Notes under the pieces: model-generated
Seen by the model: only the letters and a program-made list of their open reading frames with translations
Told to the model about the DNA's origin: nothing
The model's database searches: none
From: Candidatus Methylomirabilota bacterium
Lineage (GTDB): Bacteria; Methylomirabilota; Methylomirabilia; Rokubacteriales; CSP1-6
Direction of reading: 5' to 3'
DNA length: 62,210 nt
Assembly (NCBI GenBank): GCA_035936835.1
Contig: DASYVT010000178.1
Location: forward strand, 1 to 62,210
Translations under genes and position numbers: made by a program
In this document: positions 1 through 62,210 of the stretch, one piece after another
Position numbering within the stretch: position 1 is the stretch's first letter
Layout of the letters: every line of letters begins with the position of its first letter

Positions 1-1
1 T

Positions 2-1453
2 CTACGCGCCTGCGAACAGGTTCTTCTTGATGATGGCGTGGACGCCCCAGTTGCCGTCCACTACCTGCGTCACGCCGAAGTCCACGGCGACGGACATCAG
101 CGAGATCGCCTCGTCCTCGCTCAAGCCCTGGGTCGTCATCAAGAAATGCCGCATCTTCCGGAACGCATCGCGCATCGCCAGGTCGATGGAAGACTTGCTG
201 TAGATCTGGCTCTGCGCGTCGGCGCCGAGCTCCGCCAGGTAGTTGGCGTAGCTGAACCCGTGCAGGACCCACTCGTCCTGGGTCGCTAGCAGCGGATAGT
301 TGAGCCCCGCCAGCGCGGTGCCCGCCAGCATGGCGCGCTTGTGCACGATGAGCTGGAATGTGCCGGTGAGCGAGCACTCGATAGCGGTGCCGCAGAGCTC
401 GGAGTCGCCCTGCGAGGCGTGGGAGTCTCCCGCGGAGAGCAGCGCCCCCTTGACCGCGACCGGATAGTACATCGTGGCGCCCTTGCCGATGCGCCAGTCG
501 TCGATGTTGCCTCCGGTGTAGCTGGGCGGAATGGAGTCCACCATGTCGGCCTCGGCGGGTGCCAGGCCGAGCACACCGAAGTGAGGTCGGATGGGCACCC
601 GGATGTTCTTGAGCACGCCCTGGTTCTCTTGCACCGTGCGATGGTCGACCGGGACGCCGGGGTAGTCGATGGTCTTGTGGACGACGCCGAACGGGTCCGT
701 CTGCGGCGTCCAGCGGAAGTTGTACACGGCCTTCGCCCAGTTGCGCTCGCCGCTCGCGTCGACTTCGTAGATGGTGATCACCTCGCGCGGCTTGGGATCC
801 GTCAGGAGCTCCTTGTAGTGGAAGCCCCACCACGCGGCGGCGTTGCTCCCGAAGCTCTTGCCCTTGTACGAAGGATTGGCGCAGGGCCTCGGCTTCACGT
901 CGATGATCCGGACCTCGAGGATGTCCCCAGGCTCCGCCTCGCGGACCGCGACCGGCCCCGTGCAGATGTGGACGCCAAGACCTTCGCCCGCGCCACGGCC
1001 GAAGAGCGTCGGGTTCATCGGGCCCGCTCCGCGGCGGTCCACGCCCTTGCGTTGCTTGTCCCAGTAGAAGACGCTCTCCGCGCCCGCGTCGCCCTCCACC
1101 ATTCGCTCGGCGTCGTCGTTGGCGTGATGCGTGAGCACCTCAATCGTGACAAAGTCCCCGGAGCTGACTTCGACCTGGGGCTTGAGGAGCTTGCTGAAAT
1201 ATCCCCAGTGCACCGTCTTGTCGGTCGCGGGAACGTAGTAGTGGTTCTTGGTTCCCGGTACTATCCCAGGCTGCGCCTGGGCAGTCGTCACCGAGGACAG
1301 TCCGGCCGCCGCTAACGACGCCGCCGCACCTCCGGCTGCCAAGGCTCCCTTCAGGAAGCCCCGGCGCCCTTCGTCCACCTGGTTACCAGAACCGTCGCGT
1401 TTGCCGTCGCTCGGGGCACCCTCACCACTCCCGCCGTGAGTCACTCTCGCCAT
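2..1453 (-). CDS. Tat-exported acetamidase/formamidase family protein
   Basis: Predicted amidohydrolase of the FmdA/AmdA family, which releases ammonia from formamide, acetamide or related short amides. The start at 1453 (MARVTHGG) is chosen over a longer in-frame extension because GGGAGAA precedes it at good spacing and a Tat signal follows: twin Arg at residues 30-31 (RRGFLK), an Ala-rich hydrophobic stretch, then an AQA cleavage region. The mature part has the family hallmarks GDSHASQGDSEL and CGTAIE in the C-terminal half and an early metal/active-site segment LTHHANDDAERM. It is complete at 483 residues; the stop is the last codon at the window edge. Typical family members are about 300-420 residues, so the extra length is the signal plus a polar N-terminal tail. 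Tat export implies a folded, probably metal-loaded periplasmic enzyme. The exact substrate is not readable. Confidence 0.88.
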   Translation of the reverse strand: MARVTHGGSGEGAPSDGKRDGSGNQVDEGRRGFLKGALAAGGAAASLAAAGLSSVTTAQAQPGIVPGTKNHYYVPATDKTVHWGYFSKLLKPQVEVSSGDFVTIEVLTHHANDDAERMVEGDAGAESVFYWDKQRKGVDRRGAGPMNPTLFGRGAGEGLGVHICTGPVAVREAEPGDILEVRIIDVKPRPCANPSYKGKSFGSNAAAWWGFHYKELLTDPKPREVITIYEVDASGERNWAKAVYNFRWTPQTDPFGVVHKTIDYPGVPVDHRTVQENQGVLKNIRVPIRPHFGVLGLAPAEADMVDSIPPSYTGGNIDDWRIGKGATMYYPVAVKGALLSAGDSHASQGDSELCGTAIECSLTGTFQLIVHKRAMLAGTALAGLNYPLLATQDEWVLHGFSYANYLAELGADAQSQIYSKSSIDLAMRDAFRKMRHFLMTTQGLSEDEAISLMSVAVDFGVTQVVDGNWGVHAIIKKNLFAGA

Positions 1454-1578
1454 GGGTTCTCCCTTTTCTACGTAACGCCTGTAATGAAGAGTTGTTGGGA
1501 ATTGCCACAGCGTCGTTGCTGGCCTGTGCCCTACGTTGGGCAACTCTGCGATCCTTCGTGGAGTCGCGAACTCAGGGA

Positions 1579-1607
1579 ACAATACCAGAGCAGTCCGGGC
1601 TACTCAA
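1579..1607 (-). promoter_or_regulatory. Candidate sigma70-type promoter for the acetamidase gene
   Basis: On the minus strand, TTGAGT (1607-1602) and TATTGT (1584-1579) are separated by exactly 17 bases, and TGG lies directly before the -10 box (extended -10). The leader to the start at 1453 would be about 120 nt. It is the only convincing promoter-like pair in the 214-base gap between the two minus-strand genes, where I see no other gene. Confidence 0.4.
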
Positions 1608-1667
1608 GGACCCCGGCGCTCCCGTCTTCATCCCAGTTGGGCGTGGCATTCGCCTTAGCGAAACGAC

Positions 1668-2597
1668 TTAGTCTTTTCTTGGCGCACCGTTCACATAAGG
1701 TTTCAGCGCCGCATAGATAAAACTGTTCACCGGCGTGGGGATGGCGTGGCGCCGGCCAAGCTCGACCACCTTGCCAGCAAACCAGGGCAGCTCGATCCGG
1801 TTGCCGCGGAGCAGATCATTGCCCATCGAGGTGGTGTGGTGGGGCGGCATCGAGCGCATCATCGCGAGCGTCTTGTCGACGCTGTCCGGCGGCAGCTTGA
1901 CGCCCTCGGCGAGGCCGACGGCGACGGTTTCGCGCAAGGCCGCCTCGTAGAGGGTGAACAGGTCGGGATCGTCGCGCCATGTGCCGAGCGGCAGCCGGGT
2001 CAGCGCGTTGAGGTCGCTCAGCGGCACCAGCAGGGCGAACTTTTCCCAGATCGGGAGCCTGATGTCGGGGCTCAGCACGCCCTCGAACCCGGCCGCTGCG
2101 CAAAGATCGCGCAATCGCTTGCCGCGGGCGCTGCTCCTGCCGTCGAGCTCGCCAAAGGTCATCTGCTGATAGGTCCCGGTCTGGCGGATCACCCCGGGCG
2201 TGACGATCGCCCCGGTGACAAAGGCGGTGCCGCCCATCACCCGATCGCGCCCGAGGATCGGGATCAGCCGGTCGGCGGCGTCGACGCCGTTCTGCAGCGG
2301 GATCACCGCGGTCTGCGGTCCGACGATCGGACGGATCTGCTCGCCGGCGCTTTCGACATCCCAAAGCTTGACGCAGAACAGCACAAAATCGACGACGCCG
2401 ATGCGCGCGATATCGTCGGTGGCCTGGGCCGGATTTATATGAGTTCCCCCGCGATCCCCTTCGATGCGCAGCCCGCGCTCGCGCATCGCCGCGAGATGCG
2501 CACCGCGCGCGACGAAGGTCACGTCGGACCCGGCCTTGGCAAGCGAGGCGCCATAGATTGCGCCGATGCCGCCGGCGCCGATGACCGCGATGCGCAT
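1668..2597 (-). CDS. panE: 2-dehydropantoate 2-reductase family protein (PanE/ApbA)
   Basis: NADPH-dependent ketopantoate reductase family, the pantothenate step that makes pantoate. The N-terminus MRIAVIGAGGIGAIYG carries the Rossmann GxGxxG motif at residues 7-12. The middle has PLQNGVDAADRL and FVTGAIVTPGVI as in the family, and the C-terminal helical domain contains the WEKF...LNALTRLP substrate-binding region. The length of 309 residues is normal. The start at 2597 is supported by AGGAGA seven bases upstream. Many bacteria carry several PanE paralogues acting on other 2-keto acids, and no pantothenate gene is nearby, so a catabolic ketoacid reductase is equally possible. Gene symbol given for the family only. 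Confidence 0.85.
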   Translation of the reverse strand: MRIAVIGAGGIGAIYGASLAKAGSDVTFVARGAHLAAMRERGLRIEGDRGGTHINPAQATDDIARIGVVDFVLFCVKLWDVESAGEQIRPIVGPQTAVIPLQNGVDAADRLIPILGRDRVMGGTAFVTGAIVTPGVIRQTGTYQQMTFGELDGRSSARGKRLRDLCAAAGFEGVLSPDIRLPIWEKFALLVPLSDLNALTRLPLGTWRDDPDLFTLYEAALRETVAVGLAEGVKLPPDSVDKTLAMMRSMPPHHTTSMGNDLLRGNRIELPWFAGKVVELGRRHAIPTPVNSFIYAALKPYVNGAPRKD

Positions 2598-2684
2598 GCG
2601 ATTCTCCTGATTTGGGCTCGGAGGGCCGATTCCACTCGCTCCAGACTTACTCTAGGCTCAGAAAGCTCACCAGCACAGGAGACG

Positions 2685-2750
2685 ATGATGGCCCAATCGG
2701 CAAGCTCTCCTCCGCGCGAACGCATCCGCGGCGCCGTTGAGCATAGATAA
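2685..2750 (+). other. Very short ORF with ribosome binding site, possible gene stump
   Basis: ATGATG preceded by AGGAGACG opens 20-odd codons (MAQSASSPPRERIRGA...) that end at TAA 2748-2750, just before the broken binding-protein gene. The good SD but no recognisable product suggests the 5' end of a deleted gene, or a chance ORF. No function can be assigned. Confidence 0.2.
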
Positions 2751-3648
2751 CATAAAACTCGTTCTCAGTCATGGCCGGCCGAGGCTCAGGTTCTTGCCTT
2801 GGCACAGCGTGAGCGACGTGCTCGGCCAGCAGGTGGTGATCGACAACCGTACCGGCGGCAACTCGGTGGTGGCCGCCAACGCCGTGCTGCAGGCGCCGCG
2901 CGACGGCTACACGTTCCTGGTCGATGCCGCCAATCAGCTGACCAACCCGTTCCTGATCAAGGATCTGCCGTTCGACTATCCGTCGACATGGATGCCGGTC
3001 AGTCAGTTGTCGAGCTTTCCCAAGGTGATCGCGGTGCGCCACGACTTCCCTGCCCGCACCATCCAGGAATTCATCGCGCTCGCGCGCGAGCAGCCCGGGG
3101 AATTCAGCTACGGCACGCCGCCTGCCGCCGGCATGGCCCACATGGCGGGCGAAGAATTGCAGCGCCGCGCCGGGATCAAGCTCGTCCACGCGCCCTATCG
3201 CGGCGGCTTCGACGCCGCGCGCGACATCGGCTCGGGCTCGCTGGACGCGGTGCTCATCACCACATCGTCGATCCGCCTGCCGCTGCAGAACGGCAAAGCA
3301 CGCATTCTGGCCGTGACCAACCCCAGGCGGACCGCTTCCTTCCCCGACGTGCCGACCCTGGTCGAAAGCGGCTTCCCGGGCTTCGACATGAACGACTGGA
3401 CTGGATTGTTCGCAGCCGCAGGCACGCCGGAGCCGTCGATCGCGCGCCTGTACGAAGCGGTCGCCAAGGCCTCGAAAACCCCCGCCGTCCGTGAGCGGCT
3501 AGACCCGATCGGGGCAGAGCCGGTCGCCAGCACGCCTCAAGAATTCGGCGTCTGGCCGGCCGGCCAGCGCGCGCTGCTCGGCAAGCTGCTCGTCGAGGCC
3601 GGCATCAAACTGGGCTGGCGGGCGGCGGCTTCGCCGGCGCCGCGCTGA
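2737..3648 (+). pseudogene. Truncated, frameshifted tripartite tricarboxylate transporter (Bug-type) substrate-binding protein
   Basis: From about 2815 the frame reads SDVLGQQVVIDNRTGG, then APRDGYTFL, NPFLIKDLPFDY, FPKVIAVRHDFPA, GMAHMAGEELQ, HAPYRGG and FPDVPTLVESGFPGF, which is the classic Bug/TTT periplasmic binding protein. Such proteins normally start with a signal peptide and the KPIRIIVPFPPGG segment. Here the first ~25 codons are unrelated and those family parts are missing. Directly upstream, a different frame reads ALAQR, which would join SDVLG after a one-base shift near 2812, so a frameshift plus 5' deletion is likely. No TctA/TctB membrane genes are nearby. Bug proteins bind carboxylates or similar solutes. 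I treat the locus as a pseudogene; a new start would give a protein with no export signal. Confidence 0.75.
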
Positions 3649-3796
3649 CCGGGCCGCTGGCGAGACTGCCAAGAGTCGATTCCGGCGCGGGCGGCGCGGG
3701 AGAGCTCGGCGGCGTGGACGGCGGCGGGTTGAGGAATTGAGCGCTGGCGGGGCCCGCGACCGCAATCAGGGCCACCGTCAGAATGCTGCGTTTCAT
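3605..3796 (-). CDS. Small secreted proline-rich protein
   Basis: A 63-residue ORF begins MKRSILTVALIAVAGPASAQ, a textbook Sec signal peptide with an ASA-Q cleavage site. The mature ~43 residues are rich in Pro, Ser and Ala (NPPPSTPPSSPAPPAPES). The ribosome binding site AGGAGGTT sits seven bases before the ATG, one of the strongest in the window. The 3' end overlaps the 3' end of the opposite-strand binding-protein remnant by about 44 bases, and the ORF lies 44 bases downstream of the MHS permease stop on the same strand, so it may be the second gene of that unit. Function unknown; no domain is visible. Low complexity means homology will be hard to judge. Confidence 0.55.
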   Translation of the reverse strand: MKRSILTVALIAVAGPASAQFLNPPPSTPPSSPAPPAPESTLGSLASGPVSAAPAKPPPASPV

Positions 3797-3840
3797 AACG
3801 AACCTCCTGCGCTCGCTTGAGCGCGCACACGAGGCGCACT

Positions 3841-5103
3841 CTACAGCGTGGCGTCGGCCGTCGGCGACCGGCTGGTCTCCCGGAAAGTCAGGGCCGCCAG
3901 GAACGACAGCCCGGCGGCGCCCATGACGAGGAACGCCGGACTGAGGTCGTTGTCGGTTCGGTGCACCAGCCAGGTCGCGACCAGCGGGCTGATGCCGCCG
4001 AAGATCCCGAGACAGATGTTGTAGCCCAGTGCGATCGCGGTGCAGCGGATCGCCTTGGGCACCGCTTCGACCATGATGGCAGGCTGGGGGCCAAGGAACA
4101 TGCCGACGGCCACCACAAAGCCCAACTGGCCCAGCAGGATGAAATGCGTCTGCGGGTGGTGCATGAGCCAGAGAAAGGGCACCGCGCCGACAAAGCCGAT
4201 CGCCGTCGCTCCGAGCAGCATCGGCTTGCGGCCGATCCGGTCGGAAAGCCATCCCGCGCCGATGATGAGCGGGACCAGCACCAGCATGCTGACCGTATTG
4301 ATTTCGAGCGCGCGCGCGGGGGCGATACCGTCGGCGAATTGCAGCCAGCTGACGATGTAGACGAAGAGCAGGTAGAATCCGACGGCGTTGAAAAGAGACA
4401 GGCCGGCCAGGCGAACCAGCAGCCGGCGGTGCAGTTGCAGGGTCTCCACGAGCGGGGCGCGTGTGGCGCCTTCGGCTTTGGGCTCGTCGCTGAGATGCCG
4501 GCGCAGCAGATAGCCGGCGATGCCGACGATCAGCCCCATGAGGAACGGGATGCGCCAGCCCCAGGCTTCGAGCGACTCGACCGACATCAGCGAGGCAAGC
4601 CCAGCCCCGACGGCCGATCCGAACAGAATTCCCCCGACGGCGCCGCAACAGGCCAGCGCCCCCACGGACCCGCGGCGGCCTGGCGGTGCGTTTTCGACCA
4701 TGAAGACGATCGACGTTGTGTATTCGCCGCCGACGGACAGGCCTTGCACCATGCGCAGGAATGTCAGCGCAATGGGCGCCATGACCCCGAGCGTGGCGTA
4801 GCCCGGCAGAACGCCGATCAGAAAAGTTGGAACGGCCATCGCCGTCACCGAGAAAGTGAGCGCGGCGCGACGGCCAAGCCGATCGCCGATATGGCCGACG
4901 ACCGCGCCGCCCACGGGCCGCATCAGGAAGCCGACGGCGAAGATGCCGAAGGCCGCCAGGACCTGGGCGACGGGATCCTCATGCGGGAAGAACTTCTTGC
5001 CGATGGCGGCGGCGAAGTAGCCGTAGATTGCGAAATCGTACCATTCGAGCACATTGCCGATGGCGCCGGCCGCGACGACCTTGCGTGTATTGATAGGATG
5101 CAT
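3841..5103 (-). CDS. MHS-family (metabolite:H+ symporter) MFS transporter
   Basis: A 420-residue, 12-TM permease of the major facilitator superfamily. Family signatures are the N-terminal GNVLEWYDFAIYGYFA, the loop 2-3 motif GHIGDRLGRR, RMVQGLSVGGEY before TM4-5, and WGWRIPFL at the TM5-6 loop. These are characteristic of MHS members such as ProP, KgtP, CitA and ShiA, which take up osmolytes or carboxylates with protons. The length is normal and both ends are intact. Substrate cannot be read. Neighbouring remnants of a tricarboxylate-type binding protein and a CoA transferase are at least consistent with an organic-acid uptake context. The start at 5103 has only a weak SD (AGAAGAG). Confidence 0.88.
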   Translation of the reverse strand: MHPINTRKVVAAGAIGNVLEWYDFAIYGYFAAAIGKKFFPHEDPVAQVLAAFGIFAVGFLMRPVGGAVVGHIGDRLGRRAALTFSVTAMAVPTFLIGVLPGYATLGVMAPIALTFLRMVQGLSVGGEYTTSIVFMVENAPPGRRGSVGALACCGAVGGILFGSAVGAGLASLMSVESLEAWGWRIPFLMGLIVGIAGYLLRRHLSDEPKAEGATRAPLVETLQLHRRLLVRLAGLSLFNAVGFYLLFVYIVSWLQFADGIAPARALEINTVSMLVLVPLIIGAGWLSDRIGRKPMLLGATAIGFVGAVPFLWLMHHPQTHFILLGQLGFVVAVGMFLGPQPAIMVEAVPKAIRCTAIALGYNICLGIFGGISPLVATWLVHRTDNDLSPAFLVMGAAGLSFLAALTFRETSRSPTADATL

Positions 5104-5213
5104 TGTGCTCTTCTCTAGTGGGTTTTGAAAACGTAATGCAGCGCCAAATTAACCAGCTCGCCCGAGATCACGACTACGAGCAGCAAAAACACTCATTTGG
5201 GCGCATTGGATGA

Positions 5214-5495
5214 AGCGGCCAGTCGCGCGCCGAGCATGCCCCCGGCGAGGTCATCAACGACCCGCACCTCGTGGAGCGTGGCATGTGGGTGGACGTCAAG
5301 CACGCCAAGCGCGGGAAAACGCGGGTGCCAATCTCGCCGATCCGCCAGCACGGCGGCCCGTCGGCAACGGTGGACCGCCCCGCGCCGCTGCCGGGCCAGG
5401 ACACGGACCGCGTGTTGTCGGAACTGCTGGGACTGACCCCCGACGAGCTGGCGGCACTCCATGCGGCAGGCGTGATCGAGCCGGTCAAGAGCTAA
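5214..5495 (+). pseudogene. C-terminal remnant of a CaiB/BaiF (class III) CoA-transferase
   Basis: The frame beginning after an in-frame TGA at 5211 reads HAPGEVINDPHLVERGMW, VDVKHAKRGKTRVP, SPIRQ and ends PAPLPGQDTDRVLSELLG...AALHAAGVIEP. This is the conserved C-terminal ~90 residues of formyl-CoA-transferase-like proteins (about 400 residues when whole). The catalytic N-terminal domain is absent and the sequence before 5214 is unrelated. A GTG at 5271 could start a 74-residue product, but no SD is apparent, so I call it dead. The rest of the 5104-5635 stretch holds only a 25-codon ORF at 5136 without SD, and the promoter described separately. Confidence 0.75.
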
Positions 5496-5568
5496 CGAAC
5501 ACACCGCCGGATCTTGCGGACGTCATCCCCTCACCTTCGGTCGGCGACCGCGGACGCCATTCCGGTGC

Positions 5569-5597
5569 TTGACAGCGGCCACCGCCAGGTCTAGGTT
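5569..5597 (+). promoter_or_regulatory. Strong sigma70-like promoter of the PPOX gene
   Basis: TTGACA (5569-5574), a 17-base spacer, then TAGGTT (5592-5597). This perfect -35 hexamer at ideal spacing is rare in this GC-rich DNA. It would give a ~30-base leader containing a short direct repeat CGTAAACCC and the SD GAGGAGG before the ATG at 5636. Confidence 0.55.
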
Positions 5598-5635
5598 CGC
5601 CGTAAACCCCCGTAAACCCACTGAGGAGGAAAGCC

Positions 5636-6052
5636 ATGGCGATCGCGCTGCCCCAGTCCGTCAAGAAGATCATGCAGGACAAAGCCTATGGTCACGTCAT
5701 CACGCTCAACGCGAACGGCACGCCCCAGGTGACGATGGTGTGGATGGACGCCGAAGGCGACGAAGTCCTGTTCAACACCGCCGACGGGCGGCTCAAGCCG
5801 AAGAACCTGCGCCGCGACCCCCGCGTCATCATCGCTGTGCAGGACCGCAACGATCCCCAGTCCCACCTGGTGTTCCACGGCAAGGGGACGGTGACCGAGG
5901 CGGGGGCGGACGACCACATCGACAAGCTGGCCAAGCGCTTCCTGGGCGCGGACAAGTATCCCTTCCGCCGGCCCGGCGAGAAGCGCCTGATCGTACGCGT
6001 CAAGGTCGATCGCATCGGCGGCTACGGCCCCAAGATGCAACCCTGGACGTAA
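5636..6052 (+). CDS. PPOX-class pyridoxamine 5'-phosphate oxidase-like / F420-dependent protein
   Basis: A 138-residue single-domain split-barrel flavin/F420-binding protein. Visible family features are the N-terminal helix, GHVITLNANGTPQVTMVWMD (two strands typical of TIGR03618-like proteins), KPKNLRRDPRV and VFHGKGTV. These small PPOX proteins reduce substrates with F420H2 or FMN; a few bind heme or biliverdin. It sits 37 bases behind a clear promoter and has a strong SD (GAGGAGG), so the start is secure. The next gene is an LLM-type flavin/F420 oxidoreductase 136 bases downstream, which supports deazaflavin or flavin chemistry in this locus. No F420 synthesis gene is in the window, so cofactor identity is an inference. 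Confidence 0.8.
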   Translation: MAIALPQSVKKIMQDKAYGHVITLNANGTPQVTMVWMDAEGDEVLFNTADGRLKPKNLRRDPRVIIAVQDRNDPQSHLVFHGKGTVTEAGADDHIDKLAKRFLGADKYPFRRPGEKRLIVRVKVDRIGGYGPKMQPWT

Positions 6053-6188
6053 CGCCTTCGGGGTTGCGCTGTGACACGGCAGACCCCGGGGAAGACCCTC
6101 GGACGGGGCGGGCCATGACTGAGAAGGCAATGCTGGGCGGCGCCGTCCTGGGCCTGCTGCGGAGCCGTCTGTCTTCGATTCCCGGGCG

Positions 6189-7169
6189 GTGATCGTGGAT
6201 ATCTCCTGCGCGTTCCCCCCCGTCCCCGACACGCCGGATCACATCGCCCTGGCCGAGCGCCTGGGCTATCGCCGCGCGTGGGTCTACGACACCCCCGCGC
6301 TCCAGCTGGACGTCTGGATGACGCTCGGGCGCGCGGCGGAGCGCACGCGGCGCATCGAGCTCGGCCCCGGCGTCCTGATTCCGAGCCTCCGTCACGTGCT
6401 CGTCACGGCATCGGCCGTCGCGACCCTCGTTGAGCTCGCGCCCGGTCGCGTCAACGTCGGGATCGGGTCCGGCTTCACCGGGCGCCTCGCCATGGGCCAG
6501 CGGCCGAACGCGTGGCGGCTCGTGGCGGAGTACATACGCCAGCTCAAGGCGTTGCTCGCCGGCGAGGTCGTCGAGATCGAGGGCGCGGCCACTCAGATGA
6601 TCCACGGGCCGGGACAGGCGCCCTCGAGACCGATCCGCGTCCCGATCGTCATCGGCACCGGCGGACCTAGGGGCGAAGCGGTGGCCCGACAGCTCGGCGA
6701 CGGCATCTTCACCGTCGTACCGGTCGCCGGGTTCGCGTGGGCCTCGCTCCTCACGTTCGGCACCGTGCTGGAGCCGGGAGAGTCGCCCGAGTCGGAGCGC
6801 GTGCTGCTTGCCGCCGGCGCCGGCGCGGGCGTGGTCTTCCACCGCGCGTTCGATCTGCCCGGGGCGCCGGGGCGTCCCGGGATGAGCGATCTGCCGGGCG
6901 GCGCCGAGTGGCTGGCGGCGATCGAGGCCATGCCACGCCGCGAACGGCATCTCCACACGCATCGTGGTCACCTCACCTATCCGAACGACATCGACCGCAA
7001 GGTGTTGACCGGCGACGTGATCCGGCGGTTCACCTTCACCGGGGAATCGCCCGCGCTGCGGGAGCGGATGCGCGAGCTGGGCGCCCGCGGCGTGACGGAG
7101 ATCGCCTACCAGCCGGCGGGGCCCGACATCCCGCGCGAGCTCACGGCGTTCGCCCGAATGGCCGGCTAG
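6189..7169 (+). CDS. LLM-class flavin/F420-dependent oxidoreductase
   Basis: Luciferase-like monooxygenase fold, 326 residues. Matching segments are ERLGYRRAWVYDTPALQLDVW, RIELGPGVLIPSLRHVL, ELAPGRVNVGIGSGFTGR and RVPIVIGTGGPRG, typical of F420-dependent methylenetetrahydromethanopterin-reductase-like and alkanal-monooxygenase-like proteins. The start is GTG at 6189; a second in-frame GTG at 6195 is possible and neither has a strong SD. LLM proteins oxidise or reduce organic substrates using reduced FMN or F420. The substrate is unknown. The upstream PPOX protein and downstream CMD-like protein suggest a small catabolic cluster. Confidence 0.82.
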   Translation: MIVDISCAFPPVPDTPDHIALAERLGYRRAWVYDTPALQLDVWMTLGRAAERTRRIELGPGVLIPSLRHVLVTASAVATLVELAPGRVNVGIGSGFTGRLAMGQRPNAWRLVAEYIRQLKALLAGEVVEIEGAATQMIHGPGQAPSRPIRVPIVIGTGGPRGEAVARQLGDGIFTVVPVAGFAWASLLTFGTVLEPGESPESERVLLAAGAGAGVVFHRAFDLPGAPGRPGMSDLPGGAEWLAAIEAMPRRERHLHTHRGHLTYPNDIDRKVLTGDVIRRFTFTGESPALRERMRELGARGVTEIAYQPAGPDIPRELTAFARMAG

Positions 7170-7179
7170 TATCGCAGTA

Positions 7180-7202
7180 TCGGGGTCAGGTCTTGCAATC
7201 AC
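7180..7202 (+). repeat. Dispersed repeat end, copy 1
   Basis: TCGGGGTCAGGTCTTG at 7180-7195 is identical to the 16 bases at 25401-25416, and both are followed by a variant of AATCAC/ATTCAC. Both copies lie immediately after a stop codon. From memory this motif resembles ends of REP-type elements mobilised by Y1 (RAYT) transposases; no such transposase is in the window. Confidence 0.45.
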
Positions 7203-7259
7203 GCATCGCCGTGGCGGGCAGCGACACTCGTGGTGAGCTAGTCAACGCGGAGACCACAC

Positions 7260-7802
7260 ATGGCAAGGCTACCGTCCATCACCAGCAAGGACCAGGTCGC
7301 TCCCAAAGACCACGCGATCGTGGACGGCATCGTCCAGAGCCGTGGCGCGCTGCAGGGGCCGTTCACGATGTTCCTCCACTGCCCGGAGCTGGCCGCCCGC
7401 CTCGCGCATTTGGGCGCCTTCGTCCGCTTCGAGGGCTCGCTCGACATGCGGGTGCGCGTGCTCGCGGCGATGACCGTGGCGCGGGAGCTCGACGCGGTCT
7501 ACGTGTGGGGCGCGCAGACGGGTGGCGCCCGGCGGCTCGGCGTGCCGGAGACCACCATCACGGCCATCCGCGAGAAGCACGCGCGCGGCATCCCGCCGGA
7601 GGACGCCCAGATCGTGGAGTTCACGCGCGAGCTCATCCGCAAGCATCGAGTTGACGACGCGACGTTCAAGGCGCTCCGGACACGGCTCGGCGATGACGGA
7701 CTCATCCAGCTCACGGGGGCGATCGGCTACTACAGCATGCTGTCGATGACGGTGAACGCCTGCGAGCTGGAAGCCGGCAAGGGCGCCGAGGTCCTGCAAT
7801 GA
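7260..7802 (+). CDS. Carboxymuconolactone decarboxylase/AhpD-like protein lacking the CxxC pair
   Basis: A 180-residue all-helical CMD-family protein: GPFTMFLHCPELAARLAHLGAFVRF, RVRVLAAMTVAREL and the later GAIGYYSMLSMTVNA match the family. In redox-active AhpD members the helix after 'ARE' carries E-x2-C-x2-C-x3-H; here it reads ELDAVYVWGAQ with no cysteine, so peroxidase activity of the AhpD type is unlikely. A decarboxylase or hydrolase-like role resembling true gamma-CMD fits better. The stop overlaps by four bases (ATGA) with the start of a truncated amidohydrolase, showing that the gene once led a translationally coupled pair. Start ATG at 7260, SD weak. Confidence 0.75.
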   Translation: MARLPSITSKDQVAPKDHAIVDGIVQSRGALQGPFTMFLHCPELAARLAHLGAFVRFEGSLDMRVRVLAAMTVARELDAVYVWGAQTGGARRLGVPETTITAIREKHARGIPPEDAQIVEFTRELIRKHRVDDATFKALRTRLGDDGLIQLTGAIGYYSMLSMTVNACELEAGKGAEVLQ

Positions 7803-7858
7803 TCGTCGACGCGCAGGTCCACATCTGGGGGAGCAGGTCAGCTGCGTGTCGTCGCTAG
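7799..7858 (+). pseudogene. 5' stump of a metal-dependent amidohydrolase
   Basis: The ATG inside the ATGA overlap with the CMD-like gene opens MIVDAQVHIWG, the stereotyped N-terminus of amidohydrolase_2 enzymes (first metal-binding H-x-W/H strand). After about 11 matching residues the frame continues SRSAACRR and stops at 7856-7858. The rest of the ~300-residue enzyme is gone. The remaining gap to 8006 has no gene, only sequence such as GTGTTTGACCCCAGC near 7940. Confidence 0.6.
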
Positions 7859-8006
7859 CGCATCCCATTGAGAACATGAGCGATGAGGGCGATTGAACGT
7901 GAGGACTGTAAACCCAGAATCAAGGCCAATGCGGATAGTGTTTGACCCCAGCCGCGGCTTGGTCTAGTTGTGAGGAGGCTTTTCACTCTCACACCCGGAG
8001 GATGGC

Positions 8007-8939
8007 ATGGCCGGACGTCCGCTGCCGACCGAGCAGGAAGTGCGCGCCTGGATCCGCGAGCGCCGCAACTGGGGGCGCTGGGGCAAGGACGACCAGCGCG
8101 GCGCGATGAACCTCGTCACTCCGGAGAAGCGGGTCGCCGCCGCACGCCTAGTAAAGTCCGGCCGGAGCGTCTCGCTCAGCCGGCCCTTCCCGAAGGAGCC
8201 CGGGCTCAACAACGCGCTGCCGGCACAGCACTACATGAAGGTCATTCCGCGCGGCAAGGGCGCCTACGCCGGTGACTACTACGGCATCTTCTACCACGGC
8301 GTCGCCTCGACCCACATCGACGCCCTCTGCCACACCTGGGACGACGACGCGATGTGGAACGGTCGCGACCCGAAGAAGGAGATCACCTTCGACGGCGCGA
8401 CGTTCGGCTCCATCGAGCACTGGTCCGACGGCATCATCACCCGCGGGGTCATGCTGGACGTTCCGCGCCATCGCGGCGTCCCGTGCGTGACCCAGGACGC
8501 GCCCGTCCACGGGTACGAGCTGGAAGATATCCTGACGGCGCGCGGGATCAAGCTCGCGCCGGGCGACGCCGTCTGCGTCTACGCCGGCCGCGACGCCTGG
8601 CAGGCGGCCAACCCGGACAAAACGTACGGGCGTCCGTACGGCGGCGGCACCCAAGAGAGGCCGGGGCTCCACGTCTCGTGCCTGCCGTTCCTGCGCGACC
8701 ACGACGTCAGCATGCTCGTCTGGGACATGCTCGACCACCTGCCCATCGGCTACGACATCCCGTGGGCCGTGCACGCCTGCCTCTTCGCCTACGGCGTGGC
8801 GCTCCTGGACAACGCGCAGCTCGAGCCGCTGGCCAAGGCCTGCGTCGACGAGAAGCGTGACGAGTTCATGCTGGTGATCGCGCCGCTCATGGTCGTCGGC
8901 GGCACGGGCTCGCCGGCGAACCCCCTCGCGGTGTTCTAG
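8007..8939 (+). CDS. Cyclase family protein (kynurenine-formamidase-like metal hydrolase)
   Basis: A 310-residue member of the 'putative cyclase' family (PF04199), Mn/Zn-dependent hydrolases that include kynurenine formamidase and isatin hydrolase. N-terminal NWGRWGKDDQRGAMNL matches the group found in soil catabolic clusters. The metal site is seen as His97 and THID (His103, Asp105) followed by a His in ALCH. The C-terminal DMLDHLPIGYDIPWAVHACLFAYGV is also conserved in this subgroup. CGGAGG seven to eight bases before ATG 8007 fixes the start. It is followed after ten bases by the M24-family gene and then a VOC gene, so the three likely form one operon for degradation of an aromatic or amide compound. 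Confidence 0.85.
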   Translation: MAGRPLPTEQEVRAWIRERRNWGRWGKDDQRGAMNLVTPEKRVAAARLVKSGRSVSLSRPFPKEPGLNNALPAQHYMKVIPRGKGAYAGDYYGIFYHGVASTHIDALCHTWDDDAMWNGRDPKKEITFDGATFGSIEHWSDGIITRGVMLDVPRHRGVPCVTQDAPVHGYELEDILTARGIKLAPGDAVCVYAGRDAWQAANPDKTYGRPYGGGTQERPGLHVSCLPFLRDHDVSMLVWDMLDHLPIGYDIPWAVHACLFAYGVALLDNAQLEPLAKACVDEKRDEFMLVIAPLMVVGGTGSPANPLAVF

Positions 8940-8949
8940 GGAGACCGTC

Positions 8950-10257
8950 ATGGCCCGCAAGCCCGCATCTGTCGCACGCAGGGGCGCCGTCCCCGAGGCG
9001 CCGGACCCGCAGCACCGCTGGGACCGGCCCATCCAGGCGCCGGGGCACATGCAGGTGGACTTCGAGGAGCGGGTGGATTTCAGGCGCCTGCACGACTACC
9101 GCCTCGCCCGCGTGCGCCGCGCGCTCGCGCGCTCGGGGCTCGGCGCGCTCCTCGTGTTCGACCAGAACAACATCCGCTACATCTCGGGCACCGTCATCGG
9201 CGAATGGGCGCGCGACAAGCTGATCCGCTACTCGCTTCTCACGGGGCCGGGCGAGCCCTGGGTCTGGGACTTCGGCTCGGCCGCGCGTCACCACCGCCTC
9301 TACGCGCCGTGGCTCCGTCCCGACCACTGCCTGGCCGGCATGGTCGGCATGCGCGGCGCGGTGCCGCCCTCGGCGGGGCTCTTCGAGCAGGCCGCGCGGG
9401 AGATCAAGGGCATCCTCAAGCGCGAGGGCGTGGCGGACATGCCGCTCGGCATCGACGTCGTCGAGCCGCCCTTCCTCTTCGCGCTCCAGAAGGAAGGCGT
9501 CGAGGTGCGCGACTGCCAGCAGGTCATGCTCGAGGCGCGCGTCATCAAGAGCGGCGACGAGCTGGTGCTGCTCAACATGGCGGCGGCCATGGGCGACGGC
9601 GTCTACCAGGACATCTTCGAGGCGCTCAAACCCGGTGTCCGCGAGAACGAGATCGTGGCGCTGGCGACCAAGCGGCTCTACGAGATGGGCTCGGACTGCG
9701 TCGAGGCGATCAACGCGATCTCGGGGGAGCGCTGCTCGCCGCACCCGCACAACTTCACGGACCGGATGCTCCGGCCGGGCGACCAGGCCTTCTTCGACAT
9801 CATCCAGTCCTTCGTCGGCTACCGCACCTGCTACTACCGGACGTTCAGTGTCGGCCGCGCGACGCCGGCCCAGCACAGCGCCTACAAGCGTGCGCGCGAG
9901 TGGATGGACAGCGCGATCGAGCTGATCAAGCCCGGCGTGTCCACCGAACGCATCGCCAAGTGCTTCCCCAAGGCGCAGGAGATCGGCTTCGAGAGCGAGA
10001 TGGATGCCTTCGGCCTCAACTTCTGCCACGGCCTCGGCCTGGGGCTCCACGAGCGGCCGATCATCTCGCGGCTCAACTCGATGGACCATCCCATGGAGCT
10101 CGAGGCGGGCATGGTCTTTGCCGTCGAGACCTACTGCCCGGCTTCCGACGGCGTCTCGGCCGCGCGCATCGAGGAGGAGGTGATCGTGACGCCGAAGGGC
10201 GCCCAGATCATCACGCTCTTCCCCGCCGACGAGCTGCCGATCGCCAACCGCTACTAG
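8950..10257 (+). CDS. M24 (creatinase/Xaa-Pro aminopeptidase) fold protein with altered metal site
   Basis: A 435-residue 'pita-bread' protein with a creatinase-type N-terminal domain (LLVFDQNNIRYISG) and a C-terminal M24 domain. Metal ligands usually are D-x10-D, H, E, E. Here the first Asp is D283 (FFDIIQSF). The second ligand position, normally the Asp of SD-x-TRTF, is Cys294 (GYRTCYYRTF). The His (FCHGLGLGLHE) and the two Glu (AVETY, EEEVIV) are present. So a standard dinuclear aminopeptidase is doubtful. Related M24 proteins include creatinase and the DMSP lyase DddP, which is a non-peptidase precedent. Coupling to the cyclase and VOC genes suggests a catabolic enzyme, not a peptidase; this is inference. 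Confidence 0.82.
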   Translation: MARKPASVARRGAVPEAPDPQHRWDRPIQAPGHMQVDFEERVDFRRLHDYRLARVRRALARSGLGALLVFDQNNIRYISGTVIGEWARDKLIRYSLLTGPGEPWVWDFGSAARHHRLYAPWLRPDHCLAGMVGMRGAVPPSAGLFEQAAREIKGILKREGVADMPLGIDVVEPPFLFALQKEGVEVRDCQQVMLEARVIKSGDELVLLNMAAAMGDGVYQDIFEALKPGVRENEIVALATKRLYEMGSDCVEAINAISGERCSPHPHNFTDRMLRPGDQAFFDIIQSFVGYRTCYYRTFSVGRATPAQHSAYKRAREWMDSAIELIKPGVSTERIAKCFPKAQEIGFESEMDAFGLNFCHGLGLGLHERPIISRLNSMDHPMELEAGMVFAVETYCPASDGVSAARIEEEVIVTPKGAQIITLFPADELPIANRY

Positions 10258-10264
10258 CGCCCCC

Positions 10265-11026
10265 ATGAACCTCCGGATGCGTCAGATCTGCCTCGTGGCC
10301 CGTCAGCTCGCGCCCGTCGTCGAGACCTTCCGCGATGTGTTCGGCCTCGAAGTCTGTCACCGCGATCCTGGTGTGGGGAAGTACGGGCTCGAGAACGCGC
10401 TTTTCCCCGTCGGGAACGGCTTCCTCGAGGTGGTGGCGCCGGTAAAGGATGGCACGACCGCGGGGCGCTATCTCGAGCGCCGCGGCGACGGCGGCTACAT
10501 GGTGATAACCCAGTGCGCGGATCTCGGTCCGCGCCGCGAGCGGTGCGACACGCTCGGTGTCCGCGTGGCCAACGAGATCCGCTATCCCGACTACCAGGAG
10601 CTTCAGCTGCACCCGCGCGACGTGGGCGCCGCGATGCTCTCGTTCAGCCGGCAGGAGGGCGGTGAGCCGGCCGACGGCCCCTGGCACCCAGCCGCGTCCC
10701 GGAGCACGTCCGCGTTCTTAGCCGCGTCTGTTCGTTCAATGACCGGCGCCGAGCTCCAGAGCGATGATCCCGAGCGGCTCGCCCGCCGGTGGAGCGAGGT
10801 GATGGAGCTTCCGCTGTCCCGCGACGGGCGCTCGCGGCCCGTCATCGCTCTCGATGACGCGAGACTGCGCTTCGTTCCAGCCACCGACAGCCGCGGCGAA
10901 GGACTCGCCGGGCTCCATCTGGACTGCGCCGACAAGGGCCGCCTACTCTCGCGCGCGCGCTCGAAGAATCTCGCGGCGGAGGGCGACATGGTCGTCGCGT
11001 GCGGGATGCGCTTCTATGTTGTCTGA
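10265..11026 (+). CDS. VOC (glyoxalase/dioxygenase-fold) family protein
   Basis: A 253-residue protein with two betaalphabetabetabeta units: residues ~5-110 (IC LVARQLAPVVETFRDVFGL..., ENALFPVGNGFLEVVAP) and a weaker second half (GAELQSDDPERLARRW...LHLDCADKGRLL). The first half is the glyoxalase_3/VOC type with the strand pattern of a metal-binding edge; I cannot assign all three metal ligands with confidence. Starts seven bases after the M24 stop, so it is translated from the same message. VOC enzymes perform isomerase, dioxygenase or lyase steps, which suits a catabolic operon. The 3' end overlaps the opposite-strand DUF4505 gene by 13 bases. Confidence 0.75.
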   Translation: MNLRMRQICLVARQLAPVVETFRDVFGLEVCHRDPGVGKYGLENALFPVGNGFLEVVAPVKDGTTAGRYLERRGDGGYMVITQCADLGPRRERCDTLGVRVANEIRYPDYQELQLHPRDVGAAMLSFSRQEGGEPADGPWHPAASRSTSAFLAASVRSMTGAELQSDDPERLARRWSEVMELPLSRDGRSRPVIALDDARLRFVPATDSRGEGLAGLHLDCADKGRLLSRARSKNLAAEGDMVVACGMRFYVV

Positions 11027-11499
11027 GAGCGCGGCTGGGTCGTCTGAGAGCGGGGCTGGACGGCGCCGAGGGTACAGCGCCGGCCGTCGAGCGTGATCGC
11101 GGGCCCCGAGCCGTCATCGCCGAGCCAGGGCGCGATCTGCTGCATGGCCATCCTGCCGAAGCGCGCGCTGAAAGCGCCCTTGCGGATCCGGCAGAAAAGC
11201 CGCGCGCCGTCGTGCTCGAGGGTCGCCGGGTCGAGCGGCTCCCGATAGTCTCCCGCGAAATATAGCCCGACCGACCGCAGCCGTCCCTCGGCCACCCCAA
11301 GCCCCAACCGCTGCACCACGAAGGGCGTGTCGTACGGCTCGAACCAGTTCCGCTCGCCCTGGCACACGGCGAGCCAGCGTCCGTCGGGCGCGCGCTGGAG
11401 CGCGAGCAGAAAGAAGCGCAGCGTCGCCGCGTCCACGATCTCGGTGCCGTCGTGGAAGATGCGCCCCTCGCGATCGACCCGGTAGTGATACTCGCGCAT
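11014..11499 (-). CDS. DUF4505/UPF0598 family protein
   Basis: The start MREYHYRVDREGRIFHD (ATG 11499) fits UPF0598, a family best known from a conserved eukaryotic mitochondrial protein of unknown function (human C8orf82). Matching features are REY-x-Y-x-D-x-G at the N-terminus, RFFLLALQRAPDGRW, CQGERNWF and DTPFVVQRL. Length 161 residues. An in-frame extension to 11694 exists but runs through the next gene's upstream DNA and is not family-like. The last residues are a duplicated QPRSQTT, caused by a direct repeat GTCTGAGAGCG-x-GGCTGG at 11021 and 11042 that also lies in the overlap with the VOC gene. Convergent with VOC and divergent from the dehydrogenase gene. Function unknown. Confidence 0.7.
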   Translation of the reverse strand: MREYHYRVDREGRIFHDGTEIVDAATLRFFLLALQRAPDGRWLAVCQGERNWFEPYDTPFVVQRLGLGVAEGRLRSVGLYFAGDYREPLDPATLEHDGARLFCRIRKGAFSARFGRMAMQQIAPWLGDDGSGPAITLDGRRCTLGAVQPRSQTTQPRSQTT

Positions 11500-11614
11500 G
11501 AGAGCCGCATTGTAGACCGTGCCGCCGGGCTGGACAACGCTGCGCCCGCCATGTCTACTTCCGCTGAGCATCGCGGGCCGCTGCTTCCTCCTGACCAACG
11601 ACAAGGGGCACCAG

Positions 11615-12517
11615 ATGAACGAGACCGTGGGATTCATCGGGCTGGGCACGATGGGGATGCCGATGGCGTCGAACCTCGCCAACGCCGGCGTCATGCTGGT
11701 CGTTCACGACGCCAACCCGGCCGCGGCCGCGGCCGCCGGGAAGATGGCTGGCGTCGCCGTCGCTGGAAGCGCAGCGGCCGTCGCCGCGCGGTCCGCCGTG
11801 CTGTTCACCTGCCTGCCCAACGACGATATCGTGCGCGCGGCCTACCTCGGCTCGGGTGGGATCGCGTCGGGCGGCAAGGAGGGTCTCGCCACCTGCGACT
11901 GCTCGACCGTCAGCCCCGAGGCGACGCTCGAGGTCAGCCGCGCGCTCGCGGCCAAGGGCATCACCCACATGGACACGCCCATGCTGGGCTCGCAGCCCCA
12001 GGCGGTCTCGGGCGAGATCTTTTTCATCGTGGGCGGCGACAAGGCCACGCTTTCGCTCATCGCGCCCTACCTCGAGATCATGGGCAAGATGCACATGTAC
12101 GTGGGCGGCTCGGCCATGGGCAACCGCGTGAAGCTGATCCACAACGGGCTCGCCGCCGTCACGTCCGTGGCGGTCGCCGAAGCGCTAGCAGTCTGCGTCC
12201 AGTCGGGCGTGGATCCGTACACCTTCTACGACGTGGTGCGGAGCGGCGGCGGCATGGCCTTCGGCACCTACTTCGACCGCCGCGCCAAGCGCATCTTCGA
12301 CGGCGAGTTCTCGCCCACCTTCATGTGCGAGCTGATGCGGAAGGACGCGGGCCTGGCGCTGGCCCTGGCCCGCGCCTCCAAGGTGCCGACGCCCATCCTG
12401 GAAGAGACCAAGCGAACGTACGACCTGGCGGTGGACGGCGGCTGGGGCAAGGAGGACTTCTCGGCCGTCACCCACGTGATCGAGAAGCGGATAGGCCGGA
12501 AGTTGTCCCGGGGTTAG
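11615..12517 (+). CDS. 3-hydroxyisobutyrate dehydrogenase-family NAD(P)-dependent oxidoreductase
   Basis: A 300-residue beta-hydroxyacid dehydrogenase. MNETVGFIGLGTMGMPMASNLANAG is the NAD-binding Rossmann entry (GLGTMG). CDCSTVSPEA is the substrate-binding DxST-S, and GNRVKLIHNGL contains the catalytic Lys of the GxGxxxKxxxN motif (GNRVK-LIHN). The enzyme oxidises 3-hydroxyisobutyrate, tartronate semialdehyde or a related beta-hydroxy acid. The start at ATG 11615, after AAGGGG, is preferred over an in-frame upstream ATG at 11519 whose extra 32 residues are not family-like. A GC-rich hairpin begins at its stop codon. Confidence 0.85.
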   Translation: MNETVGFIGLGTMGMPMASNLANAGVMLVVHDANPAAAAAAGKMAGVAVAGSAAAVAARSAVLFTCLPNDDIVRAAYLGSGGIASGGKEGLATCDCSTVSPEATLEVSRALAAKGITHMDTPMLGSQPQAVSGEIFFIVGGDKATLSLIAPYLEIMGKMHMYVGGSAMGNRVKLIHNGLAAVTSVAVAEALAVCVQSGVDPYTFYDVVRSGGGMAFGTYFDRRAKRIFDGEFSPTFMCELMRKDAGLALALARASKVPTPILEETKRTYDLAVDGGWGKEDFSAVTHVIEKRIGRKLSRG

Positions 12518-12538
12518 GGGCGGTCTGCCGCCGCCCCT
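12516..12538 (+). terminator. Candidate intrinsic terminator after the dehydrogenase gene
   Basis: AGGGGCGG (12516-12523), a seven-base loop, and the exact complement CCGCCCCT (12531-12538). The stem starts at the stop codon. The following ATATAG is not a proper U-tract, so Rho-independent function is only possible. Confidence 0.4.
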
Positions 12539-12583
12539 ATATAGATGTAGGGGAGTTCGACCCGCCCTGGCCCCGAAAAGTTC

Positions 12584-12612
12584 TTGACAATCCCGATAGA
12601 GATAGGGACTAT
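12584..12612 (+). promoter_or_regulatory. Promoter with palindromic sites ahead of the peroxiredoxin gene
   Basis: TTGACA (12584-12589), 17 bases, GACTAT (12607-12612). The -10 region overlaps two small palindromes, ATAG-GGA-CTAT (12602-12612) and ATTGGCCAAT (12611-12620), placed where a redox regulator could bind. ATAG/CTAT half-sites recall OxyR sites but the spacing (3, not 7) does not fit, so the regulator is unknown. Confidence 0.45.
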
Positions 12613-12680
12613 TGGCCAATGAGGCCCGTAACCCAGGTACAAAGCCACGCTGTTCAGCGTCACCACAAAGGAGACACGAC

Positions 12681-13313
12681 ATGTCACTGAGACTGGGCGA
12701 CACAGCACCCGACTTCAACGCCGAGAGCTCCGAAGGCCGGGTCAGCTTCCACGAGTTTCTGGGGAACGGCTGGGGCGTGCTCTTCTCCCACCCGCGGGAC
12801 TTCACGCCCGTGTGCACGACCGAGCTGGGGTACGTCGCGCGGCTCAAGCCCGAATTCGAGAAGCGTTCGGTCAAGGCCATCGGGCTGTCGATCGACCCCG
12901 TGGACTCTCACAAGGGCTGGCTCAAGGACATCCAGGAAACGCAGGGGCACGCGGTCAACTTCCCGATCATCGCCGATCCCGACAAGAAGGTGGCGAACCT
13001 CTACGGCATGATCCACCCCTCGCACGACGAGGTCTACACGGTGCGGACGGTGTTCGTCATCGATCCAAAGAAGAAGATCCGGCTGATGATCACGTATCCG
13101 CAGACGACGGGCCGCAACTTCGACGAGATCCTGCGGGTGATCGACTCGCTCCAGCTGACCGACGCCCACCGCGTCGCGACGCCGGTGAACTGGAAGCAAG
13201 GGGAAGACGTCATCATCGTCCCGGCCGTGACGGACGAGGAAGCCAAGGCGAAGTTCCCCCTGGGCTGGAAGACTCTCAAGCCCTATCTCCGCCTGACGCC
13301 ACAGCCGAAGTGA
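12681..13313 (+). CDS. 1-Cys peroxiredoxin (Prx6-type)
   Basis: A 210-residue thiol peroxidase that reduces H2O2 or organic hydroperoxides. The active site is FTPVCTTE with peroxidatic Cys45, plus the conserved SHPRDF and the later TTGRNFDEILRVIDSLQLT of the C-terminal 1-Cys domain. It contains no other cysteine, so resolution must use an external thiol. ATG 12681 after AAAGGAGA is chosen over an upstream in-frame ATG at 12612 that falls in the promoter. Its TGA overlaps the GTG of the next gene (GTGA), so it is translationally coupled to siroheme synthesis, an unusual partnership. Confidence 0.9.
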   Translation: MSLRLGDTAPDFNAESSEGRVSFHEFLGNGWGVLFSHPRDFTPVCTTELGYVARLKPEFEKRSVKAIGLSIDPVDSHKGWLKDIQETQGHAVNFPIIADPDKKVANLYGMIHPSHDEVYTVRTVFVIDPKKKIRLMITYPQTTGRNFDEILRVIDSLQLTDAHRVATPVNWKQGEDVIIVPAVTDEEAKAKFPLGWKTLKPYLRLTPQPK

Positions 13314-13942
13314 GTCAGTACTACCCCGTTGCCCTCGACCTCCGGGACCGCCCCTGCCTCGTGGTGGGCGGCGGTCCCGTGGCCGAGAGCAAGGTCGAGG
13401 GGCTCCTCGATGCGGGCGCCCGCGTCACCGTCGTAAGCCCCGCGCTGACCGAGCGCCTGGCCTTGTGGGCGACGGAGGGCCGCATCGCTCACCGCCAGCG
13501 CGAGTACATTGAGTCGGATTGCGAGGGGCAGCATCTCGCCTTCTCGGCCACAGACCGCCGTGAAGTTACCGAGGCGGTGGCGGCGGACGCGAGGCGGCGG
13601 GGCGTGTGGGTGAACGCGGCCGACGATCCCGTTTACTGCGACTTCCTCCTGCCCTCGGTGCTGCGCCGCGGGCGGCTGCACGTCGCCGTCTCGACGGGCG
13701 GCGCGAGCCCGGCGCTGGCGGCCCGCGTGCGGCGCGACCTCGAATCCTACTTCACGCCCGAGTACGAGGACCTCGTCGAGCTGGCCGCCGAGGTGCGGCG
13801 CGAGCTCCGCGCCGGCGGGCGGCGAGCCGACGGGGCCCTCTGGCGCGAGGCGCTCGACGCCGATCTCAGGCGGCTTCTCGCCGAGGGGCGGCGCGGTGAC
13901 GCCAAGGCAAGGCTGCTCGATCGCCTCGGGGTGACCGCGTGA
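13310..13942 (+). CDS. Precorrin-2 dehydrogenase / sirohydrochlorin ferrochelatase (SirC/Met8-like)
   Basis: NAD-dependent oxidation of precorrin-2 to sirohydrochlorin, and perhaps iron insertion, in siroheme synthesis. The frame from GTG 13310 reads SQYYPVALDLRDRPCLVVGGGPVAESKV with the CysG-N Rossmann motif GGGPVAxxK. NAADDPVYCDFLLPSVLRRGRLHVAVSTGGASPALA is the diagnostic second half, and a dimerisation/helical tail follows. About 210 residues, equal to a stand-alone CysG N-terminal half. It overlaps the peroxiredoxin stop upstream and the SUMT start downstream by four bases each, so the split CysG halves are made from one message in stoichiometric coupling. Confidence 0.9.
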   Translation: MSQYYPVALDLRDRPCLVVGGGPVAESKVEGLLDAGARVTVVSPALTERLALWATEGRIAHRQREYIESDCEGQHLAFSATDRREVTEAVAADARRRGVWVNAADDPVYCDFLLPSVLRRGRLHVAVSTGGASPALAARVRRDLESYFTPEYEDLVELAAEVRRELRAGGRRADGALWREALDADLRRLLAEGRRGDAKARLLDRLGVTA

Positions 13943-14706
13943 GGCCGGGACGCGTCTGCCTCGTGGGCGCCGGCCCCGGCGACCCGGGGCTCCTCACCGT
14001 CCGCGCTCTCGAGCGGCTGAAAGAAGCGGACGTCGTCGTCTACGACCGCCTCGTCAACCCCGCGATCCTGGACGAGGCGCCGCCCGAGGCGCTCCGCATC
14101 TTCGCCGGCAAGCGCGTGGGTGCTCACTGCCTGCCGCAGGCCGAAATCAACGCGATCCTCATCCATCACGCTGGAGTGGGCCGCTTAGTCGTCAGGCTCA
14201 AGGGCGGTGATCCCTTCGTCTTCGGTCGAGGGGGCGAGGAAGCGCTCGCGCTGTCCAAGGCGGGCATCCCCTTCGAGGTCGTGCCGGGCATCAGCTCGGC
14301 CATCGCCGTGCCAGCCTATGCCGGCATTCCCGTCACCCACCGCGGAATCGCATCCTCGTTCGCGGTGCTGACGGGCCACGAGGATCCGTCGAAGGACGGC
14401 GGCGTCGTCGACTGGCCGAGGCTCGCGACGGCGGTGGACACCTTGGTGGTCTTGATGGCGGTCGGGAGTTTCCCGCGGATAGTCCGCGCGCTGCTCGCCA
14501 ATGGCCGGCCTCCCGAGACGCCGGTCGCGCTGATCCGCTGGGGAACTACCGAAGCACAGGAGGTGCGCGTCGGGACGCTGTCCGACATCGTCGGGCGGGC
14601 CCGGGGTCTCGAGCCTCCGGTGGTCGCCGTGATCGGTGAAGTCGTCCGGCTGCGGGAGCGCCTCGACTGGGCCGTCGAAGCGGCCACTGCCGTCCACGCG
14701 CTCTAG
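13939..14706 (+). CDS. cobA: Uroporphyrinogen-III C-methyltransferase (SUMT)
   Basis: SAM-dependent double methylation of uroporphyrinogen III to precorrin-2, the entry to siroheme and cobalamin. A 255-residue SUMT with all motifs: VGAGPGDPGLLTVRAL at the N-terminus, VRLKGGDPFVFGRGGEE, VPGISSAIAVPAYAGIPVTHR and PVALIRWGT. GTG 13939 lies within the GTGA overlap of the preceding gene. Together with the SirC-like gene it forms a complete split CysG pathway; no sulfite or nitrite reductase using siroheme is in the window. The TAG stop shares CTAG with the stop of the convergent TAXI gene. Confidence 0.93.
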   Translation: MRPGRVCLVGAGPGDPGLLTVRALERLKEADVVVYDRLVNPAILDEAPPEALRIFAGKRVGAHCLPQAEINAILIHHAGVGRLVVRLKGGDPFVFGRGGEEALALSKAGIPFEVVPGISSAIAVPAYAGIPVTHRGIASSFAVLTGHEDPSKDGGVVDWPRLATAVDTLVVLMAVGSFPRIVRALLANGRPPETPVALIRWGTTEAQEVRVGTLSDIVGRARGLEPPVVAVIGEVVRLRERLDWAVEAATAVHAL

Positions 14707-16040
14707 CGCGCAGCCGAAGCCTCCATCCTGTTCAGGCGCTCGACCGCCTCGTTCAGGATCAGCGAGACGTGCAGGCGCCAGTGGTAGACGTCCTGCTGCT
14801 GCTGGAGCGGCAGCTTGCCCGAGACCGCCTGGACCTCCCCGCGCAGCGCCTCGAGCTCGTTGATGCCCTCGCGCAGCTCGTTGGGCCACCGCGCCGTCGC
14901 GAGCTTGTCCTCCACCTTGCGCAGCCGGTCGTAGTAGCGCTTGAGCCACCGCTGCTTCCGCCACTCGGCGATCATCGGCGCGATTCGGAGAAGAGGCACC
15001 CAGACGGCCACGAGCGGCAGGATGAGGAGCTTGAGCAGCAGCACCCAGCGCAGCGCGCGGTAGGGCAGGTTGCGCGACAGGAAGGACTCGCCCGACGTCA
15101 GGTAGGTGTCGGCCACCTCGTTGACCGGCACGTCGACGCCCTCGAGTGTCGGGAACTTGAGCGGCGGATCGATGAGGCTGCCCGGGCTGTGCACGGCCTG
15201 GGCGACCTTGAGCACCAGCTCGACGACCCGCGGATTGATATCCTCCCGCGCGACCAGCATGGCCGAGGGCGAGAGCAGCGTGATGTTTTCCGGCGGGATG
15301 TTGTCCCGGAGGTCGAGCAGGCCCTCGGGCAGCCGCAGCGGCGTGAGCCCGCGGAACTTCCGCGTGTAGGCAGCCTCGCGCCGGAAGCTCGTCAGCTGCA
15401 GGTCCCGGCTACGCATCAACTCCATGATGCCGGGGTCGCGATACGAGGTGACAAAAAAGGCGACGTCGAGCTTGCCGTCCATGAGCTGTCGCCGCGCCTC
15501 GACGGAGGTGAGGTTGACGATGGCCGGCGAGGTGATGTCGTACCCCTGCTCGGAGATGATGGCCTTGGCGACGGCCTCGGTGCCGCTGCCCTTGGGCCCG
15601 ACCGCCACGCTGCCCTCTCGGTAGGCGAGCTTCTTGTCCTCGATTCGGATGCCGCGCCGGGCGAAGATCCAGAGCGGCTCGTAGTAGATGGCGGCGAGCC
15701 CCGACACCTTGTGCTCGGGGTCGCTCACGACCTGGTACGTACCCGACTGGGCGAAGGCGACATCCGCCTTGCCGTCGATGATCCGCCGGAAATTGTCGAC
15801 CGAGCCCGCGGTGTTGACCAGCTCGACTCTCAGGCCCTGCGCGCGGAGCCGCTTCTGGTACTCGCGGCCGAAGCTGTCGTACACGCCGCCCGGCTGGCCC
15901 GTCGCCAGCACGATCTTGCTTGGCGGCGGCGTGCCGCCAAGCCAGACGGCGCTCACGCCGATCAGCACGATCGTGAGAACGATCCCCACGATCCAGGCGA
16001 TCGTGCGACGGCGCGTGTCCTGCGACCAGAAGCTTCGCAT
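14703..16040 (-). CDS. Membrane-anchored TAXI-family TRAP solute-binding protein
   Basis: A 445-residue TAXI-type (TRAP-associated extracytoplasmic immunogenic) binding protein. Residues ~13-33 form an N-terminal TM anchor (TIAWIVGIVLTIVLIGVSAVWL). The binding domain starts KIVLATGQPGGVYDSFG and continues VELVNTAGSVDNFRRI, DVAFAQSGTY and VGPKGSGTE. A second TM near residue 350 (ALRWVLLLKLLILPLVAVWV) is followed by a cytoplasmic helical tail rich in Arg, Lys and Glu. Two TM segments plus a C-terminal helical domain are unusual for secreted TAXI proteins, and no TRAP permease (DctQM) is nearby, so it may sense rather than transport. Start ATG 16040; the much longer in-frame extension to 16916 is antisense to the next gene. 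Confidence 0.82.
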   Translation of the reverse strand: MRSFWSQDTRRRTIAWIVGIVLTIVLIGVSAVWLGGTPPPSKIVLATGQPGGVYDSFGREYQKRLRAQGLRVELVNTAGSVDNFRRIIDGKADVAFAQSGTYQVVSDPEHKVSGLAAIYYEPLWIFARRGIRIEDKKLAYREGSVAVGPKGSGTEAVAKAIISEQGYDITSPAIVNLTSVEARRQLMDGKLDVAFFVTSYRDPGIMELMRSRDLQLTSFRREAAYTRKFRGLTPLRLPEGLLDLRDNIPPENITLLSPSAMLVAREDINPRVVELVLKVAQAVHSPGSLIDPPLKFPTLEGVDVPVNEVADTYLTSGESFLSRNLPYRALRWVLLLKLLILPLVAVWVPLLRIAPMIAEWRKQRWLKRYYDRLRKVEDKLATARWPNELREGINELEALRGEVQAVSGKLPLQQQQDVYHWRLHVSLILNEAVERLNRMEASAAR

Positions 16041-16130
16041 AAGGGCTGCTGCAGGATAGTCAGCGCAGCGGCGCAACGCAAGCCGGGCCCCGCATTGACC
16101 AGTCCGCGGCGATCTGTCAGGATCGCCGCG

Positions 16131-17723
16131 ATGGCAGCGTTTATGGAAGTTGAAGCCAAGTATGCGGTAACCGACCCAACCGTGTTCGCCGCCTTGCTCG
16201 AGCTCCAGGCGCTGGGCGGCTATGCGCTCCGCCCCAAGGGCGAGCGACATGTGATCGACCACTACCTGGACACGCCGCACCGTGACCTCCTGCGCGGCGG
16301 CTACGCCTGTCGGCTGCGTGAAGGCGAAGAGGAAGATCGCTGGCTGCTGACCGTCAAAGGATTGGGCAAAGCCGCGGGCGCGGTGCATCAGCGCGAAGAG
16401 CATGAAAGCGAGATCCCGCCGAACGCTCCGCCGGACGATTGGCCGGTCGGCCCTGCGCGCGAGATTGTGACTCGCCTGAGCGACGGGCAACCCCTCGCCG
16501 AGCTGTTGACCCTCCGTCAGCAACGCGCCTGCCGCGCCGTGGAACAAGGCGGTCGAGCCGTCGGCGTGTTCTCGCTCGATACCGTCGAGATCGATCTTGG
16601 CGGCCGCAAGAGGGTCAGCCGCGAGATCGAGATTGAGCTCACGGCGACCGGCACGATGGATGATCTCCGCGCCATCGGCGCCGCACTGGCGCCTTACAAG
16701 CTCAAGGCCCAATCGAAGTCCAAGTTCGAGCGGGCGCTCTCCGAGCTGGACGGCGCGCCGACGAGAGCGGCGACGAGGAAGAAGAAGGCCCCCGGGGTGC
16801 GCGTGGACGAGCCGCTGGTCGAGGCCGGCAGAAAGATCCTGCGCTTCCACTGTGAGCGCATGCTCGCGAACGAGGACGGCACACGCGAGGGCAAGGACAT
16901 CGAGGCCCTCCATCACATGCGCGTCGCCACCCGCCGCCAGCGTGCGGCCTTCCGCATCATCGCGCCCTATCTCAAGCGCAGTGCCATTCGCGACTTTCAG
17001 GATGAATTGCGGGCGGCGGCAGGGTATCTGGGCGCGGTGCGCGACCTCGATGTGCTGATCGAAGCGGCGGAAGGCTATCAGTCGTCATTGGGCGCCGATG
17101 CGGCGGGGACGCTCGAACCGTTGCTCGACGAATGGCGGGGAAAGCGCAGCGCCGCCCGCGATGAGCTGGTGGCGTACCTGAGCGGCGACGACTACCAGGC
17201 GTTCAAAGAGCGTTACGAAGCATTCCTCTCCTCGACCGGGGCAGGGGTGAAAGACGCCGCCCCGGACGACCTGCCCGAGCCGCATCTGGTCCGCCACATC
17301 CTGCCCGTTGAAATCTGGAATCACTACGGCCGGGTGCGGGCCTACGAAACGGTGCTGGGGTGGGCGTCCATCGAAACGATCCATGCCCTGCGGATCGAGG
17401 CGAAGCGCCTGCGATACCTGCTGGAATCCTACAGCGAGGCGCTGGGGCCCGGTGTCGCCGAGGCCGTCGAGGATGTAGTCGGGCTCCAGAATCACACGGG
17501 CGAGCTGCATGACGTGGACGTGACGATCGGCCTGCTTCGTCATTTCCTCATGCACAGCGCGCACGCCTCGGTCAATCCGGCGGTGGCCGCCGCGGTCAAG
17601 GGATACCTGAAGGTCAACGAGGCCCGGCTCCGCGCGTTGCAGCGCGGGATCATGCGGCCGTGGCGGCGAGTAGCCGGCAAGCGTTTTCGGAGCGTGTTGG
17701 CCCGGGCGGTGGCGACCCTCTAG
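16131..17723 (+). CDS. CYTH and CHAD domain-containing protein
   Basis: A 530-residue fusion. Residues ~5-205 are a CYTH triphosphate-tunnel domain with the signature EVEAKYAV (ExExK), the basic strand YACRLREG and REIEIEL. Residues ~225-530 are a CHAD domain (conserved His, alpha-helical) with ALHHMRVATRRQRAAFRI, GAVRDLDVLIE, ALRIEAKRLRYLLE and LQNHTGELHDVDV. CYTH proteins act on triphosphates or inorganic tri/polyphosphate, and CHAD domains bind polyphosphate, so a role at polyphosphate granules is the best inference. ATG 16131 is 90 bases from the divergent TAXI start; an in-frame ATG five codons in is an alternative. No ppk or ppx gene is in the window. Confidence 0.9.
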   Translation: MAAFMEVEAKYAVTDPTVFAALLELQALGGYALRPKGERHVIDHYLDTPHRDLLRGGYACRLREGEEEDRWLLTVKGLGKAAGAVHQREEHESEIPPNAPPDDWPVGPAREIVTRLSDGQPLAELLTLRQQRACRAVEQGGRAVGVFSLDTVEIDLGGRKRVSREIEIELTATGTMDDLRAIGAALAPYKLKAQSKSKFERALSELDGAPTRAATRKKKAPGVRVDEPLVEAGRKILRFHCERMLANEDGTREGKDIEALHHMRVATRRQRAAFRIIAPYLKRSAIRDFQDELRAAAGYLGAVRDLDVLIEAAEGYQSSLGADAAGTLEPLLDEWRGKRSAARDELVAYLSGDDYQAFKERYEAFLSSTGAGVKDAAPDDLPEPHLVRHILPVEIWNHYGRVRAYETVLGWASIETIHALRIEAKRLRYLLESYSEALGPGVAEAVEDVVGLQNHTGELHDVDVTIGLLRHFLMHSAHASVNPAVAAAVKGYLKVNEARLRALQRGIMRPWRRVAGKRFRSVLARAVATL

Positions 17724-17782
17724 ACGGCGGCCCTTCAGACGCCGCGCGACGAAGACGGCGCGAAGTGCTACCATGTCGCGCC

Positions 17783-18826
17783 ATGGCCACCAACGTGATC
17801 CGTGTCGGATTCATCGGCGCTGGGGCCAATACCCGGCTCCACCACCTGCCCAAGCTTCGCGCGCAGCCCGGTGTCGAGCTGGCGGCCGTTGCCAACCGCT
17901 CGAGGGAATCCGGCGAGCGCGTCGCGAAGGAGTTCGGCATCGCCAGGGTCCACGAGGATTGGCGGGAGGTCGTGCGGGCCCCGGACCTCGACGCCATCTG
18001 CATCGGGACCTGGCCCTACATGCACTGCGAGATGACGCTGGCGGCGCTCGAGGCGGGCAAGCACGTGCTCTGCGAGGCCCGCATGGCCATGAACGCGGCC
18101 GAGGGGCGGCGCATGCTCGAGGCATCCCGCAAGGCGCCCCAGCTCGTGGCCCATCTCGTGCCCGCGCCGCACACGCTCGAGACCGACTCGACGCTGCAGT
18201 CCTTGCTCGCCGACGGCTACGTGGGCGAGGTCCTGGCGGTGGAGCTGCACGCGAGCCAGGGGCGCTTCGTCGATTCCGACGGCCCGCTGCATTGGCGCCA
18301 CCAGGTGTCGCTCAGCGGTCACAACATCCTGAACATGGGCATCTGGTACGAAGCCATGATGCGCTGGCTCGGCCCGGCTCGCCGCGTGATGGCGATGACC
18401 AAGATCGCCGTCGCGCGCAGGCGTGACGGTGGCGGCGCCTGGCACGACGTCAAGGTGCCCGATCACGTCGACATCCTCGCGACCTTCAAGCGGGAGGCGG
18501 TCGCCCACATGCGATTCAGCGCCGTGACTGGGTTGGCGCCGGCCGCCGGGGTGTGGATCTTCGGGAGCGAGGGCACGCTGCATCTCGAGGCGGACGCCAA
18601 GCGCCTCTCGGGCGGGAAGCGCGGCGACAAGGAGCTGCGCGAGATCCCGATCCCCACGGTGCGGCGGGTCGGCTGGCGCGTCGAGGAGGAATTCGTCAAC
18701 ACGATTCGGGGTCGCGAGAAGATCACGCGCACCAACTTCGAAGACGGCGTCCGCTACATGGAGTTCACGGACGCGGTGACCCGGAGCGCCGCCGAGGGCC
18801 AGGCTGTCGACGTCGCCGAGCTGTGA
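17783..18826 (+). CDS. Gfo/Idh/MocA family oxidoreductase
   Basis: A 347-residue NAD(P)-dependent sugar/inositol-type dehydrogenase. IRVGFIGAGANTRLHHLPKL is the Rossmann GxGxxxxxH-type entry, and ICIGTWPYMHCEMTLAALEAGKHVLCEARMAM contains the usual ...H...AL.AGKHVxCEKP segment. Here the family's catalytic EKP is replaced by EAR, so the lysine thought to assist catalysis is missing. The C-terminal alpha/beta domain is intact. The start ATG 17783 lies eight bases after a TACCAT box. It runs in the same direction as the Ldh and HpaI-aldolase genes, suggesting a shared sugar-acid pathway. Confidence 0.83.
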   Translation: MATNVIRVGFIGAGANTRLHHLPKLRAQPGVELAAVANRSRESGERVAKEFGIARVHEDWREVVRAPDLDAICIGTWPYMHCEMTLAALEAGKHVLCEARMAMNAAEGRRMLEASRKAPQLVAHLVPAPHTLETDSTLQSLLADGYVGEVLAVELHASQGRFVDSDGPLHWRHQVSLSGHNILNMGIWYEAMMRWLGPARRVMAMTKIAVARRRDGGGAWHDVKVPDHVDILATFKREAVAHMRFSAVTGLAPAAGVWIFGSEGTLHLEADAKRLSGGKRGDKELREIPIPTVRRVGWRVEEEFVNTIRGREKITRTNFEDGVRYMEFTDAVTRSAAEGQAVDVAEL

Positions 18827-18843
18827 CCCACAGGACGGGCCGG

Positions 18844-18877
18844 TAGGGTCGGGGGCCATGCCGGTAGGATAGGGACC
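18844..18877 (+). repeat. Duplicated promoter-start block before the Ldh gene
   Basis: GCCGGTAGGGTCGGGGGCCATG (ending 18860) is followed directly by CCGGTAGGATAGGGACCATG (ending 18880): two imperfect copies of a ~20-base unit. Each holds a TAGGxT box 7-8 bases before an ATG. The second ATG is the gene start; the first (18858) is not in frame with it. Confidence 0.5.
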
Positions 18878-19975
18878 ATGGAGACACCGATGCGAGTTCT
18901 TCCGCAACAGATCCGCCAGCAGCTCAGCTCGGTCCTGCGCGCCTGGGGTATGTCGGACGCCCACGCCGACACCACGGCCGAGATGATGCTCGAGACCGAC
19001 CTTCGGGGCGTCGATTCGCACGGCATCTCGATGCTACCGACGTACGACCGCGAGTTCCGCAGCGGCCGGCTCAACATGCGCCCGATGTTCAAAACCGTTC
19101 GCGAGGGGCCGGCGATGGCGCTGATCGACGCCGACGCGTCGCTCGGCCATCCGGTTTCGGTGCACGCGATGAACCTCGCCGTTGACAAGTGCCGCGACAC
19201 CGGCGTGGCCGTGGTGTCCGTGTTCAACTCGCATCACTTTGGCGCGGCCGGCTGCTACTCGCGGATCGCGGCCGATCGCGGCGTGATCGGCATGGTCACC
19301 GCGTCCACCCGGGGCGTGACGCTGGTGCCGACGTTCGCGGCCGAGCCCGTCATGGGAACCAATCCCCTCGCGTTCGCGGCCCCGGCCCGGCGCAATCCGC
19401 CGTTCGAGCTCGACATGGCGACCACCACCGTCGCCGCCGGCAAGGTCAAGGTGTACAAGCTGAACCATCGGCCGCTGCCGCCGGGCTGGGTGGTCGACGG
19501 GAGCGGCCAGCCCGTCACCGACTCGGAGGAGGCGTTCCGCCACGTCTTCGAGCGGCCGGAGGGCGGCATCACGCCGCTCGGCGGCGCGCGCGCGGTCGGC
19601 GGCCACAAGGGCTACGGCCTCGCGGTGATGGTGCACATCCTCGGCGGCGCGCTCTCGGGCGCCTCGTTCTCGCCGATCCGCAACCGCACGCAGGGGCCGT
19701 CGGATCCGCACAACATCGGCCACTTCTTCATGGCGATCGATCCCCGCGCCTTCCGCCCAGACGGCCTATTCGAGGAGGACCTCGACCAGGTCATCGACGT
19801 GCTCCACAACGCGAAGCCGGCCGATCCCGCCCAGCCCGTGCTCGTGGCCGGGGACCCGGAGATGGCGACACGGCGCGAGCGGCTCCAGCACGGCGTGCCG
19901 ATCCCCGACGACCTGATGGAACAGCTCCGGGCGGTGGCGAAGAGCGCCGGCGTGCCCTTCGTCCTCGCGCCCTAG
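18878..19975 (+). CDS. Ldh family oxidoreductase (malate/L-lactate/ureidoglycolate dehydrogenase type)
   Basis: A 365-residue NAD(P)H-dependent keto-acid reductase of the YlbC/MdhA family (PF02615). Family segments: LETDLRGVDSHGISML with the substrate-binding R-x-x-DSHG, VVSVFNSHHFGAAGCY with the catalytic His, MGTNPLAFAAP, LDMATTTVAAGKV and GHKGYGLAVMV. Substrates in the family include malate, ureidoglycolate, delta1-piperideine-2-carboxylate and 2-keto-gluconate-type compounds. The next gene, 14 bases downstream, is an HpaI-type aldolase, consistent with reduction or oxidation of a hydroxy-keto acid before cleavage. Start ATG 18878; an in-frame ATG four codons on is also possible. Confidence 0.88.
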   Translation: METPMRVLPQQIRQQLSSVLRAWGMSDAHADTTAEMMLETDLRGVDSHGISMLPTYDREFRSGRLNMRPMFKTVREGPAMALIDADASLGHPVSVHAMNLAVDKCRDTGVAVVSVFNSHHFGAAGCYSRIAADRGVIGMVTASTRGVTLVPTFAAEPVMGTNPLAFAAPARRNPPFELDMATTTVAAGKVKVYKLNHRPLPPGWVVDGSGQPVTDSEEAFRHVFERPEGGITPLGGARAVGGHKGYGLAVMVHILGGALSGASFSPIRNRTQGPSDPHNIGHFFMAIDPRAFRPDGLFEEDLDQVIDVLHNAKPADPAQPVLVAGDPEMATRRERLQHGVPIPDDLMEQLRAVAKSAGVPFVLAP

Positions 19976-19989
19976 CGGAGGCGGTACCG

Positions 19990-20778
19990 ATGAACGAGAA
20001 CGCTTACCGGGCTCGCGCCGAGCGTGGGGAAGTCCAGATCGGGACGTGGGTGACCATGATCCGGACCCCCGCGGTGCTGACGCTGCTCCGGGCCTCGGGG
20101 CTGGACTTCGCCCGGGTCGACATGGAGCACTCGCCGTTCTCCATGGAGACGGTCGCCGACATGGCGACCCTGGCGCGCGCGCTCGACTTCCCGCTGGTGG
20201 TCCGGCCGCCCGAGGGCAACCGCGAGTGGATCACGCGGCTGCTCGACGCCGGCGTGTGGAACCTGCATGTCCCGCAGGTCGACACGCCCGAACAGGCGGC
20301 CGCGGTCGCCGCGTGCTGCCGGTACGCTCCGCTGGGCGCGCGGGGCATGTACGGCTTCGGCCCCCACACCGAGTACCGGACACTGCCGCCGGCCGAGCAC
20401 ATGGCCGCCGCGAATGCCCGCGCGCACGTCACGATCATGCTCGAGACCAAGGCTGCCTTCGAGCGCCTCGACGAGATCGCGTCGATCCCGGGCATCGACG
20501 CGCTGACGATCGGGCCGACCGACCTGGCCCAGGACCTGGGAGTACTCGGCACGCACGCTCAGCGGGAGGTGCTGGACGAGCACCGCCGCCGGCTCGTGGC
20601 GGCCGCGCGCAAGCACGGCAAGGCGGTGGCGATGGTGACCGACAGCGTGGAGGGTGTGCGCCAGATGATCGCGGTCGGCGCCACCATCATCAACTACGGG
20701 TCGGACGCGGGCGTGCTCCGGTCCGGCTACGCCTCAGTAGTAGAAGAGATCCGCCGCGCTCTTCCCACCGCCCGCTAG
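19990..20778 (+). CDS. HpcH/HpaI family aldolase
   Basis: A 262-residue class II aldolase of the 2-keto-3-deoxy-acid/HpaI/citrate-lyase-beta family, cleaving a keto-acid to pyruvate and an aldehyde. Markers are GTWVTMIRTPAVLTLL, FARVDMEHSPF (metal/pyruvate loop with Glu), WITRLLDAGVWNLHVPQVDTPEQA, RGMYGFGP (active-site Arg-Gly), IMLETKAAFE and LTIGPTDLAQDLG. Start ATG 19990 follows GGAGGCGGTACCG. It is the third gene of the Gfo-Ldh-aldolase run. A dispersed stem-loop element starts 20 bases after its stop. Confidence 0.9.
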   Translation: MNENAYRARAERGEVQIGTWVTMIRTPAVLTLLRASGLDFARVDMEHSPFSMETVADMATLARALDFPLVVRPPEGNREWITRLLDAGVWNLHVPQVDTPEQAAAVAACCRYAPLGARGMYGFGPHTEYRTLPPAEHMAAANARAHVTIMLETKAAFERLDEIASIPGIDALTIGPTDLAQDLGVLGTHAQREVLDEHRRRLVAAARKHGKAVAMVTDSVEGVRQMIAVGATIINYGSDAGVLRSGYASVVEEIRRALPTAR

Positions 20779-20797
20779 AAAACGGCAGGGCGTCGAG

Positions 20798-20898
20798 AAG
20801 GGTCCAGATGCGAGGCGCCGCCCGAAGGCCGCAGGCGAGGCGTAGCCCGGCTACGTTGAGCCTGGGGCTGAGGGCGGCAACGAAGCAGATGGGCCCTT
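20798..20898. repeat. Palindromic stem-loop element, copy A
   Basis: A 101-base imperfect inverted repeat: AAGGGTCCAGATGCGAGGC at the left and GCAACGAAGCAGATGGGCCCTT at the right. In the middle is a perfect CGTAGC-CCG-GCTACG hairpin (20841-20855). It fills the gap between the convergent aldolase and HD-domain genes. Read on the minus strand, it shares four submotifs with the element between nuoB and nuoC. Confidence 0.65.
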
Positions 20899-20910
20899 AT
20901 CGGCGCCCGA

Positions 20911-21660
20911 CTACAGGTACTTGGTTGGGGCGATGATCGTGCGCCACATGTGCGCCGTCGGGCTGCCGTCGAAGCCCAACCCTTCCTTCGGCTGCCTGAA
21001 GTTCCGGCCCACGATGTCCGTGAATTCCTCGAGACGCACCTGCACGGTGGGATCGAACGAGTAGAGGTCGTTGACGCAGATCAGGCGCGACGTCATGTAC
21101 CACTTGTGCTCGCGCGCTTCCCGGTGGGCCCGCTTGATATAGGGCTCGGGCTTGTAGTCCGGGCCGAACAGCTTGACGTACATGTCCGGGTAGCGGTACC
21201 CGACGGACTCGTCGGCGAAGAACCGCAGTGCCTGGTGATACCGGATGGCCCAGCTGATCTCTTCGTCCACGTAGGGCTCGAGAAGCTGGGCGGCCCAGTA
21301 GCCGTGGTCGCTGCGGATGAACCCGGCGATAGCGATGTCGTGCAGGAGGCAGGCGAGGATGATCTTTTCGCTTGCCCCGCTCTTCTGCGCGAGCCGCGCG
21401 CTCTGCATGAGGTGGTTGGCGGGCGCGAACCGGCACTTGAAGAAGTCGAGCAGGGTCGGCTTGTCGGGCATGCGGGGCAGGCGCGGGTCGGGCCCCATCA
21501 TGTAAAGCTTGCCCCGGTCCGGGGGCCGCGGGACCGGCTTCGTGGGATCCTGCTCGCCGGAGGTGAAGAGCACGGACTTTACGACGACGCGATCGAGCTC
21601 CTCGCTCATCGCCCGCTCGGCCGCCTCCGCCCGCTCAAGCGTCGTCATCGCGCCGATCAT
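20911..21660 (-). CDS. HD domain-containing protein
   Basis: A 249-residue protein with an HD metal-dependent phosphohydrolase-like core. HLMQSARLAQK supplies the first His, ILACLLHDIAIAGF the HD doublet, RSDHGYWAAQLL a further His, and YHQAL another. This order fits HD-superfamily phosphohydrolases or the related oxygenases (myo-inositol-oxygenase-like fold), and the sequence does not decide between them. The C-terminal ~90 residues (KPEPYIKRAHREAREHKWYMTSRLICVNDLY...) are well ordered but not recognised. Start ATG 21660; a second in-frame ATG at 21648 is possible and neither has a clear SD. Divergent from the ABC exporter gene. Confidence 0.65.
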   Translation of the reverse strand: MIGAMTTLERAEAAERAMSEELDRVVVKSVLFTSGEQDPTKPVPRPPDRGKLYMMGPDPRLPRMPDKPTLLDFFKCRFAPANHLMQSARLAQKSGASEKIILACLLHDIAIAGFIRSDHGYWAAQLLEPYVDEEISWAIRYHQALRFFADESVGYRYPDMYVKLFGPDYKPEPYIKRAHREAREHKWYMTSRLICVNDLYSFDPTVQVRLEEFTDIVGRNFRQPKEGLGFDGSPTAHMWRTIIAPTKYL

Positions 21661-21784
21661 CGGTCACATGGCCGCTCGCTGTCAAGTTCCGGGGCGGCCG
21701 GCTGCAGAGGCCCGCACGCAGCAGGCCTCGGCGTCCCGGGCGCCCCGCCGGCGTCGTCTCGGTGTATCTTGGTGGGACTCGCCC

Positions 21785-24700
21785 ATGTACCTCGACCGCC
21801 GACTCTGGGCATTCACGCGCGGCGTCCGGCTGCGCATCGCGGGCACCGTGCTGCTCGGCCTCCTGGCCGTCGGGACCGGGATCGCGCGCCTTGCGCTCTT
21901 CGGATGGCTCCTCGGCCGCGTCATCGCGGGCGACTCGCTGCGCTCGTTCCTGCCGCTCATGGCGCTGGCGGCGGCCGCGGTCGTGCTCCGGGGCGCCCTC
22001 GACTACTGGCGCGCCATGGCGGCGCACCGCACCGCCGCGCGCGTGCAGACCTGGCTCCGCCAGGCCATCTACGAGCGCGTCACCGCGCTGGGCCCCGCCC
22101 ACTTCACCCGCTCCCGCACCGGCGACGTCATCCTTTCGATGGTGGAAGGCGTCCAGCAGCTCGAGGTCTACTTCGGCCAATATCTCCCGCAGCTCGCCGT
22201 CGCCGCGCTGACGCCGCCGCTCATCTTCGGCTTCGTCGCCTTCGTGGACCTGCCCATCGCGCTGGTCCTGCTCGCGGCCGCGGTGGTGACGCTGATCGCG
22301 CCGTCCCTCTGGCACCGCAAGGACAGCCGGCAGAGCCTAGCGCGCCAGAAAGCCTATGCCGCCTTCGGCGCGGAGTTCCTCGACTCCGTCCAGGGGCTGG
22401 CCACGCTCAAAGCCTTCGGCCAGAGCAGCTCGCGCGGGCGCCTGCTCGAAGAGAAGGGCACTGCCCTCTTCCACACGACTATGGGATTGCTCGGGGCGAA
22501 CACGTTTGCCCGCGGCATCACCGACACGGGCATGGCCGTGGGCGCGGCGGCGGCGCTGGGGCTCGGCGCCTGGCGAGTCCAGGCGGGAGAGATGAGTCTC
22601 ACCGCGCTCCTGGTCATCCTGATGCTGGGCATCGAGGTGTTCCGCCCGCTCCGCGAGCTCCGCGTCGTTCTCCATCAGGGCATGCTCGGCCTCTCCGCCG
22701 CGGGCGGCATCATCGAGATCCTCGAGGCCGAGCCTCTGGTCCGCGACCGCGAGACGCCGCTCTGCGACGCGGCATCGCTCGCGCCCGCCGTGACCTTCGA
22801 GGGCGTGACGTTTTCCTATCCCGGCGGCCGCCGCGCGGCGCACCTCGGCCTCTCCTTCGAGGTCACGGCCGGCGAGCGCGTCGGGATCGTGGGGCCCAGC
22901 GGCGCGGGCAAGTCCACCATCGCCCGGCTGCTCCTCCGCTTCTATGACCCGGAGCGCGGCCGCGTCACGATCGGCGGCCGCGACCTCCGTGACCTGACGC
23001 TGGATCAGCTCCGCGGCCTCATCGCGGTGGTGAGCCAGGACACCTATCTCTTCCACGGCACCGTCGAGCAGAACCTCCGGATGGGCAAGCCCGACGCCAC
23101 GCCGGAGGAGCTCCGGGCCGCCGCCCGCGCGGCCAACGCGGAGGAGTTCATCACGCGGCTGCCGCAGGGCTACGACACCGTCGTGGGCGAGCGCGGCATC
23201 CGGCTGTCCGGCGGCCAGCGCCAGCGCATCGCGATCGCGCGGGCCCTCCTGCGCGACGCGCCGATCCTCATCCTGGACGAAGCGCTCTCCGCGGTGGATG
23301 CCGAGAGCGAAGCGGTGATCCAGGAGGCGCTCGACCGACTCATGGAAGGTCGGACCACGCTGATCTTCGCGCACAGGCTCTCGAGCGTGATCGGCGCCGA
23401 CCGGATCCTCGTCCTCGACGACGGGCGCGTAGTCGAGAGCGGCGGGCATGCGGAGCTGATGGGCCGGGGCGGCGCGTACCACCGGTTGATGGCCGCGCAG
23501 GCCCAGGATGGCGCCGGCCGCGCCGCGGCCCCCGCCGCGCCGGGCCTCGAGCCCGAGCCGGACGCCTTCGAGGTCGAGCCGCCGGCGTCCGCCGCTGCTG
23601 ATCCTGAAACCGTGGATGCCATCGTCCGGGCCGAGGGGATGGGCTGGCCCCAGCTGATCCGCGTCCTGCTCGGCATGGTCGCCGGGTACCGCGCCCGCCT
23701 CGTGCTCACATTCCTGCTCGGCGTCGCCCGGGTCGTCGCGCTGATCGGCGTCGGTGTGCTGAGCGCGCTGATCGTCCGCGCGGTGAAGAACGGCATGCCC
23801 TTCGGCCGGCTGCTGGTCGCCCTCGCGCTGGCGGCGCCGCTGGCGGGGCTCCTGCACTGGCTCGAGTCATGGCTGGCCCACGACATGGCGTATCGCCTGC
23901 TGAACGACATGCGTCTCGACATCTTCCGGAAGCTCGACGCGCTCGCGCCCGCGTACTTCACGCGCCGGCGCACAGGCGACCTCGTCGGCGTCGCCACGCA
24001 CGACGTCGAGCTGATCGAGTATTTCTTCGCCCACACCATCACGCCCGCCTTCGTCGCCGTGCTGGTGCCCTTGGGCGTTCTCGTCACGCTCGCGGCCTTC
24101 GGCTGGCCGATGGCGCTGGCGCTGCTTCCGTTCCTGGCCTGGGCCGCGCTGACGCCCGTGCTCGCCCGCTCCCGCATCGACAGGCTCGGCTCGCGGGCGC
24201 GCGAGGTGTCGGGAGACCTGACGGCCCACGCCGTGGATTCGGTGCAGGGACTGGGCGAGATCGTCGCCTTCCGGCACGTGCGCGCGAGGGGGGAGGAGTT
24301 CGGGGCCAAGGCGCTGGAGTACCTCCGGGTGCGCATGCCGTTTCTCCACGACCTGACCTTACAGACCTCTTTCCAGGAAGTGGCCACCGGGTTCGGCGGG
24401 CTCGCGGTCGTGGGCGCGGGCGCGGCGCTGGTGGCCGCCGGCCGGCTCGACAGCGCCCTCGTCCCGCTCCTCACGCTGCTCGCCCTGTCCGCGTTCGTGC
24501 CGGTCTGGGAGATCGCCCAGGTGAGCCGTCAGCTCGCCGATACCCTGGGCGCGGCGCGGCGCGTCCACGCGGTGCACGCTGAGCCTACACCCGTGACCGA
24601 CGGCGTCGGCGTGCGCGTGGGAAGTGCCGTGTCGGGCGGCCCGGCCCTCGAGATGTCGCTGGTGAGCTTCACCTATCCGGGCCGCCGCCGGCGCGCCCTC

Positions 24701-25387
24701 AGCGAAGTATCGTTCGCGGTGCCGCGCGGGAGCACGGTGGCGCTCGTCGGGCCCTCGGGCGCGGGCAAGACCACGGTCGCCAGCCTCTTCCTCAGGTTCT
24801 GGGATCCCGACGAGGGCGCAGTCCGGCTGGACGGTCACGACCTGCGAGAGTACCGGCTCGACGACCTCCGCCACCGCATCGCTCTCGTGGCGCAGGACAC
24901 CTACCTCTTCAACGACACGCTGCGGAATAATGTCTTGCTCGCGCGCCCCGAGGCGACGGAAGCCCTAGTGGCGGCGGCGGTGGAGCAGGCCGCGCTGACC
25001 GAGTTCCTGGCCGGCCTGCCCGACGGGCTCGACACCGTCGTGGGCGAGCGCGGCGCGCAGCTCTCGGGCGGCCAGCGGCAGCGCGTGGCCATCGCGCGCG
25101 CCTTCCTCAAGGACGCGCCCATCCTGATCCTCGACGAGGCGACCTCGCACTTGGACGCGGTCAGCGAGCAGGCGGTCCGCGGCGCCCTGGATCTCCTCGC
25201 TCGCAGCCGGACTACGTTGGTGATCGCACACCGGCTCTCCACGGTGCGCAACGCCGACCGGATCATCGTGCTCGAGGACGGGCGCGTGGCGGAGACCGGC
25301 AGCCATCGCGAGCTGCTGGACAAGGGCGGGCTCTACGCGCATCTCGTCTCGCGCCAGCTCGCCAGCGCCTCCGGCGCGCCCGACTGA
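21785..25387 (+). CDS. Fused double ABC exporter (TMD-NBD-TMD-NBD)
   Basis: A single 1200-residue polypeptide with two ABC half-exporters in tandem. TMD1 covers residues ~15-320. NBD1 has Walker A GPSGAGKST (~370), signature LSGGQRQR (~474) and Walker B ILILDEALSAVD (~495). A Pro/Ala/Glu linker (~575-615) follows. TMD2 covers ~635-910, and NBD2 has Walker A GPSGAGKTT (~988), signature LSGGQRQR (~1093) and ILILDEATSHLD. Both halves have complete ATPase motifs, so it can work as a full transporter without a partner. Bacterial exporters are usually two half-size genes; this covalent fusion resembles the CydDC/multidrug exporter order. The Walker-B-following Glu is present in both halves. Start ATG 21785 chosen where homology begins. 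Substrate unknown. Confidence 0.9.
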   Translation: MYLDRRLWAFTRGVRLRIAGTVLLGLLAVGTGIARLALFGWLLGRVIAGDSLRSFLPLMALAAAAVVLRGALDYWRAMAAHRTAARVQTWLRQAIYERVTALGPAHFTRSRTGDVILSMVEGVQQLEVYFGQYLPQLAVAALTPPLIFGFVAFVDLPIALVLLAAAVVTLIAPSLWHRKDSRQSLARQKAYAAFGAEFLDSVQGLATLKAFGQSSSRGRLLEEKGTALFHTTMGLLGANTFARGITDTGMAVGAAAALGLGAWRVQAGEMSLTALLVILMLGIEVFRPLRELRVVLHQGMLGLSAAGGIIEILEAEPLVRDRETPLCDAASLAPAVTFEGVTFSYPGGRRAAHLGLSFEVTAGERVGIVGPSGAGKSTIARLLLRFYDPERGRVTIGGRDLRDLTLDQLRGLIAVVSQDTYLFHGTVEQNLRMGKPDATPEELRAAARAANAEEFITRLPQGYDTVVGERGIRLSGGQRQRIAIARALLRDAPILILDEALSAVDAESEAVIQEALDRLMEGRTTLIFAHRLSSVIGADRILVLDDGRVVESGGHAELMGRGGAYHRLMAAQAQDGAGRAAAPAAPGLEPEPDAFEVEPPASAAADPETVDAIVRAEGMGWPQLIRVLLGMVAGYRARLVLTFLLGVARVVALIGVGVLSALIVRAVKNGMPFGRLLVALALAAPLAGLLHWLESWLAHDMAYRLLNDMRLDIFRKLDALAPAYFTRRRTGDLVGVATHDVELIEYFFAHTITPAFVAVLVPLGVLVTLAAFGWPMALALLPFLAWAALTPVLARSRIDRLGSRAREVSGDLTAHAVDSVQGLGEIVAFRHVRARGEEFGAKALEYLRVRMPFLHDLTLQTSFQEVATGFGGLAVVGAGAALVAAGRLDSALVPLLTLLALSAFVPVWEIAQVSRQLADTLGAARRVHAVHAEPTPVTDGVGVRVGSAVSGGPALEMSLVSFTYPGRRRRALSEVSFAVPRGSTVALVGPSGAGKTTVASLFLRFWDPDEGAVRLDGHDLREYRLDDLRHRIALVAQDTYLFNDTLRNNVLLARPEATEALVAAAVEQAALTEFLAGLPDGLDTVVGERGAQLSGGQRQRVAIARAFLKDAPILILDEATSHLDAVSEQAVRGALDLLARSRTTLVIAHRLSTVRNADRIIVLEDGRVAETGSHRELLDKGGLYAHLVSRQLASASGAPD

Positions 25388-25400
25388 CGCGATGGCCTTT

Positions 25401-25424
25401 TCGGGGTCAGGTCTTGAATTCACA
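25401..25424 (+). repeat. Dispersed repeat end, copy 2
   Basis: TCGGGGTCAGGTCTTG (25401-25416) is identical to 7180-7195; AATTCACACATTC follows. It lies 13 bases after the ABC exporter stop. Confidence 0.45.
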
Positions 25425-25524
25425 CATTCTTGACGACCTGCGCTCCGCTCCCAGCGAACATGGGGCACCGGGCGGAGAATCCAACCCCGGGAGACTTGGG
25501 GAGGGGCCCAGGGGGGAGGGGCCA

Positions 25525-26844
25525 ATGTCGAGGACGGTAGTCGCTCTACTGATCGGCGCGGCGGCGTGGCTCCTGGCAGCGGGATATCCGGAAGCTCCGG
25601 AGGCCGCGACGGAGGCCGAGCTCCAGTCGGCCGTCTTCCGTGCCAAGCCGGCGGTCGTCATGATCGCGGTGAAGATCGGCGCCACGGCGACGGTGCGCTG
25701 CGGCTCGGGGGCGAGCGCGACCGTCCGGCCGGGAGCGATCGGCGAGATGGGGAGCGGGTCCATCATCCACCCCGACGGCTGGATCGTCACGAACGGCCAC
25801 GTCATCCAGCCCTACCAGGAGGGCGCCGACAGCTCGTTCGCGGCGGAGCTCGCCGAGAATGCGGTGGCGACGGCCTGCGCCGCCGAGCTGGACGGTCTGC
25901 CGGGTCCCGCGCGGGTGCAGCGCATCCGGGCGCTTGCCGCTACGCCCGAGAACCGTCGCGGTCTCGCCGTCGAGCGGACGCTCGAAGTGCATCTCTCCAA
26001 CGGGAAGGCCTACCCGGCCGAGGTCAAGTTCTACAGCCCGCCGGCCTACGTCGTCGTCGGCGCCACCCCGGATTCATCCGGGAACCAGAAGAAGGAGCAC
26101 GGCCGCGACGTGGCCATCCTCAAGATCGAGGACAAGGAGCTGCCCGTCGTCCGCATGGCCCGGCACAGCACGGACCTGCACCTGGGCCAGGCGCTGTTTG
26201 TCATCGGCTTTCCAGGCGTCGTGGTTTCTCACGAGCTGCTCAGCCGGACCACCCAATACGAGCCCTCGATCACGGTCGGCCGCGTCTCGGGCTTCAAGCG
26301 GGACATCGGCGACCAGCGCGTCATCCAGACGGACGCCGCTATCATCCAGGGCAACAGCGGCGGCCCGGTTTTCGACGACCGCGGCCAGGTCATCGGCGCG
26401 GCGACGTTCACGTCGCTCCAGGGAGAGCAGGTCGTCCAGGGCTTCAATTTCCTGATCCCCGTCGAAACGATCCAGGAGGCCGCGGCCAAGGCGGGCGTCA
26501 CGCCCAAGGGCGACAGCATGTTCACGCGGCTCTGGAACCATGGTGTAGATCTCTACATCCGCGATCTCCACTACCGCGCCTACAGCAACATGAGCGCCGC
26601 GAACAAGATCCACCCGGGATTCCCCGACGTCGAGCGGGTGCGCGAGGACTGCGACATCAAGCACAAGGAGCAGGGCTACCTTCACCGCGAGGAGGTCCAG
26701 TGGGGCGTGATGGGCTTCGCGCTCCTCGGAATGGTCGCGGGCGTCTGGTTCGGCGGGCGCCGGGTGATGTCCACGGCGCGGCAAAGCCTCCGCCGCATCA
26801 TCAGAGAAGAGTTGGAAGGTCGGGGCGGGCGCCCCGGGAGCTGA
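25525..26844 (+). CDS. Membrane-anchored trypsin-like serine protease (DegP/HtrA-type, no PDZ)
   Basis: A 439-residue S1C-type protease. An N-terminal hydrophobic segment (VVALLIGAAAWLLAAGY) exports it. The catalytic triad is readable: His92 (VTNGHV), Asp195 (GRDVAIL), Ser278 (GNSGGP). There is an insert of about 90 residues between His and Asp compared with compact proteases, containing a segment rich in Ala and Glu. Instead of PDZ domains, the C-terminus has a helical region and a TM helix (~391-410, GVMGFALLGMVAGVWFGG) with a basic cytosolic tail. So it is likely bound to the membrane at both ends. Start ATG 25525 follows GGGGGGAGGGG. Four bases separate its stop from the following oxidoreductase frame. 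Confidence 0.85.
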   Translation: MSRTVVALLIGAAAWLLAAGYPEAPEAATEAELQSAVFRAKPAVVMIAVKIGATATVRCGSGASATVRPGAIGEMGSGSIIHPDGWIVTNGHVIQPYQEGADSSFAAELAENAVATACAAELDGLPGPARVQRIRALAATPENRRGLAVERTLEVHLSNGKAYPAEVKFYSPPAYVVVGATPDSSGNQKKEHGRDVAILKIEDKELPVVRMARHSTDLHLGQALFVIGFPGVVVSHELLSRTTQYEPSITVGRVSGFKRDIGDQRVIQTDAAIIQGNSGGPVFDDRGQVIGAATFTSLQGEQVVQGFNFLIPVETIQEAAAKAGVTPKGDSMFTRLWNHGVDLYIRDLHYRAYSNMSAANKIHPGFPDVERVREDCDIKHKEQGYLHREEVQWGVMGFALLGMVAGVWFGGRRVMSTARQSLRRIIREELEGRGGRPGS

Positions 26845-26847
26845 GCC

Positions 26848-27981
26848 ACGGTCGATTCTTCCTCCCGGACCCGCCACGAGCTCGTCCTTGTCGGCGGCGG
26901 CCACAGCCATGTCGAAGTGCTGCGCGATTGGACGCGGCAGCCCGTGCCCGGCGCTCATCTCACCGTCGTGGTCGACCGTCCGATGGCCGTGTACTCCGGC
27001 ATGGTGCCGGGCTTCGTCGCCGGCCAGTACAGCCTCGAGGACATCCAGATGGACGTGCAGGGGCTCGCGCGGAAGGCGGGCGCCCTGTGGGTCGGCGCGA
27101 GGGCGACGGGGCTCGACGTGTCGGCGCGGCGGCTTCGCATCGAGGGTGCGCCGCCGATCTCTTACGACACGGTGTCCTTCGACGTGGGCTCGACCGTGTC
27201 GGGCTGGGACCGCCCCTTCGTCAAGGAGCACGCGCTCCCGACCCGCCCCATCGGGGATTTTGTGCGGGCGGTGGATGCGCTCATCGAGCGCGCGCGAAGC
27301 CGGCAAGGATTTCGCCTCGTCGTCGTGGGAGCGGGGGCGGGTGGTGTCGAGCTGGCGTTCGCCTTCCGCGCGCGCTTCGATCGCCTGGGACTGCGCGGCA
27401 CCTCAGTCCTGCTTCTCGAAGCCGGGCCGAGAGTCTTGGCGGGCTACCCGGGCTCCGCGGCGCGCCGAATCGAGGAGAATGCCCGCGCTCGCGGCATCGT
27501 GATCCGCTGCGGGTCTGCGGTGGCCGAGGCTCATGCGGATGCGCTGACGCTCGAGGACGGCACGCGGCTTCCATGCGACGCCTTCGTCTGGGTCGCGGGG
27601 GCGGCGAGCCTGCCGCTCTTCGACGGCTCAGGCCTCGAGCGGGACCCGCGCGGCTTTATCAAGGTCCGCGAGACGCTCCAGGCGGTGGGCCGCGACGAGA
27701 TCTTCGCGACCGGAGACTGCGCGAGCCTCGTCACGGATCCTCGACTCGCGAAGGCGGGGGTCTATGCAGTACGCCAGGGTCCGGTGCTGGCGTATAACTT
27801 ACGGGCGCGGGTGACGAGGCGAGTGTTCAAACCGTATCGCCCTCAGCGCGATTTCCTCTCGCTGCTCAACCTAGGCGATGGCCGAGCCGTGGCCTCCAAG
27901 TGGGGTCTTTCCGCCGAGGGCGCGTGGGCATGGCGGTTCAAGGACCGGATAGACCGGCGCTTCATGCAGCGCTATCGCTGA
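26848..27981 (+). CDS. FAD/NAD(P)-dependent pyridine nucleotide-disulfide oxidoreductase, probable ACG start
   Basis: An NDH-2/TIGR03169-like flavoprotein (the type sometimes fused to or beside SelD). N-terminal ELVLVGGGHSHVEVLRDW is the FAD-binding Rossmann turn; MAVYSGMVPGFVAGQY is the family's diagnostic segment. LVVVGAGAGGVELAFAF is the NAD(P) fold and IFATGDCASL the C-terminal FAD motif. The frame is open back to TGA 26842, yet no ATG, GTG or TTG occurs before the GGGHSH turn. The only start-like codon is ACG at 26848, seven bases after GGGAG. The first standard start (GTG 26917) would remove the FAD site. Either ACG is used or one base is wrong in the assembly. Translation is probably coupled to the protease gene. 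Confidence 0.75.
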   Translation, partial: TVDSSSRTRHELVLVGGGHSHVEVLRDWTRQPVPGAHLTVVVDRPMAVYSGMVPGFVAGQYSLEDIQMDVQGLARKAGALWVGARATGLDVSARRLRIEGAPPISYDTVSFDVGSTVSGWDRPFVKEHALPTRPIGDFVRAVDALIERARSRQGFRLVVVGAGAGGVELAFAFRARFDRLGLRGTSVLLLEAGPRVLAGYPGSAARRIEENARARGIVIRCGSAVAEAHADALTLEDGTRLPCDAFVWVAGAASLPLFDGSGLERDPRGFIKVRETLQAVGRDEIFATGDCASLVTDPRLAKAGVYAVRQGPVLAYNLRARVTRRVFKPYRPQRDFLSLLNLGDGRAVASKWGLSAEGAWAWRFKDRIDRRFMQRYR

Positions 27982-28472
27982 GCGCCGGCCGCCTCGCGCA
28001 GGCAGGATGAGAGGAGATCGAGAGCGGCGCGGGTGAAGGCCCACATGTTCGCTTCGCGGTCGGCGCTCCGCGTCTCGAGGGTGATCACGCGCTCGACGGG
28101 CCCTGCGATCGCGATACAAGCGTGGCCGGCGGCGTCGCCGTAGCGGTTGCCCGTGGGGCCGCTGGCACCGGTCTCGCTGAGGCCCCAAGTAGTCCCGAGG
28201 CGCTCGCGGATCGTGCGGGCGGCCAGGAGCGCGAAGGCCTCAGTGCTCGACCGCATGCCCTTGACGCTTTCGTCGGGGATAGCGAGGAGCGTGCGCCGCG
28301 CGCCCTGGGTGTAGATCACGCCCCCGCCCTGGTAGTAGGCTGAGGCGCCCGGGATGGCGAGAAGCGCGGCGGAGATCAGCCCGCCGGCCGAGGATTCGGA
28401 AACGGCCAGGGTCTGACGGGCCTGGACGAGCAGGGCTGCGGGAGCGGTTGCGAGCATTGCCAAGTTGTTCAT
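27972..28472 (-). CDS. CinA C-terminal domain protein (nicotinamide-nucleotide amidohydrolase type)
   Basis: A 166-residue stand-alone CinA/PncC domain. Family motifs are LAVSESSAGGLISAALLAIPGASAYYQGGGVIYT, GLSETGASGPTGNRYGDAAGHACIAIAGP and the C-terminal helices. PncC enzymes deamidate NMN to NaMN, recycling NAD breakdown products. ATG 28472 (MNNLAML) is chosen over an extension to 28547 that crosses into the divergent M20 promoter region. Ten bases at the 3' end overlap the convergent FAD oxidoreductase gene. Confidence 0.85.
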   Translation of the reverse strand: MNNLAMLATAPAALLVQARQTLAVSESSAGGLISAALLAIPGASAYYQGGGVIYTQGARRTLLAIPDESVKGMRSSTEAFALLAARTIRERLGTTWGLSETGASGPTGNRYGDAAGHACIAIAGPVERVITLETRSADREANMWAFTRAALDLLSSCLREAAGAQR

Positions 28473-28539
28473 GGCATAAGATTGCCACGGACCGATGTCA
28501 TCCGGCAGACGAAAGGGACCCAGCAGGAGAATGGAAAAA

Positions 28540-29964
28540 ATGAGCAAGCCAAATGGCGCGGTTGCCGACGCCCTCCGCTATCTCGACGCTCACATGGGCG
28601 ACTTCACGCGGGAGCTCAGCGAGATGTCGAGGATCCCGAGCGTGTCGGCGAACGGCTTCCCGAAGGAGGAAGTCCGGCGATCCGCCGAGGCGACGGCCGA
28701 GGCCCTGCGCCGCGCGCGGGTGGATAATGTCCGCGTCCTCGAGATCCCGGGCGTGCATCCTTACGTGTACGGCGAATGGCTCAAGCGCCCGGGAGCGCCG
28801 ACGATTCTCCTCTACGGCCACCACGACGTCCAACCGCCGGGCAGGCCGGAGAAGTGGCTCTCGCCGCCCTTCGAGCCGACGGAGCGCGGCGGGCGGCTCT
28901 ACGGCCGCGGCACCGCGGATGACAAGGGCGGCGTCATGGTTCACGTGGCCGCCGCCGCCGCGTACCTCCAGGCCGCGGGCTCGCTGCCGTGCAACGTCAA
29001 GTTCATCGTTGAAGGCGAAGAAGAGATCGGTTCCGAGAACCTCGGCCGCTTCCTGACGGAGTACCGCGACCTCATGGGGGCGGACTACATCGTGCTGTCG
29101 GACACGGCGAACTTCGACACGGGCGTCCCGGCGCTGACCTACCAGCTGCGCGGTATCTGCCAGGTGGACGTCGAGGTCGCCTGCCTCAAGCAGCCGGTGC
29201 ACAGCGGCGCCTGGGGCGGCCCCGTTCCCGACGCCGTCCAGATTCTCTGCCGTCTGATCGCCGATCTCACCAAGGCCGACGGCTCGCTCGATGTGCCGGG
29301 CCTCTACAAGAAGGTCGCCAAGCCGAGCGCGAAGCAGCTCGGCCGCATCCGCGCCCTGCCGTTCAACGAGACCAAGTACAAGAAGGAGGCCGGGATGCTT
29401 CCGGGAGTACGGCTCGGCGGCGAGAAGCGCTTCTCGGTCTACGAGCGCCTCTGGATTCGCCCCGCGCTCACGGTCATCGCGCTCGAAGCGCGGCCGTTCC
29501 TGGGCTCCTCCAACCAGATCATCGAGGCGGCGCGGGCGCGGCTGTCGCTGCGGACTGTCCCTAGGATAGACGCGCGCGAGGCGGGGCGGCTCCTCGCACG
29601 CAAGCTGACCAGCCGGCCGCCCCAGGGCGCGCGCGTGACCGCGCGACTGACGAGCGCGGCGCCCTGGTGGACGACGGACCCCGAGGGCCCGGCCTTCGAG
29701 GCCGCGCGCCGCGCGCTCAAGGCCGGCTTCGGCCGTGAGGCGGCGATGATCGGCTGCGGCGGCTCCATCGGCTTCGTCGGCCCGTTCGCCCGGGTGCTGG
29801 GTGGCGTGCCCTGCCTCCTCATGGGCGTGGAAGACCCCGCGACCAACGCGCACTCCGAGAACGAGAGCCTGCATCTCGGCGACTGGCTCAAGTGCATGCG
29901 CGCGGCCGTTCACCTGTACGACGAGCTTGCGCGCGTGCCGGTCGTGCGCCGCCGCCGCGGCTGA
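28540..29964 (+). CDS. M20 family dipeptidase/deacylase
   Basis: A zinc-dependent amidohydrolase/dipeptidase of about 474 residues, similar in layout to M20 'dipeptidase' (carnosinase-like/DapE-like) proteins. Metal ligands are visible: His in ILLYGHHDVQPPG, the bridging Asp in GRGTADDKGG, and Glu-Glu in VEGEEEIGSENL. A His in CLKQPVHSGAWGG belongs to the lid/dimerisation domain, and the last ligand His is in NAHSENE. AGGAG precedes ATG 28540 at ten bases; ATG 28531 is an alternative three codons earlier. Acts in the cytoplasm since no signal is present. Substrate not readable. Confidence 0.88.
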   Translation: MSKPNGAVADALRYLDAHMGDFTRELSEMSRIPSVSANGFPKEEVRRSAEATAEALRRARVDNVRVLEIPGVHPYVYGEWLKRPGAPTILLYGHHDVQPPGRPEKWLSPPFEPTERGGRLYGRGTADDKGGVMVHVAAAAAYLQAAGSLPCNVKFIVEGEEEIGSENLGRFLTEYRDLMGADYIVLSDTANFDTGVPALTYQLRGICQVDVEVACLKQPVHSGAWGGPVPDAVQILCRLIADLTKADGSLDVPGLYKKVAKPSAKQLGRIRALPFNETKYKKEAGMLPGVRLGGEKRFSVYERLWIRPALTVIALEARPFLGSSNQIIEAARARLSLRTVPRIDAREAGRLLARKLTSRPPQGARVTARLTSAAPWWTTDPEGPAFEAARRALKAGFGREAAMIGCGGSIGFVGPFARVLGGVPCLLMGVEDPATNAHSENESLHLGDWLKCMRAAVHLYDELARVPVVRRRRG

Positions 29965-30039
29965 GGTAAGATGGCGCCCGCATCCGGTTCCCACCCCTGA
30001 ACGCGGCCGGCCCTCAGGGCCGGCCCGGAGGACCCACCT

Positions 30040-30723
30040 ATGGATCACAGCAAGGGTCAGATGGTCACGCTCAAGGCCGAGGACGGCTTCTCCTTTTCCG
30101 CCTACCGCGCCGCGCCGGCGGGGAAGGCCAAGGCCGGCCTCGTCGTCATCCAGGAGATCTTCGGCGTCAACCCCCACATCAAGAAGGTGTCAGACGGGTT
30201 CGCCACCGACGGTTACGTGGCGCTGGCGCCGGCCATCTTCGACCGCGCCGAGCGCGGCTTCGAGACCGGCTACCAGCCCGCCGACATCGAGCGCGGGCGC
30301 GGCATCCGCGGCAAGATCGACATCAACGACATGATCAAGGACATCCGCGCGGCCGTCGGCTCGCTCGCCGCGGAGGGCCTCAAGGTCGGCGTGGTCGGCT
30401 ATTGCCTGGGCGGTACGCTCGCCTGGCTCGCCGCCACGCGCATCAAGGGCGTGGCCTGCGCCGTCAGCTACTACGGCGGCGGCGTCGCCGAGACCGCGTC
30501 GGAGAAGCCGCTCTGCCCCGTCCTCTTCCACTTCGGCGAGACCGACCAGTCCATTCCGCCGGATCATCATGCGAAGATCCGCGCCGCGCACCCCGAGCTG
30601 CCCCTGCACGTCTATGTCACGGCGGGGCACGGCTTCAACTGCGACGAGCGCGGCGCCTATCACGCGCCCAGCGCGGCCCTCGCGCGCACGCGGACGATGG
30701 AGTTCCTGGCCAAGCACCTGTAG
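30040..30723 (+). CDS. Dienelactone hydrolase family protein
   Basis: A 227-residue alpha/beta hydrolase of the dienelactone hydrolase group. The catalytic triad is visible as Cys122 (GYCLGG), Asp in GETDQSIP and His in TAGHGFNCD, with the N-terminal VVIQEIFGVN region carrying the conserved Glu. In chlorocatechol breakdown the family opens dienelactone to maleylacetate; many soil paralogues hydrolyse other esters. ATG 30040 follows CGGAGGACC. No other chlorocatechol gene is close. The MFS frame begins 54 bases downstream. Confidence 0.9.
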   Translation: MDHSKGQMVTLKAEDGFSFSAYRAAPAGKAKAGLVVIQEIFGVNPHIKKVSDGFATDGYVALAPAIFDRAERGFETGYQPADIERGRGIRGKIDINDMIKDIRAAVGSLAAEGLKVGVVGYCLGGTLAWLAATRIKGVACAVSYYGGGVAETASEKPLCPVLFHFGETDQSIPPDHHAKIRAAHPELPLHVYVTAGHGFNCDERGAYHAPSAALARTRTMEFLAKHL

Positions 30724-30777
30724 AACGGGTTCGAGGCTCTGACCGCTCCATCGTCGCAGCGGCGGCTCGTCGTCGAG

Positions 30778-31932
30778 TTGGCAGCAGCCGCGCTCGCGCG
30801 CCTCTTCCTCAACACGGCGCGGCGCTTCGCCTACCCCTTTGCGCCGGCCTTGGCGCGAGGGCTCGACGTGCCGCTCACCAGCGTGACCTCGCTCGTCGCG
30901 CTCAACCAGGGGGCGGGGCTCCTGGGTCCGTTCCTGGGCCCGCTCGCCGACCGGTGGGGGCCGCGCGCGATGATGCTCGTGGGCATGGCGAGTCTCTGCT
31001 GCGGCATGATCGCTGCGGCGGCGCTGCCGCTCTACGCTACGGTGTTGGTAGCGCTCCTGCTGGCCGGAGTCGGGAAGAGCTGCTTCGACCCGGCGATCCA
31101 GGCGTACGTCGGCGCGCGCGTCCCCTGGGAGAAGCGCGGGCTCGCCGTCGGCCTCGTCGAGTTCGCCTGGGCAGGCAGCTCGCTCGTGGGCATTCCGCTG
31201 ATCGGCTGGCTCATCGGCCGCTTCGGCTGGCGCTCGCCCTTCCTCCTTCTGGCCGCGCTCGCCGCCGCGAGCTTCACGCTCCTGGCACTTCTCTTGCCGC
31301 GCGTCCCGTCGGCGCGAGGGGCCGAGCCGGCCGGCATCAGCCTAAGTCAGGCGTGGCGGCTTCTCGCTCGGCGGCGCCCCGCGCTGGGAGCTCTCGGCTA
31401 CAGCGTCTGCTTCACCATGGCGAATGATTCGCTCTTCGTCATCTACGGCGCCTGGCTCGAGAAGGATTTTCGGCTGCCGCTGGCGGCCTTGGGCTTGGCG
31501 ACGATCGTGATCGGCGCGGCCGAGCTCCTGGCCGAGTCGCTGACGGCGTTCCTCGCCGATCGCGTAGGCCTCGTTCGCGCGTCCATGGGCGGCGTCGCGC
31601 TCACGGCGGTGGCGTATCTCCTGCTTCCGGCCGTGTCGCGGACGCTCCCGCTGGCCCTCGCGGCGCTCTTCCTGGCATTCCTCGCCTTCGAGTTCACCGT
31701 GGTGACGGCCATGGGACTCTTCACCGAAGTGCTGCCGGGCGCGCGCGGGACCATGATGGGCATGCTCTCCGCCACCTCCGGCACGGGGCGCATGCTGGGC
31801 GCTCTCATGGGCGGCTACGTCTGGCTGTGGGGCGGGCTCGCCGCCACGGGCGCGGTCGCCGCGGTGCTGTCGCTGCTCGCGCTGGGCTCGCTCGTCTGGG
31901 GGCTTCGCGGCTGGCACCCGCGCCCCGTATGA
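30778..31932 (+). CDS. MFS transporter
   Basis: A 384-residue, 12-TM permease. GLLGPFLGPLADRWGPRAMMLVGM is the loop 2-3 motif A region. Conserved helices alternate with short loops, and ends are typical of drug/sugar-phosphate type MFS exporters. The proposed start is TTG 30778 (no ATG or GTG in frame upstream to the previous gene's stop). The last bases overlap an 18-base tandem repeat that leads into the thioesterase gene. Substrate unknown. Confidence 0.82.
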   Translation: MAAAALARLFLNTARRFAYPFAPALARGLDVPLTSVTSLVALNQGAGLLGPFLGPLADRWGPRAMMLVGMASLCCGMIAAAALPLYATVLVALLLAGVGKSCFDPAIQAYVGARVPWEKRGLAVGLVEFAWAGSSLVGIPLIGWLIGRFGWRSPFLLLAALAAASFTLLALLLPRVPSARGAEPAGISLSQAWRLLARRRPALGALGYSVCFTMANDSLFVIYGAWLEKDFRLPLAALGLATIVIGAAELLAESLTAFLADRVGLVRASMGGVALTAVAYLLLPAVSRTLPLALAALFLAFLAFEFTVVTAMGLFTEVLPGARGTMMGMLSATSGTGRMLGALMGGYVWLWGGLAATGAVAAVLSLLALGSLVWGLRGWHPRPV

Positions 31933-31963
31933 TGCCCGCGTCTCGTATCATGCCCGCGTCTCG
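31928..31963 (+). repeat. Tandem 18-base repeat with -10-like boxes
   Basis: TATGATGCCCGCGTCTCG (31928-31945) and TATCATGCCCGCGTCTCG (31946-31963) differ at one base. Each unit begins with a TATxAT hexamer, so this looks like a duplicated promoter. The second box ends 15 bases before the thioesterase ATG. The first unit contains the MFS stop codon. Confidence 0.55.
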
Positions 31964-31966
31964 TAC

Positions 31967-32479
31967 ATGGAGATTGCTGTGACCTCAGACATCCGGGCGC
32001 CGTTCGACGTCTACCGCAACCGTGTGCGCCCCGAGTGGATAGACGACAACGGCCACATGAACATGGGCTTCTATCTGGTCGTCTTCGATCTCGCCACCGA
32101 CGAGTTCTTCCGCTCGATCGGCCTCGACGAGGCGCACCGACGCGCCTCCCGCGTGACCACCTTCGCCCTCGAGGCCCACGTAACCTACCATCGCGAGGTC
32201 CGCGAGGGCGACCCGCTGCGCTTCACCACGCTGCTCCTCGGCCACGACGCCAAGCGCCTGCACTACTTCCACCAGATGTACCACGCGGAGGAGGGCTACC
32301 TCGCCGCGACCAACGAGCTGATGTCGCTCCACGTCAGCGAGGAGACGCGCCGGGGCGCGCCGATGGCGCCCGAGATCCTTGAGCGCCTGCGCTTGATCCA
32401 AACGGCTCACGACCGGCTCCCGCGCCCGCCCCAGGTGGGCCGCCGGCTTGGCCTTTCCACGCCCCCTACGACGCGCTGA
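31967..32479 (+). CDS. Hotdog-fold acyl-CoA thioesterase
   Basis: A 170-residue 4HBT-like thioesterase. RNRVRPEWIDDNGHMNMGFYLVVFD is the family core with the conserved D-x-N-x-HxN segment, and the middle LEAHVTYHREVREGD is the usual second half. It resembles the betainyl-CoA thioesterase subgroup of carnitine/betaine degradation, but no other carnitine gene is here. Releases CoA from a small acyl thioester in the cytoplasm. Start at ATG 31967 directly after the tandem repeat; no SD is seen. Confidence 0.82.
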   Translation: MEIAVTSDIRAPFDVYRNRVRPEWIDDNGHMNMGFYLVVFDLATDEFFRSIGLDEAHRRASRVTTFALEAHVTYHREVREGDPLRFTTLLLGHDAKRLHYFHQMYHAEEGYLAATNELMSLHVSEETRRGAPMAPEILERLRLIQTAHDRLPRPPQVGRRLGLSTPPTTR

Positions 32480-32521
32480 GCGCCGCAGCCTCATTTGCCC
32501 CGGCGCCGGCCGCCGCGGCGT

Positions 32522-32527
32522 TATAAT
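32522..32527 (+). promoter_or_regulatory. Consensus -10 box TATAAT before the isomerase-like gene
   Basis: A perfect TATAAT inside 68-70% GC DNA, 12 bases before ATG 32540. A weak TTGCCC lies 21 bases upstream. The transcript would begin about five bases before the start codon, leaving no room for an SD. Confidence 0.45.
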
Positions 32528-32539
32528 CCTCGCGTTTCC

Positions 32540-33343
32540 ATGCGCAACCCGCTCGCGCTCCACACCTGGACCCTCGACACGACGCCGCTCGGGCGCGTGC
32601 TCGAGATCGCGCGCGAGACCGGGTGGCGGGCCGTCGAGCTCCGCCGCCTGGACTTCGCGCGAGCGGCCGAGCGGGGGCAGGCGGCCGAGGCCGTGCTCGA
32701 CCTCGTGCGATCGTCCGGCCTCGCCACGGCCTGCGTCGGCGTCACGCTCGGCTGGATGTGGGCCGAGGGCGACGAGCGCGCCAAGCTGCTCCGCGCCTTC
32801 GACGAGTCGTGCCGCTGGGCCAAGGCCCTCGGCTGCCGCACCGTCATGAGCCCGGTGGACAGGGGGCGCGGCGACGCCGCGCGCGCGGTGGCGAGCATCG
32901 GCGAGGTGGGCGACATCGCCGCGCGTCACGGTGTCAGGCTCGCGCTCGAGTTCAACTCGCAGTGCGACCAGTTCAACACGCTCGCGAGCGCGCGCGAGGC
33001 GCTCGCCAAGGCCGCGCATCCCCATGTCGGGCTCCTGCTCGACGCCTATCACCTCGGCCGGAGCGGGGCGCGGCCCGAGGACCTCGACAGCGTCCCCGGC
33101 GGGGACATCGCCTACGTCCAGTTCAGCGACGTGCCGCGAAGCGGGCTCGTCCCCGGCCAGGCGCTCGACCGCTTGCCGCCGGGGCAGGGCAGCGTGCCGT
33201 TCAGGGATTTCTTCGCCGCCATCGAGCGCCGAGGGTACGCGGGCTACTGCTCGTACGAGGCGCCCAACCCCGCGGCGTGGGCCCGCGACCCCGCGGCCGT
33301 CGCGCGCGAGGCGCTCGAGGCGACGAAGGCCGCCGCGGCATGA
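32540..33343 (+). CDS. Sugar phosphate isomerase/epimerase-like TIM-barrel protein
   Basis: A 267-residue AP-endonuclease-2/xylose-isomerase-like barrel. LALHTWTLDTTPLGRVLEIARETGWRAVELRR starts strand 1; LALEFNSQCDQFNT supplies a metal-ligand Glu. VGLLLDAYHLGRSG carries D-x-YH, and YVQFSDVP the late Asp; SYEAPNP completes the metal site. It probably isomerises or epimerises a sugar or hydroxy-keto acid. Followed by the EmrA-like gene with an ATGA overlap, which is surprising for an efflux operon and suggests co-expression. Confidence 0.82.
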   Translation: MRNPLALHTWTLDTTPLGRVLEIARETGWRAVELRRLDFARAAERGQAAEAVLDLVRSSGLATACVGVTLGWMWAEGDERAKLLRAFDESCRWAKALGCRTVMSPVDRGRGDAARAVASIGEVGDIAARHGVRLALEFNSQCDQFNTLASAREALAKAAHPHVGLLLDAYHLGRSGARPEDLDSVPGGDIAYVQFSDVPRSGLVPGQALDRLPPGQGSVPFRDFFAAIERRGYAGYCSYEAPNPAAWARDPAAVAREALEATKAAAA

Positions 33344-34611
33344 ACGGCCTCCCCGACGACCGCCGGCGGATCGTCATCGGTGCCGCGGCCGTGGTCGGCC
33401 TGGCCGGCCTCCTGTTCGGCGGCTGGGCGTGGTGGCAGGCCCGCTCCCAGGTCAGCACCGACGACGCCTACGTCGAGGGCGCGGTGGCCGTCGTCAGCGC
33501 CAAGGTCATGGGCAATGTCGTCGAGCTCCTCGTCCAGGACAACCAGCAGGTCAAGGCGGGGGACGTGCTCCTCCGCCTGGACCCGCGGGACTTCAGAGCC
33601 AAGCGCGATCAGGCGGCCGCCGCGGTCGCCGTGGCGGAGGCGGCGCTGCTGGCCCTGCGATCCGAGCTGCCGATGACGCGCGGGGTGACCGCGGCGCAGG
33701 GTGACGAAGCGCGTGGGGCGCTCGAAGGCGCGCGGGTTGCCGAAGCGGCGAGCCAGTCGGCCGTCGAGGAGGCGCAGGCTCAGCTCGAGGCCAAGCGCGC
33801 GGCGGCGTCGGCCGCCGAGGCGGACGTGGCGGGCGCGCGGGCCACCGCGGTCCAGGCCGTCCGCGAGAAGGCCCGCCAGCGCAAGCTCGTCGACCAGGGG
33901 CTGGTCGCCCAGCGGGACTATGACCAGGCCGAGGCCGCCGAGGGCACGGCGCGCGCCTCGCTCGAAGCGTTTGAGCGGCGCAAGATCCAGGTCGAGCGTG
34001 AGGCGCAGCAGGTCGAGGCCGCGCTCGCCTCCAGGCGGCTCGGGGTCCAGCAGGCGCGTCAGCGGGTGGCGGAGCTGCGCGGCACGCTGGCCAAGACCGA
34101 GAGCCAGCGCCAGCAGGTTCCGATGAAGGAAGCCGACATCGCCCGGGCGGAAGCGGCGCTGGCCCAGGCGCGGGCCGATCTGGCCTTCGCCGACCTCCAG
34201 CTTCAATACACAGAGGTTCGGGCGCTCGTGGACGGCGTCGTCTCCAAGCGCACGGTCGAGCTCGGCCACGTCGCCCAGATGGGGCAGCCGCTCCTGGCCA
34301 TCGTGCCGCTGCACGAGGTCTGGGTCCTGGCCAACTTCAAGGAGACGCAGCTCGATCGTATCCGCCCGGGCATGCCCGTCGAAGTGCGCGTGGACACGTT
34401 CAGCGATCGCGTCTTCAAGGGCACCGTCGACTCGCTCGCCGCGGGCACGGGCGCGCGCTTCTCGCTCCTGCCGCCGGAGAACGCCACCGGCAACTGGGTC
34501 AAGGTGGTCCAGCGGCTGCCCGTCAAGATCAAGCTCGACCCCGGGCAGTTCGGCAACCCCCACACGCTGCGCGCAGGCATGTCCGCCGTCGTCACCGTAA
34601 AGCTCCGCTAG
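33340..34611 (+). CDS. HlyD/EmrA-type membrane fusion protein
   Basis: A 423-residue periplasmic adaptor. A single TM at residues ~10-28 is followed by VSTDDAYVEGAVAVVSAKVMGNVVELLVQDNQQVKAGDVLLRLDP, the classical EmrA biotinyl-lipoyl strand. A long Ala/Glu/Arg coiled coil (~90-270), a second lipoyl half (VRALVDGVVSKRTVELGHVAQMGQPLLAIVP) and a beta-barrel domain follow. It links an inner-membrane MFS pump to an outer-membrane channel, implying a diderm envelope. ATG 33340 overlaps the preceding stop (ATGA). No TolC gene is in the window. Confidence 0.9.
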   Translation: MNGLPDDRRRIVIGAAAVVGLAGLLFGGWAWWQARSQVSTDDAYVEGAVAVVSAKVMGNVVELLVQDNQQVKAGDVLLRLDPRDFRAKRDQAAAAVAVAEAALLALRSELPMTRGVTAAQGDEARGALEGARVAEAASQSAVEEAQAQLEAKRAAASAAEADVAGARATAVQAVREKARQRKLVDQGLVAQRDYDQAEAAEGTARASLEAFERRKIQVEREAQQVEAALASRRLGVQQARQRVAELRGTLAKTESQRQQVPMKEADIARAEAALAQARADLAFADLQLQYTEVRALVDGVVSKRTVELGHVAQMGQPLLAIVPLHEVWVLANFKETQLDRIRPGMPVEVRVDTFSDRVFKGTVDSLAAGTGARFSLLPPENATGNWVKVVQRLPVKIKLDPGQFGNPHTLRAGMSAVVTVKLR

Positions 34612-34615
34612 CTCG

Positions 34616-36211
34616 ATGAACTCGTGGGCCAATCTCCCGGGAGCGCAGAAGTGGCTCATCACGCTGTCCGTGATGATGGTCACCATCATGCAGATCCTCG
34701 ACACCAGTGTCACCAACGTGGTGCTGCCGCACATGCAGGGCTCGCTCTCGGCCGGCCTCGAGGAGGTGACCTGGGTCCTGACCTCCTACTTAGCAGCCAA
34801 CGCGATCATCATTCCCGCCACGGGATGGCTCGCGGGCTACATCGGCCGCCGCCGCTTCTTCCTGCTCTGCACCACGCTCTTCACCATCAGCTCCTTCGCG
34901 TCGGGCCTGGCGCCGAACCTGACCTTCCTCATCATCGCGCGCATCTTCCAGGGCATCGGCGGCGGCCCGCTGATTCCGCTGTCGCAGGCCATCCTCTGGG
35001 AGATCTTCCCGCTCGGCCAGCGCGGGCTCGCCATGGCGGTCTGGGGTATCGGCATCATGATGGGGCCGATCTTCGGTCCGACGCTCGGCGGCTGGATCGC
35101 CGACAACTGGTCATGGCGCTGGATCTTCTACATCAACCTGCCGATCGGGCTCCTGGGCTTCTTCATGATCAGCACCTTCCTCTTCGACCCCGAGTACCTG
35201 AAGAAGCCGGGGCGCATCGACGCGCCCGGGCTCGTGCTGATGGTGGTGGGCTTCGGCTGCCTCCAGCTCGTTCTCGACCGCGGTGAGCACGAGGACTGGT
35301 TCGACTCGGACCTGATCGTCGCGCTGTCGGTCATCGCGTTCGCGGCGCTCGTCGGCTTCGTCATCCGCGAGCTGACGGCGCGGGAGCCGATCCTGGACCT
35401 GGGCGTGTTCTCGGACCGCAACTTCGCCACGGGCTCGTTCTTCGTCATGATGGTCGGGCTCGGGCTCTACTCGAGCATGCTGCTGGTGGCGCTGTACACG
35501 CAGAAGCTCCTCGCCTACGATGCCTGGAACTCGGGCGCGGTGCTGGGTCCCGGAGGCGTGGGCAACCTGATCTCGCTCATCATTGCAGGGCGTCTCGTGA
35601 CCCGGATGGACCAGCGAGTTCTCGTGGCCCTCGGCTGCGTCATCAATGCCGTGAGCCTCTACATGATGTCGCATCTTACGTTGACCGTGGATTACTGGGC
35701 GCTCGTGTGGCCGCGCTTCCTCCAGGGCTTGGGGCTCGGCTTCATCTTCGTGCCGCTCGTGACACTCACGCTCGCCACGATCGGCCGCCAGAAGCTCGGC
35801 AACGCCACGGCGGCCTTCAACGTGCTGCGCAACCTGGGCGGCAGCGTCGGCGTGGCGCTCGCGACGACATTCCTCACCAGGCGGAGCCAGGGGCACCAGT
35901 CGGTGCTGGCGGCGCACGTCAACGTCTGGGACCCCGCGACGGCGGCCCGGCTCAAGGCGTGGACGGCCCACTTCGCCTCGCGCGGCGCCGACTCGTTCAC
36001 CGCCGAAAAGCAGGCGACGGCCATGCTCTACCACGATGTGGTGGGGCAGGCGCAGGTGCTGGCTTACGCTGACGACTTCTGGATGCTGGCCGTCCTCTTC
36101 ACCGTGCTGCCGCTCGCCATCCCGCTCATGCGCCGTGTCAGCGCCCAGCCGGTTGCCGCCTCCGAGGAGCCGACGGGGCGGGTGGAGCCCCTGCCCTCGG
36201 CGGTGGAGTGA
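34616..36211 (+). CDS. DHA2-family drug efflux MFS permease (EmrB-type)
   Basis: A 531-residue 14-TM transporter. N-terminal VTIMQILDTSVTNVVLPHMQGSL is the DHA2 motif D1, TGWLAGYIGRRRFF the loop 2-3 motif, and RIFQGIGGGPLIPLSQAI plus GIGIMMGPIFGPTLGGW match motif C of antiporters. It is four bases downstream of the EmrA-like gene, so the pair forms an EmrAB-like pump exporting hydrophobic toxins. The last ~20 residues are polar and variable. Confidence 0.9.
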   Translation: MNSWANLPGAQKWLITLSVMMVTIMQILDTSVTNVVLPHMQGSLSAGLEEVTWVLTSYLAANAIIIPATGWLAGYIGRRRFFLLCTTLFTISSFASGLAPNLTFLIIARIFQGIGGGPLIPLSQAILWEIFPLGQRGLAMAVWGIGIMMGPIFGPTLGGWIADNWSWRWIFYINLPIGLLGFFMISTFLFDPEYLKKPGRIDAPGLVLMVVGFGCLQLVLDRGEHEDWFDSDLIVALSVIAFAALVGFVIRELTAREPILDLGVFSDRNFATGSFFVMMVGLGLYSSMLLVALYTQKLLAYDAWNSGAVLGPGGVGNLISLIIAGRLVTRMDQRVLVALGCVINAVSLYMMSHLTLTVDYWALVWPRFLQGLGLGFIFVPLVTLTLATIGRQKLGNATAAFNVLRNLGGSVGVALATTFLTRRSQGHQSVLAAHVNVWDPATAARLKAWTAHFASRGADSFTAEKQATAMLYHDVVGQAQVLAYADDFWMLAVLFTVLPLAIPLMRRVSAQPVAASEEPTGRVEPLPSAVE

Positions 36212-36244
36212 GCCCGGGCGCGTTTGAATCTTTCCGGTAGTGGG

Positions 36245-36421
36245 TCAGTTTGACGGGGGCCCCTTCTTTCGTCTCCGCTGCAAGACCTGATGCGGATGCT
36301 CAGGAAGGTGTTTCTCGCAGTATTCAACAACAGGCGGTGCCACGGCCTTGCTTCCACAGCCCCCATGTAGGCAGAGCCCGGCCTCCTTTTTGGCCTCCTT
36401 CATCTCATCGCGTGAGGCCAT
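36245..36421 (-). CDS. Small Cys/His protein, possible zinc-binding
   Basis: A 58-residue ORF below usual cutoffs. It opens MASRDEMKEAKKEAGLCLHGGCGS, and the cysteine/histidine pattern is C17-x4-C22-x15-C38-x2-H41, a plausible zinc knuckle (GLCLHGGC ... EYCEKH). It ends in a basic tail (LQRRRKKGPPSN). The ribosome binding site AGGAG stands seven bases before the ATG. The pattern resembles small zinc proteins found in mobile and phage-derived DNA. It sits in the lower-GC patch between EmrB and the binding protein, on the minus strand. No function can be assigned. Confidence 0.6.
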   Translation of the reverse strand: MASRDEMKEAKKEAGLCLHGGCGSKAVAPPVVEYCEKHLPEHPHQVLQRRRKKGPPSN

Positions 36422-36498
36422 GGTGGTCTCCTAGGCAATCAGTCAGTTTGAGATCAAGTGTGCTAGGGACGGTAGTCGCCACAATCTCCCCTTGACTG

Positions 36499-37503
36499 TC
36501 ATTGGATGATCTCATCCGCCCGCAGCAGGAGCGAGTGCGGGATCGTCAGGCCGAGGGCTTTCGCCGCCTTCAGGTTGATGATTAGGTCGAACTTGGACGG
36601 CTGCTCGACTGGCAGATCAGCGGGTCTGGCACCCTTTAGAATCTTATCGACCTGGCCCATAGCTCGGCGTTGCATGTCCGCCAGACTGGCGCCGTAGGAG
36701 AGGAGACCACCCGCGTCTACCCAAGCTCGGAACCCGTAGACTGCCGGGAGGCGCTGCCTATTGACGAAGTCGATTGTCTGGTCTCGCACGCGCGCCGTGA
36801 CCGAATCCGGATAGACGAACAATGCGTCAGGACGCTCTTTGGCGATTGTGGAAAGCGCGTGGTCGATCTCGGATGGATGTTGGATCGTCACGGGAAAGAG
36901 CGTCACCCCTAGTGACGGAGCCGCGTCCTGGCAGAATTTCAACGCCTGAGATGGCCCGGGGTCGTCAGGGTTGTAAAGAAACGCGACGCGACTAATACGG
37001 GGCACGGCTTGTTTTAGGAACTCGAGTTTCTTTGGGCTCAACTCGGACGACATACAGGTTTGCCCGGTGACGTTCCCACCGGGCCGTGCGAGGCTGTCAA
37101 CGATCCATCTGTACGGATCGCAGGTCACAAGCACGATAGGAATCCGGCGGGTGGCTTGACGTGCCACCTGCCCAGGCTTGAATGCGCCTGCGACAATGAC
37201 ATCGACGTTCAGCCTGACAAGTTCGCCCGCTAGATCAGGCAACCGTTCGAGCCGCCCGTCGGCCCATCGCCATTCAGTCAAGAGATTACTGCCCTCCCGC
37301 CAGCCCAAATCACTAAGGGCCTGATAGGTCACGGAGTGTTGCTTCCAGTCGGGAGCAGCGGGAGGCGCATCGCCGCTCAGAAAGCCGATTCGGGCGACCT
37401 TTCCCCCCTGCTGCGCATCCGCGCCAAAAGAAGTGGTCAGGACGACGAGGAGTGCGAGAAAGGTCAACCTAGCGGCAGCCGAGACGAATCGCCCTTCAAA
37501 CAT
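36499..37503 (-). CDS. ABC-type substrate-binding protein (PF04392-like)
   Basis: A 334-residue secreted binding protein. Signal peptide MFEGRFVSAAARLTFLALLV... with ADAQQGGKV at the cleavage region, then ARIGFLSGD, ELVRLNVDVIVAGAF, RPGGNVTGQTCMSSELSPKKLEFLKQAVP, and the C-terminal ADLPVEQPSKFDLIINLKAAKALGLTIPHSLLLRADEII, which is diagnostic for this orphan family. The mature protein has noticeably more A+T than neighbouring genes, as do its flanks. ATG 37503 follows AGGAGG at seven bases. Permease and ATPase genes are absent. Its upstream neighbour on the same strand is the stump of a near-copy. Confidence 0.88.
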   Translation of the reverse strand: MFEGRFVSAAARLTFLALLVVLTTSFGADAQQGGKVARIGFLSGDAPPAAPDWKQHSVTYQALSDLGWREGSNLLTEWRWADGRLERLPDLAGELVRLNVDVIVAGAFKPGQVARQATRRIPIVLVTCDPYRWIVDSLARPGGNVTGQTCMSSELSPKKLEFLKQAVPRISRVAFLYNPDDPGPSQALKFCQDAAPSLGVTLFPVTIQHPSEIDHALSTIAKERPDALFVYPDSVTARVRDQTIDFVNRQRLPAVYGFRAWVDAGGLLSYGASLADMQRRAMGQVDKILKGARPADLPVEQPSKFDLIINLKAAKALGLTIPHSLLLRADEIIQ

Positions 37504-37526
37504 TCTCTGTCCTCCTGGTTGGTAGG

Positions 37527-37664
37527 TCACTCTGCAAACTCCGGTGATAGCAGTACGAGAGCGACCCGCTGTAACTTGCCTACCTGCTGCGCCTCGGCGG
37601 CGAGCGGCGCGAACAGAGCGGTGAGCATGAAGAGCAAGGGGAGCCCAGCTGAACGCCGCCGCAT
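37527..37664 (-). pseudogene. N-terminal stump of a second ABC substrate-binding protein
   Basis: A 45-residue frame starting MRRRSAGLPLLFMLTALFAPLAAEAQQVGKLQRVALVL, a signal peptide plus the AEAQQ-x-GK junction of the same PF04392 family. It stops at 37527 only 23 bases before the intact paralogue's start at 37503. AGGAGG six bases before its ATG shows a once-functional start. Likely a tandem duplicate with its body deleted. Confidence 0.6.
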
Positions 37665-37851
37665 TCCGGGCCTCCTGCAGAGCCGACTGGTGACCTGGTA
37701 GGACGTGACGGGAGTCTAGGCGGGTTGGGCGGCCGTGTCAAAGCGCACAACTTCCCGTAACTCCGTACCCAAGGGTCGTACCGCACCCGGTTCTCTGCGT
37801 AGGCTTCCCCACTGGGTAGACAGTTTGAGGGTAGACTTTCCGGGGCCGTGA

Positions 37852-38214
37852 CGTTGGTTCACCTACTACTACTGGCTCGACGACGAGCGGGCGCCGGACT
37901 TCGCGCGCACCGTCGATATCCACCGCAAGCCCGGCTACGATCCGGTGGAGTTGTTCCTGGATCCGGCGCTGCGCGCCCCCAAGCTCAAGGTGGGCTGGAT
38001 GCTGCTCAGGAAGGCGGCGGGGTTCCGGTACCTCATGGATGTGATCCCCCTCGACGCGAGCCTCGTGCGAGGCTCCCCCGGCCGGCTCCCCGAGAGCCCC
38101 GAGGCCGGGCCCGTGCTGATCTCGAGCGAGGCCGGGCTCATGACCGGGGATGTCGTGCGGGCTACCGACGTGAAGCCGCTCCTCCTGGCCCACGTGTTCG
38201 GGGCATCGCCGTAG
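37852..38214 (+). pseudogene. C-terminal fragment of an alkaline phosphatase / nucleotide pyrophosphatase-type protein
   Basis: After a TGA at 37849 the frame reads YYYWLDDERAPDFARTV, DIHRKPGYDPVELF, then KVGWMLLRKAAGFRYLMDVIP and a normal C-terminus. These are the closing ~115 residues of type-I phosphodiesterase/nucleotide pyrophosphatase-like proteins that are usually about 450 residues. All catalytic metal-site motifs would lie in the missing N-terminal part. The break coincides with the right edge of the lower-GC patch. Confidence 0.65.
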
Positions 38215-38220
38215 CCCGGC

Positions 38221-39417
38221 TCACACCGCGCCGGCAGCGTGGAGGCGCGTGATCTCCTCCTCGCCGTAGCCGCACTCGCGCAGAATCTCCTCCGTGTGCT
38301 GGCCCGGCATGGGCGGCGGCCGTCGCACTTCCGCGCGTCCCGTCGAGAGCTCGAGCGGGAAACGGAGGAGCTTGACGGGCCCCGCCACGGGATGCTGGAT
38401 CTCCTCGACGGCGTCGGCCGCCTGCACGGCGGGGTCGGCGAAGGTCTCGTCATACGTGTTGATGGGCGCCGCCCAGATGCCCTGCGGCACCAGGCGCTCG
38501 AGCCACTCCGCCGTCGTGCGCCCGCGCGTGACGGGCTCGATGAGCCGGGCGACGGCCTCGCGTGCCTCGAAGTTCCACGTGACCGCGGCGTAGGGCTCGA
38601 GCGCGGGAAGCGGGAGCGCGCGGGCCAGCGCGCCGAGCGGCGACATGGAGAGCACGATGTGCCCGTCGCGCGTCGCGTACACGCCGTAGGGCGGCGGGTG
38701 GAACGTGCTCGCGAGCCCGGTCGGGCTCCTCTCGAGGCGCGCGCCGTTCAGGTGATAGGACGCGACCTCGATCTGGAGATCGAGCGCGGCCTTGAGCATG
38801 CTGGCTTCGACCTGGAGACCCTTGCCGGTCCGCGCGCGCTCGAGGAGCGCCGCCAGCACGCCCATCGCGAGCAGCGCCGCGCCGTGCTGGTCGATGACGG
38901 CCGTGCCGACGGGCGTCGGCGGCTGGCCGGCGCGACCGGAAATGGAGGCGAGGCCGGAGAACGCTTGCATGAGAAGGTCCTGCCCGGGCCTCTCGCGGTA
39001 CGGGCTCGACTCGCCGTAGCCCGAGGCCGAGGCGTAGATGAGCCTTGGGTTGACCTTCGAGACCTCGTCCCAACCGAGCCCCAGCCGCTCCATGACTCCG
39101 GGCCTGAAGTTCTGCACGAGCACGTCCGCGCTTTCGACGAGCTTCCGCGCGACGGCGAGGCCCTCGGGCTTCTTCAAGTCGAGCGTCAGGCTGCGCTGGT
39201 TCCTGTGGGCCAGGAGGAAGAAGACGCTGACGCCGTTGAGAAACAGGTTGGCGCCCGACCAATGGCGCTCCCATAGCGTTCCGCCGGGAGGCTCGATCTT
39301 GACCACGTCGGCGCCCATGTCAGCAAGGAACTGGACGCCCGACGGCCCGAGCAGGAACTGGGTGAACGAGAGGACGCGGACGCCCGAGAGAACGCTGAGC
39401 GCCGGGCGCTCGCTCAC
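38221..39417 (-). CDS. CaiB/BaiF CoA-transferase family protein
   Basis: A 398-residue class III CoA-transferase that moves CoA between carboxylic acids through a Asp-anhydride intermediate. Matching segments: VLSGVRVLSFTQFLLGPSGVQFLADMGADVVKIEPPGG, RNQRSLTLDLKKPEG, VLVQNFRPGVMERLGLGWDE and LIYASASGYG. The catalytic Asp is expected in GRAGQPPTPVGTAVIDQHGA, and the tail matches PMPGQHTEEILRECGY. GTG 39417 lies in a GTGA overlap with the upstream MaoC-type gene, so the two are co-translated. The pair suggests CoA activation and hydration of an unusual acid. Confidence 0.88.
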   Translation of the reverse strand: MSERPALSVLSGVRVLSFTQFLLGPSGVQFLADMGADVVKIEPPGGTLWERHWSGANLFLNGVSVFFLLAHRNQRSLTLDLKKPEGLAVARKLVESADVLVQNFRPGVMERLGLGWDEVSKVNPRLIYASASGYGESSPYRERPGQDLLMQAFSGLASISGRAGQPPTPVGTAVIDQHGAALLAMGVLAALLERARTGKGLQVEASMLKAALDLQIEVASYHLNGARLERSPTGLASTFHPPPYGVYATRDGHIVLSMSPLGALARALPLPALEPYAAVTWNFEAREAVARLIEPVTRGRTTAEWLERLVPQGIWAAPINTYDETFADPAVQAADAVEEIQHPVAGPVKLLRFPLELSTGRAEVRRPPPMPGQHTEEILRECGYGEEEITRLHAAGAV

Positions 39418-39845
39418 TCGACGCCCTTGAGGATGTGGGTCGCCGCGCACACCACGTCGCCGCGCTGGGTGGTGCAGGTGACGCGCGCGAAGGTCTTCCG
39501 CTGCGCCGGGTCGCGCTCGACGATCTCGTAGTCGACCGTGACCGTGTCGCCGATGAAGAGCGGGGCGGGGAAGCGGACCTTGTCGTAGCCGTAGGAGACC
39601 CACGTGCCCGCCAGCCCCTCGAGGATCTTCGTCGAGGTGTTGGACATGAGCCCGAGGGCGAGCGCGCCGTGGGCGATGCGCCGGCCGTACTTGGTCTTGC
39701 GCATGTACTCCTCGTCGACATGATTCGGCGACAGATCGCCCGTGATGCCGGCGAAGAGGTAGACGTCAGATTCCGAGATGGTCTTGCTGAAGGTGACGCG
39801 ACGCCCGATCGTGAGCGCCTCGAAGCCGTCCTTGCCCGTTGCCAT
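39414..39845 (-). CDS. MaoC-type (R)-hydratase / hotdog dehydratase
   Basis: A 143-residue MaoC dehydratase. SESDVYLFAGITGDLSPNHVDEEYMRKTKYGRRIAHGALALGLMS carries the hydratase-2 motif with the catalytic Asp (GDLSPNH) and His. It hydrates trans-2-enoyl-CoA to (R)-3-hydroxyacyl-CoA. Strong SD AAGGAG seven bases before ATG 39845. First gene of the two-gene unit with the CoA-transferase. Confidence 0.9.
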   Translation of the reverse strand: MATGKDGFEALTIGRRVTFSKTISESDVYLFAGITGDLSPNHVDEEYMRKTKYGRRIAHGALALGLMSNTSTKILEGLAGTWVSYGYDKVRFPAPLFIGDTVTVDYEIVERDPAQRKTFARVTCTTQRGDVVCAATHILKGVE

Positions 39846-39924
39846 GGGTTGCTCCTTTCTCTTGCGCGCGAAGCGGGGCTGACTGTAGGGCCGGGCGCGG
39901 GCGGCGTCAAGCCTGCTGATGGGA

Positions 39925-39930
39925 TAGGAT
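39925..39930 (+). promoter_or_regulatory. -10-like TAGGAT box, seven bases before the start codon
   Basis: TAGGAT followed by GCCCCTC and the ATG at 39938. Spacing suits transcription starting at or next to the start codon itself. Confidence 0.4.
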
Positions 39931-39937
39931 GCCCCTC

Positions 39938-40492
39938 ATGAGCCGCGTCCGAAAGCTGCCCGCGGTGTGGGCCGGCCTCTGTCTGCTCGTGGCCGCCTCC
40001 GCAGGCTGCGCGCGCGTGCCCGGCGTCGAGGTGCCGGACGTCCGGACGCCGCCCGAGGTCGTGGTCGAGATCCTGAGGCTCGCCCGCGTGGGCCCGGGCG
40101 ATATGGTCTACGACCTGGGCTCGGGCGACGGGCGCATCGTGATCGCGGCGGCGCGCGATTTCGGGGCGCGCGGGGTGGGGATCGAGCTCGATCCGGATCT
40201 CGTGGCCGAATCAGCGAGGAACGCGCGGCGCGCAGGCGTCGCCGAGCGCTCGAGATTCCTGCAGCAGGACATCTTCGACGCCGACATCAGCGAGGCGACC
40301 GTGGTGACGCTGTATTTGTCCCCCGACGTCAACCTGCGATTGAAGCCCAAGCTCCTGTCCCAGCTCAAGCCCGGCTCGCGCATCGTCTCCCACGACTTCC
40401 CGATCGGTGACTGGCAGCCCGCGCGCGTCGTCAACTTCAAGGGCCCGGAGCGCACCCACGCGCTCTCGCTCTGGATCGTCCCGCCGCGTTAG
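39938..40492 (+). CDS. Lipoprotein-like class I SAM-dependent methyltransferase
   Basis: A 184-residue Rossmann methyltransferase. VYDLGSGDGRIVIAAARDFGARGVGIELDPDL gives the SAM-binding motif I and the acidic residue at the end of strand 2. It is preceded by a signal with a lipobox-like LLVAASAGC at residues ~17-25, so the protein appears exported and lipid-anchored, which is odd for a SAM-dependent enzyme because SAM is not expected outside. Related proteins in many bacteria share this signal-plus-methyltransferase layout. ATG 39938 is preferred over ATG 39929, since TAGGAT lies seven bases before it. No partner gene. Confidence 0.72.
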   Translation: MSRVRKLPAVWAGLCLLVAASAGCARVPGVEVPDVRTPPEVVVEILRLARVGPGDMVYDLGSGDGRIVIAAARDFGARGVGIELDPDLVAESARNARRAGVAERSRFLQQDIFDADISEATVVTLYLSPDVNLRLKPKLLSQLKPGSRIVSHDFPIGDWQPARVVNFKGPERTHALSLWIVPPR

Positions 40493-41313
40493 GGCAGCTT
40501 CTTCGGCACGGGCTTGCCGGCGATCCAGTCGGCGATCACGCCCACCACCTCGCGCTCGCGGCCGACAAAGCCGTGGGCGGCGAGGGCCTCGCAGGGCTCG
40601 GAGCGCGGCGGATCGCCGCCCGTTACCTCGACGAAGTCCACCTTGGCGCTGCCAGAGAGGGCCGCCGGCAGCCCTGTTGCGGCGCCGAAGGGCGAGGCCC
40701 AGCATGCGTCCTGCTGGTGGTGCACGACCAGGACCGGTGCCGTGATCCGCTTGAGCGGGGCGTCGTACACGGTGACGGCGCGGCTGCGGCCGCGTCCGCC
40801 GTCGCCCAGGCTCGTGGTCAGAACGAGACCCTTCACGTTCGGATCCTTGAGTGAGGCGGCGACGGCCGCGACCGACAGCGTGCCCCGGCTCGTCCCGGCG
40901 AGGTAGATCGGCGCGGGAGCCCGCGCCTCGAGCGACTGCAGTACCGTTGTCACGTCCTCCACGTGGGTCTTGCCCATCCTGAACGCATCGTCCATCCCCT
41001 GGGGCTGGTCCGAGGGTGTGTCGATGACCGCCACGAGAAGGCCGCGCGCGGCGAAGAGCCGCGCGGTCCGCACGAGGAAGTTCTGGCCCATGAAGATGCG
41101 TCCGTCGCGCTCGCCGAAGTGGTTGGCCCCGAGGCCGCCGGGGAACATGAGCAGCGTGGCCGATGGCTCCCCGGCGGGCGCCACAAGCAGGACGCGCACG
41201 GCGACGCCCGGGCGGGTTGGGACGCTCAGGATCTTCTGGGCTGAGACGGGGTTGGGCAGCACGGCGGTCACGAAACCGACCAGGAGGGCGGCTCGGGCCC
41301 ACGGGAGTCGCAT
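40489..41313 (-). CDS. Secreted alpha/beta hydrolase
   Basis: A 274-residue exported serine hydrolase. Signal peptide MRLPWARAALLVGFVTAVLPNPVSAQ. The core has LLMFPGGLGANHF (oxyanion strand) and the nucleophile elbow GTSRG in YLAGTSRGTLS (Ser). The catalytic Asp lies near VVHHQQDACW and the His probably in AHGFVGRE. Start ATG 41313; a TATACT box lies six bases upstream and no SD is visible. Its 3' end overlaps the methyltransferase stop by four bases (convergent). Esterase, dienelactone-type or peptidase activity cannot be separated. Confidence 0.8.
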   Translation of the reverse strand: MRLPWARAALLVGFVTAVLPNPVSAQKILSVPTRPGVAVRVLLVAPAGEPSATLLMFPGGLGANHFGERDGRIFMGQNFLVRTARLFAARGLLVAVIDTPSDQPQGMDDAFRMGKTHVEDVTTVLQSLEARAPAPIYLAGTSRGTLSVAAVAASLKDPNVKGLVLTTSLGDGGRGRSRAVTVYDAPLKRITAPVLVVHHQQDACWASPFGAATGLPAALSGSAKVDFVEVTGGDPPRSEPCEALAAHGFVGREREVVGVIADWIAGKPVPKKLP

Positions 41314-41319
41314 GGGCCG

Positions 41320-41325
41320 AGTATA
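41320..41325 (-). promoter_or_regulatory. -10-like TATACT box six bases before the alpha/beta hydrolase ATG
   Basis: Read on the minus strand: TATACT, CGGCCC, ATG. No SD can fit between the expected transcription start and the start codon, which points to leaderless translation. The plus-strand DNA 41360-41391 also contains TATACT and an extended TGCTATGCT box that may serve nuoA. Confidence 0.45.
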
Positions 41326-41426
41326 GGACAGCATGCGGTCGCGCCGTGATGCAGCCGCCTGATATACTGGGCACAGGGCCTGTGCTATGCTCCGCGCGGT
41401 TTTCCACATTCTCAGGAGGCGCGCAC

Positions 41427-41780
41427 GTGACCGGGTATCTGCCCGTGATGATCTTTTTCGCGCTCATCGTGGCGTTCGCCGTGGTGTCGCTCGCCGCGGC
41501 CTCCGTCCTGAGGCCCGCGCGCCCCTACTTCTCCAAGCTCGAGAACTACGAATGCGGTTCCGAGCCCATCGGCGAGGCGTGGGTGCAGTTCCCCGTGGGC
41601 TTCTACCTGGTCGCCTTGATCTTCATCGTCTTCGACGCGCTCGCCATCTTCCTCTTCCCGTGGGCGCTCGTGCTCCGCGGACTCGGGATGGGCGGCGTCG
41701 GCGTGATGGCGCTCTTCGTGGCCATCCTCGGGCTCGGCTGGGTCTACGCGCTTCGGGAGGGTATTCTCGAATGGAAATAA
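41427..41780 (+). CDS. nuoA: NADH-quinone oxidoreductase subunit A
   Basis: Small three-TM subunit at the membrane-arm/Q-module junction of complex I. Conserved [37 protein letters not shown] includes the flexible loop with the cysteine (ECGSEP) seen in NuoA/ND3. 117 residues from GTG 41427, which has AGGAGG eight bases upstream; the longer in-frame ORF is not family-like. First gene of an eleven-subunit operon; the last ten bases overlap nuoB. Confidence 0.95.
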
Positions 41781-42409
41781 AGGCTCCGACGCCGCAGATC
41801 CCGCCCGCCGTCTGGACCGAGTTCAAGGATCTTCAGGAGTGGGAGAAGCTCCACCAGACGCGGCCCGAGGGCGACAAGCACTCCGCGCTCTTCGAGACCC
41901 TGGAAGACGGCGTCTTCAACTTCCCGGGTGGCTTCATCGTGACCACGGTCGCCGACGCCTTCTTCAACTGGGCGCGCAAGTCCTCTGTCTGGCCCGTGAC
42001 CTTCGGCCTCGCCTGCTGCGCCATCGAGATGATGGCGACGTTCGCCTCGCGCTTCGACGTCGAGCGCCTCGGGATGGTGCCCTTCGCCTCGCCGCGCCAC
42101 TCGGACCTCATGATCGTCTCCGGCACCGTCACCATCAAGATGGCGCCGATGCTCAAGCGCATCTACGAGCAGATGCCCGATCCCAAGTGGGCCGTGTCCA
42201 TGGGCTCCTGCGCCAACTCGGGCGGGCCGTTCCGCCACGGCTACCACGTGGTCAAGGGCGTGGACCGCATCATCCCGGTGGACGTCTACGTGCCGGGCTG
42301 CCCGCCGCCGCCCGACGCGCTCCTCTACGGCCTGCTCATGCTCCAGGACCAGATCTCCCACTTCCGCAAGACGGGCCAGCGCGCCACGCCCACCGAGAAG
42401 ACCGACTAG
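41771..42409 (+). CDS. nuoB: NADH-quinone oxidoreductase subunit B
   Basis: Carries the N2 iron-sulfur cluster next to the quinone site. Cluster ligands are visible: [10 protein letters not shown] (two Cys), GSCANSGG, and [14 protein letters not shown]. 212 residues, with an N-terminal extension of ~35 residues before the core. ATG 41771 lies within the nuoA 3' end. A palindromic element follows the stop, interrupting the otherwise tight operon before nuoC. Confidence 0.96.
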
Positions 42410-42410
42410 T

Positions 42411-42532
42411 GCCGGCCCAACTAACTTCGCCATACTTCGTTCTCGGTCGGCAGCAGCCCTCAACGTACACCCACGTACGCCTCGGGCTGCTGCCTCCCTC
42501 GGGCCTCGTCTGGCTCGTCATTTGGCCCGGCA
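42411..42532. repeat. Palindromic stem-loop element, copy B, between nuoB and nuoC
   Basis: Three nested inverted repeats: outer GCCGGCCCAA (42411-42420) against TTGGCCCGGC (42523-42532), 9 of 10 pairs. The middle pair is perfect: GGCAGCAGCCC (42450-42460) and GGGCTGCTGCC (42485-42495). The inner pair is CGTAC (42465-42469) and GTACG (42476-42480). Submotifs CTTCGTT, CTCAACGTA, TACGCCTCG and GCCTCG occur at almost the same spacing in the 20.8 kb copy. Confidence 0.7.
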
Positions 42533-42583
42533 CTCTGCGGGCTCGCGCGAGCCATTGGGAATACCCGTTGGAGCCGCACTAGC

Positions 42584-43039
42584 GTGCCGACCCCGGAGCA
42601 GGCGCGCGTGCTGGTCCAGGAGCGGTTCGGCGTCACCGCATCGGGCGAGGGCTCCCTCCTCGTCGTGGAGGCGCCGGCCGACCGGTGGCTCCCGCTCGGC
42701 GGATTCGCCCGCGAGACCCTCGGCTGCGTCTATTTCTCCTTCATGACGGCCGTGGACTGGAAGGAGCAGGGGCTCGAAGTGGTCGCGCGCGTCGAGAACC
42801 TGGACGCCAACTTCGCCGTCTTCATGAAGACGAAGCTCGGCCCCGGCGAGACGCGCTGCGCCTCGCTCCAGCCCGTCTGGCGCGGCGCCGACTGGATGGA
42901 GCGCGAGTGCTACGACATGTTCGGCATCCGCTTCGAGGGGCATCCGGATTTGCGGCGTATCCTCCTGCCCCATGACTGGGAAGGCCACCCGCTGCTCAAG
43001 TCCTACGCCGTGGACACGCCGCATCCCCCGTATCGCTAA
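42584..43039 (+). CDS. nuoC: NADH-quinone oxidoreductase subunit C
   Basis: A 151-residue 30-kDa-type subunit of the hydrophilic Q-module. The C-terminal signature WRGADWMERECYDMFGIRFEGHPDLRRILLPHDWEGHPLLK is complete. GTG 42584 has no obvious SD; the stem-loop element ends 51 bases upstream and may affect its translation. NuoC is separate from NuoD here, as in most non-enterobacterial complexes. Confidence 0.94.
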   Translation: MPTPEQARVLVQERFGVTASGEGSLLVVEAPADRWLPLGGFARETLGCVYFSFMTAVDWKEQGLEVVARVENLDANFAVFMKTKLGPGETRCASLQPVWRGADWMERECYDMFGIRFEGHPDLRRILLPHDWEGHPLLKSYAVDTPHPPYR

Positions 43040-43058
43040 CAGGCAAGGGAGCCTTCAC

Positions 43059-43694
43059 ATGATCCATGAGCTTCGGACCTACACGCTGCAGCCGGGCACG
43101 CAGGGGCAGTACTTGAAGAACTCCGCCGAGGTCGGGCGCAAGATACGCGGCGATAAGTACGGCAAGTTCGAGGGCGGCTGGTCGACGGAGTTTGGGACGC
43201 TGAACCAGTACGTCCACCTCTGGAGCTTCGAGAGCCTCAACGAGCGGGAGCGGCTGCGCGGGGAGCTCGCGAAGAACGAAGAGTGGACCAAGGTCTACCT
43301 GCCGCCGACGCGCGGCATGCTGCTGGCCCAGGAGAACAAGATCCTGTCGAGCGTTTTGCCGCTCAAGCCGCCCGCCGAGCCCGGCCATGTCTACGAGCTG
43401 CGCTGGTACCGGGCGCACGTCGGTCGGTTGGCGGAGTGGATCGGCCTCTTCAAGGGCGTCATGCCGACGCGCGAGAAGTACTCGAAGAATGTCGGGGTCT
43501 TCCAGACCGAGGTGGGCCAGCTCAACGAGGCCGTGCACCTCTGGGCCTACAAGGACCTCAACGACCGCGCCGCCGTCAGGAGCAAGGTGCTCCAGGACCC
43601 GGAGTGGCAGGTCTTCCTCGGCAAGTCCGCCCCGTGCCTCGCCGAGATGAAGTCCATCATCCTCAACCCGGCGCCCCACTCGCCGATGAAGTAA
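43059..43694 (+). CDS. NIPSNAP family protein inside the nuo operon
   Basis: A 211-residue protein made of two ferredoxin-like NIPSNAP repeats: residues ~1-100 (MIHELRTYTLQPG...TEFGTLNQYVHLWSFESLNERERLR...) and ~110-205 (VYELRWYRAHVGRLAEWI...TEVGQLNEAVHLWAYKDLNDRAAVR...). The hallmark ELRxYxxxPG and GxLNxxVHLWxYxdlxxR occur in each half. The family is known from mitochondria and bacterial catabolic clusters; function is unclear, possibly binding aldehydes or acting as a dimeric alpha/beta-barrel enzyme. ATG 43059 follows AAGGGAG. It sits 19 bases after nuoC and 12 before nuoD, so it is transcribed with complex I. Not a known complex I subunit. Confidence 0.88.
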   Translation: MIHELRTYTLQPGTQGQYLKNSAEVGRKIRGDKYGKFEGGWSTEFGTLNQYVHLWSFESLNERERLRGELAKNEEWTKVYLPPTRGMLLAQENKILSSVLPLKPPAEPGHVYELRWYRAHVGRLAEWIGLFKGVMPTREKYSKNVGVFQTEVGQLNEAVHLWAYKDLNDRAAVRSKVLQDPEWQVFLGKSAPCLAEMKSIILNPAPHSPMK

Positions 43695-43706
43695 CGCCCG
43701 CGAATA

Positions 43707-44867
43707 ATGGACATCGAAGCGCGGCAGGTTCTCGAGATGGGCTACGGCGGAGCTGAGCGCATCACCATGAACATGGGGCCTCAGCACCCGTCCTCCCACG
43801 GGGTCTTCCGCGCGATCCTCACGCTCGAGGGCGAGACCGTGATCGCGGTGGACGCCGTCATCGGCTACCTCCACCGCTGCCACGAGAAGCTCTCCGAGAC
43901 GCTCACGTACACGCAGTACCCGTCCATCGCGTCCAAGACGGACTACGTCGCCGCGATGACGAGCGAGCTGGCCTACGTGCGCGCGGCGGAGATGATCGGC
44001 AAGATCGACGTGCCGAAGCGCGCGCAGTACCTGCGGGTCATCGCCGCGGAGCTCCAGCGCGTCGCCTCGCACTGCCTCTGGCTGGGCACGTGGTGCCTCG
44101 ACATGGGCGGGGCGCTGGGCGGCGGCGCGACGGTGTTCCTCTACTGCATCCGCGAGCGCGAGGACGTCCTCGACCTCTTCGAGTCGCTGACGGGCGCGCG
44201 GCTCCTCTACGGGTTCCACCAGGTCGGGGGCACGCGCTACGACATCCCGGAGGGGTGGGCCCGGAAGTGCCGCGAGACGGTGGACAAGATCGACGGGCGC
44301 ATTTACGAGTTCGAGGAGATGCTCGAGTCGAACGCGTTCTTCATGGCCCGGACCCAGGGCGTGGGCGTGGCGTCTCGCGAGCTGGCGCAGGAGGTCGGCA
44401 TCTCCGGGCCGCTCCTCCGCGGCTCCGGCGTCAACTACGACATACGGCGGGCGGAGCCCTACTCCTCCTACGGGGACTTCGACTTCAAGGTGCCCGTCGA
44501 GACGGCGGGGGACTGCTTCGCGCGCTACCGGGTGCGGATGGTCGAGTTCCGCGAGTCCATCAAGATCGTCCGCCAGGCTCTCGACGGACTTCCTGAAGGT
44601 CCCATCTCGTCTCGCCCGGGGGTCAAGTCGGTGGGGCAGGTGCGCATCCCGAAGGGCGAGGGCTACGCGCGCGTCGAGGGCGCGCGCGGCGAGGTCGGCT
44701 GCTATCTCATCGCGGACGGATCAGCCAAGCCCTACCGGATGAAGTGGCGCGGCGCCTCGTTCTCGAACCTCTCGATCCTGCCGCACATCATCCCGGGCCA
44801 CAAGGTCGCTGACGTCGTCGCCATCATGGGTTCCGTCGATCCCGTCTTCGGCGAAGTCGACCGCTAG
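43707..44867 (+). CDS. nuoD: NADH-quinone oxidoreductase subunit D
   Basis: The 49-kDa Q-module subunit related to [NiFe]-hydrogenase large subunits. MNMGPQHPSSHGVFR forms the quinone-headgroup His loop, and GYLHRCHEKL, PSIASKTDYV, GTRYDIPEGW and the C-terminal DPVFGEVDR are family hallmarks. 386 residues, normal. Quinone reduction occurs between NuoB and NuoD. It follows the NIPSNAP gene by 12 bases and precedes nuoH by six. Confidence 0.96.
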   Translation: MDIEARQVLEMGYGGAERITMNMGPQHPSSHGVFRAILTLEGETVIAVDAVIGYLHRCHEKLSETLTYTQYPSIASKTDYVAAMTSELAYVRAAEMIGKIDVPKRAQYLRVIAAELQRVASHCLWLGTWCLDMGGALGGGATVFLYCIREREDVLDLFESLTGARLLYGFHQVGGTRYDIPEGWARKCRETVDKIDGRIYEFEEMLESNAFFMARTQGVGVASRELAQEVGISGPLLRGSGVNYDIRRAEPYSSYGDFDFKVPVETAGDCFARYRVRMVEFRESIKIVRQALDGLPEGPISSRPGVKSVGQVRIPKGEGYARVEGARGEVGCYLIADGSAKPYRMKWRGASFSNLSILPHIIPGHKVADVVAIMGSVDPVFGEVDR

Positions 44868-44873
44868 CCCCTC

Positions 44874-45869
44874 ATGCTCTCCGCGATCTACCCCTTCATG
44901 GTGGGCTTCATCGTGCTGAACGCCATCATCGGTATGGTGACGTACGTGACGCTCCTCGAGCGGAAGTTCGCCGCGCGCATGCAGTCGCGCATCGGCCCCT
45001 ACCGCGTCGGGCCGCACGGGCTGCTCCAGCCCATCGCGGACGCGCTCAAGCTCATGATGAAAGAAGACATCGTCCCGCGGCTCGCCGACCGCCGCGTCTA
45101 CAACCTCGCGCCCATCGTGTTCCTGATCCCGTGCATGCTGATCTTTGCCACGCTGCCGTTCGCCCCGGGGCTCGGCGTCGCCGACCTCAACATCGGCATC
45201 CTCTTCTTTCTCGCGGTCTCGGCCATGGAGATCGTGGGGCTGTTCATGGGCGGCTGGGGCTCCAACAACAAGTACGCGCTCCTCTCCGTGATGCGGGCGG
45301 TCAACCAGATCATCTCCTACGACCTGCCGTTCGTCTTCGCCGCGATGGTCCCGGTACTGCTGACGGGCTCGCTCAAGCTCTCCGACATCGCCGCCGCGCA
45401 ACCGGACGTGCTGCACTGGTTCGTCTTCTACCCGGTGATCGGACAGTTGGCCTTCGTCGCCTACATCGTGGCGATGCTCGCGGCCGAGAACCGCGTGCCG
45501 TTCGACATCTTGGAGGCCGAGTCCGAACTCATCGCGGGCTTCCGCGTCGAGTACTCGGGGATGAAGTTCGCGCTGATCCAGCTGGGCGAGTACGCGCACG
45601 TCATCGCCACCTCCTTCCTGGGCGCGCTGCTCTTCCTGGGCGCCTGGGGCGGGCCCGGCGCGGGCGCGCTGCCGGCCCTGGGCGTGCTCTACTTCCTCCT
45701 CAAGGCGATGTTCATCTTCCTGCTGGTGACCTGGATACGCTGGAGCTTCGTCAGGATCCGGGTGGACCAGATCCTCGCCATCTCGTGGAAGCTGCTGCTG
45801 CCGGCCACGCTTGTCCTCCTCATGGCCACGGCGGTCGTCGTCGCGTGGAAGGGGCCCGTCGTTGGGTAA
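44874..45869 (+). CDS. nuoH: NADH-quinone oxidoreductase subunit H
   Basis: Membrane subunit forming the quinone chamber floor, about eight TM helices. YVTLLERKFAARMQSRIGPYRVGPHGLLQPIADALKLMMKED is the conserved ERK...RxGPNRVG-type loop, with NRVPFDILEAESELIAGFRVEYSGMKFA the E-rich loop 5. 331 residues. Its 3' end overlaps the likely TTG start of nuoI. Confidence 0.96.
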   Translation: MLSAIYPFMVGFIVLNAIIGMVTYVTLLERKFAARMQSRIGPYRVGPHGLLQPIADALKLMMKEDIVPRLADRRVYNLAPIVFLIPCMLIFATLPFAPGLGVADLNIGILFFLAVSAMEIVGLFMGGWGSNNKYALLSVMRAVNQIISYDLPFVFAAMVPVLLTGSLKLSDIAAAQPDVLHWFVFYPVIGQLAFVAYIVAMLAAENRVPFDILEAESELIAGFRVEYSGMKFALIQLGEYAHVIATSFLGALLFLGAWGGPGAGALPALGVLYFLLKAMFIFLLVTWIRWSFVRIRVDQILAISWKLLLPATLVLLMATAVVVAWKGPVVG

Positions 45870-46515
45870 ACGTCTTGGGGATAGGCACCTTGGGGATAAG
45901 CCCCTTGGGAACAGGCAGCTCGGCGAGAGCTTCTGGCACGACCTGGGCAACCTGCTGAGCGCCGTCAGGCGCGCGATGGGGATCACGCTCCTGAACCTCT
46001 TCCGCAAGCCCGTCACCGTGCACTATCCCGAGGTCAAGCGCGTCTACCCCGACCGCTTCCGCGGCGTGCTTGCGCTGACGTACGACAAGGAGACCGGCGA
46101 GGAGGACTGCATCGGCTGCCGGCTCTGCGAGTACATCTGCCCGCCGCAGGTGATCAAGGTCGAGATGCTCAAGGGGGAGAAGCGCAACTTCGCCAAGACC
46201 TTCACCCTCGAGCTGTACGCCTGCGAGTTCTGCGAGCTGTGCGTCCAGGTCTGCCCCACGGACGCCATCATCATGATGAAGTCCTTCGATCTGGCGACCA
46301 GCGATCGCCGCGAGATGCTGCTCGACAAGGACCGGCTCCACACGATCGGCCTCCAGTTCGAGCCCTCGTGGGCGACGGGCACCGGGCTTCGCGCCATGCA
46401 GACGCCTCCCAAGGCTCCCGCCGACGCCAAGGCGGAGGTCAAGGGCGCCACGCTGGAGGATGGCGCCGCCACGCTGGAGGGTGGTGCCGCCACGCTGGAG
46501 GATGGCGCCAAGTGA
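45862..46515 (+). CDS. nuoI: NADH-quinone oxidoreductase subunit I, with repeat-built ends
   Basis: Two [4Fe-4S] clusters (N6a, N6b) in the Q-module: CIGCRLCEYICP and CEFCELCVQVCP. The core LLNLFRKPVTVHYP is typical. The best start is TTG 45862, which overlaps the nuoH stop and follows GGAAGGGG; the ATG at 45976 would remove the amphipathic N-terminal helix. From TTG the first ~23 residues are a repeat, LGKR-LGDRH-LGDKP-LGNRQ-LGES, built from 15-base tandem units. The last 21 residues before the stop are three ATLE(D/G)GA units of 21 bases. Both are outside the conserved fold. 217 residues. Overlaps nuoJ by four bases (GTGA). Confidence 0.92.
   Translation: MGKRLGDRHLGDKPLGNRQLGESFWHDLGNLLSAVRRAMGITLLNLFRKPVTVHYPEVKRVYPDRFRGVLALTYDKETGEEDCIGCRLCEYICPPQVIKVEMLKGEKRNFAKTFTLELYACEFCELCVQVCPTDAIIMMKSFDLATSDRREMLLDKDRLHTIGLQFEPSWATGTGLRAMQTPPKAPADAKAEVKGATLEDGAATLEGGAATLEDGAK
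45874..45918 (+). repeat. 15-base tandem repeat coding the NuoI N-terminus
   Basis: CTTGGGGATAGGCAC, CTTGGGGATAAGCCC and CTTGGGAACAGGCAG follow in tandem, with a partial unit on each side (TTGGGTAAACGT before, CTCGGCGAG after). They encode LGDRH, LGDKP and LGNRQ. Units are in frame, so copy-number changes keep the frame. Confidence 0.8.
46447..46509 (+). repeat. 21-base tandem repeat coding the NuoI C-terminus
   Basis: Three units GCCACGCTGGAGGATGGCGCC-like (46447-46467, 46468-46488, 46489-46509). Units 1 and 3 are identical (the middle differs at two positions). They encode ATLEDGA, ATLEGGA, ATLEDGA, and stop three bases before the nuoJ start. Confidence 0.85.
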
Positions 46516-47006
46516 CCCTCGAGGTCGTGAGCTTCTGGGGGCTGGCCGTCCTGCTCATCGGCTCCGCCCTGGCCGTGGTGCTGACCAAGAACCTCTTCCA
46601 CTCGGTCCTCTACCTCGCGCTGTCGCTGACGGCGACGGCCGGCGTGTTCCTGGCGCTCGACGCGGAGTTTCTCGCGGCGGTGCAGCTCCTTCTCTACGCG
46701 GGCGGCGTCGTCACGATCGTGGTCTTCGCCATCGTGGTGACGGAGCGGCTCGTCGGCGACCGCATTACGCAGACGAGCCGGCAGATCCTGACCGGCCTGG
46801 TGCTGGCGGGCGCCTTGCTCCTGGGGATCCTGCGCTTTCTGCGCGGCGCCGACCTGCCCGTCGAGCGCCCGGTCATCGCCGTGGACGTGACGCGGGCCAT
46901 CGGCCAGGTGCTGCTGACCGAGTTCGTGCTGCCCTTCGAGCTCCTGGCCGTGCTGCTGCTGGTCGGGCTCCTGGGCGCGCTGTACTTCGCGAGGCCGGAA
47001 GAATAG
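46512..47006 (+). CDS. nuoJ: NADH-quinone oxidoreductase subunit J
   Basis: Membrane subunit with five TM helices, at the base of the membrane arm. TKNLFHSVLYLALSLTATAGVFLALDAEFLAAVQLLLYAGGVVTIVVFAIVVTERL is the conserved first half with the pi-bulge helix TM3 (LLYAGGVV). 164 residues from GTG 46512, in a GTGA overlap with nuoI. Confidence 0.95.
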   Translation: MTLEVVSFWGLAVLLIGSALAVVLTKNLFHSVLYLALSLTATAGVFLALDAEFLAAVQLLLYAGGVVTIVVFAIVVTERLVGDRITQTSRQILTGLVLAGALLLGILRFLRGADLPVERPVIAVDVTRAIGQVLLTEFVLPFELLAVLLLVGLLGALYFARPEE

Positions 47007-47007
47007 C

Positions 47008-47307
47008 ATGGGTCTTGGCGCCTACCTCACGCTCGCCGCGGTGCTCTTCGCCATCGGCTTCTTTGGCGTCGTCACGCGGCGGAACACCATCGGCATCCTG
47101 CTCGGCATCGAGCTGATGCTCAACGCCGTGAACATCAACCTGGTCGCCTTCGCGCGCTTCAACGCCGACGTGGTGGGAATGGTCTTCACCGCGTTCACCA
47201 TCCCGATCACGGTGGCCGAGGTGGCGCTGGGGCTGGCGATCGTCATCCTCATCTTCAGGATGAAGCGCACGGTCATCGCCGATCATCTGGATCTCCTCAG
47301 AGGGTGA
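47008..47307 (+). CDS. nuoK: NADH-quinone oxidoreductase subunit K
   Basis: Small three-TM subunit (99 residues). GVVTRRNTIGILLGIELMLNAVNINLVAF contains the conserved Glu of TM2 (GIELMLNAVN) and the later AEVALGLAIVI the second proton-path Glu. Directly behind nuoJ. Confidence 0.96.
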   Translation: MGLGAYLTLAAVLFAIGFFGVVTRRNTIGILLGIELMLNAVNINLVAFARFNADVVGMVFTAFTIPITVAEVALGLAIVILIFRMKRTVIADHLDLLRG

Positions 47308-47317
47308 CCGGGCACCC

Positions 47318-49180
47318 ATGACCGACCCGGCCTACCCCGCGCTCGCCGCCCTTCTGCTGCCGGCATGCGCCTTCGTCTTCCTCGGGTTGGTGGCGCCGCT
47401 GCGACGGCTCGGGCGCCCGGCGGCGTATCTCTCCATCGTGTTCTCGGCGGCCGCGCTCGTGGCGGCGCTCGGCGCCCTCCGGCTTGCGGGTGGCGGCGGC
47501 TATTCCGAGTGGCTGTGGAGCTGGATCCCGGCCGAGGCGGGCCCGCTCGCCACCGTCGGCGTGCTGGCCGACGGCGACTCGGCGCTCATGCTGGTGCTGG
47601 TGGCGCTGATCTCGTTCCTGGTCCAGGTCTACTCGCTCGGCTATCTCTCCGACGAGTCCATGCCCTCGCTCGGCCGCTACTACGCCTACCAGTCGCTCTT
47701 CGCGTTCTCGATGATGGGGCTCGTGCTCGCGCCCAACTTTGTCCAGCTCTTCATCTTCTGGGAGCTGGTGGGCCTCTGCTCCTACCTCTTGATCGGCTAC
47801 TGGTACACCAAGCCCGAGGCGGCGCGCGCCGCCGTCAAGGCGTTCTGGATCACCAAGGCGGGTGATGTCGGCCTGCTGATCGGCATCGTGCTCCTGTGGC
47901 GGCAGACGGGCACCTTCGACTTCCTCGAGCTGCTCATGCTGGCCGACGCGGGCGTCATCCCTCTGGCCGGGCTCGGCGTCATCACCTTCTGCATCTACCT
48001 CGGCGCCGCGGGCAAGTCGGCGCAGTTCCCGTTCCACGTCTGGCTGCCGGACGCCATGGAAGGTCCCACGCCCGTCTCTGCGCTGATCCACGCCGCCACC
48101 ATGGTGACGGCCGGCGTCTACCTCCTCACGCGAACGGTCTGGCTCTTCAGGCTCACCCCGGAGGTGATGGAGATCGTGGCGTGGAACGGCGCCTTCACGG
48201 CGCTCCTCGCTGCGGTGCTCGCCTGCGTCCAGACCGACATCAAGCGCGTGCTGGCCTATTCCACCGTCTCCCAGCTCGGCTACATGATGGCGGCCATTGG
48301 GGCGGGCTTCGCCTCGGCCGGGTTCCTCCATCTGCTGACCCACGGTCTCTTCAAGGCGCTGCTCTTCCTCGCCGCGGGCGCCGTCATCCACGCCGTGGGC
48401 ACCAACGATATCTTCGAGTTGGGCGGGCTCTGGGGAATGGGCGGGCTCTGGCGCCGCATGCCCCAGACCGCCATCGTGTTCGTGATCGGCACGCTGTCGC
48501 TGGCCGGCGTCCCGCTCTTCGCGGGCTTCTTCTCCAAGGAGGAGATCCTGGGCGCGGTGCTCGCGGGCGGCTTCCCGGTGCCGTTCGCGATGCTGCTGCT
48601 GGGCGCCTTCCTCACGGCGTTTTACATGTTCCGCGTGGTCTTCGTCACCTTCTTTGGAGCGCCGGCGGCCTCGCATGGCGCGGACAGCCACGTCCACGAC
48701 GCGCCCCCCTTCATGGCGCTGCCGCTGTGGATCCTGGCCATCATGTGCGTGGGCGTGGGCACGCTCTTCGCCGTCTGGCACCCCGAGGCCGAGTTCGAGG
48801 CGCTGGGCTGGCTCACGCTCGCCGCCATCGGCGTCGCGGCGGCAGGCATCGCGCTCGCGTACCTCGTCTACCAGCGCCGCGCGATCAGCGCCGACGGGCT
48901 CGCCTCGATGTTCGCGCCTATTCGAGCGGCGGCGCTCAGGCGCTTCTGGATCGACGACGTCTTCGTCGGGATCTACGGCTGGCTGATGCTGCCGTTCTCG
49001 AGGCTCGTGGGCTGGATCGACCGCTACTTCGTTGACGGCATCTTGAACGTCCTCTCGGCCTGGACCCTGATGGCGGGCGGCGGGCTCAGGCGCATCCAGT
49101 CGGGCCGGGCGCAGGACTACGTCTACGGCATCGCGCTGGGCGTCCTCGCCCTGATGGTCGGGATGTGGTGGCTGCAATGA
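47318..49180 (+). CDS. nuoL: NADH-quinone oxidoreductase subunit L
   Basis: The distal proton-pumping subunit with the lateral helix. 620 residues, full length. SLGYLSDESMPSLGRYYAYQSLFAFSMMGLVLAPNFVQLFIFWELVGLCSYLLIGYW holds the conserved Glu/Lys channel region, and KSAQFPFHVWLPDAMEGPTPVSALIHAATMVTAGVYLL the antiporter motif. The C-terminal half contains the broken TM and long helix. 10 bases after nuoK; its stop overlaps the nuoM start (ATGA). Confidence 0.96.
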   Translation: MTDPAYPALAALLLPACAFVFLGLVAPLRRLGRPAAYLSIVFSAAALVAALGALRLAGGGGYSEWLWSWIPAEAGPLATVGVLADGDSALMLVLVALISFLVQVYSLGYLSDESMPSLGRYYAYQSLFAFSMMGLVLAPNFVQLFIFWELVGLCSYLLIGYWYTKPEAARAAVKAFWITKAGDVGLLIGIVLLWRQTGTFDFLELLMLADAGVIPLAGLGVITFCIYLGAAGKSAQFPFHVWLPDAMEGPTPVSALIHAATMVTAGVYLLTRTVWLFRLTPEVMEIVAWNGAFTALLAAVLACVQTDIKRVLAYSTVSQLGYMMAAIGAGFASAGFLHLLTHGLFKALLFLAAGAVIHAVGTNDIFELGGLWGMGGLWRRMPQTAIVFVIGTLSLAGVPLFAGFFSKEEILGAVLAGGFPVPFAMLLLGAFLTAFYMFRVVFVTFFGAPAASHGADSHVHDAPPFMALPLWILAIMCVGVGTLFAVWHPEAEFEALGWLTLAAIGVAAAGIALAYLVYQRRAISADGLASMFAPIRAAALRRFWIDDVFVGIYGWLMLPFSRLVGWIDRYFVDGILNVLSAWTLMAGGGLRRIQSGRAQDYVYGIALGVLALMVGMWWLQ

Positions 49181-50715
49181 CCCAGTTCCCGACGCTGTCC
49201 GTCATCACGTGGGCCCCGTTCGTGGGCGCCGTCCTCATCATGTTCCTGGCGCGGCGCCGCCCGCTCCTGGTCCGCTGGATCGCCCTCGTCTCCACCGGCG
49301 TCTCCCTGGCGCTCTCGATCCGGATCTACGCGCTCTACGAGCGGGAGGCGGCGGGCTTCCAGTTCTACGAGGAGCTGCCGCTGGTGCCGCCGCTCGGCAT
49401 CAACTACCAGCTGGGCGTGGACGGCATGAGCCTGCTCATGGTGCTGCTGACCAGCATCATCATCTTCGCGGGCGTCTTCGCCTCGTGGACGGTCAAGGAG
49501 CGCAGCCAGGAGTTCTACGCCCTCCTGCTGCTGCTCGTCACGGGCGTCTACGGCGTCTTCGTCTCGCTCGACCTCTTCGTCCTCTTCCTCTTCTACGAGA
49601 TCGCCGTGCTGCCGATGTACCTCCTGATCGGCATCTGGGGCTCTTCGGGCGAGATCCGCCCGCAGGGCATCTTCGGATGGGCCTTCCGCCGGACGGGCGT
49701 CGGCACCAAGGAATACGCGGCGATGAAGCTGACACTGTATCTCCTCTTCGGGTCGGCCTTCATCCTGGTCGGCATCCTGGCGCTGTACGTCGCCTCGGGC
49801 TCGGTCTCCTTTTCGTTCCTCGAGATGGAGCAGATCCGGTTCGACCCGGCGCTGCAGTCCTGGGTCTTCCTCGCCTTCTACGTGGGCTTCGGGATCCTCG
49901 CGGGCATCTGGCCGCTGCACACGTGGTCGCCCGACGGCCACGCGTCCGCGCCCACCGCGGTGTCCATGCTCCACGCGGGCGTGCTCATGAAGCTCGGCGC
50001 CTATGGCGTCGTCCGCCTCGGTCTCGGGCTGCTCCCCGATGGCGCGACGCAGTGGGTGTGGCTGGTCGGCGCCATCGCGTGCGTCAACATCGTCTACGGC
50101 GCGCTCTCCTCGATGGCGCAGACGGACCTCAAGTACGTCATCGCCTACTCCTCGGTCTCCCACATGGGCGTGGTCATGCTCGGCATGGCGACGCTGACGG
50201 AAACCGGGCTCAATGGGTCCATCTTCCAAATGTTCGCCCACGGGATCATGACCGGGCTCTTCTTCGCCCTGGTCGGCCTGGTCTACGAAAAGGCGCACTC
50301 GCGCGCCATCTTCTCCATGGGCGGCTTCGGCCAGATGATGCCGGGCATCGCGACGGCCTTCACCGTCGCGGGCCTGTCGTCCATGGGCCTGCCCGCGACG
50401 GCGGGCTTCGTCGCCGAGTTCCTGACCTTTCTCGGCGCCTGGCAGTCGGCCTACTCCTGGTGGCTCTTCCCCGGCGTGCTCGGCGCCTTCCTGACCTCCG
50501 TCTACGTCCTCCGCGTCACCAAGCAGATCTTCTGGGGCCCGAAGAGCGCCGACCCCCACTTCCAGCACCTGCCTGACGCCCAGGGGCCCGAGTGGGTCGC
50601 GCTCATCATCCTGGTCGGCACGCTCGTGCTCTTCGGCGTCGCGCCGGGCATCGCCATCGGGCCCGTGGACACGGCGACCGTGCCGCTCCTGCTCCGGTTC
50701 GGAGTCCTGCCGTGA
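49177..50715 (+). CDS. nuoM: NADH-quinone oxidoreductase subunit M
   Basis: Second Mrp-like antiporter subunit, 512 residues from ATG 49177. INYQLGVDGMSLLMVLLT, FLFYEIAVLPMYLLIGIWG (conserved Glu), PLHTWSPDGHASAPTAVSMLHAGVLMKLGAYG (Lys/His proton path) and YVIAYSSVSHMG are typical. Coupled to nuoL by ATGA and to nuoN by GTGA. Confidence 0.96.
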   Translation: MTQFPTLSVITWAPFVGAVLIMFLARRRPLLVRWIALVSTGVSLALSIRIYALYEREAAGFQFYEELPLVPPLGINYQLGVDGMSLLMVLLTSIIIFAGVFASWTVKERSQEFYALLLLLVTGVYGVFVSLDLFVLFLFYEIAVLPMYLLIGIWGSSGEIRPQGIFGWAFRRTGVGTKEYAAMKLTLYLLFGSAFILVGILALYVASGSVSFSFLEMEQIRFDPALQSWVFLAFYVGFGILAGIWPLHTWSPDGHASAPTAVSMLHAGVLMKLGAYGVVRLGLGLLPDGATQWVWLVGAIACVNIVYGALSSMAQTDLKYVIAYSSVSHMGVVMLGMATLTETGLNGSIFQMFAHGIMTGLFFALVGLVYEKAHSRAIFSMGGFGQMMPGIATAFTVAGLSSMGLPATAGFVAEFLTFLGAWQSAYSWWLFPGVLGAFLTSVYVLRVTKQIFWGPKSADPHFQHLPDAQGPEWVALIILVGTLVLFGVAPGIAIGPVDTATVPLLLRFGVLP

Positions 50716-52139
50716 GCGGCGGCATGGCGCTCGAGGTCGGGCTCGCGATCCTGATCCTGCTGGTCTTAATCACGGGTCTCTTTTGGCCCGGAAACGACAG
50801 GCGGCGGCTCGGCGGCTTAGTGGCCATCGGGCTCGCCATCCTGCTCTGGATGGCGTTCCGCGTTGACCCGGGCGCCGTCCTCTTCGGAGGCAGCTTCGTC
50901 CAGGACGAGCTGGCGATCTTCTCGAAGCGGCTCTTCCTGCTGGCGACCTTCCTGGGCGTGCTGGCCTCGCTGTCCCTTCGCGCGCCCACCTTCGCGCGGC
51001 GGGCGACCGAGTACTACGTCGCCATGCTCGCCTCGCTGCTCGGGATGCTGGTGCTGGCCTCCGCACGCGAGCTCATCCTGCTCTTCGTCGCCTTCGAGCT
51101 GATGTCCATCCCGCTGTACGTCATCTCCGGGTTCCGCAAGCGGGAAGAGGAGGCCGTCGAGGCGGCGCTCAAGTTCTTCCTCATCGGCACCGTGTCCTCG
51201 GCCTTCATCGTCTACGGGCTGTCCTTCGTCTACGGCATCTCGAACACGACCGACATGGCGGGCGTGGCGGCGGCGCTCCAGGACGGCCACCCGCTGCTGA
51301 TCCTGGGCATGGTCCTGACGCTGGGGGGCCTCGGCTTCAAGATCGCGGCCTTTCCCTTCCACATGTGGGTGCCGGACACGTACGAGGCGGCCGGCACGCC
51401 TTTCGTCGCGTGGCTGTCGGTGGCGCCCAAGGCCGCGGGCTTCGTCGTGATGTTCCGGCTCTACCTGGAAGGCGTGGGCGGGCCCGTCGTCCTCTGGGTG
51501 CCGCTCGCGGCGGGGCTGGCCGCGATCACGATCATCGCGGGCAACCTGATGGCCATTCCCCAGCAGAACATCAAGCGCCTGCTGGCCTACTCGGGCATCG
51601 CGCACATCGGCTACATGCTGGTCGGCTTCGCCGCCGTCTCGGCCTCGGGCGTGGCGATGATGCTCTTCTACCTGGTCGCCTATCTCTTCGGGAACATGGG
51701 CGCCTTCTTCGTGGTGGAGGCCGTGGCCCAGTCCGACGGCTCCGAGGCCATCTCGGCGTACAAGGGGCTGGCCCAGCGGTCACCATTGCTTGCGCTCTCG
51801 ATGCTGCTCTTCCTGCTGTCCCTGGGCGGGATCCCGTTCGTCGCGGGCTTCTGGGCCAAGCTCTTCGTCTTTTGGGCCGCGATCGAGGGCTGTACCGGCT
51901 GGTGCCAAATGTATTGGCTGGTGCTGGTTGGTGCTATCCTGACGGTCGTGGCGCTCTTCTACTACCTGCTCGTGGCCAAGCGCATGTACATCGACGCCCC
52001 CGAGCGCACGCAGCCTGTGGCCGTCTCGCCCTTCCTGGCGTTCTCCATCTTCGTCTGCGCGGCGGGTGTCGTCGGCATCGGCGCGTACCCGAAGCCCCTC
52101 GTGATGGCGGCCCTGCGCGCCGCTTCGGGCCTGTTCTAG
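50712..52139 (+). CDS. nuoN: NADH-quinone oxidoreductase subunit N
   Basis: Third antiporter-like subunit, 475 residues from GTG 50712. LFVAFELMSIPLYVISGF, KIAAFPFHMWVPDTYEAAGTPFVAWLSVAPKAAGF and IKRLLAYSGIAHIGYMLVGF match NuoN. Last subunit of the operon. No nuoE, F or G (NADH dehydrogenase module) is present between or beside these genes. A small secreted-protein gene follows after three bases. Confidence 0.95.
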   Translation: MSGGMALEVGLAILILLVLITGLFWPGNDRRRLGGLVAIGLAILLWMAFRVDPGAVLFGGSFVQDELAIFSKRLFLLATFLGVLASLSLRAPTFARRATEYYVAMLASLLGMLVLASARELILLFVAFELMSIPLYVISGFRKREEEAVEAALKFFLIGTVSSAFIVYGLSFVYGISNTTDMAGVAAALQDGHPLLILGMVLTLGGLGFKIAAFPFHMWVPDTYEAAGTPFVAWLSVAPKAAGFVVMFRLYLEGVGGPVVLWVPLAAGLAAITIIAGNLMAIPQQNIKRLLAYSGIAHIGYMLVGFAAVSASGVAMMLFYLVAYLFGNMGAFFVVEAVAQSDGSEAISAYKGLAQRSPLLALSMLLFLLSLGGIPFVAGFWAKLFVFWAAIEGCTGWCQMYWLVLVGAILTVVALFYYLLVAKRMYIDAPERTQPVAVSPFLAFSIFVCAAGVVGIGAYPKPLVMAALRAASGLF

Positions 52140-52142
52140 CGC

Positions 52143-52511
52143 ATGCTGTCGCGACGTGTTTCAGCCGCCGCCGTCATGGTCGTGCTGCTGGGGGCCGCGG
52201 TCGCCCTAGCCCAGGCGCCCACGGTGACCGAGAGCCGGGGCCTGCGCATCCAGTGGACGGTCGAGCCCCAGACGCGCGACTTCAACGCCGTCTGCGGCCA
52301 GATCTTCAACGATCAGCGCACGAGCGCCAAGAACATCGGCCTGATGGTCCAGGGCGTAGACGGTGACCGCGTGACGTCCAGAAACATTCCCAACGTCGCG
52401 CGGGAGATCGTCGGCCAGTCAGGATGGCAGTTCTGCGGGACGGTGCTGAAGGCGGCGTCCTATCGCGTGATCGTCACGTCCGTGGACTGGGACACCAACG
52501 TCGGTCAGTAG
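52143..52511 (+). CDS. Small secreted protein of unknown function
   Basis: A 122-residue protein with Sec signal MLSRRVSAAAVMVVLLGAAVALAQ. The mature ~98 residues have two cysteines (Cys in NAVCGQIF and WQFCGTVL) that may form a disulfide, and a beta-strand-rich look (RIQWTVEPQTRDF, SYRVIVTSVDWDT). I do not recognise a family. It starts three bases after the nuoN stop, so it is probably transcribed with the operon. A role in complex I is not implied. Confidence 0.6.
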   Translation: MLSRRVSAAAVMVVLLGAAVALAQAPTVTESRGLRIQWTVEPQTRDFNAVCGQIFNDQRTSAKNIGLMVQGVDGDRVTSRNIPNVAREIVGQSGWQFCGTVLKAASYRVIVTSVDWDTNVGQ

Positions 52512-52559
52512 CGGCCGCCGCCCCGCCCGCGTCGGATCACAGATGCGGCCCGCGGTGGT

Positions 52560-53702
52560 TTACAGTTCCGGATGGTCGCCCAGATCGTGCCTCGACAATC
52601 CAGTGTTTCCGGACGCTCCAGTCTCCCATGCGCTGGTGCGCCAATTGTCGGCTTCGTCTGCCGGCGAGCGCCATGGCGGCAGCGTGAGGCGGAGACGGGT
52701 AGCCAGCCGCGCAACGTAGGGCTCGTACAGAGCGCGCAGTGCGGCCAACGTGGTCTCGGCCATCGCGCCCTCCTTCAAGATCACCCCGTGCTGGGCCAGG
52801 TGGGATCGAAGAGACTGGAAGTTCTCGGGCGGTAGCCTGTCTGGATCCGGACGTTCGGGCGCGATGCCGGCGGCCTGCGCCAGATCCACGACAGCGTGGC
52901 GCGCCATGGCGAACGTGAGCTGGGCCTGGCGGGCCGGGCCGCCCTCCACACCGACGATGACGAGCGCGCTCGCGTCGAGCACGGCGGTCAGGGCGCCGAG
53001 CCAGGACTGGTGCTCGTGCTGCGAGCGGAAGTAGAGCAGCACCGGGTACGAGAGATGGCTCTCCATCAGCTCGGCCGCCCAGCGTTCCCAGTCGCGCAGC
53101 AGGGTCTCGAGCCCGGCCATGTCGCCCACGTGGCGGAGCAGGAGCTCCCCCGCGCTCGGCGGCGAGCCGGCCCGGGCGTCGAGGAGGGAGATGTTGACCT
53201 CGCGCCGCGAGAAGCCCTGGTAGAGGACGGGCAGGTACCCGATCACGAGCGCCAGAAAGCCGAAGCCCACGCCCGCCTCGATGACGGTGATCGCCCGGGC
53301 GATCGCGCCATTCGGCGTGACGTCCCCGATGCCCAGCGTGAAGAGAGTCGTGCCGCTCATGTACAGGTCGGCCCAGAATCCGGCCGTCCCCTGGGGCACG
53401 TTGAGCCGCGAGCCGAGTCCCCACTGCGTCATGGCAAAGCCCACCATGAGGGCCACGGCCCAGCAGGCCATGAGGATCAGGAAGGACAGCGGCCCGAATA
53501 TGGCGAGAAAATTCTCGCGCCGCCGTCCCCGCCCGAGGAGACAGGCGAAGGCTGTCCAGGCCGGCCAGGAGACCTTGTAGAAGAGCCGCGCGGGTCGGAA
53601 GCGCCGGCTCGCGGTGCGGGGCAGGACAAGGGCTTCAAAGGCGTCCCAGACTATCGCGAGGATCACGATGATCCCCGCGATAGCCACCAGGGTCGGCATC
53701 AC
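52560..53702 (-). CDS. Two-TM potassium channel-like protein
   Basis: A 380-residue ion-channel protein. TM segments at the N-terminus (~3-25), around 65-95, and 130-155 flank a pore loop with the selectivity filter TTLFTLGIGDVTPNG (T-x-GxGD). The long C-terminal cytosolic region (~170-380) has no RCK/TrkA Rossmann motif that I can see, and is probably helical. GTG 53702 and the next-codon ATG are both possible starts. It follows the 113-residue gene by 19 bases on the minus strand, so they are likely one unit. Ion specificity is inferred from the filter. Confidence 0.75.
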   Translation of the reverse strand: MMPTLVAIAGIIVILAIVWDAFEALVLPRTASRRFRPARLFYKVSWPAWTAFACLLGRGRRRENFLAIFGPLSFLILMACWAVALMVGFAMTQWGLGSRLNVPQGTAGFWADLYMSGTTLFTLGIGDVTPNGAIARAITVIEAGVGFGFLALVIGYLPVLYQGFSRREVNISLLDARAGSPPSAGELLLRHVGDMAGLETLLRDWERWAAELMESHLSYPVLLYFRSQHEHQSWLGALTAVLDASALVIVGVEGGPARQAQLTFAMARHAVVDLAQAAGIAPERPDPDRLPPENFQSLRSHLAQHGVILKEGAMAETTLAALRALYEPYVARLATRLRLTLPPWRSPADEADNWRTSAWETGASGNTGLSRHDLGDHPEL

Positions 53703-53721
53703 CGTCTGAACGCGGTGCGGA

Positions 53722-54063
53722 TCAGGCCGCGCGCTTGAGCGCGCCTGGGACGGTCACCGGGCTCGGCCTGAAGACGAGGGCGTAGCCCGCGGGGACCCGT
53801 GACAGCACTACCGGCCACACCTCTTCGAGGATGGATTCCCAGCCGGCCGGCACGAAGATCTCGACCGTGCCCGTGCCGCGCCGAGCGCCGGCCGCGACGC
53901 GCACGGCGACCAGCGATTCGCCGCCGAGCTGATGGTTGACGGCCGCCTGGATGTCGGCCTGGAGTCCGAGCGCGCGATCCTCGAGCTTGTCGCGCCGGGC
54001 CCGCCAGAAAAGCGGCCCCAGGAACAGCAGGGATATCAGCGCCACTACGATCCACGTTGTCAT
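53722..54063 (-). CDS. Small single-TM membrane protein of unknown function
   Basis: A 113-residue protein with an N-terminal TM (TTWIVVALISLLFLGPLFWRARR), then a soluble helix-rich and beta part (QADIQAAVNHQLGGESLVAVRVAAG...GTVEIFVPAGWESILEEVW). ATG 54063 (MTTW) is preferred because GGAGG lies eight bases upstream, unlike the two in-frame ATGs just before. Upstream partner of the channel gene. No family recognised. Confidence 0.6.
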   Translation of the reverse strand: MTTWIVVALISLLFLGPLFWRARRDKLEDRALGLQADIQAAVNHQLGGESLVAVRVAAGARRGTGTVEIFVPAGWESILEEVWPVVLSRVPAGYALVFRPSPVTVPGALKRAA

Positions 54064-54109
54064 GGTCATCGCCTCCACCCATTACGACGCGGCCGGCGGG
54101 GAGGGGGAT

Positions 54110-55006
54110 TCAGGAGAGGTAGGTCTCCAGGTACTTCGTGTCGGCGAGATCCGGCAGGCCGACGGTCTCAGGCGCGCGGCCTTCGAAGGCGGCGCGCGGA
54201 GCGAGCCCCACGAGCTCGGCGCGACTGATCGTGATGCCTCGCCGCGCGGCCTGTTCCGTAACCGCATCGTAGGCACGGGCGATGCCGGTGCGTCGGTAGT
54301 CGAGGAGGTTCATCGAGACCTGGACGAGCCCGCGGCGCTCGAGCGGCAGCCCGAGCGCCTGGACGCACGCCAGGCCTCCCGACGACTCACGCACGACCCG
54401 CGCGATGGCCGTCGCGGCGCCCAGATCGGTAGAGTCGAGCCAGACGTTGTAGGCGACGAGGACGTCGCGGGCGCCCACCATGGCGCCGCCGCGCCGGGGC
54501 ACGAAGACAGCGGGCCCGGCATCGGGCCAGCCGGCGGGAGTGGTGAGCCGCGCGGCCAAGCCCTCGTACTCGCCATGGCGGATCTCTCGCACCGCTTTGC
54601 GCTCGGCGCGCGTCGCCGCCGCGCCGTAGAAGTAGACGGGCAGGGTGTGTACGGCCGCAATGGCTTGGCCGACGCGGCGGGCGATCCCGACGGCGTCGGC
54701 CATGGCGAGATCGCGCAGAGGCACGAGCGGCATGACGTCGAGGGCGCCCAGCCGCGGGTGGATGCCGCGGTGCTCTCGCATGTCCACGCGCGCGAACACC
54801 GCCGCGGCCAGCGCCAGCGCCGCCTCCTCGACGACCTGCGGCGCGCCGAGGAAGGTGAAGACCGAGCGGTGGTGGTCGGGGTCGGCGTGGACATCGGCGA
54901 GCGTCACGCCGGGAACGCCCCGCACCGCGTCGGCAAGGGCCTCGACGGCGCGCAGGTCGCGGCCTTCGCTCACGTTCGGGACGCACTCGAGGAGGGGGCC
55001 TGCCAC
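54110..55006 (-). CDS. ftcD: Glutamate formimidoyltransferase
   Basis: A 298-residue FTCD formiminotransferase domain: LLECVPNVSEGRD at the N-terminus is the signature, with DPDHHRSVFTFLG, GIHPRLGALDVMPLVPL and the C-terminal SMNLLDYRRTGI. Transfers a formimino group from formiminoglutamate to tetrahydrofolate, releasing glutamate, in histidine degradation. The cyclodeaminase domain is missing, as in many bacteria. Other hut genes are absent nearby. Start GTG 55006 with a TATGAT box eight bases upstream. Divergent from the AIR synthase-like gene. Confidence 0.9.
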   Translation of the reverse strand: MAGPLLECVPNVSEGRDLRAVEALADAVRGVPGVTLADVHADPDHHRSVFTFLGAPQVVEEAALALAAAVFARVDMREHRGIHPRLGALDVMPLVPLRDLAMADAVGIARRVGQAIAAVHTLPVYFYGAAATRAERKAVREIRHGEYEGLAARLTTPAGWPDAGPAVFVPRRGGAMVGARDVLVAYNVWLDSTDLGAATAIARVVRESSGGLACVQALGLPLERRGLVQVSMNLLDYRRTGIARAYDAVTEQAARRGITISRAELVGLAPRAAFEGRAPETVGLPDLADTKYLETYLS

Positions 55007-55014
55007 GGGGTCGT

Positions 55015-55062
55015 ATCATACCGCGGCCGCGTCTTGCCCCGGTCGCGCGCGGCTCCTATACT
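55015..55062. promoter_or_regulatory. Back-to-back -10-like boxes in a 65-base divergent spacer
   Basis: Minus strand: TATGAT (55020-55015), eight bases, then the GTG start of the formimidoyltransferase. Plus strand: TATACT (55057-55062), nine bases, then ATG 55072. Both lie too close to the start for a normal leader, although GGAGG is present before the plus start. Confidence 0.45.
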
Positions 55063-55071
55063 ACGGAGGCC

Positions 55072-56091
55072 ATGCCGTTTCTCCCCGTGGGCAAGCTCCC
55101 GGCCGAGCTGCTCCAGCGACTTTTTGCCAAATACGTGCCGGCCGACTCGCGCGTCATCGTGGGACCGCAGGTGGGCGAGGACGCCGCCGTCCTCGACATG
55201 GGCGATCGGTATCTCGTCGCCACCACCGATCCCATCACATTCGCCACCGACGAGATGGGCTGGTACGCGCTGCACGTCAACGCCAACGACCTTGCCGTGC
55301 GCGGCGCTCAACCGCGCTGGTTCATGGCGACCGTGCTCCTGCCCGAGGGCAAGAGCCACGAGGCGCAGGTGGAACAGCTTTTCGCCGAGGTCGCGGAAGC
55401 CTGCGCCGCTGTCGGCGTCTCGCTCGTGGGCGGGCACACGGAAGTAACCGCCGGGCTCCCGCGCCCCATCGTCGTCGGCGCCATGCTGGGCGAGGTCGAC
55501 AAGGACCGGCTCGTGACGACGGGCGGCGCGAAGATCGGCGACACCGTGCTGCTGACCAAGGGCGTGCCGCTCGAGGGCGCGTCGATCATCGCGCGAGAGC
55601 GCCGCGAGGAAGCGCTCCGCCGCGGCGTGCCCGCCGAGATCGTGGAACGCGCGCGCGGCTTTCTCCGCAGGCCGGGCATCAGCGTCGTGCCCGAGGCGCG
55701 CGCGGCCTGCGGCGCGGCGCGCGTGCATGCGATGCACGACCCGACGGAGGGCGGGCTCGCCACCGCCTGCTGGGAGATGGCCCAGGCGGCCGGCGTGGGG
55801 CTTCGCATAGACCGCGAGCGCGTGCCGGTCCTGCCCGAGGGGCGCCGGCTCTGCGAGGCGTTTGGCCTCGACCCGATCGGCACCATCGCATCCGGCTCGC
55901 TCCTGATGACCGTCGCGCCGGAAGACGCCGACGCCGTCACGAACGCCTGCCGCGCCGCCGGCATTGACTGCGCCGCCATCGGCCGCGTCACGCCGGCCTC
56001 GGACGGCGTCGCGCTCGTCTCCGGCGGCCACCCGCGCCCCATGCCCGCCTTCCCCCAGGACGAGATCACCCGCATCTTCGGAGCAACCTAA
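55072..56091 (+). CDS. AIR synthase-like protein (HypE-like family)
   Basis: A 339-residue PurM-fold ATP-binding protein. VGPQVGEDAAVLDMGDRYLVATTDPITFA is the N-terminal metal/ATP loop, NANDLAVRGAQPRWF the second, and VGGHTEVTAGL the third, followed by HDPTEGGLATA. These are shared by HypE, SelD, ThiL and PurM. Similarity is closest to orphan HypE-like archaeal/bacterial proteins, but no hydrogenase maturation genes are here and SelD's catalytic Cys/Sec region is missing. The ATG lies nine bases after TATACT. Its stop shares a base with the next start (TAATG). Confidence 0.75.
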   Translation: MPFLPVGKLPAELLQRLFAKYVPADSRVIVGPQVGEDAAVLDMGDRYLVATTDPITFATDEMGWYALHVNANDLAVRGAQPRWFMATVLLPEGKSHEAQVEQLFAEVAEACAAVGVSLVGGHTEVTAGLPRPIVVGAMLGEVDKDRLVTTGGAKIGDTVLLTKGVPLEGASIIARERREEALRRGVPAEIVERARGFLRRPGISVVPEARAACGAARVHAMHDPTEGGLATACWEMAQAAGVGLRIDRERVPVLPEGRRLCEAFGLDPIGTIASGSLLMTVAPEDADAVTNACRAAGIDCAAIGRVTPASDGVALVSGGHPRPMPAFPQDEITRIFGAT

Positions 56092-57689
56092 TGCCCCAGA
56101 TCGGCTACGCGCACCGCCAGGCGCCGATGGCGCGGGACGGCATGGTCGCCTCGTGCCACCCGCTCGCCTCGTTGGCGGGAGTGGAGATCCTCAAGTCAGG
56201 TGGCAACGTGGTGGACGCGGCGGTGGCCACCAATGGTGTGCTGGCAGTGACGCAACCCAACTTCTGCGGCGTGGGCGGCGACTTCTTCTGCCTCTACTAC
56301 GACGCCGAGAGCCGGCGCGTCCATTTCCTGAACGGCGCGGGGCGGTCGGGCTCGCGCGCTGGCCTCGAGGAGCTCGGGCGTCGCGAGCTCGCCGCCGTCC
56401 CGATGATTGGCCCCGGCGCGGTGTCGGTGCCGGGCGCGACGCGGGCGTGGTCCATGCTTCTCGAGCGCTTCGGCACGCGCCCGCTCAAGAGCCTCTTGGT
56501 ACCCGCCATCCACTACGCCGCCGACGGCTTTCCGCTGACGGACATCGTCAGCCAGGCCATCCGCGAGCGCTCCGAGCTGATCGACGATCCCGAGTGGCGC
56601 CGCATCTTCATCCCGCGCGGCGGCTTCGCCGAGCCGGGCGATATTTTTCGCCAGCCCGACCTCGCGCTCACGCTGACCGAGTTGGGGGAGAACCCCGACC
56701 TCTTCTACCGCGGCCGGGTGGGGCAGGCGATCGCGAAGCGTTTGGAGCGCGACGGCTTCCTCACGGCCGATGATCTTGCGGGGCACACGGGCGCGTGGGG
56801 CGATCCCATCAGCACGACCTATCGCGGGTACACCGTGTGGGAGACGCCGCCGCCGACACAGGGCATCGCCACGCTCCTGACCCTCAACCTCCTCGAGTGC
56901 TTCGACGTGACGGCGCACCCGATCCACTCCGTCGCGCACCTCCACCTGCTCCTCGAGATGACCAAGCTCGCCTACGCCGACCGCGACCGCTGGGTCGCCG
57001 ACCCGGCCACGTCGCGCCTGCCCGTCCTCTCCCTGCTCGACAAGGCCTATGCCGCGCGCAGACGCGCCGCCTTCGACGCGGACAAGGCCCAGCGCTACGA
57101 AGCGGGCGAGGTCGACGGCGACACGACCGGCTTCGTGGTTGCCGACGGGCGCGGCAACATCCTCTCGGTGATCCAGAGCCTCTACAAAGGCTTCGGCTCC
57201 GGCGTGGTGCCGCCCGGCACCGGTGTCGTGCTCCAGAACCGCGGCGCCTACTTCAATACGAATCCCAAGCACCCGAACTGCTTCGGGCCTCGCAAGCATC
57301 CCTTCCACACGCTCATCGCCTGCATCGTGACGCGCGGGGAGCGGCCCGTGCTGGGGCTCGCCAACATGGGGGGCGACGGGCAGGCGATGTTCCACACGCA
57401 GATCCTCTCCAACGCGCTCGACTACGGCATGGAGATCCAGGAGGCGATCGAGCGGCCGCGCTTCTTCATGGGACGCATCAATCCGGGCGACGCACCCGAC
57501 CTGGTGCGGCTCGAGAGCCGCGTCCCCGTCCCCGTGCGCGAAGAGCTGATGCGCCGCGGCCACAACATCCTGCCCGTGTCCGATTGGTTCACCTCGGAGG
57601 GGCACGCCCACGGCGTCGCCGTCTTAAAGGACGGCGTCCTTCGGGGCGGCGCAGACCCGCGCGGAGACGGCGCGGCTGTGGGATATTGA
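56091..57689 (+). CDS. ggt: Gamma-glutamyltransferase family protein
   Basis: A 532-residue Ntn-hydrolase. N-terminal MARDGMVASCHPLASLAGVEILKSGGNVVDAAVATN and the autoprocessing site GDTTGFVVADGRGN with nucleophile Thr345 are clear. DTTHF is the usual sequence; here Gly replaces His. Late SGVVPPGTGVVLQNRG and HPFHTLIA match. It cleaves gamma-glutamyl bonds of glutathione or related amides, or hydrolyses cephalosporin-like amides. No signal peptide is seen, so it is probably cytoplasmic, which fits a catabolic amidase better than glutathione salvage. ATG 56091, coupled to the upstream gene by one base. Confidence 0.85.
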   Translation: MPQIGYAHRQAPMARDGMVASCHPLASLAGVEILKSGGNVVDAAVATNGVLAVTQPNFCGVGGDFFCLYYDAESRRVHFLNGAGRSGSRAGLEELGRRELAAVPMIGPGAVSVPGATRAWSMLLERFGTRPLKSLLVPAIHYAADGFPLTDIVSQAIRERSELIDDPEWRRIFIPRGGFAEPGDIFRQPDLALTLTELGENPDLFYRGRVGQAIAKRLERDGFLTADDLAGHTGAWGDPISTTYRGYTVWETPPPTQGIATLLTLNLLECFDVTAHPIHSVAHLHLLLEMTKLAYADRDRWVADPATSRLPVLSLLDKAYAARRRAAFDADKAQRYEAGEVDGDTTGFVVADGRGNILSVIQSLYKGFGSGVVPPGTGVVLQNRGAYFNTNPKHPNCFGPRKHPFHTLIACIVTRGERPVLGLANMGGDGQAMFHTQILSNALDYGMEIQEAIERPRFFMGRINPGDAPDLVRLESRVPVPVREELMRRGHNILPVSDWFTSEGHAHGVAVLKDGVLRGGADPRGDGAAVGY

Positions 57690-57693
57690 GGGT

Positions 57694-58269
57694 ATGCGAG
57701 CTATCCGATTGATCGCGGTCGTTCTGGCGTTGGCGCCGGCCCTGCCGGCAGCGGCAGGCGCGGCCAGCTGGGGAGGCATCGAGCCCGGCGACACCACGCT
57801 CGAGCAGGTGCGGGAGCGCTACGGCGCGCCGTCGAAGGAGACCAAGCAGAAGGTCGAGAACTACGACACCACGACCTGGATCTACGAGGGCCTCAAGGCG
57901 CCGGGCGGCATGAACCGGATGGTGGTGGATTTCGGCCTCCTCAAGCCCGACGATTACAAGCCGAACATCGTGCGCGTCTTCGTCCTCGAGCCCAGGCCGA
58001 GCATCTTCGCCGTCCAGACAGTCATCGACGGCTGGGGGCTGCCGTCGGCGGCCGGCGATCAGGGCGGCTTTCCCACGATGCTGTATGAGGAAGGACTCCT
58101 CGTCGTCTTCGACAAGCAGACTCTCTGGGCGGAATCCATGACCTTCACGCTGCCTCAGCCCCTGCTTCAGCCTCCCACGGCTGGGCCGCCCGCTCCGGCC
58201 CCCGCTCCACCAAAGGCGACCACGGCGCCCAAGCCCGGCTCGACCTCGCCCGCCGGCCCGCGCCCGTAG
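57694..58269 (+). CDS. Secreted BamE/SmpA-like protein with proline-rich tail
   Basis: A 191-residue exported protein. Signal peptide MRAIRLIAVVLALAPALPAAAGA, then SWGGIEPGDTTLEQVRERYGAPSKE, the turn-helix pattern of BamE/SmpA-like small lipoproteins (but no lipobox Cys). The C-terminal ~40 residues are Pro/Ala/Thr-rich. Start ATG 57694, four bases after the gamma-glutamyltransferase stop, so cotranscribed. Assignment by pattern only. Confidence 0.5.
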   Translation: MRAIRLIAVVLALAPALPAAAGAASWGGIEPGDTTLEQVRERYGAPSKETKQKVENYDTTTWIYEGLKAPGGMNRMVVDFGLLKPDDYKPNIVRVFVLEPRPSIFAVQTVIDGWGLPSAAGDQGGFPTMLYEEGLLVVFDKQTLWAESMTFTLPQPLLQPPTAGPPAPAPAPPKATTAPKPGSTSPAGPRP

Positions 58270-58272
58270 CGG

Positions 58273-59136
58273 ATGGTCGATCAGCTCCTCGCGTTCGACC
58301 CGGGTGGCCGGGGGATTGCGCGCTTCTTCGTGCCCGGCGGCGCGGCACGCGCGGCCGGCGCGCTCCGGCGCGCGAAGCGCGTGCTCCTCACCACCGGCTT
58401 CTCCCTCGGCCCGGGGCTGCCCGAGACCGACGGCCCTCCGGGCACAGCCTCGCTAGGCCGGGCGCTCCGTGCTCTCGGCGCCGAGGTGACCTACATCACC
58501 GACGCCGCATCCCTCCCACCCCTCCAGGCCGCTCTCAGCGTGCTTGGAGAGCCGACCCAGATTCTGACCTTTCACGCGGGCGGCGACGCCGCGCTCATGG
58601 CGCGACGGCTCTTGGCGGAGCACGCGCCGACCCATCTGGTCGCCATCGAGCGCCCGGGGCGCACGCGCGGCGGCGAGTACCTGAGCATGCGCGGCGAGTC
58701 CGTCGGCGAGTGGAACGGGCCGCTCGACGCGCTCTTTCTCGAAGCCCCGCGGCGGGTGGTCACGGTCGGCGTCGGCGACGGAGGCAACGAGATCGGCATG
58801 GGCGCCCTGCACGCGCGCCTGCGGGGCGCGGGAGCGCAGGTCAGGAAGGTCGCCTCGGTCGTCCCCGCGCGGCACGTGGTCGTCGCCGGCGTGTCGAACT
58901 GGGGCGCGTACGGCATCGTCGTCGAGCTCGCGAGGCTCTCGAAGCGGCCTCTGCTGCATACCGCCGAGGAAGAACGGCAAATGGTCCGCGCCTGTGTCGC
59001 GGCGGGCGCAGTGGACGGCATCACGCGCAAGCGTGCTGCGACCGTGGATGCGCTCCCTTTGGAGGCGCATGCGGGCATGGTAGAGTTGATGCGTCTGATC
59101 CAGGATTCGACACCCCACGGAGGCAAGACCCGATGA
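58273..59136 (+). CDS. DUF4392 / D-glutamate cyclase-like protein
   Basis: A 287-residue alpha/beta protein. RVLLTTGFSLGPGLPETDGPPGTASLGRAL near residues 38-67 and VVTVGVGDGGNEIGMGALH near 165-185 are the landmarks of DUF4392, the family of mammalian D-glutamate cyclase (C14orf159), which converts D-glutamate to 5-oxo-D-proline. Three bases after the BamE-like stop and four-base overlap (ATGA) with the next gene. With gamma-glutamyltransferase two genes upstream it suggests glutamyl/pyroglutamate chemistry, by inference. Confidence 0.75.
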   Translation: MVDQLLAFDPGGRGIARFFVPGGAARAAGALRRAKRVLLTTGFSLGPGLPETDGPPGTASLGRALRALGAEVTYITDAASLPPLQAALSVLGEPTQILTFHAGGDAALMARRLLAEHAPTHLVAIERPGRTRGGEYLSMRGESVGEWNGPLDALFLEAPRRVVTVGVGDGGNEIGMGALHARLRGAGAQVRKVASVVPARHVVVAGVSNWGAYGIVVELARLSKRPLLHTAEEERQMVRACVAAGAVDGITRKRAATVDALPLEAHAGMVELMRLIQDSTPHGGKTR

Positions 59137-60476
59137 CCCAGCCCGCGAAGCCGTCCAAGATCTTCGACACCTACCGCGCCATGCACCCGAAGTCCGCCGC
59201 GCTCTACGAGCGGGCGCGCGGCGTGATCGCCGGCGGCATCACCCACGACAGCCGGCACCTCAAGCCCTTCCCGGTCTATGTCGACCACGCTCTCGGATCC
59301 CGCAAGTGGGACGTGGACGGCCACGAGTACGTGGACTATTGGATGGGCCACGGCGCGCTCTTCCTCGGCCACAGCCACCCGGCCGTCGTCAAGGCCATCC
59401 AGGAGCAGGCGCCGCGCGGCACGCATTTCGGCGCGTGCCACGAGCTGGAAGTGCGCTGGGCCGAGCTGGTCTGCAAGCTCGTCCCCTCGGCCGAGATGGT
59501 GCGCTTCACCATGTCGGGCACGGAGGCGACGCATCTGGCGCTCCGCATCGCGCGCGCCTACACGGGGCATCCGAAGGTGGTGAAGTTCCACGGCCACTTC
59601 CACGGCTGGCACGACGGCGTCGTCGCCGCGGTCAACCCGCCCTTCGACGTGCCGATGTCAGCGGGCGTCCCCTCGCAGATCCTCGACCAGCTCCTGCTCT
59701 GCCCGCCCAACGACATCAAGGTGGTGGACGGATTGCTCCAGCGCGGCGACGTCGCGGCGGTGATCCTCGAGCCCGCGGGCGGGCAGTCCGGCACGACGCC
59801 CACCATCCCGGGCTACCTTCAGGAACTGCGCGCGCTGACGGAGCGCCACAACGTCGTCCTGATCTTCGACGAGGTCATCACGGGCTTCCGCTACGCGCCC
59901 GGCGGCGCCCAGCAGTACTTCGGCGTCACGCCTGACCTAACGACGCTGGCGAAGATCGTCGCCGGCGGCCTCCCCGGCGCCGTCGTCTGCGGCAAGAAGC
60001 GGCTCATGGCGACCATGGCCCACCGCGGCGATTCCGTCTGGGACCGTGCCGAGCGCGTGGCGCAGAACGGCACCTTCAACTCCAACCCCGTCTGCGCCGC
60101 CGCCGCCATCGCCACGCTCGAGCTGGTGCAGGACGGCGGACTGCACGCGCGCGCCAACAAGGTGGCCGACGAGCTGCGCTCGGGCATCGCGGACGTGATG
60201 AAGCGCGTCGGCGCGCCGGGCACCTGCTTCGGCGAGTCGTCCATCTTCCACGTGTCCTTCGAGGGGCGGCCCGGGCTCGCCGGCTTCGACAGGCCGCGGC
60301 GCGGCGACCTCTACCAGATGCTCCGCTGCGCGCTCCTCAACAACGGCGTGGACTGCTCCTCCTACCACGGCTGGCTCTCCGCCGTGCACTCGGACGAAGA
60401 CGTGGCGCGGACGCTCGCGGCCTACGAGAAGGCGTTGTCAGCGATGGCCGCCGAAGGAGCTTGGAGCGGTTTCTAA
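59133..60476 (+). CDS. Class III aminotransferase (glutamate-1-semialdehyde aminomutase-like)
   Basis: A 447-residue PLP enzyme. MTQPAKPSKIFDTYRAMHPKSAALYERARGVIAGGITHDSR is the N-terminus of GSAM-like proteins; FTMSGTEATHLALRIARAYTG, ILEPAGGQSG, LIFDEVITGFRYAPGGAQ and TLAKIVAGGLPGAVV (PLP Lys) are standard. This is the paralogue family of GSA aminomutase that is not for heme, since its start and loops differ from HemL. ATG 59133 after GGAGGCAAG, in an ATGA overlap. Could transaminate a compound derived from the glutamyl operon. Confidence 0.87.
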   Translation: MTQPAKPSKIFDTYRAMHPKSAALYERARGVIAGGITHDSRHLKPFPVYVDHALGSRKWDVDGHEYVDYWMGHGALFLGHSHPAVVKAIQEQAPRGTHFGACHELEVRWAELVCKLVPSAEMVRFTMSGTEATHLALRIARAYTGHPKVVKFHGHFHGWHDGVVAAVNPPFDVPMSAGVPSQILDQLLLCPPNDIKVVDGLLQRGDVAAVILEPAGGQSGTTPTIPGYLQELRALTERHNVVLIFDEVITGFRYAPGGAQQYFGVTPDLTTLAKIVAGGLPGAVVCGKKRLMATMAHRGDSVWDRAERVAQNGTFNSNPVCAAAAIATLELVQDGGLHARANKVADELRSGIADVMKRVGAPGTCFGESSIFHVSFEGRPGLAGFDRPRRGDLYQMLRCALLNNGVDCSSYHGWLSAVHSDEDVARTLAAYEKALSAMAAEGAWSGF

Positions 60477-60482
60477 CCTCAT

Positions 60483-60520
60483 TCCCCTCGCCCCCATCGA
60501 GGGAGAGGGTAGGGTGAGGC
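60483..60520. repeat. GGGAGAGGGtAGGGTGAGG-type repeat, copy 1
   Basis: TCCCCTCGCCCCCATCGAGGGAGAGGGTAGGGTGAGG-like stretch (imperfect hairpin) between the aminotransferase and the 108-residue gene. Similar C/G blocks recur at 60868-60941. This is a widespread intergenic motif of many soil bacteria. Confidence 0.5.
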
Positions 60521-60537
60521 GGCCAGGGTAAAGCGCG

Positions 60538-60864
60538 ATGCCTCTCAGCGAAGCCGACCGCCGCGCCAAGCTCCAGGAGCTTCACGACCTGGCGCAGGGC
60601 TCCGAGGAGTTCGAGGGCGGCGTCACCTTCGAGGACGACATGGAGGCCCTGGTCGTCGGCGATTGGGCCTTCTTCGCCATCGACGAGATCGGCGACCTCG
60701 CGCTGTCCTTCCACTTGGACGCCCACCCCCTCGCCGTGGCGCGCCTGACCTGCTTTCTCGTCGAGCACGACGTGCCATTGGTGCTGACCGAATCCTTCAC
60801 CATCGACGAGGACGACCAGATCGTCTTCGAGTCCGACACCGGCGCCGACCTCCCCGACCGATAG
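60538..60864 (+). CDS. Small acidic protein of unknown function
   Basis: A 108-residue protein very rich in Asp and Glu (FEGGVTFEDDMEALVVGDWAFFAIDEIGDLALSFHLDAHPL...). Predicted mixed alpha/beta, no signal, no known motif. Start ATG 60538 without a strong SD. It lies between two copies of a G/C-rich repeat, and may not be translated from the same message as the aminotransferase 61 bases upstream. I do not recognise it; it could be a real small gene, given its plausible protein-like composition. Confidence 0.5.
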   Translation: MPLSEADRRAKLQELHDLAQGSEEFEGGVTFEDDMEALVVGDWAFFAIDEIGDLALSFHLDAHPLAVARLTCFLVEHDVPLVLTESFTIDEDDQIVFESDTGADLPDR

Positions 60865-60867
60865 CAT

Positions 60868-60941
60868 CTCCCCTCTCCCCCACGAGGGCGAGATCCTCAA
60901 TTCCCCTCTCCCCCACCGGGGGAGAGGGCAGGGTGAGGGGG
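60868..60941. repeat. Double G/C-rich hairpin repeat before the tRNA
   Basis: A partial copy (CTCCCCTCTCCCCCACGAGGG, 60868-60888) and a full hairpin: CCCTCTCCCCC (60904-60914), ACC, GGGGGAGAGGG (60918-60928), an 11-bp perfect stem, then CAGGGTGAGGGGG. Could terminate the upstream transcript, but it has no U-tract. Confidence 0.55.
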
Positions 60942-60960
60942 CGGCTAGTCGCCCGTCTCG

Positions 60961-60989
60961 TGGACAGAACCCACCCCTTCTGGTATCCT
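60961..60989 (+). promoter_or_regulatory. tRNA promoter
   Basis: TGGACA (60961-60966), exactly 17 bases, TATCCT (60984-60989) with TGG immediately before (extended -10). The transcript would start about seven bases before the tRNA 5' end. Confidence 0.6.
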
Positions 60990-61003
60990 CGCTACTTCGT
61001 GGT

Positions 61004-61079
<76 letters not shown>

Positions 61080-61373
61080 TTCTTTTCTAGCAGTTAGCGA
61101 TCAGCGAAATTCCCTCGGAAGTTCGATTGTGCCCAAAGTGTGCCCATCTAGGGCTCACTCCAGCGCATTCCAGTGCACGTCCGCGGTCCAGGCCGTCGCG
61201 ACCCCTTCCTTCCAGATCCAACCGGAGACCGCCCTACCGACCCGCTCCTGTCTTCTCCTTCGGGCCCCGGCACGACGGCCGTGCAGGAATTGGCAGCGAT
61301 CCTCTCGCGGCCAGGGCCTCAGAGACCTGTGATGAATTGGCAACGAACGAACGGGACTACTTCGAGGCCCCAC

Positions 61374-61625
61374 GGCCGCCCGTCGCTCATACCGCTCCCG
61401 CCCCAGCACGCTGTCGACCTCTTCCTCCAACACCCGCTGCAGCAGCCGCTGCACCCCGTGCCGGGCGAAGGGCTCCAAGCCCTCCCTCGTGGGGCTTGAC
61501 TCCTACGCCTGCACGGTGCTCTGCTTCTCCATGGGCGATGTCTCCTTCGCCGAGCGTTCTCAGCGCCCGCGGTTCGGGTTGTGGTGAGTCGAAAGCTACA
61601 CCGCCTGCACTTCGTTTACACACCC
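61374..61625 (-). pseudogene. Truncated IS256/Mutator-type transposase remnant with its left end
   Basis: On the minus strand, AAGGAG precedes ATG 61532: MEKQSTVQA, then a TAG at codon 10 (likely Trp to stop), then LEPFARHGVQRLLQRVLEEEVDSVLGRERYERRAAV, the typical IS256 transposase N-terminus. Homology ends near 61374 and the remaining ~300 residues are absent. At the other side GGGTGTGTAAACGAAG (61625-61610) resembles an IS256 terminal inverted repeat. The rest of 61080-61373 has no gene I can support; a short direct repeat GTGCCCA occurs near 61128 and 61140. Confidence 0.7.
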
Positions 61626-61663
61626 GTTGAGGGTACCTCTCACGACCACGGAAGGAGGCACTG

Positions 61664-62206
61664 ATGCTCACGCGACGAACCTTCGTGGCCGGCAGTGGAC
61701 TCGCGCTCGCCTGCCTGATCGAGCCGCGCCCGGTGCGGGCCGCGGGCGTGATCGAAATCCACATGAAGAACGACGCCTCGCGTGTCAAGGACTGGTTCGA
61801 TCCAGTCGGCCTGCACATCATGCCAGGACAGACAGTGCGATGGATCCTTGACGAGGACGTGCATGCGAGCGCCGCCTTTCATCCCAAGAACGCCATGCAC
61901 TCGTTGCGGATCCCCGAGGGCGCCACGCCCTGGGATTCCGGGCTCATGACCACGAAAGGACGGCACTTCGATTGGACCTTCACAGTTGAGGGCGTCTACG
62001 ATTACTTCTGCTTGCCCCATGAGAACGACGGGATGGTGGGGCGCATCATCGTTGGCAAGCCGAGCGGGCCCGGCACTTTGCCCTTCGACTACTTCAAGGG
62101 GAAGCCCGGCACCGCCGGCTGGCTGCCCGTGCTAGCGGTCGCGCGCAAGATGTTCCCGAGCGTACAGCAGATCATGGCTCAGAAGGTCGTTCACTACCGC
62201 GCCTGA
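61664..62206 (+). CDS. Tat-exported plastocyanin/cupredoxin-like protein
   Basis: A 180-residue copper-protein candidate. Signal MLTRRTFVAGSGLALACL has a twin-Arg (RRTF). The type I copper ligands are readable: His67 in DEDVHASAA and then Cys116, His119, Met124 in YDYFCLPHENDGMVG. Strand order (IEIHMKNDA, VGLHIMPGQTVRWIL) fits a single cupredoxin domain, plus a C-terminal ~40-residue tail (GWLPVLAVARKMFPSV). Strong SD GGAAGGAGG before ATG 61664. Likely a soluble periplasmic electron carrier. The gene is complete and ends just before the window edge. Confidence 0.82.
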   Translation: MLTRRTFVAGSGLALACLIEPRPVRAAGVIEIHMKNDASRVKDWFDPVGLHIMPGQTVRWILDEDVHASAAFHPKNAMHSLRIPEGATPWDSGLMTTKGRHFDWTFTVEGVYDYFCLPHENDGMVGRIIVGKPSGPGTLPFDYFKGKPGTAGWLPVLAVARKMFPSVQQIMAQKVVHYRA

Positions 62207-62210
62207 CTCG

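Follow-up and report, generated by a model that had tools for sequence, protein, structure and literature searches.

A gene for a two-domain NIPSNAP protein lies between nuoC and nuoD in the operon for an 11-subunit complex I of Candidatus Rokubacteria, and the arrangement recurs in 24 genera of one order. The NIPSNAP family and the 11-subunit complex I are already known, each separately. The operon was analyzed in a stretch of 62,210 nucleotides (the window), which is contig C178 of a 4.1-Mb MAG (G000) of Candidatus Rokubacteria. Its relatives among named records are Candidatus Rokubacteria or Rokuibacteriota genomes; Rokubacteria are uncultured soil and groundwater bacteria.

The operon and its NIPSNAP gene

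All eleven nuo genes were matched by Pfam, in the order nuoABC-NIPSNAP-DHIJKLMN on the forward strand. The nuoA reading frame (41163 to 41780; PF00507, 104 bits) contains its conserved domain from about 41480, and its true start is uncertain. It is followed by nuoB (41774 to 42409; PF01058, E value of 6.5e-30), nuoC (42584 to 43039; PF00329, 122 bits), the NIPSNAP gene, nuoD (43707 to 44867; PF00346, 302 bits), and nuoH (44874 to 45869; PF00146, 349 bits). The reading frames of nuoI (45811 to 46515; 4Fe-4S ferredoxin domains, e.g., PF12838) and nuoJ (46239 to 47006; PF00499, 101 bits) have true starts downstream of the respective ORF starts. The remaining genes are nuoK (47008 to 47307; PF00420, 85 bits), nuoL (47318 to 49180; PF00361 plus PF00662), nuoM (49165 to 50715; PF00361, 211 bits), and nuoN (50592 to 52139; PF00361, 218 bits). 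Pfam searches found no nuoE, nuoF, or nuoG in the window operon, and nuoF-type matches were located on other contigs. Judged by its gene content, the operon is that of an 11-subunit complex I lacking nuoEFG, a feature that the first-pass annotation had missed. The nuoB-nuoC spacer (42410 to 42583, forward strand) holds a palindromic-looking dispersed repeat element with eight further copies in the genome, at most 88% identical; the congener G001, with a spacer of about 4 bp, lacks this element at the site.

The open reading frame at 43059 to 43694 (forward strand) encodes a 211-amino-acid product in which a Pfam search of the translation identified two NIPSNAP domains. PF07978 was matched twice, at full length, with 163.4 bits against a curated cutoff of 22.3 and an E value of 1.7e-48. 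The ATG start at 43059 is supported by an N-terminal motif, MIxELRTYTL, that aligns across all homologues. Gaps of 19 bp from nuoC and 12 bp to nuoD separate the gene from its neighbors, so that the placement of a two-repeat NIPSNAP between these genes, as first annotated, was borne out. The dN/dS ratio of NIPSNAP against congeners was 0.11 to 0.14, comparable to that of nuoD; by this measure, the gene is under purifying selection. Consensus scans, themselves weak evidence, found no promoter-like or terminator-like sites between 41300 and 45000, which fits one nuo-NIPSNAP transcript, and we infer that NIPSNAP is co-transcribed with the nuo genes.

Relatives of the window genome carry two types of nuoD, the window type and a second type that is approximately 40% identical and that adjoins nuoF on the same contig in several of them. 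In the window genome itself, contig C148 encodes homologues of nuoB, nuoC, nuoD, nuoH, and nuoI (approximately 30 to 50% identical) together with a nuoF match. NIPSNAP is not present with this nuoF-linked set; therefore, NIPSNAP goes with the NADH-module-free 11-subunit complex. The link to complex I proposed in the first-pass annotation thus stands for the form without nuoEFG, which is not the ordinary complex I, and fails for the nuoF-linked complex I that the window genome also encodes. The 11-subunit complex I described in Desulfitobacterium hafniense (PMC11238625) is encoded by the same set of 11 genes, identically ordered and likewise without nuoEFG. The Rokubacteria operon differs from it in the extra NIPSNAP between nuoC and nuoD, and the Rokubacteria host has the second, nuoF-linked complex I. 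The electron donor of the 11-subunit complex is described as unknown and acknowledged as an open question (PMC11238625). Just upstream of the nuo operon, many Rokubacteria genera carry a POR plus DUF6537 gene of the indolepyruvate/2-oxoacid ferredoxin oxidoreductase type, as seen upstream of nuoA at L144:2017-3708 and in L139, L140, and L146, with a PilZ response regulator between this gene and the operon. The upstream gene may hint at reduced ferredoxin as an electron source for the 11-subunit complex.

Conservation and exceptions within the order

A census was taken of 60 genomes of the order (27 genera) and 35 genomes of the phylum that belong to other orders. Our conclusions draw on NuoB, NuoC, NuoD, NuoH, and NIPSNAP. 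Window-type nuoD was found in 53/60 genomes of the order. A close NIPSNAP (E ≤ 1e-40) was likewise present in 53/60, in addition to a one-domain copy in G037. NIPSNAP and nuoD were adjacent on one contig in 50 of the 53 nuoD-bearing genomes, representing 24 genera and families f1, f3, and f4, and nuoC was directly 5' of NIPSNAP in the loci inspected. The nuo-type NIPSNAP was absent from 35/35 genomes of the other orders; outside the order, G052 carries an unlinked homologue that is 31% identical, and the sister-order operons examined run from nuoC to nuoD and are NIPSNAP free. Because NIPSNAP is present throughout the order and absent from the other orders, its insertion is dated to approximately the ancestor of the order. 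One scan of genome contigs with the window NIPSNAP found the nuoC-NIPSNAP-nuoD arrangement in Rokubacteria alone. In many genera, the nuo operon is flanked upstream by the indolepyruvate ferredoxin oxidoreductase-type gene and downstream by genes for TetR, a sigma factor, L21, L27, and Obg, and it has other neighbors in the window's genus and in G006. Despite these changes in the flanks between genera, the position of NIPSNAP between nuoC and nuoD is constant.

These data confirm the conserved gene order that the first-pass annotation had proposed to look for in related genomes, in 24 genera and three families, and they show that NIPSNAP is neither missing from all close relatives nor newly arrived. 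The fixed association of NIPSNAP with complex I that it envisaged holds within one order and does not extend to sister orders or to distant bacterial homologues. Since all of the genomes are fragmented MAGs and some NIPSNAP copies are shortened, an assembly artefact might be considered, as might a recent insertion, but the same gene order in dozens of independent assemblies, large contigs included, and in three families makes both extremely improbable, and the order-wide census rules them out. The same gene order in 24 genera, together with purifying selection, also excludes a chance arrangement.

Several genomes depart from this pattern. In the congener G002, nuoC directly abuts nuoD and a NIPSNAP that is 73% identical lies at another locus; in G004, also a congener, NIPSNAP occupies the same alternative site with neighbors in common, and the nuo contig begins inside nuoD, so that the upstream part of the operon is not covered. 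The NIPSNAPs of these two genomes group with those of G008 and G029, apart from their own genus, and a single genus clade was rejected (AU P = 0.038). Read most simply, these sequences would mean that the operon copy was lost and that a NIPSNAP from another lineage took its place at a different site. That both genomes carry a copy elsewhere, with the G002 operon having none, suggests a continued need for NIPSNAP. G014 has an intact operon with nuoC next to nuoD and no close NIPSNAP, so NIPSNAP is not strictly required. Neither the operon nor a close NIPSNAP was found in G005 (89% complete) or G015 (92% complete). Both were also missing from G076, G077, and G079, but these are just 64 to 77% complete, and since NIPSNAP and the nuo genes are neighbors, the lack of both from an incomplete MAG says little. 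NIPSNAP is at a contig end in G072 and is present in G036 (73% complete), where no operon was detected.

The slot itself also varies. In G021, it is taken by two divergent NIPSNAPs in tandem (L036:848-2142), and in G023 and G024 it holds just the second of these types, a paralog that is 43 to 44% identical. G037, from a different family of the order, has a single-domain NIPSNAP in the slot (L092:1107-1439; 111-amino-acid frame; PF07978, 110.8 bits), and the second domain is shortened in G026 and a few other MAGs. That a 43 to 44% identical paralog or a one-domain protein fills the slot argues against a precise docking interface. For the G000/G001/G003 clade, discordance with the NuoBCD tree suggested that NIPSNAP had been replaced in situ; since a clade with G006/G013/G033 was not rejected (AU P = 0.21), such a replacement is no more than a possibility.

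Predicted fold and homologues

The AlphaFold2 model of the window NIPSNAP is a tandem dimeric alpha-beta barrel (DABB) with a mean pLDDT of 95.9. In this predicted model, each half matches solved NIPSNAP domains with Z scores of 14 to 16 and root mean square deviations of 1.2 to 1.8 Å over 101 to 104 residues, and the ferredoxin-like DABB fold is that of the solved NIPSNAP structures. Solved bacterial single-domain NIPSNAPs (1vqy, 1vqs, 2ap6, 5ixu, 5k9f, and 5kak) have the same domain, with 24 to 37% identity per domain. The window protein differs from them in having two domains per chain and a nuo operon location, and the solved proteins have no assigned function. Full-length neighbors at Z scores of 17 to 18 are putative monooxygenases, an anthrone oxidase-like protein, and sulfur oxygenase reductase. 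The tandem DABB monooxygenase-like proteins 3f44, 3mcs, and 2pgc and the anthrone oxidase-like 5f9p are alike in full-length fold, with identity of just 7 to 10%; sulfur oxygenase reductase is the nearest full-length fold (VIA-align), a likeness of fold alone at 7 to 9% identity. YgiN (a single-domain match) and the heme-binding HmoB gave Z scores of 10 to 12. The DABB fold is by itself no proof of catalysis.

Across 44 NIPSNAP homologues, nuo linked and non-nuo alike, 25 residues are invariant. They include R6, Y8, R30, H53, W55, and R67 in the first repeat and R115, Y117, R138, H160, W162, R170, and R174 in the second. In each repeat, an R/Y pair lies in strand 1 and an H/W pair in strand 3 (R6, Y8, H53, and W55; R115, Y117, H160, and W162), and by strand alternation these residues probably face the barrel interior, forming a putative pocket. 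The invariance of the same residues in nuo-linked and non-nuo homologues indicates conserved ligand chemistry.

Homologues with these residues occur outside nuo operons in Alphaproteobacteria and Chloroflexota. The Chloroflexota NIPSNAPs of L063 and L064 are 53 to 57% identical to the Rokubacteria nuo-linked protein in a non-nuo context, possibly through horizontal transfer. No consistent pathway emerged among the neighbors of non-nuo homologues, which include an RNase R-type RNB protein, SDR, sulfur transport proteins, polysaccharide deacetylase, and GST. The window genome has a second two-domain NIPSNAP (G000:C170:6032-6640; L001), 33% identical and beside a beta-eliminating lyase (threonine-aldolase-type) gene, and paralogs resembling it (31 to 38% identical) occur across the family. 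The mitochondrial proteins NIPSNAP1 and NIPSNAP2 belong to the same Pfam family, PF07978. They are mitophagy signals (PMC8122514), and no established complex I role for them was found in the literature searched. A ferrochelatase interactome lists NIPSNAP2 with NDUFS2, NDUFV2, NDUFA8, and NDUFAF1, as co-listed prey only. The literature searched held no publication pairing NIPSNAP with "nuo operon," and complex I goes unmentioned in the Rokubacteria genome paper.

Possible roles of NIPSNAP at complex I

Our preferred reading, which we hold tentatively, is that NIPSNAP is a soluble ligand-binding or catalytic helper produced with the Q-module, a lineage-fixed twelfth member of the operon. The protein would be cytoplasmic and would bind or transform a small molecule tied to the quinone reaction of the 11-subunit complex, with quinol, a quinone by-product, or another reactive metabolite as candidate ligands and a mode of action like that of cofactor-free monooxygenase-type DABB proteins. 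Its production would keep pace with that of the Q-module proteins NuoB, NuoC, and NuoD, and it would work in trans, a unique docking surface being dispensable. Sequence does not distinguish among assembly, carbonyl detoxification, and quinone chemistry, the three roles suggested in the first-pass annotation.

A close rival, to which we give somewhat less credence and which we consider rather doubtful, is that NIPSNAP binds the Q-module (NuoB, NuoC, NuoD, and NuoI) as an accessory subunit or an assembly factor, for example, one that covers the surface left bare where NuoEFG is missing or helps to dock the electron donor. The gene sits exactly between two Q-module genes of an operon lacking the NADH module in 50/53 genomes, the nuoF-linked complex I in the window genome is free of it, and 11-subunit complexes have been proposed to dock a variety of donors (PMC11238625). 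However, the protein can be replaced by a paralog of 43 to 44% identity, by a single-domain form, or by a copy that came from a different lineage and is encoded elsewhere, G014 manages without NIPSNAP, sister-order nuoD copies lack it, and the most conserved residues are common to non-nuo homologues. Because those residues are common and divergent, shortened, and trans-encoded versions are tolerated, the ligand-binding or catalytic helper is favored over a tightly docked subunit. The common residues, found in homologues of unrelated context in Alphaproteobacteria and Chloroflexota, would also fit a housekeeping NIPSNAP enzyme that entered at the nuoC-nuoD junction in the ancestor of the order and was kept for steady expression, functionally unrelated to complex I, as would the standalone copies in G002 and G004 and the gene in G036 (73% complete) with its operon undetected. 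Such a passenger is unlikely, since the position is kept over 24 genera despite altered flanks, operon and NIPSNAP are both missing in G005 and G015, paralogs take over the slot, and where the gene seems to have been lost, a copy at another locus compensates.

NIPSNAP proteins are widespread in bacteria and mitochondria. The genomic evidence for a working NIPSNAP-complex I link is strong, with the gene kept in 24 genera and backed up elsewhere when missing from the operon. This finding provides a concrete, testable lead on NIPSNAP function, since it names the complex for experiments, and the 11-subunit complex I gains a candidate partner. A bolder proposal, which we regard as a long shot, is that NIPSNAP is a dedicated, hitherto undescribed component of the Rokubacteria NADH-module-free complex I that handles quinone or electron-input chemistry. 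If true, this would point to an ancestral function of NIPSNAP close to the Q-module of complex I, which could extend to mitochondria.
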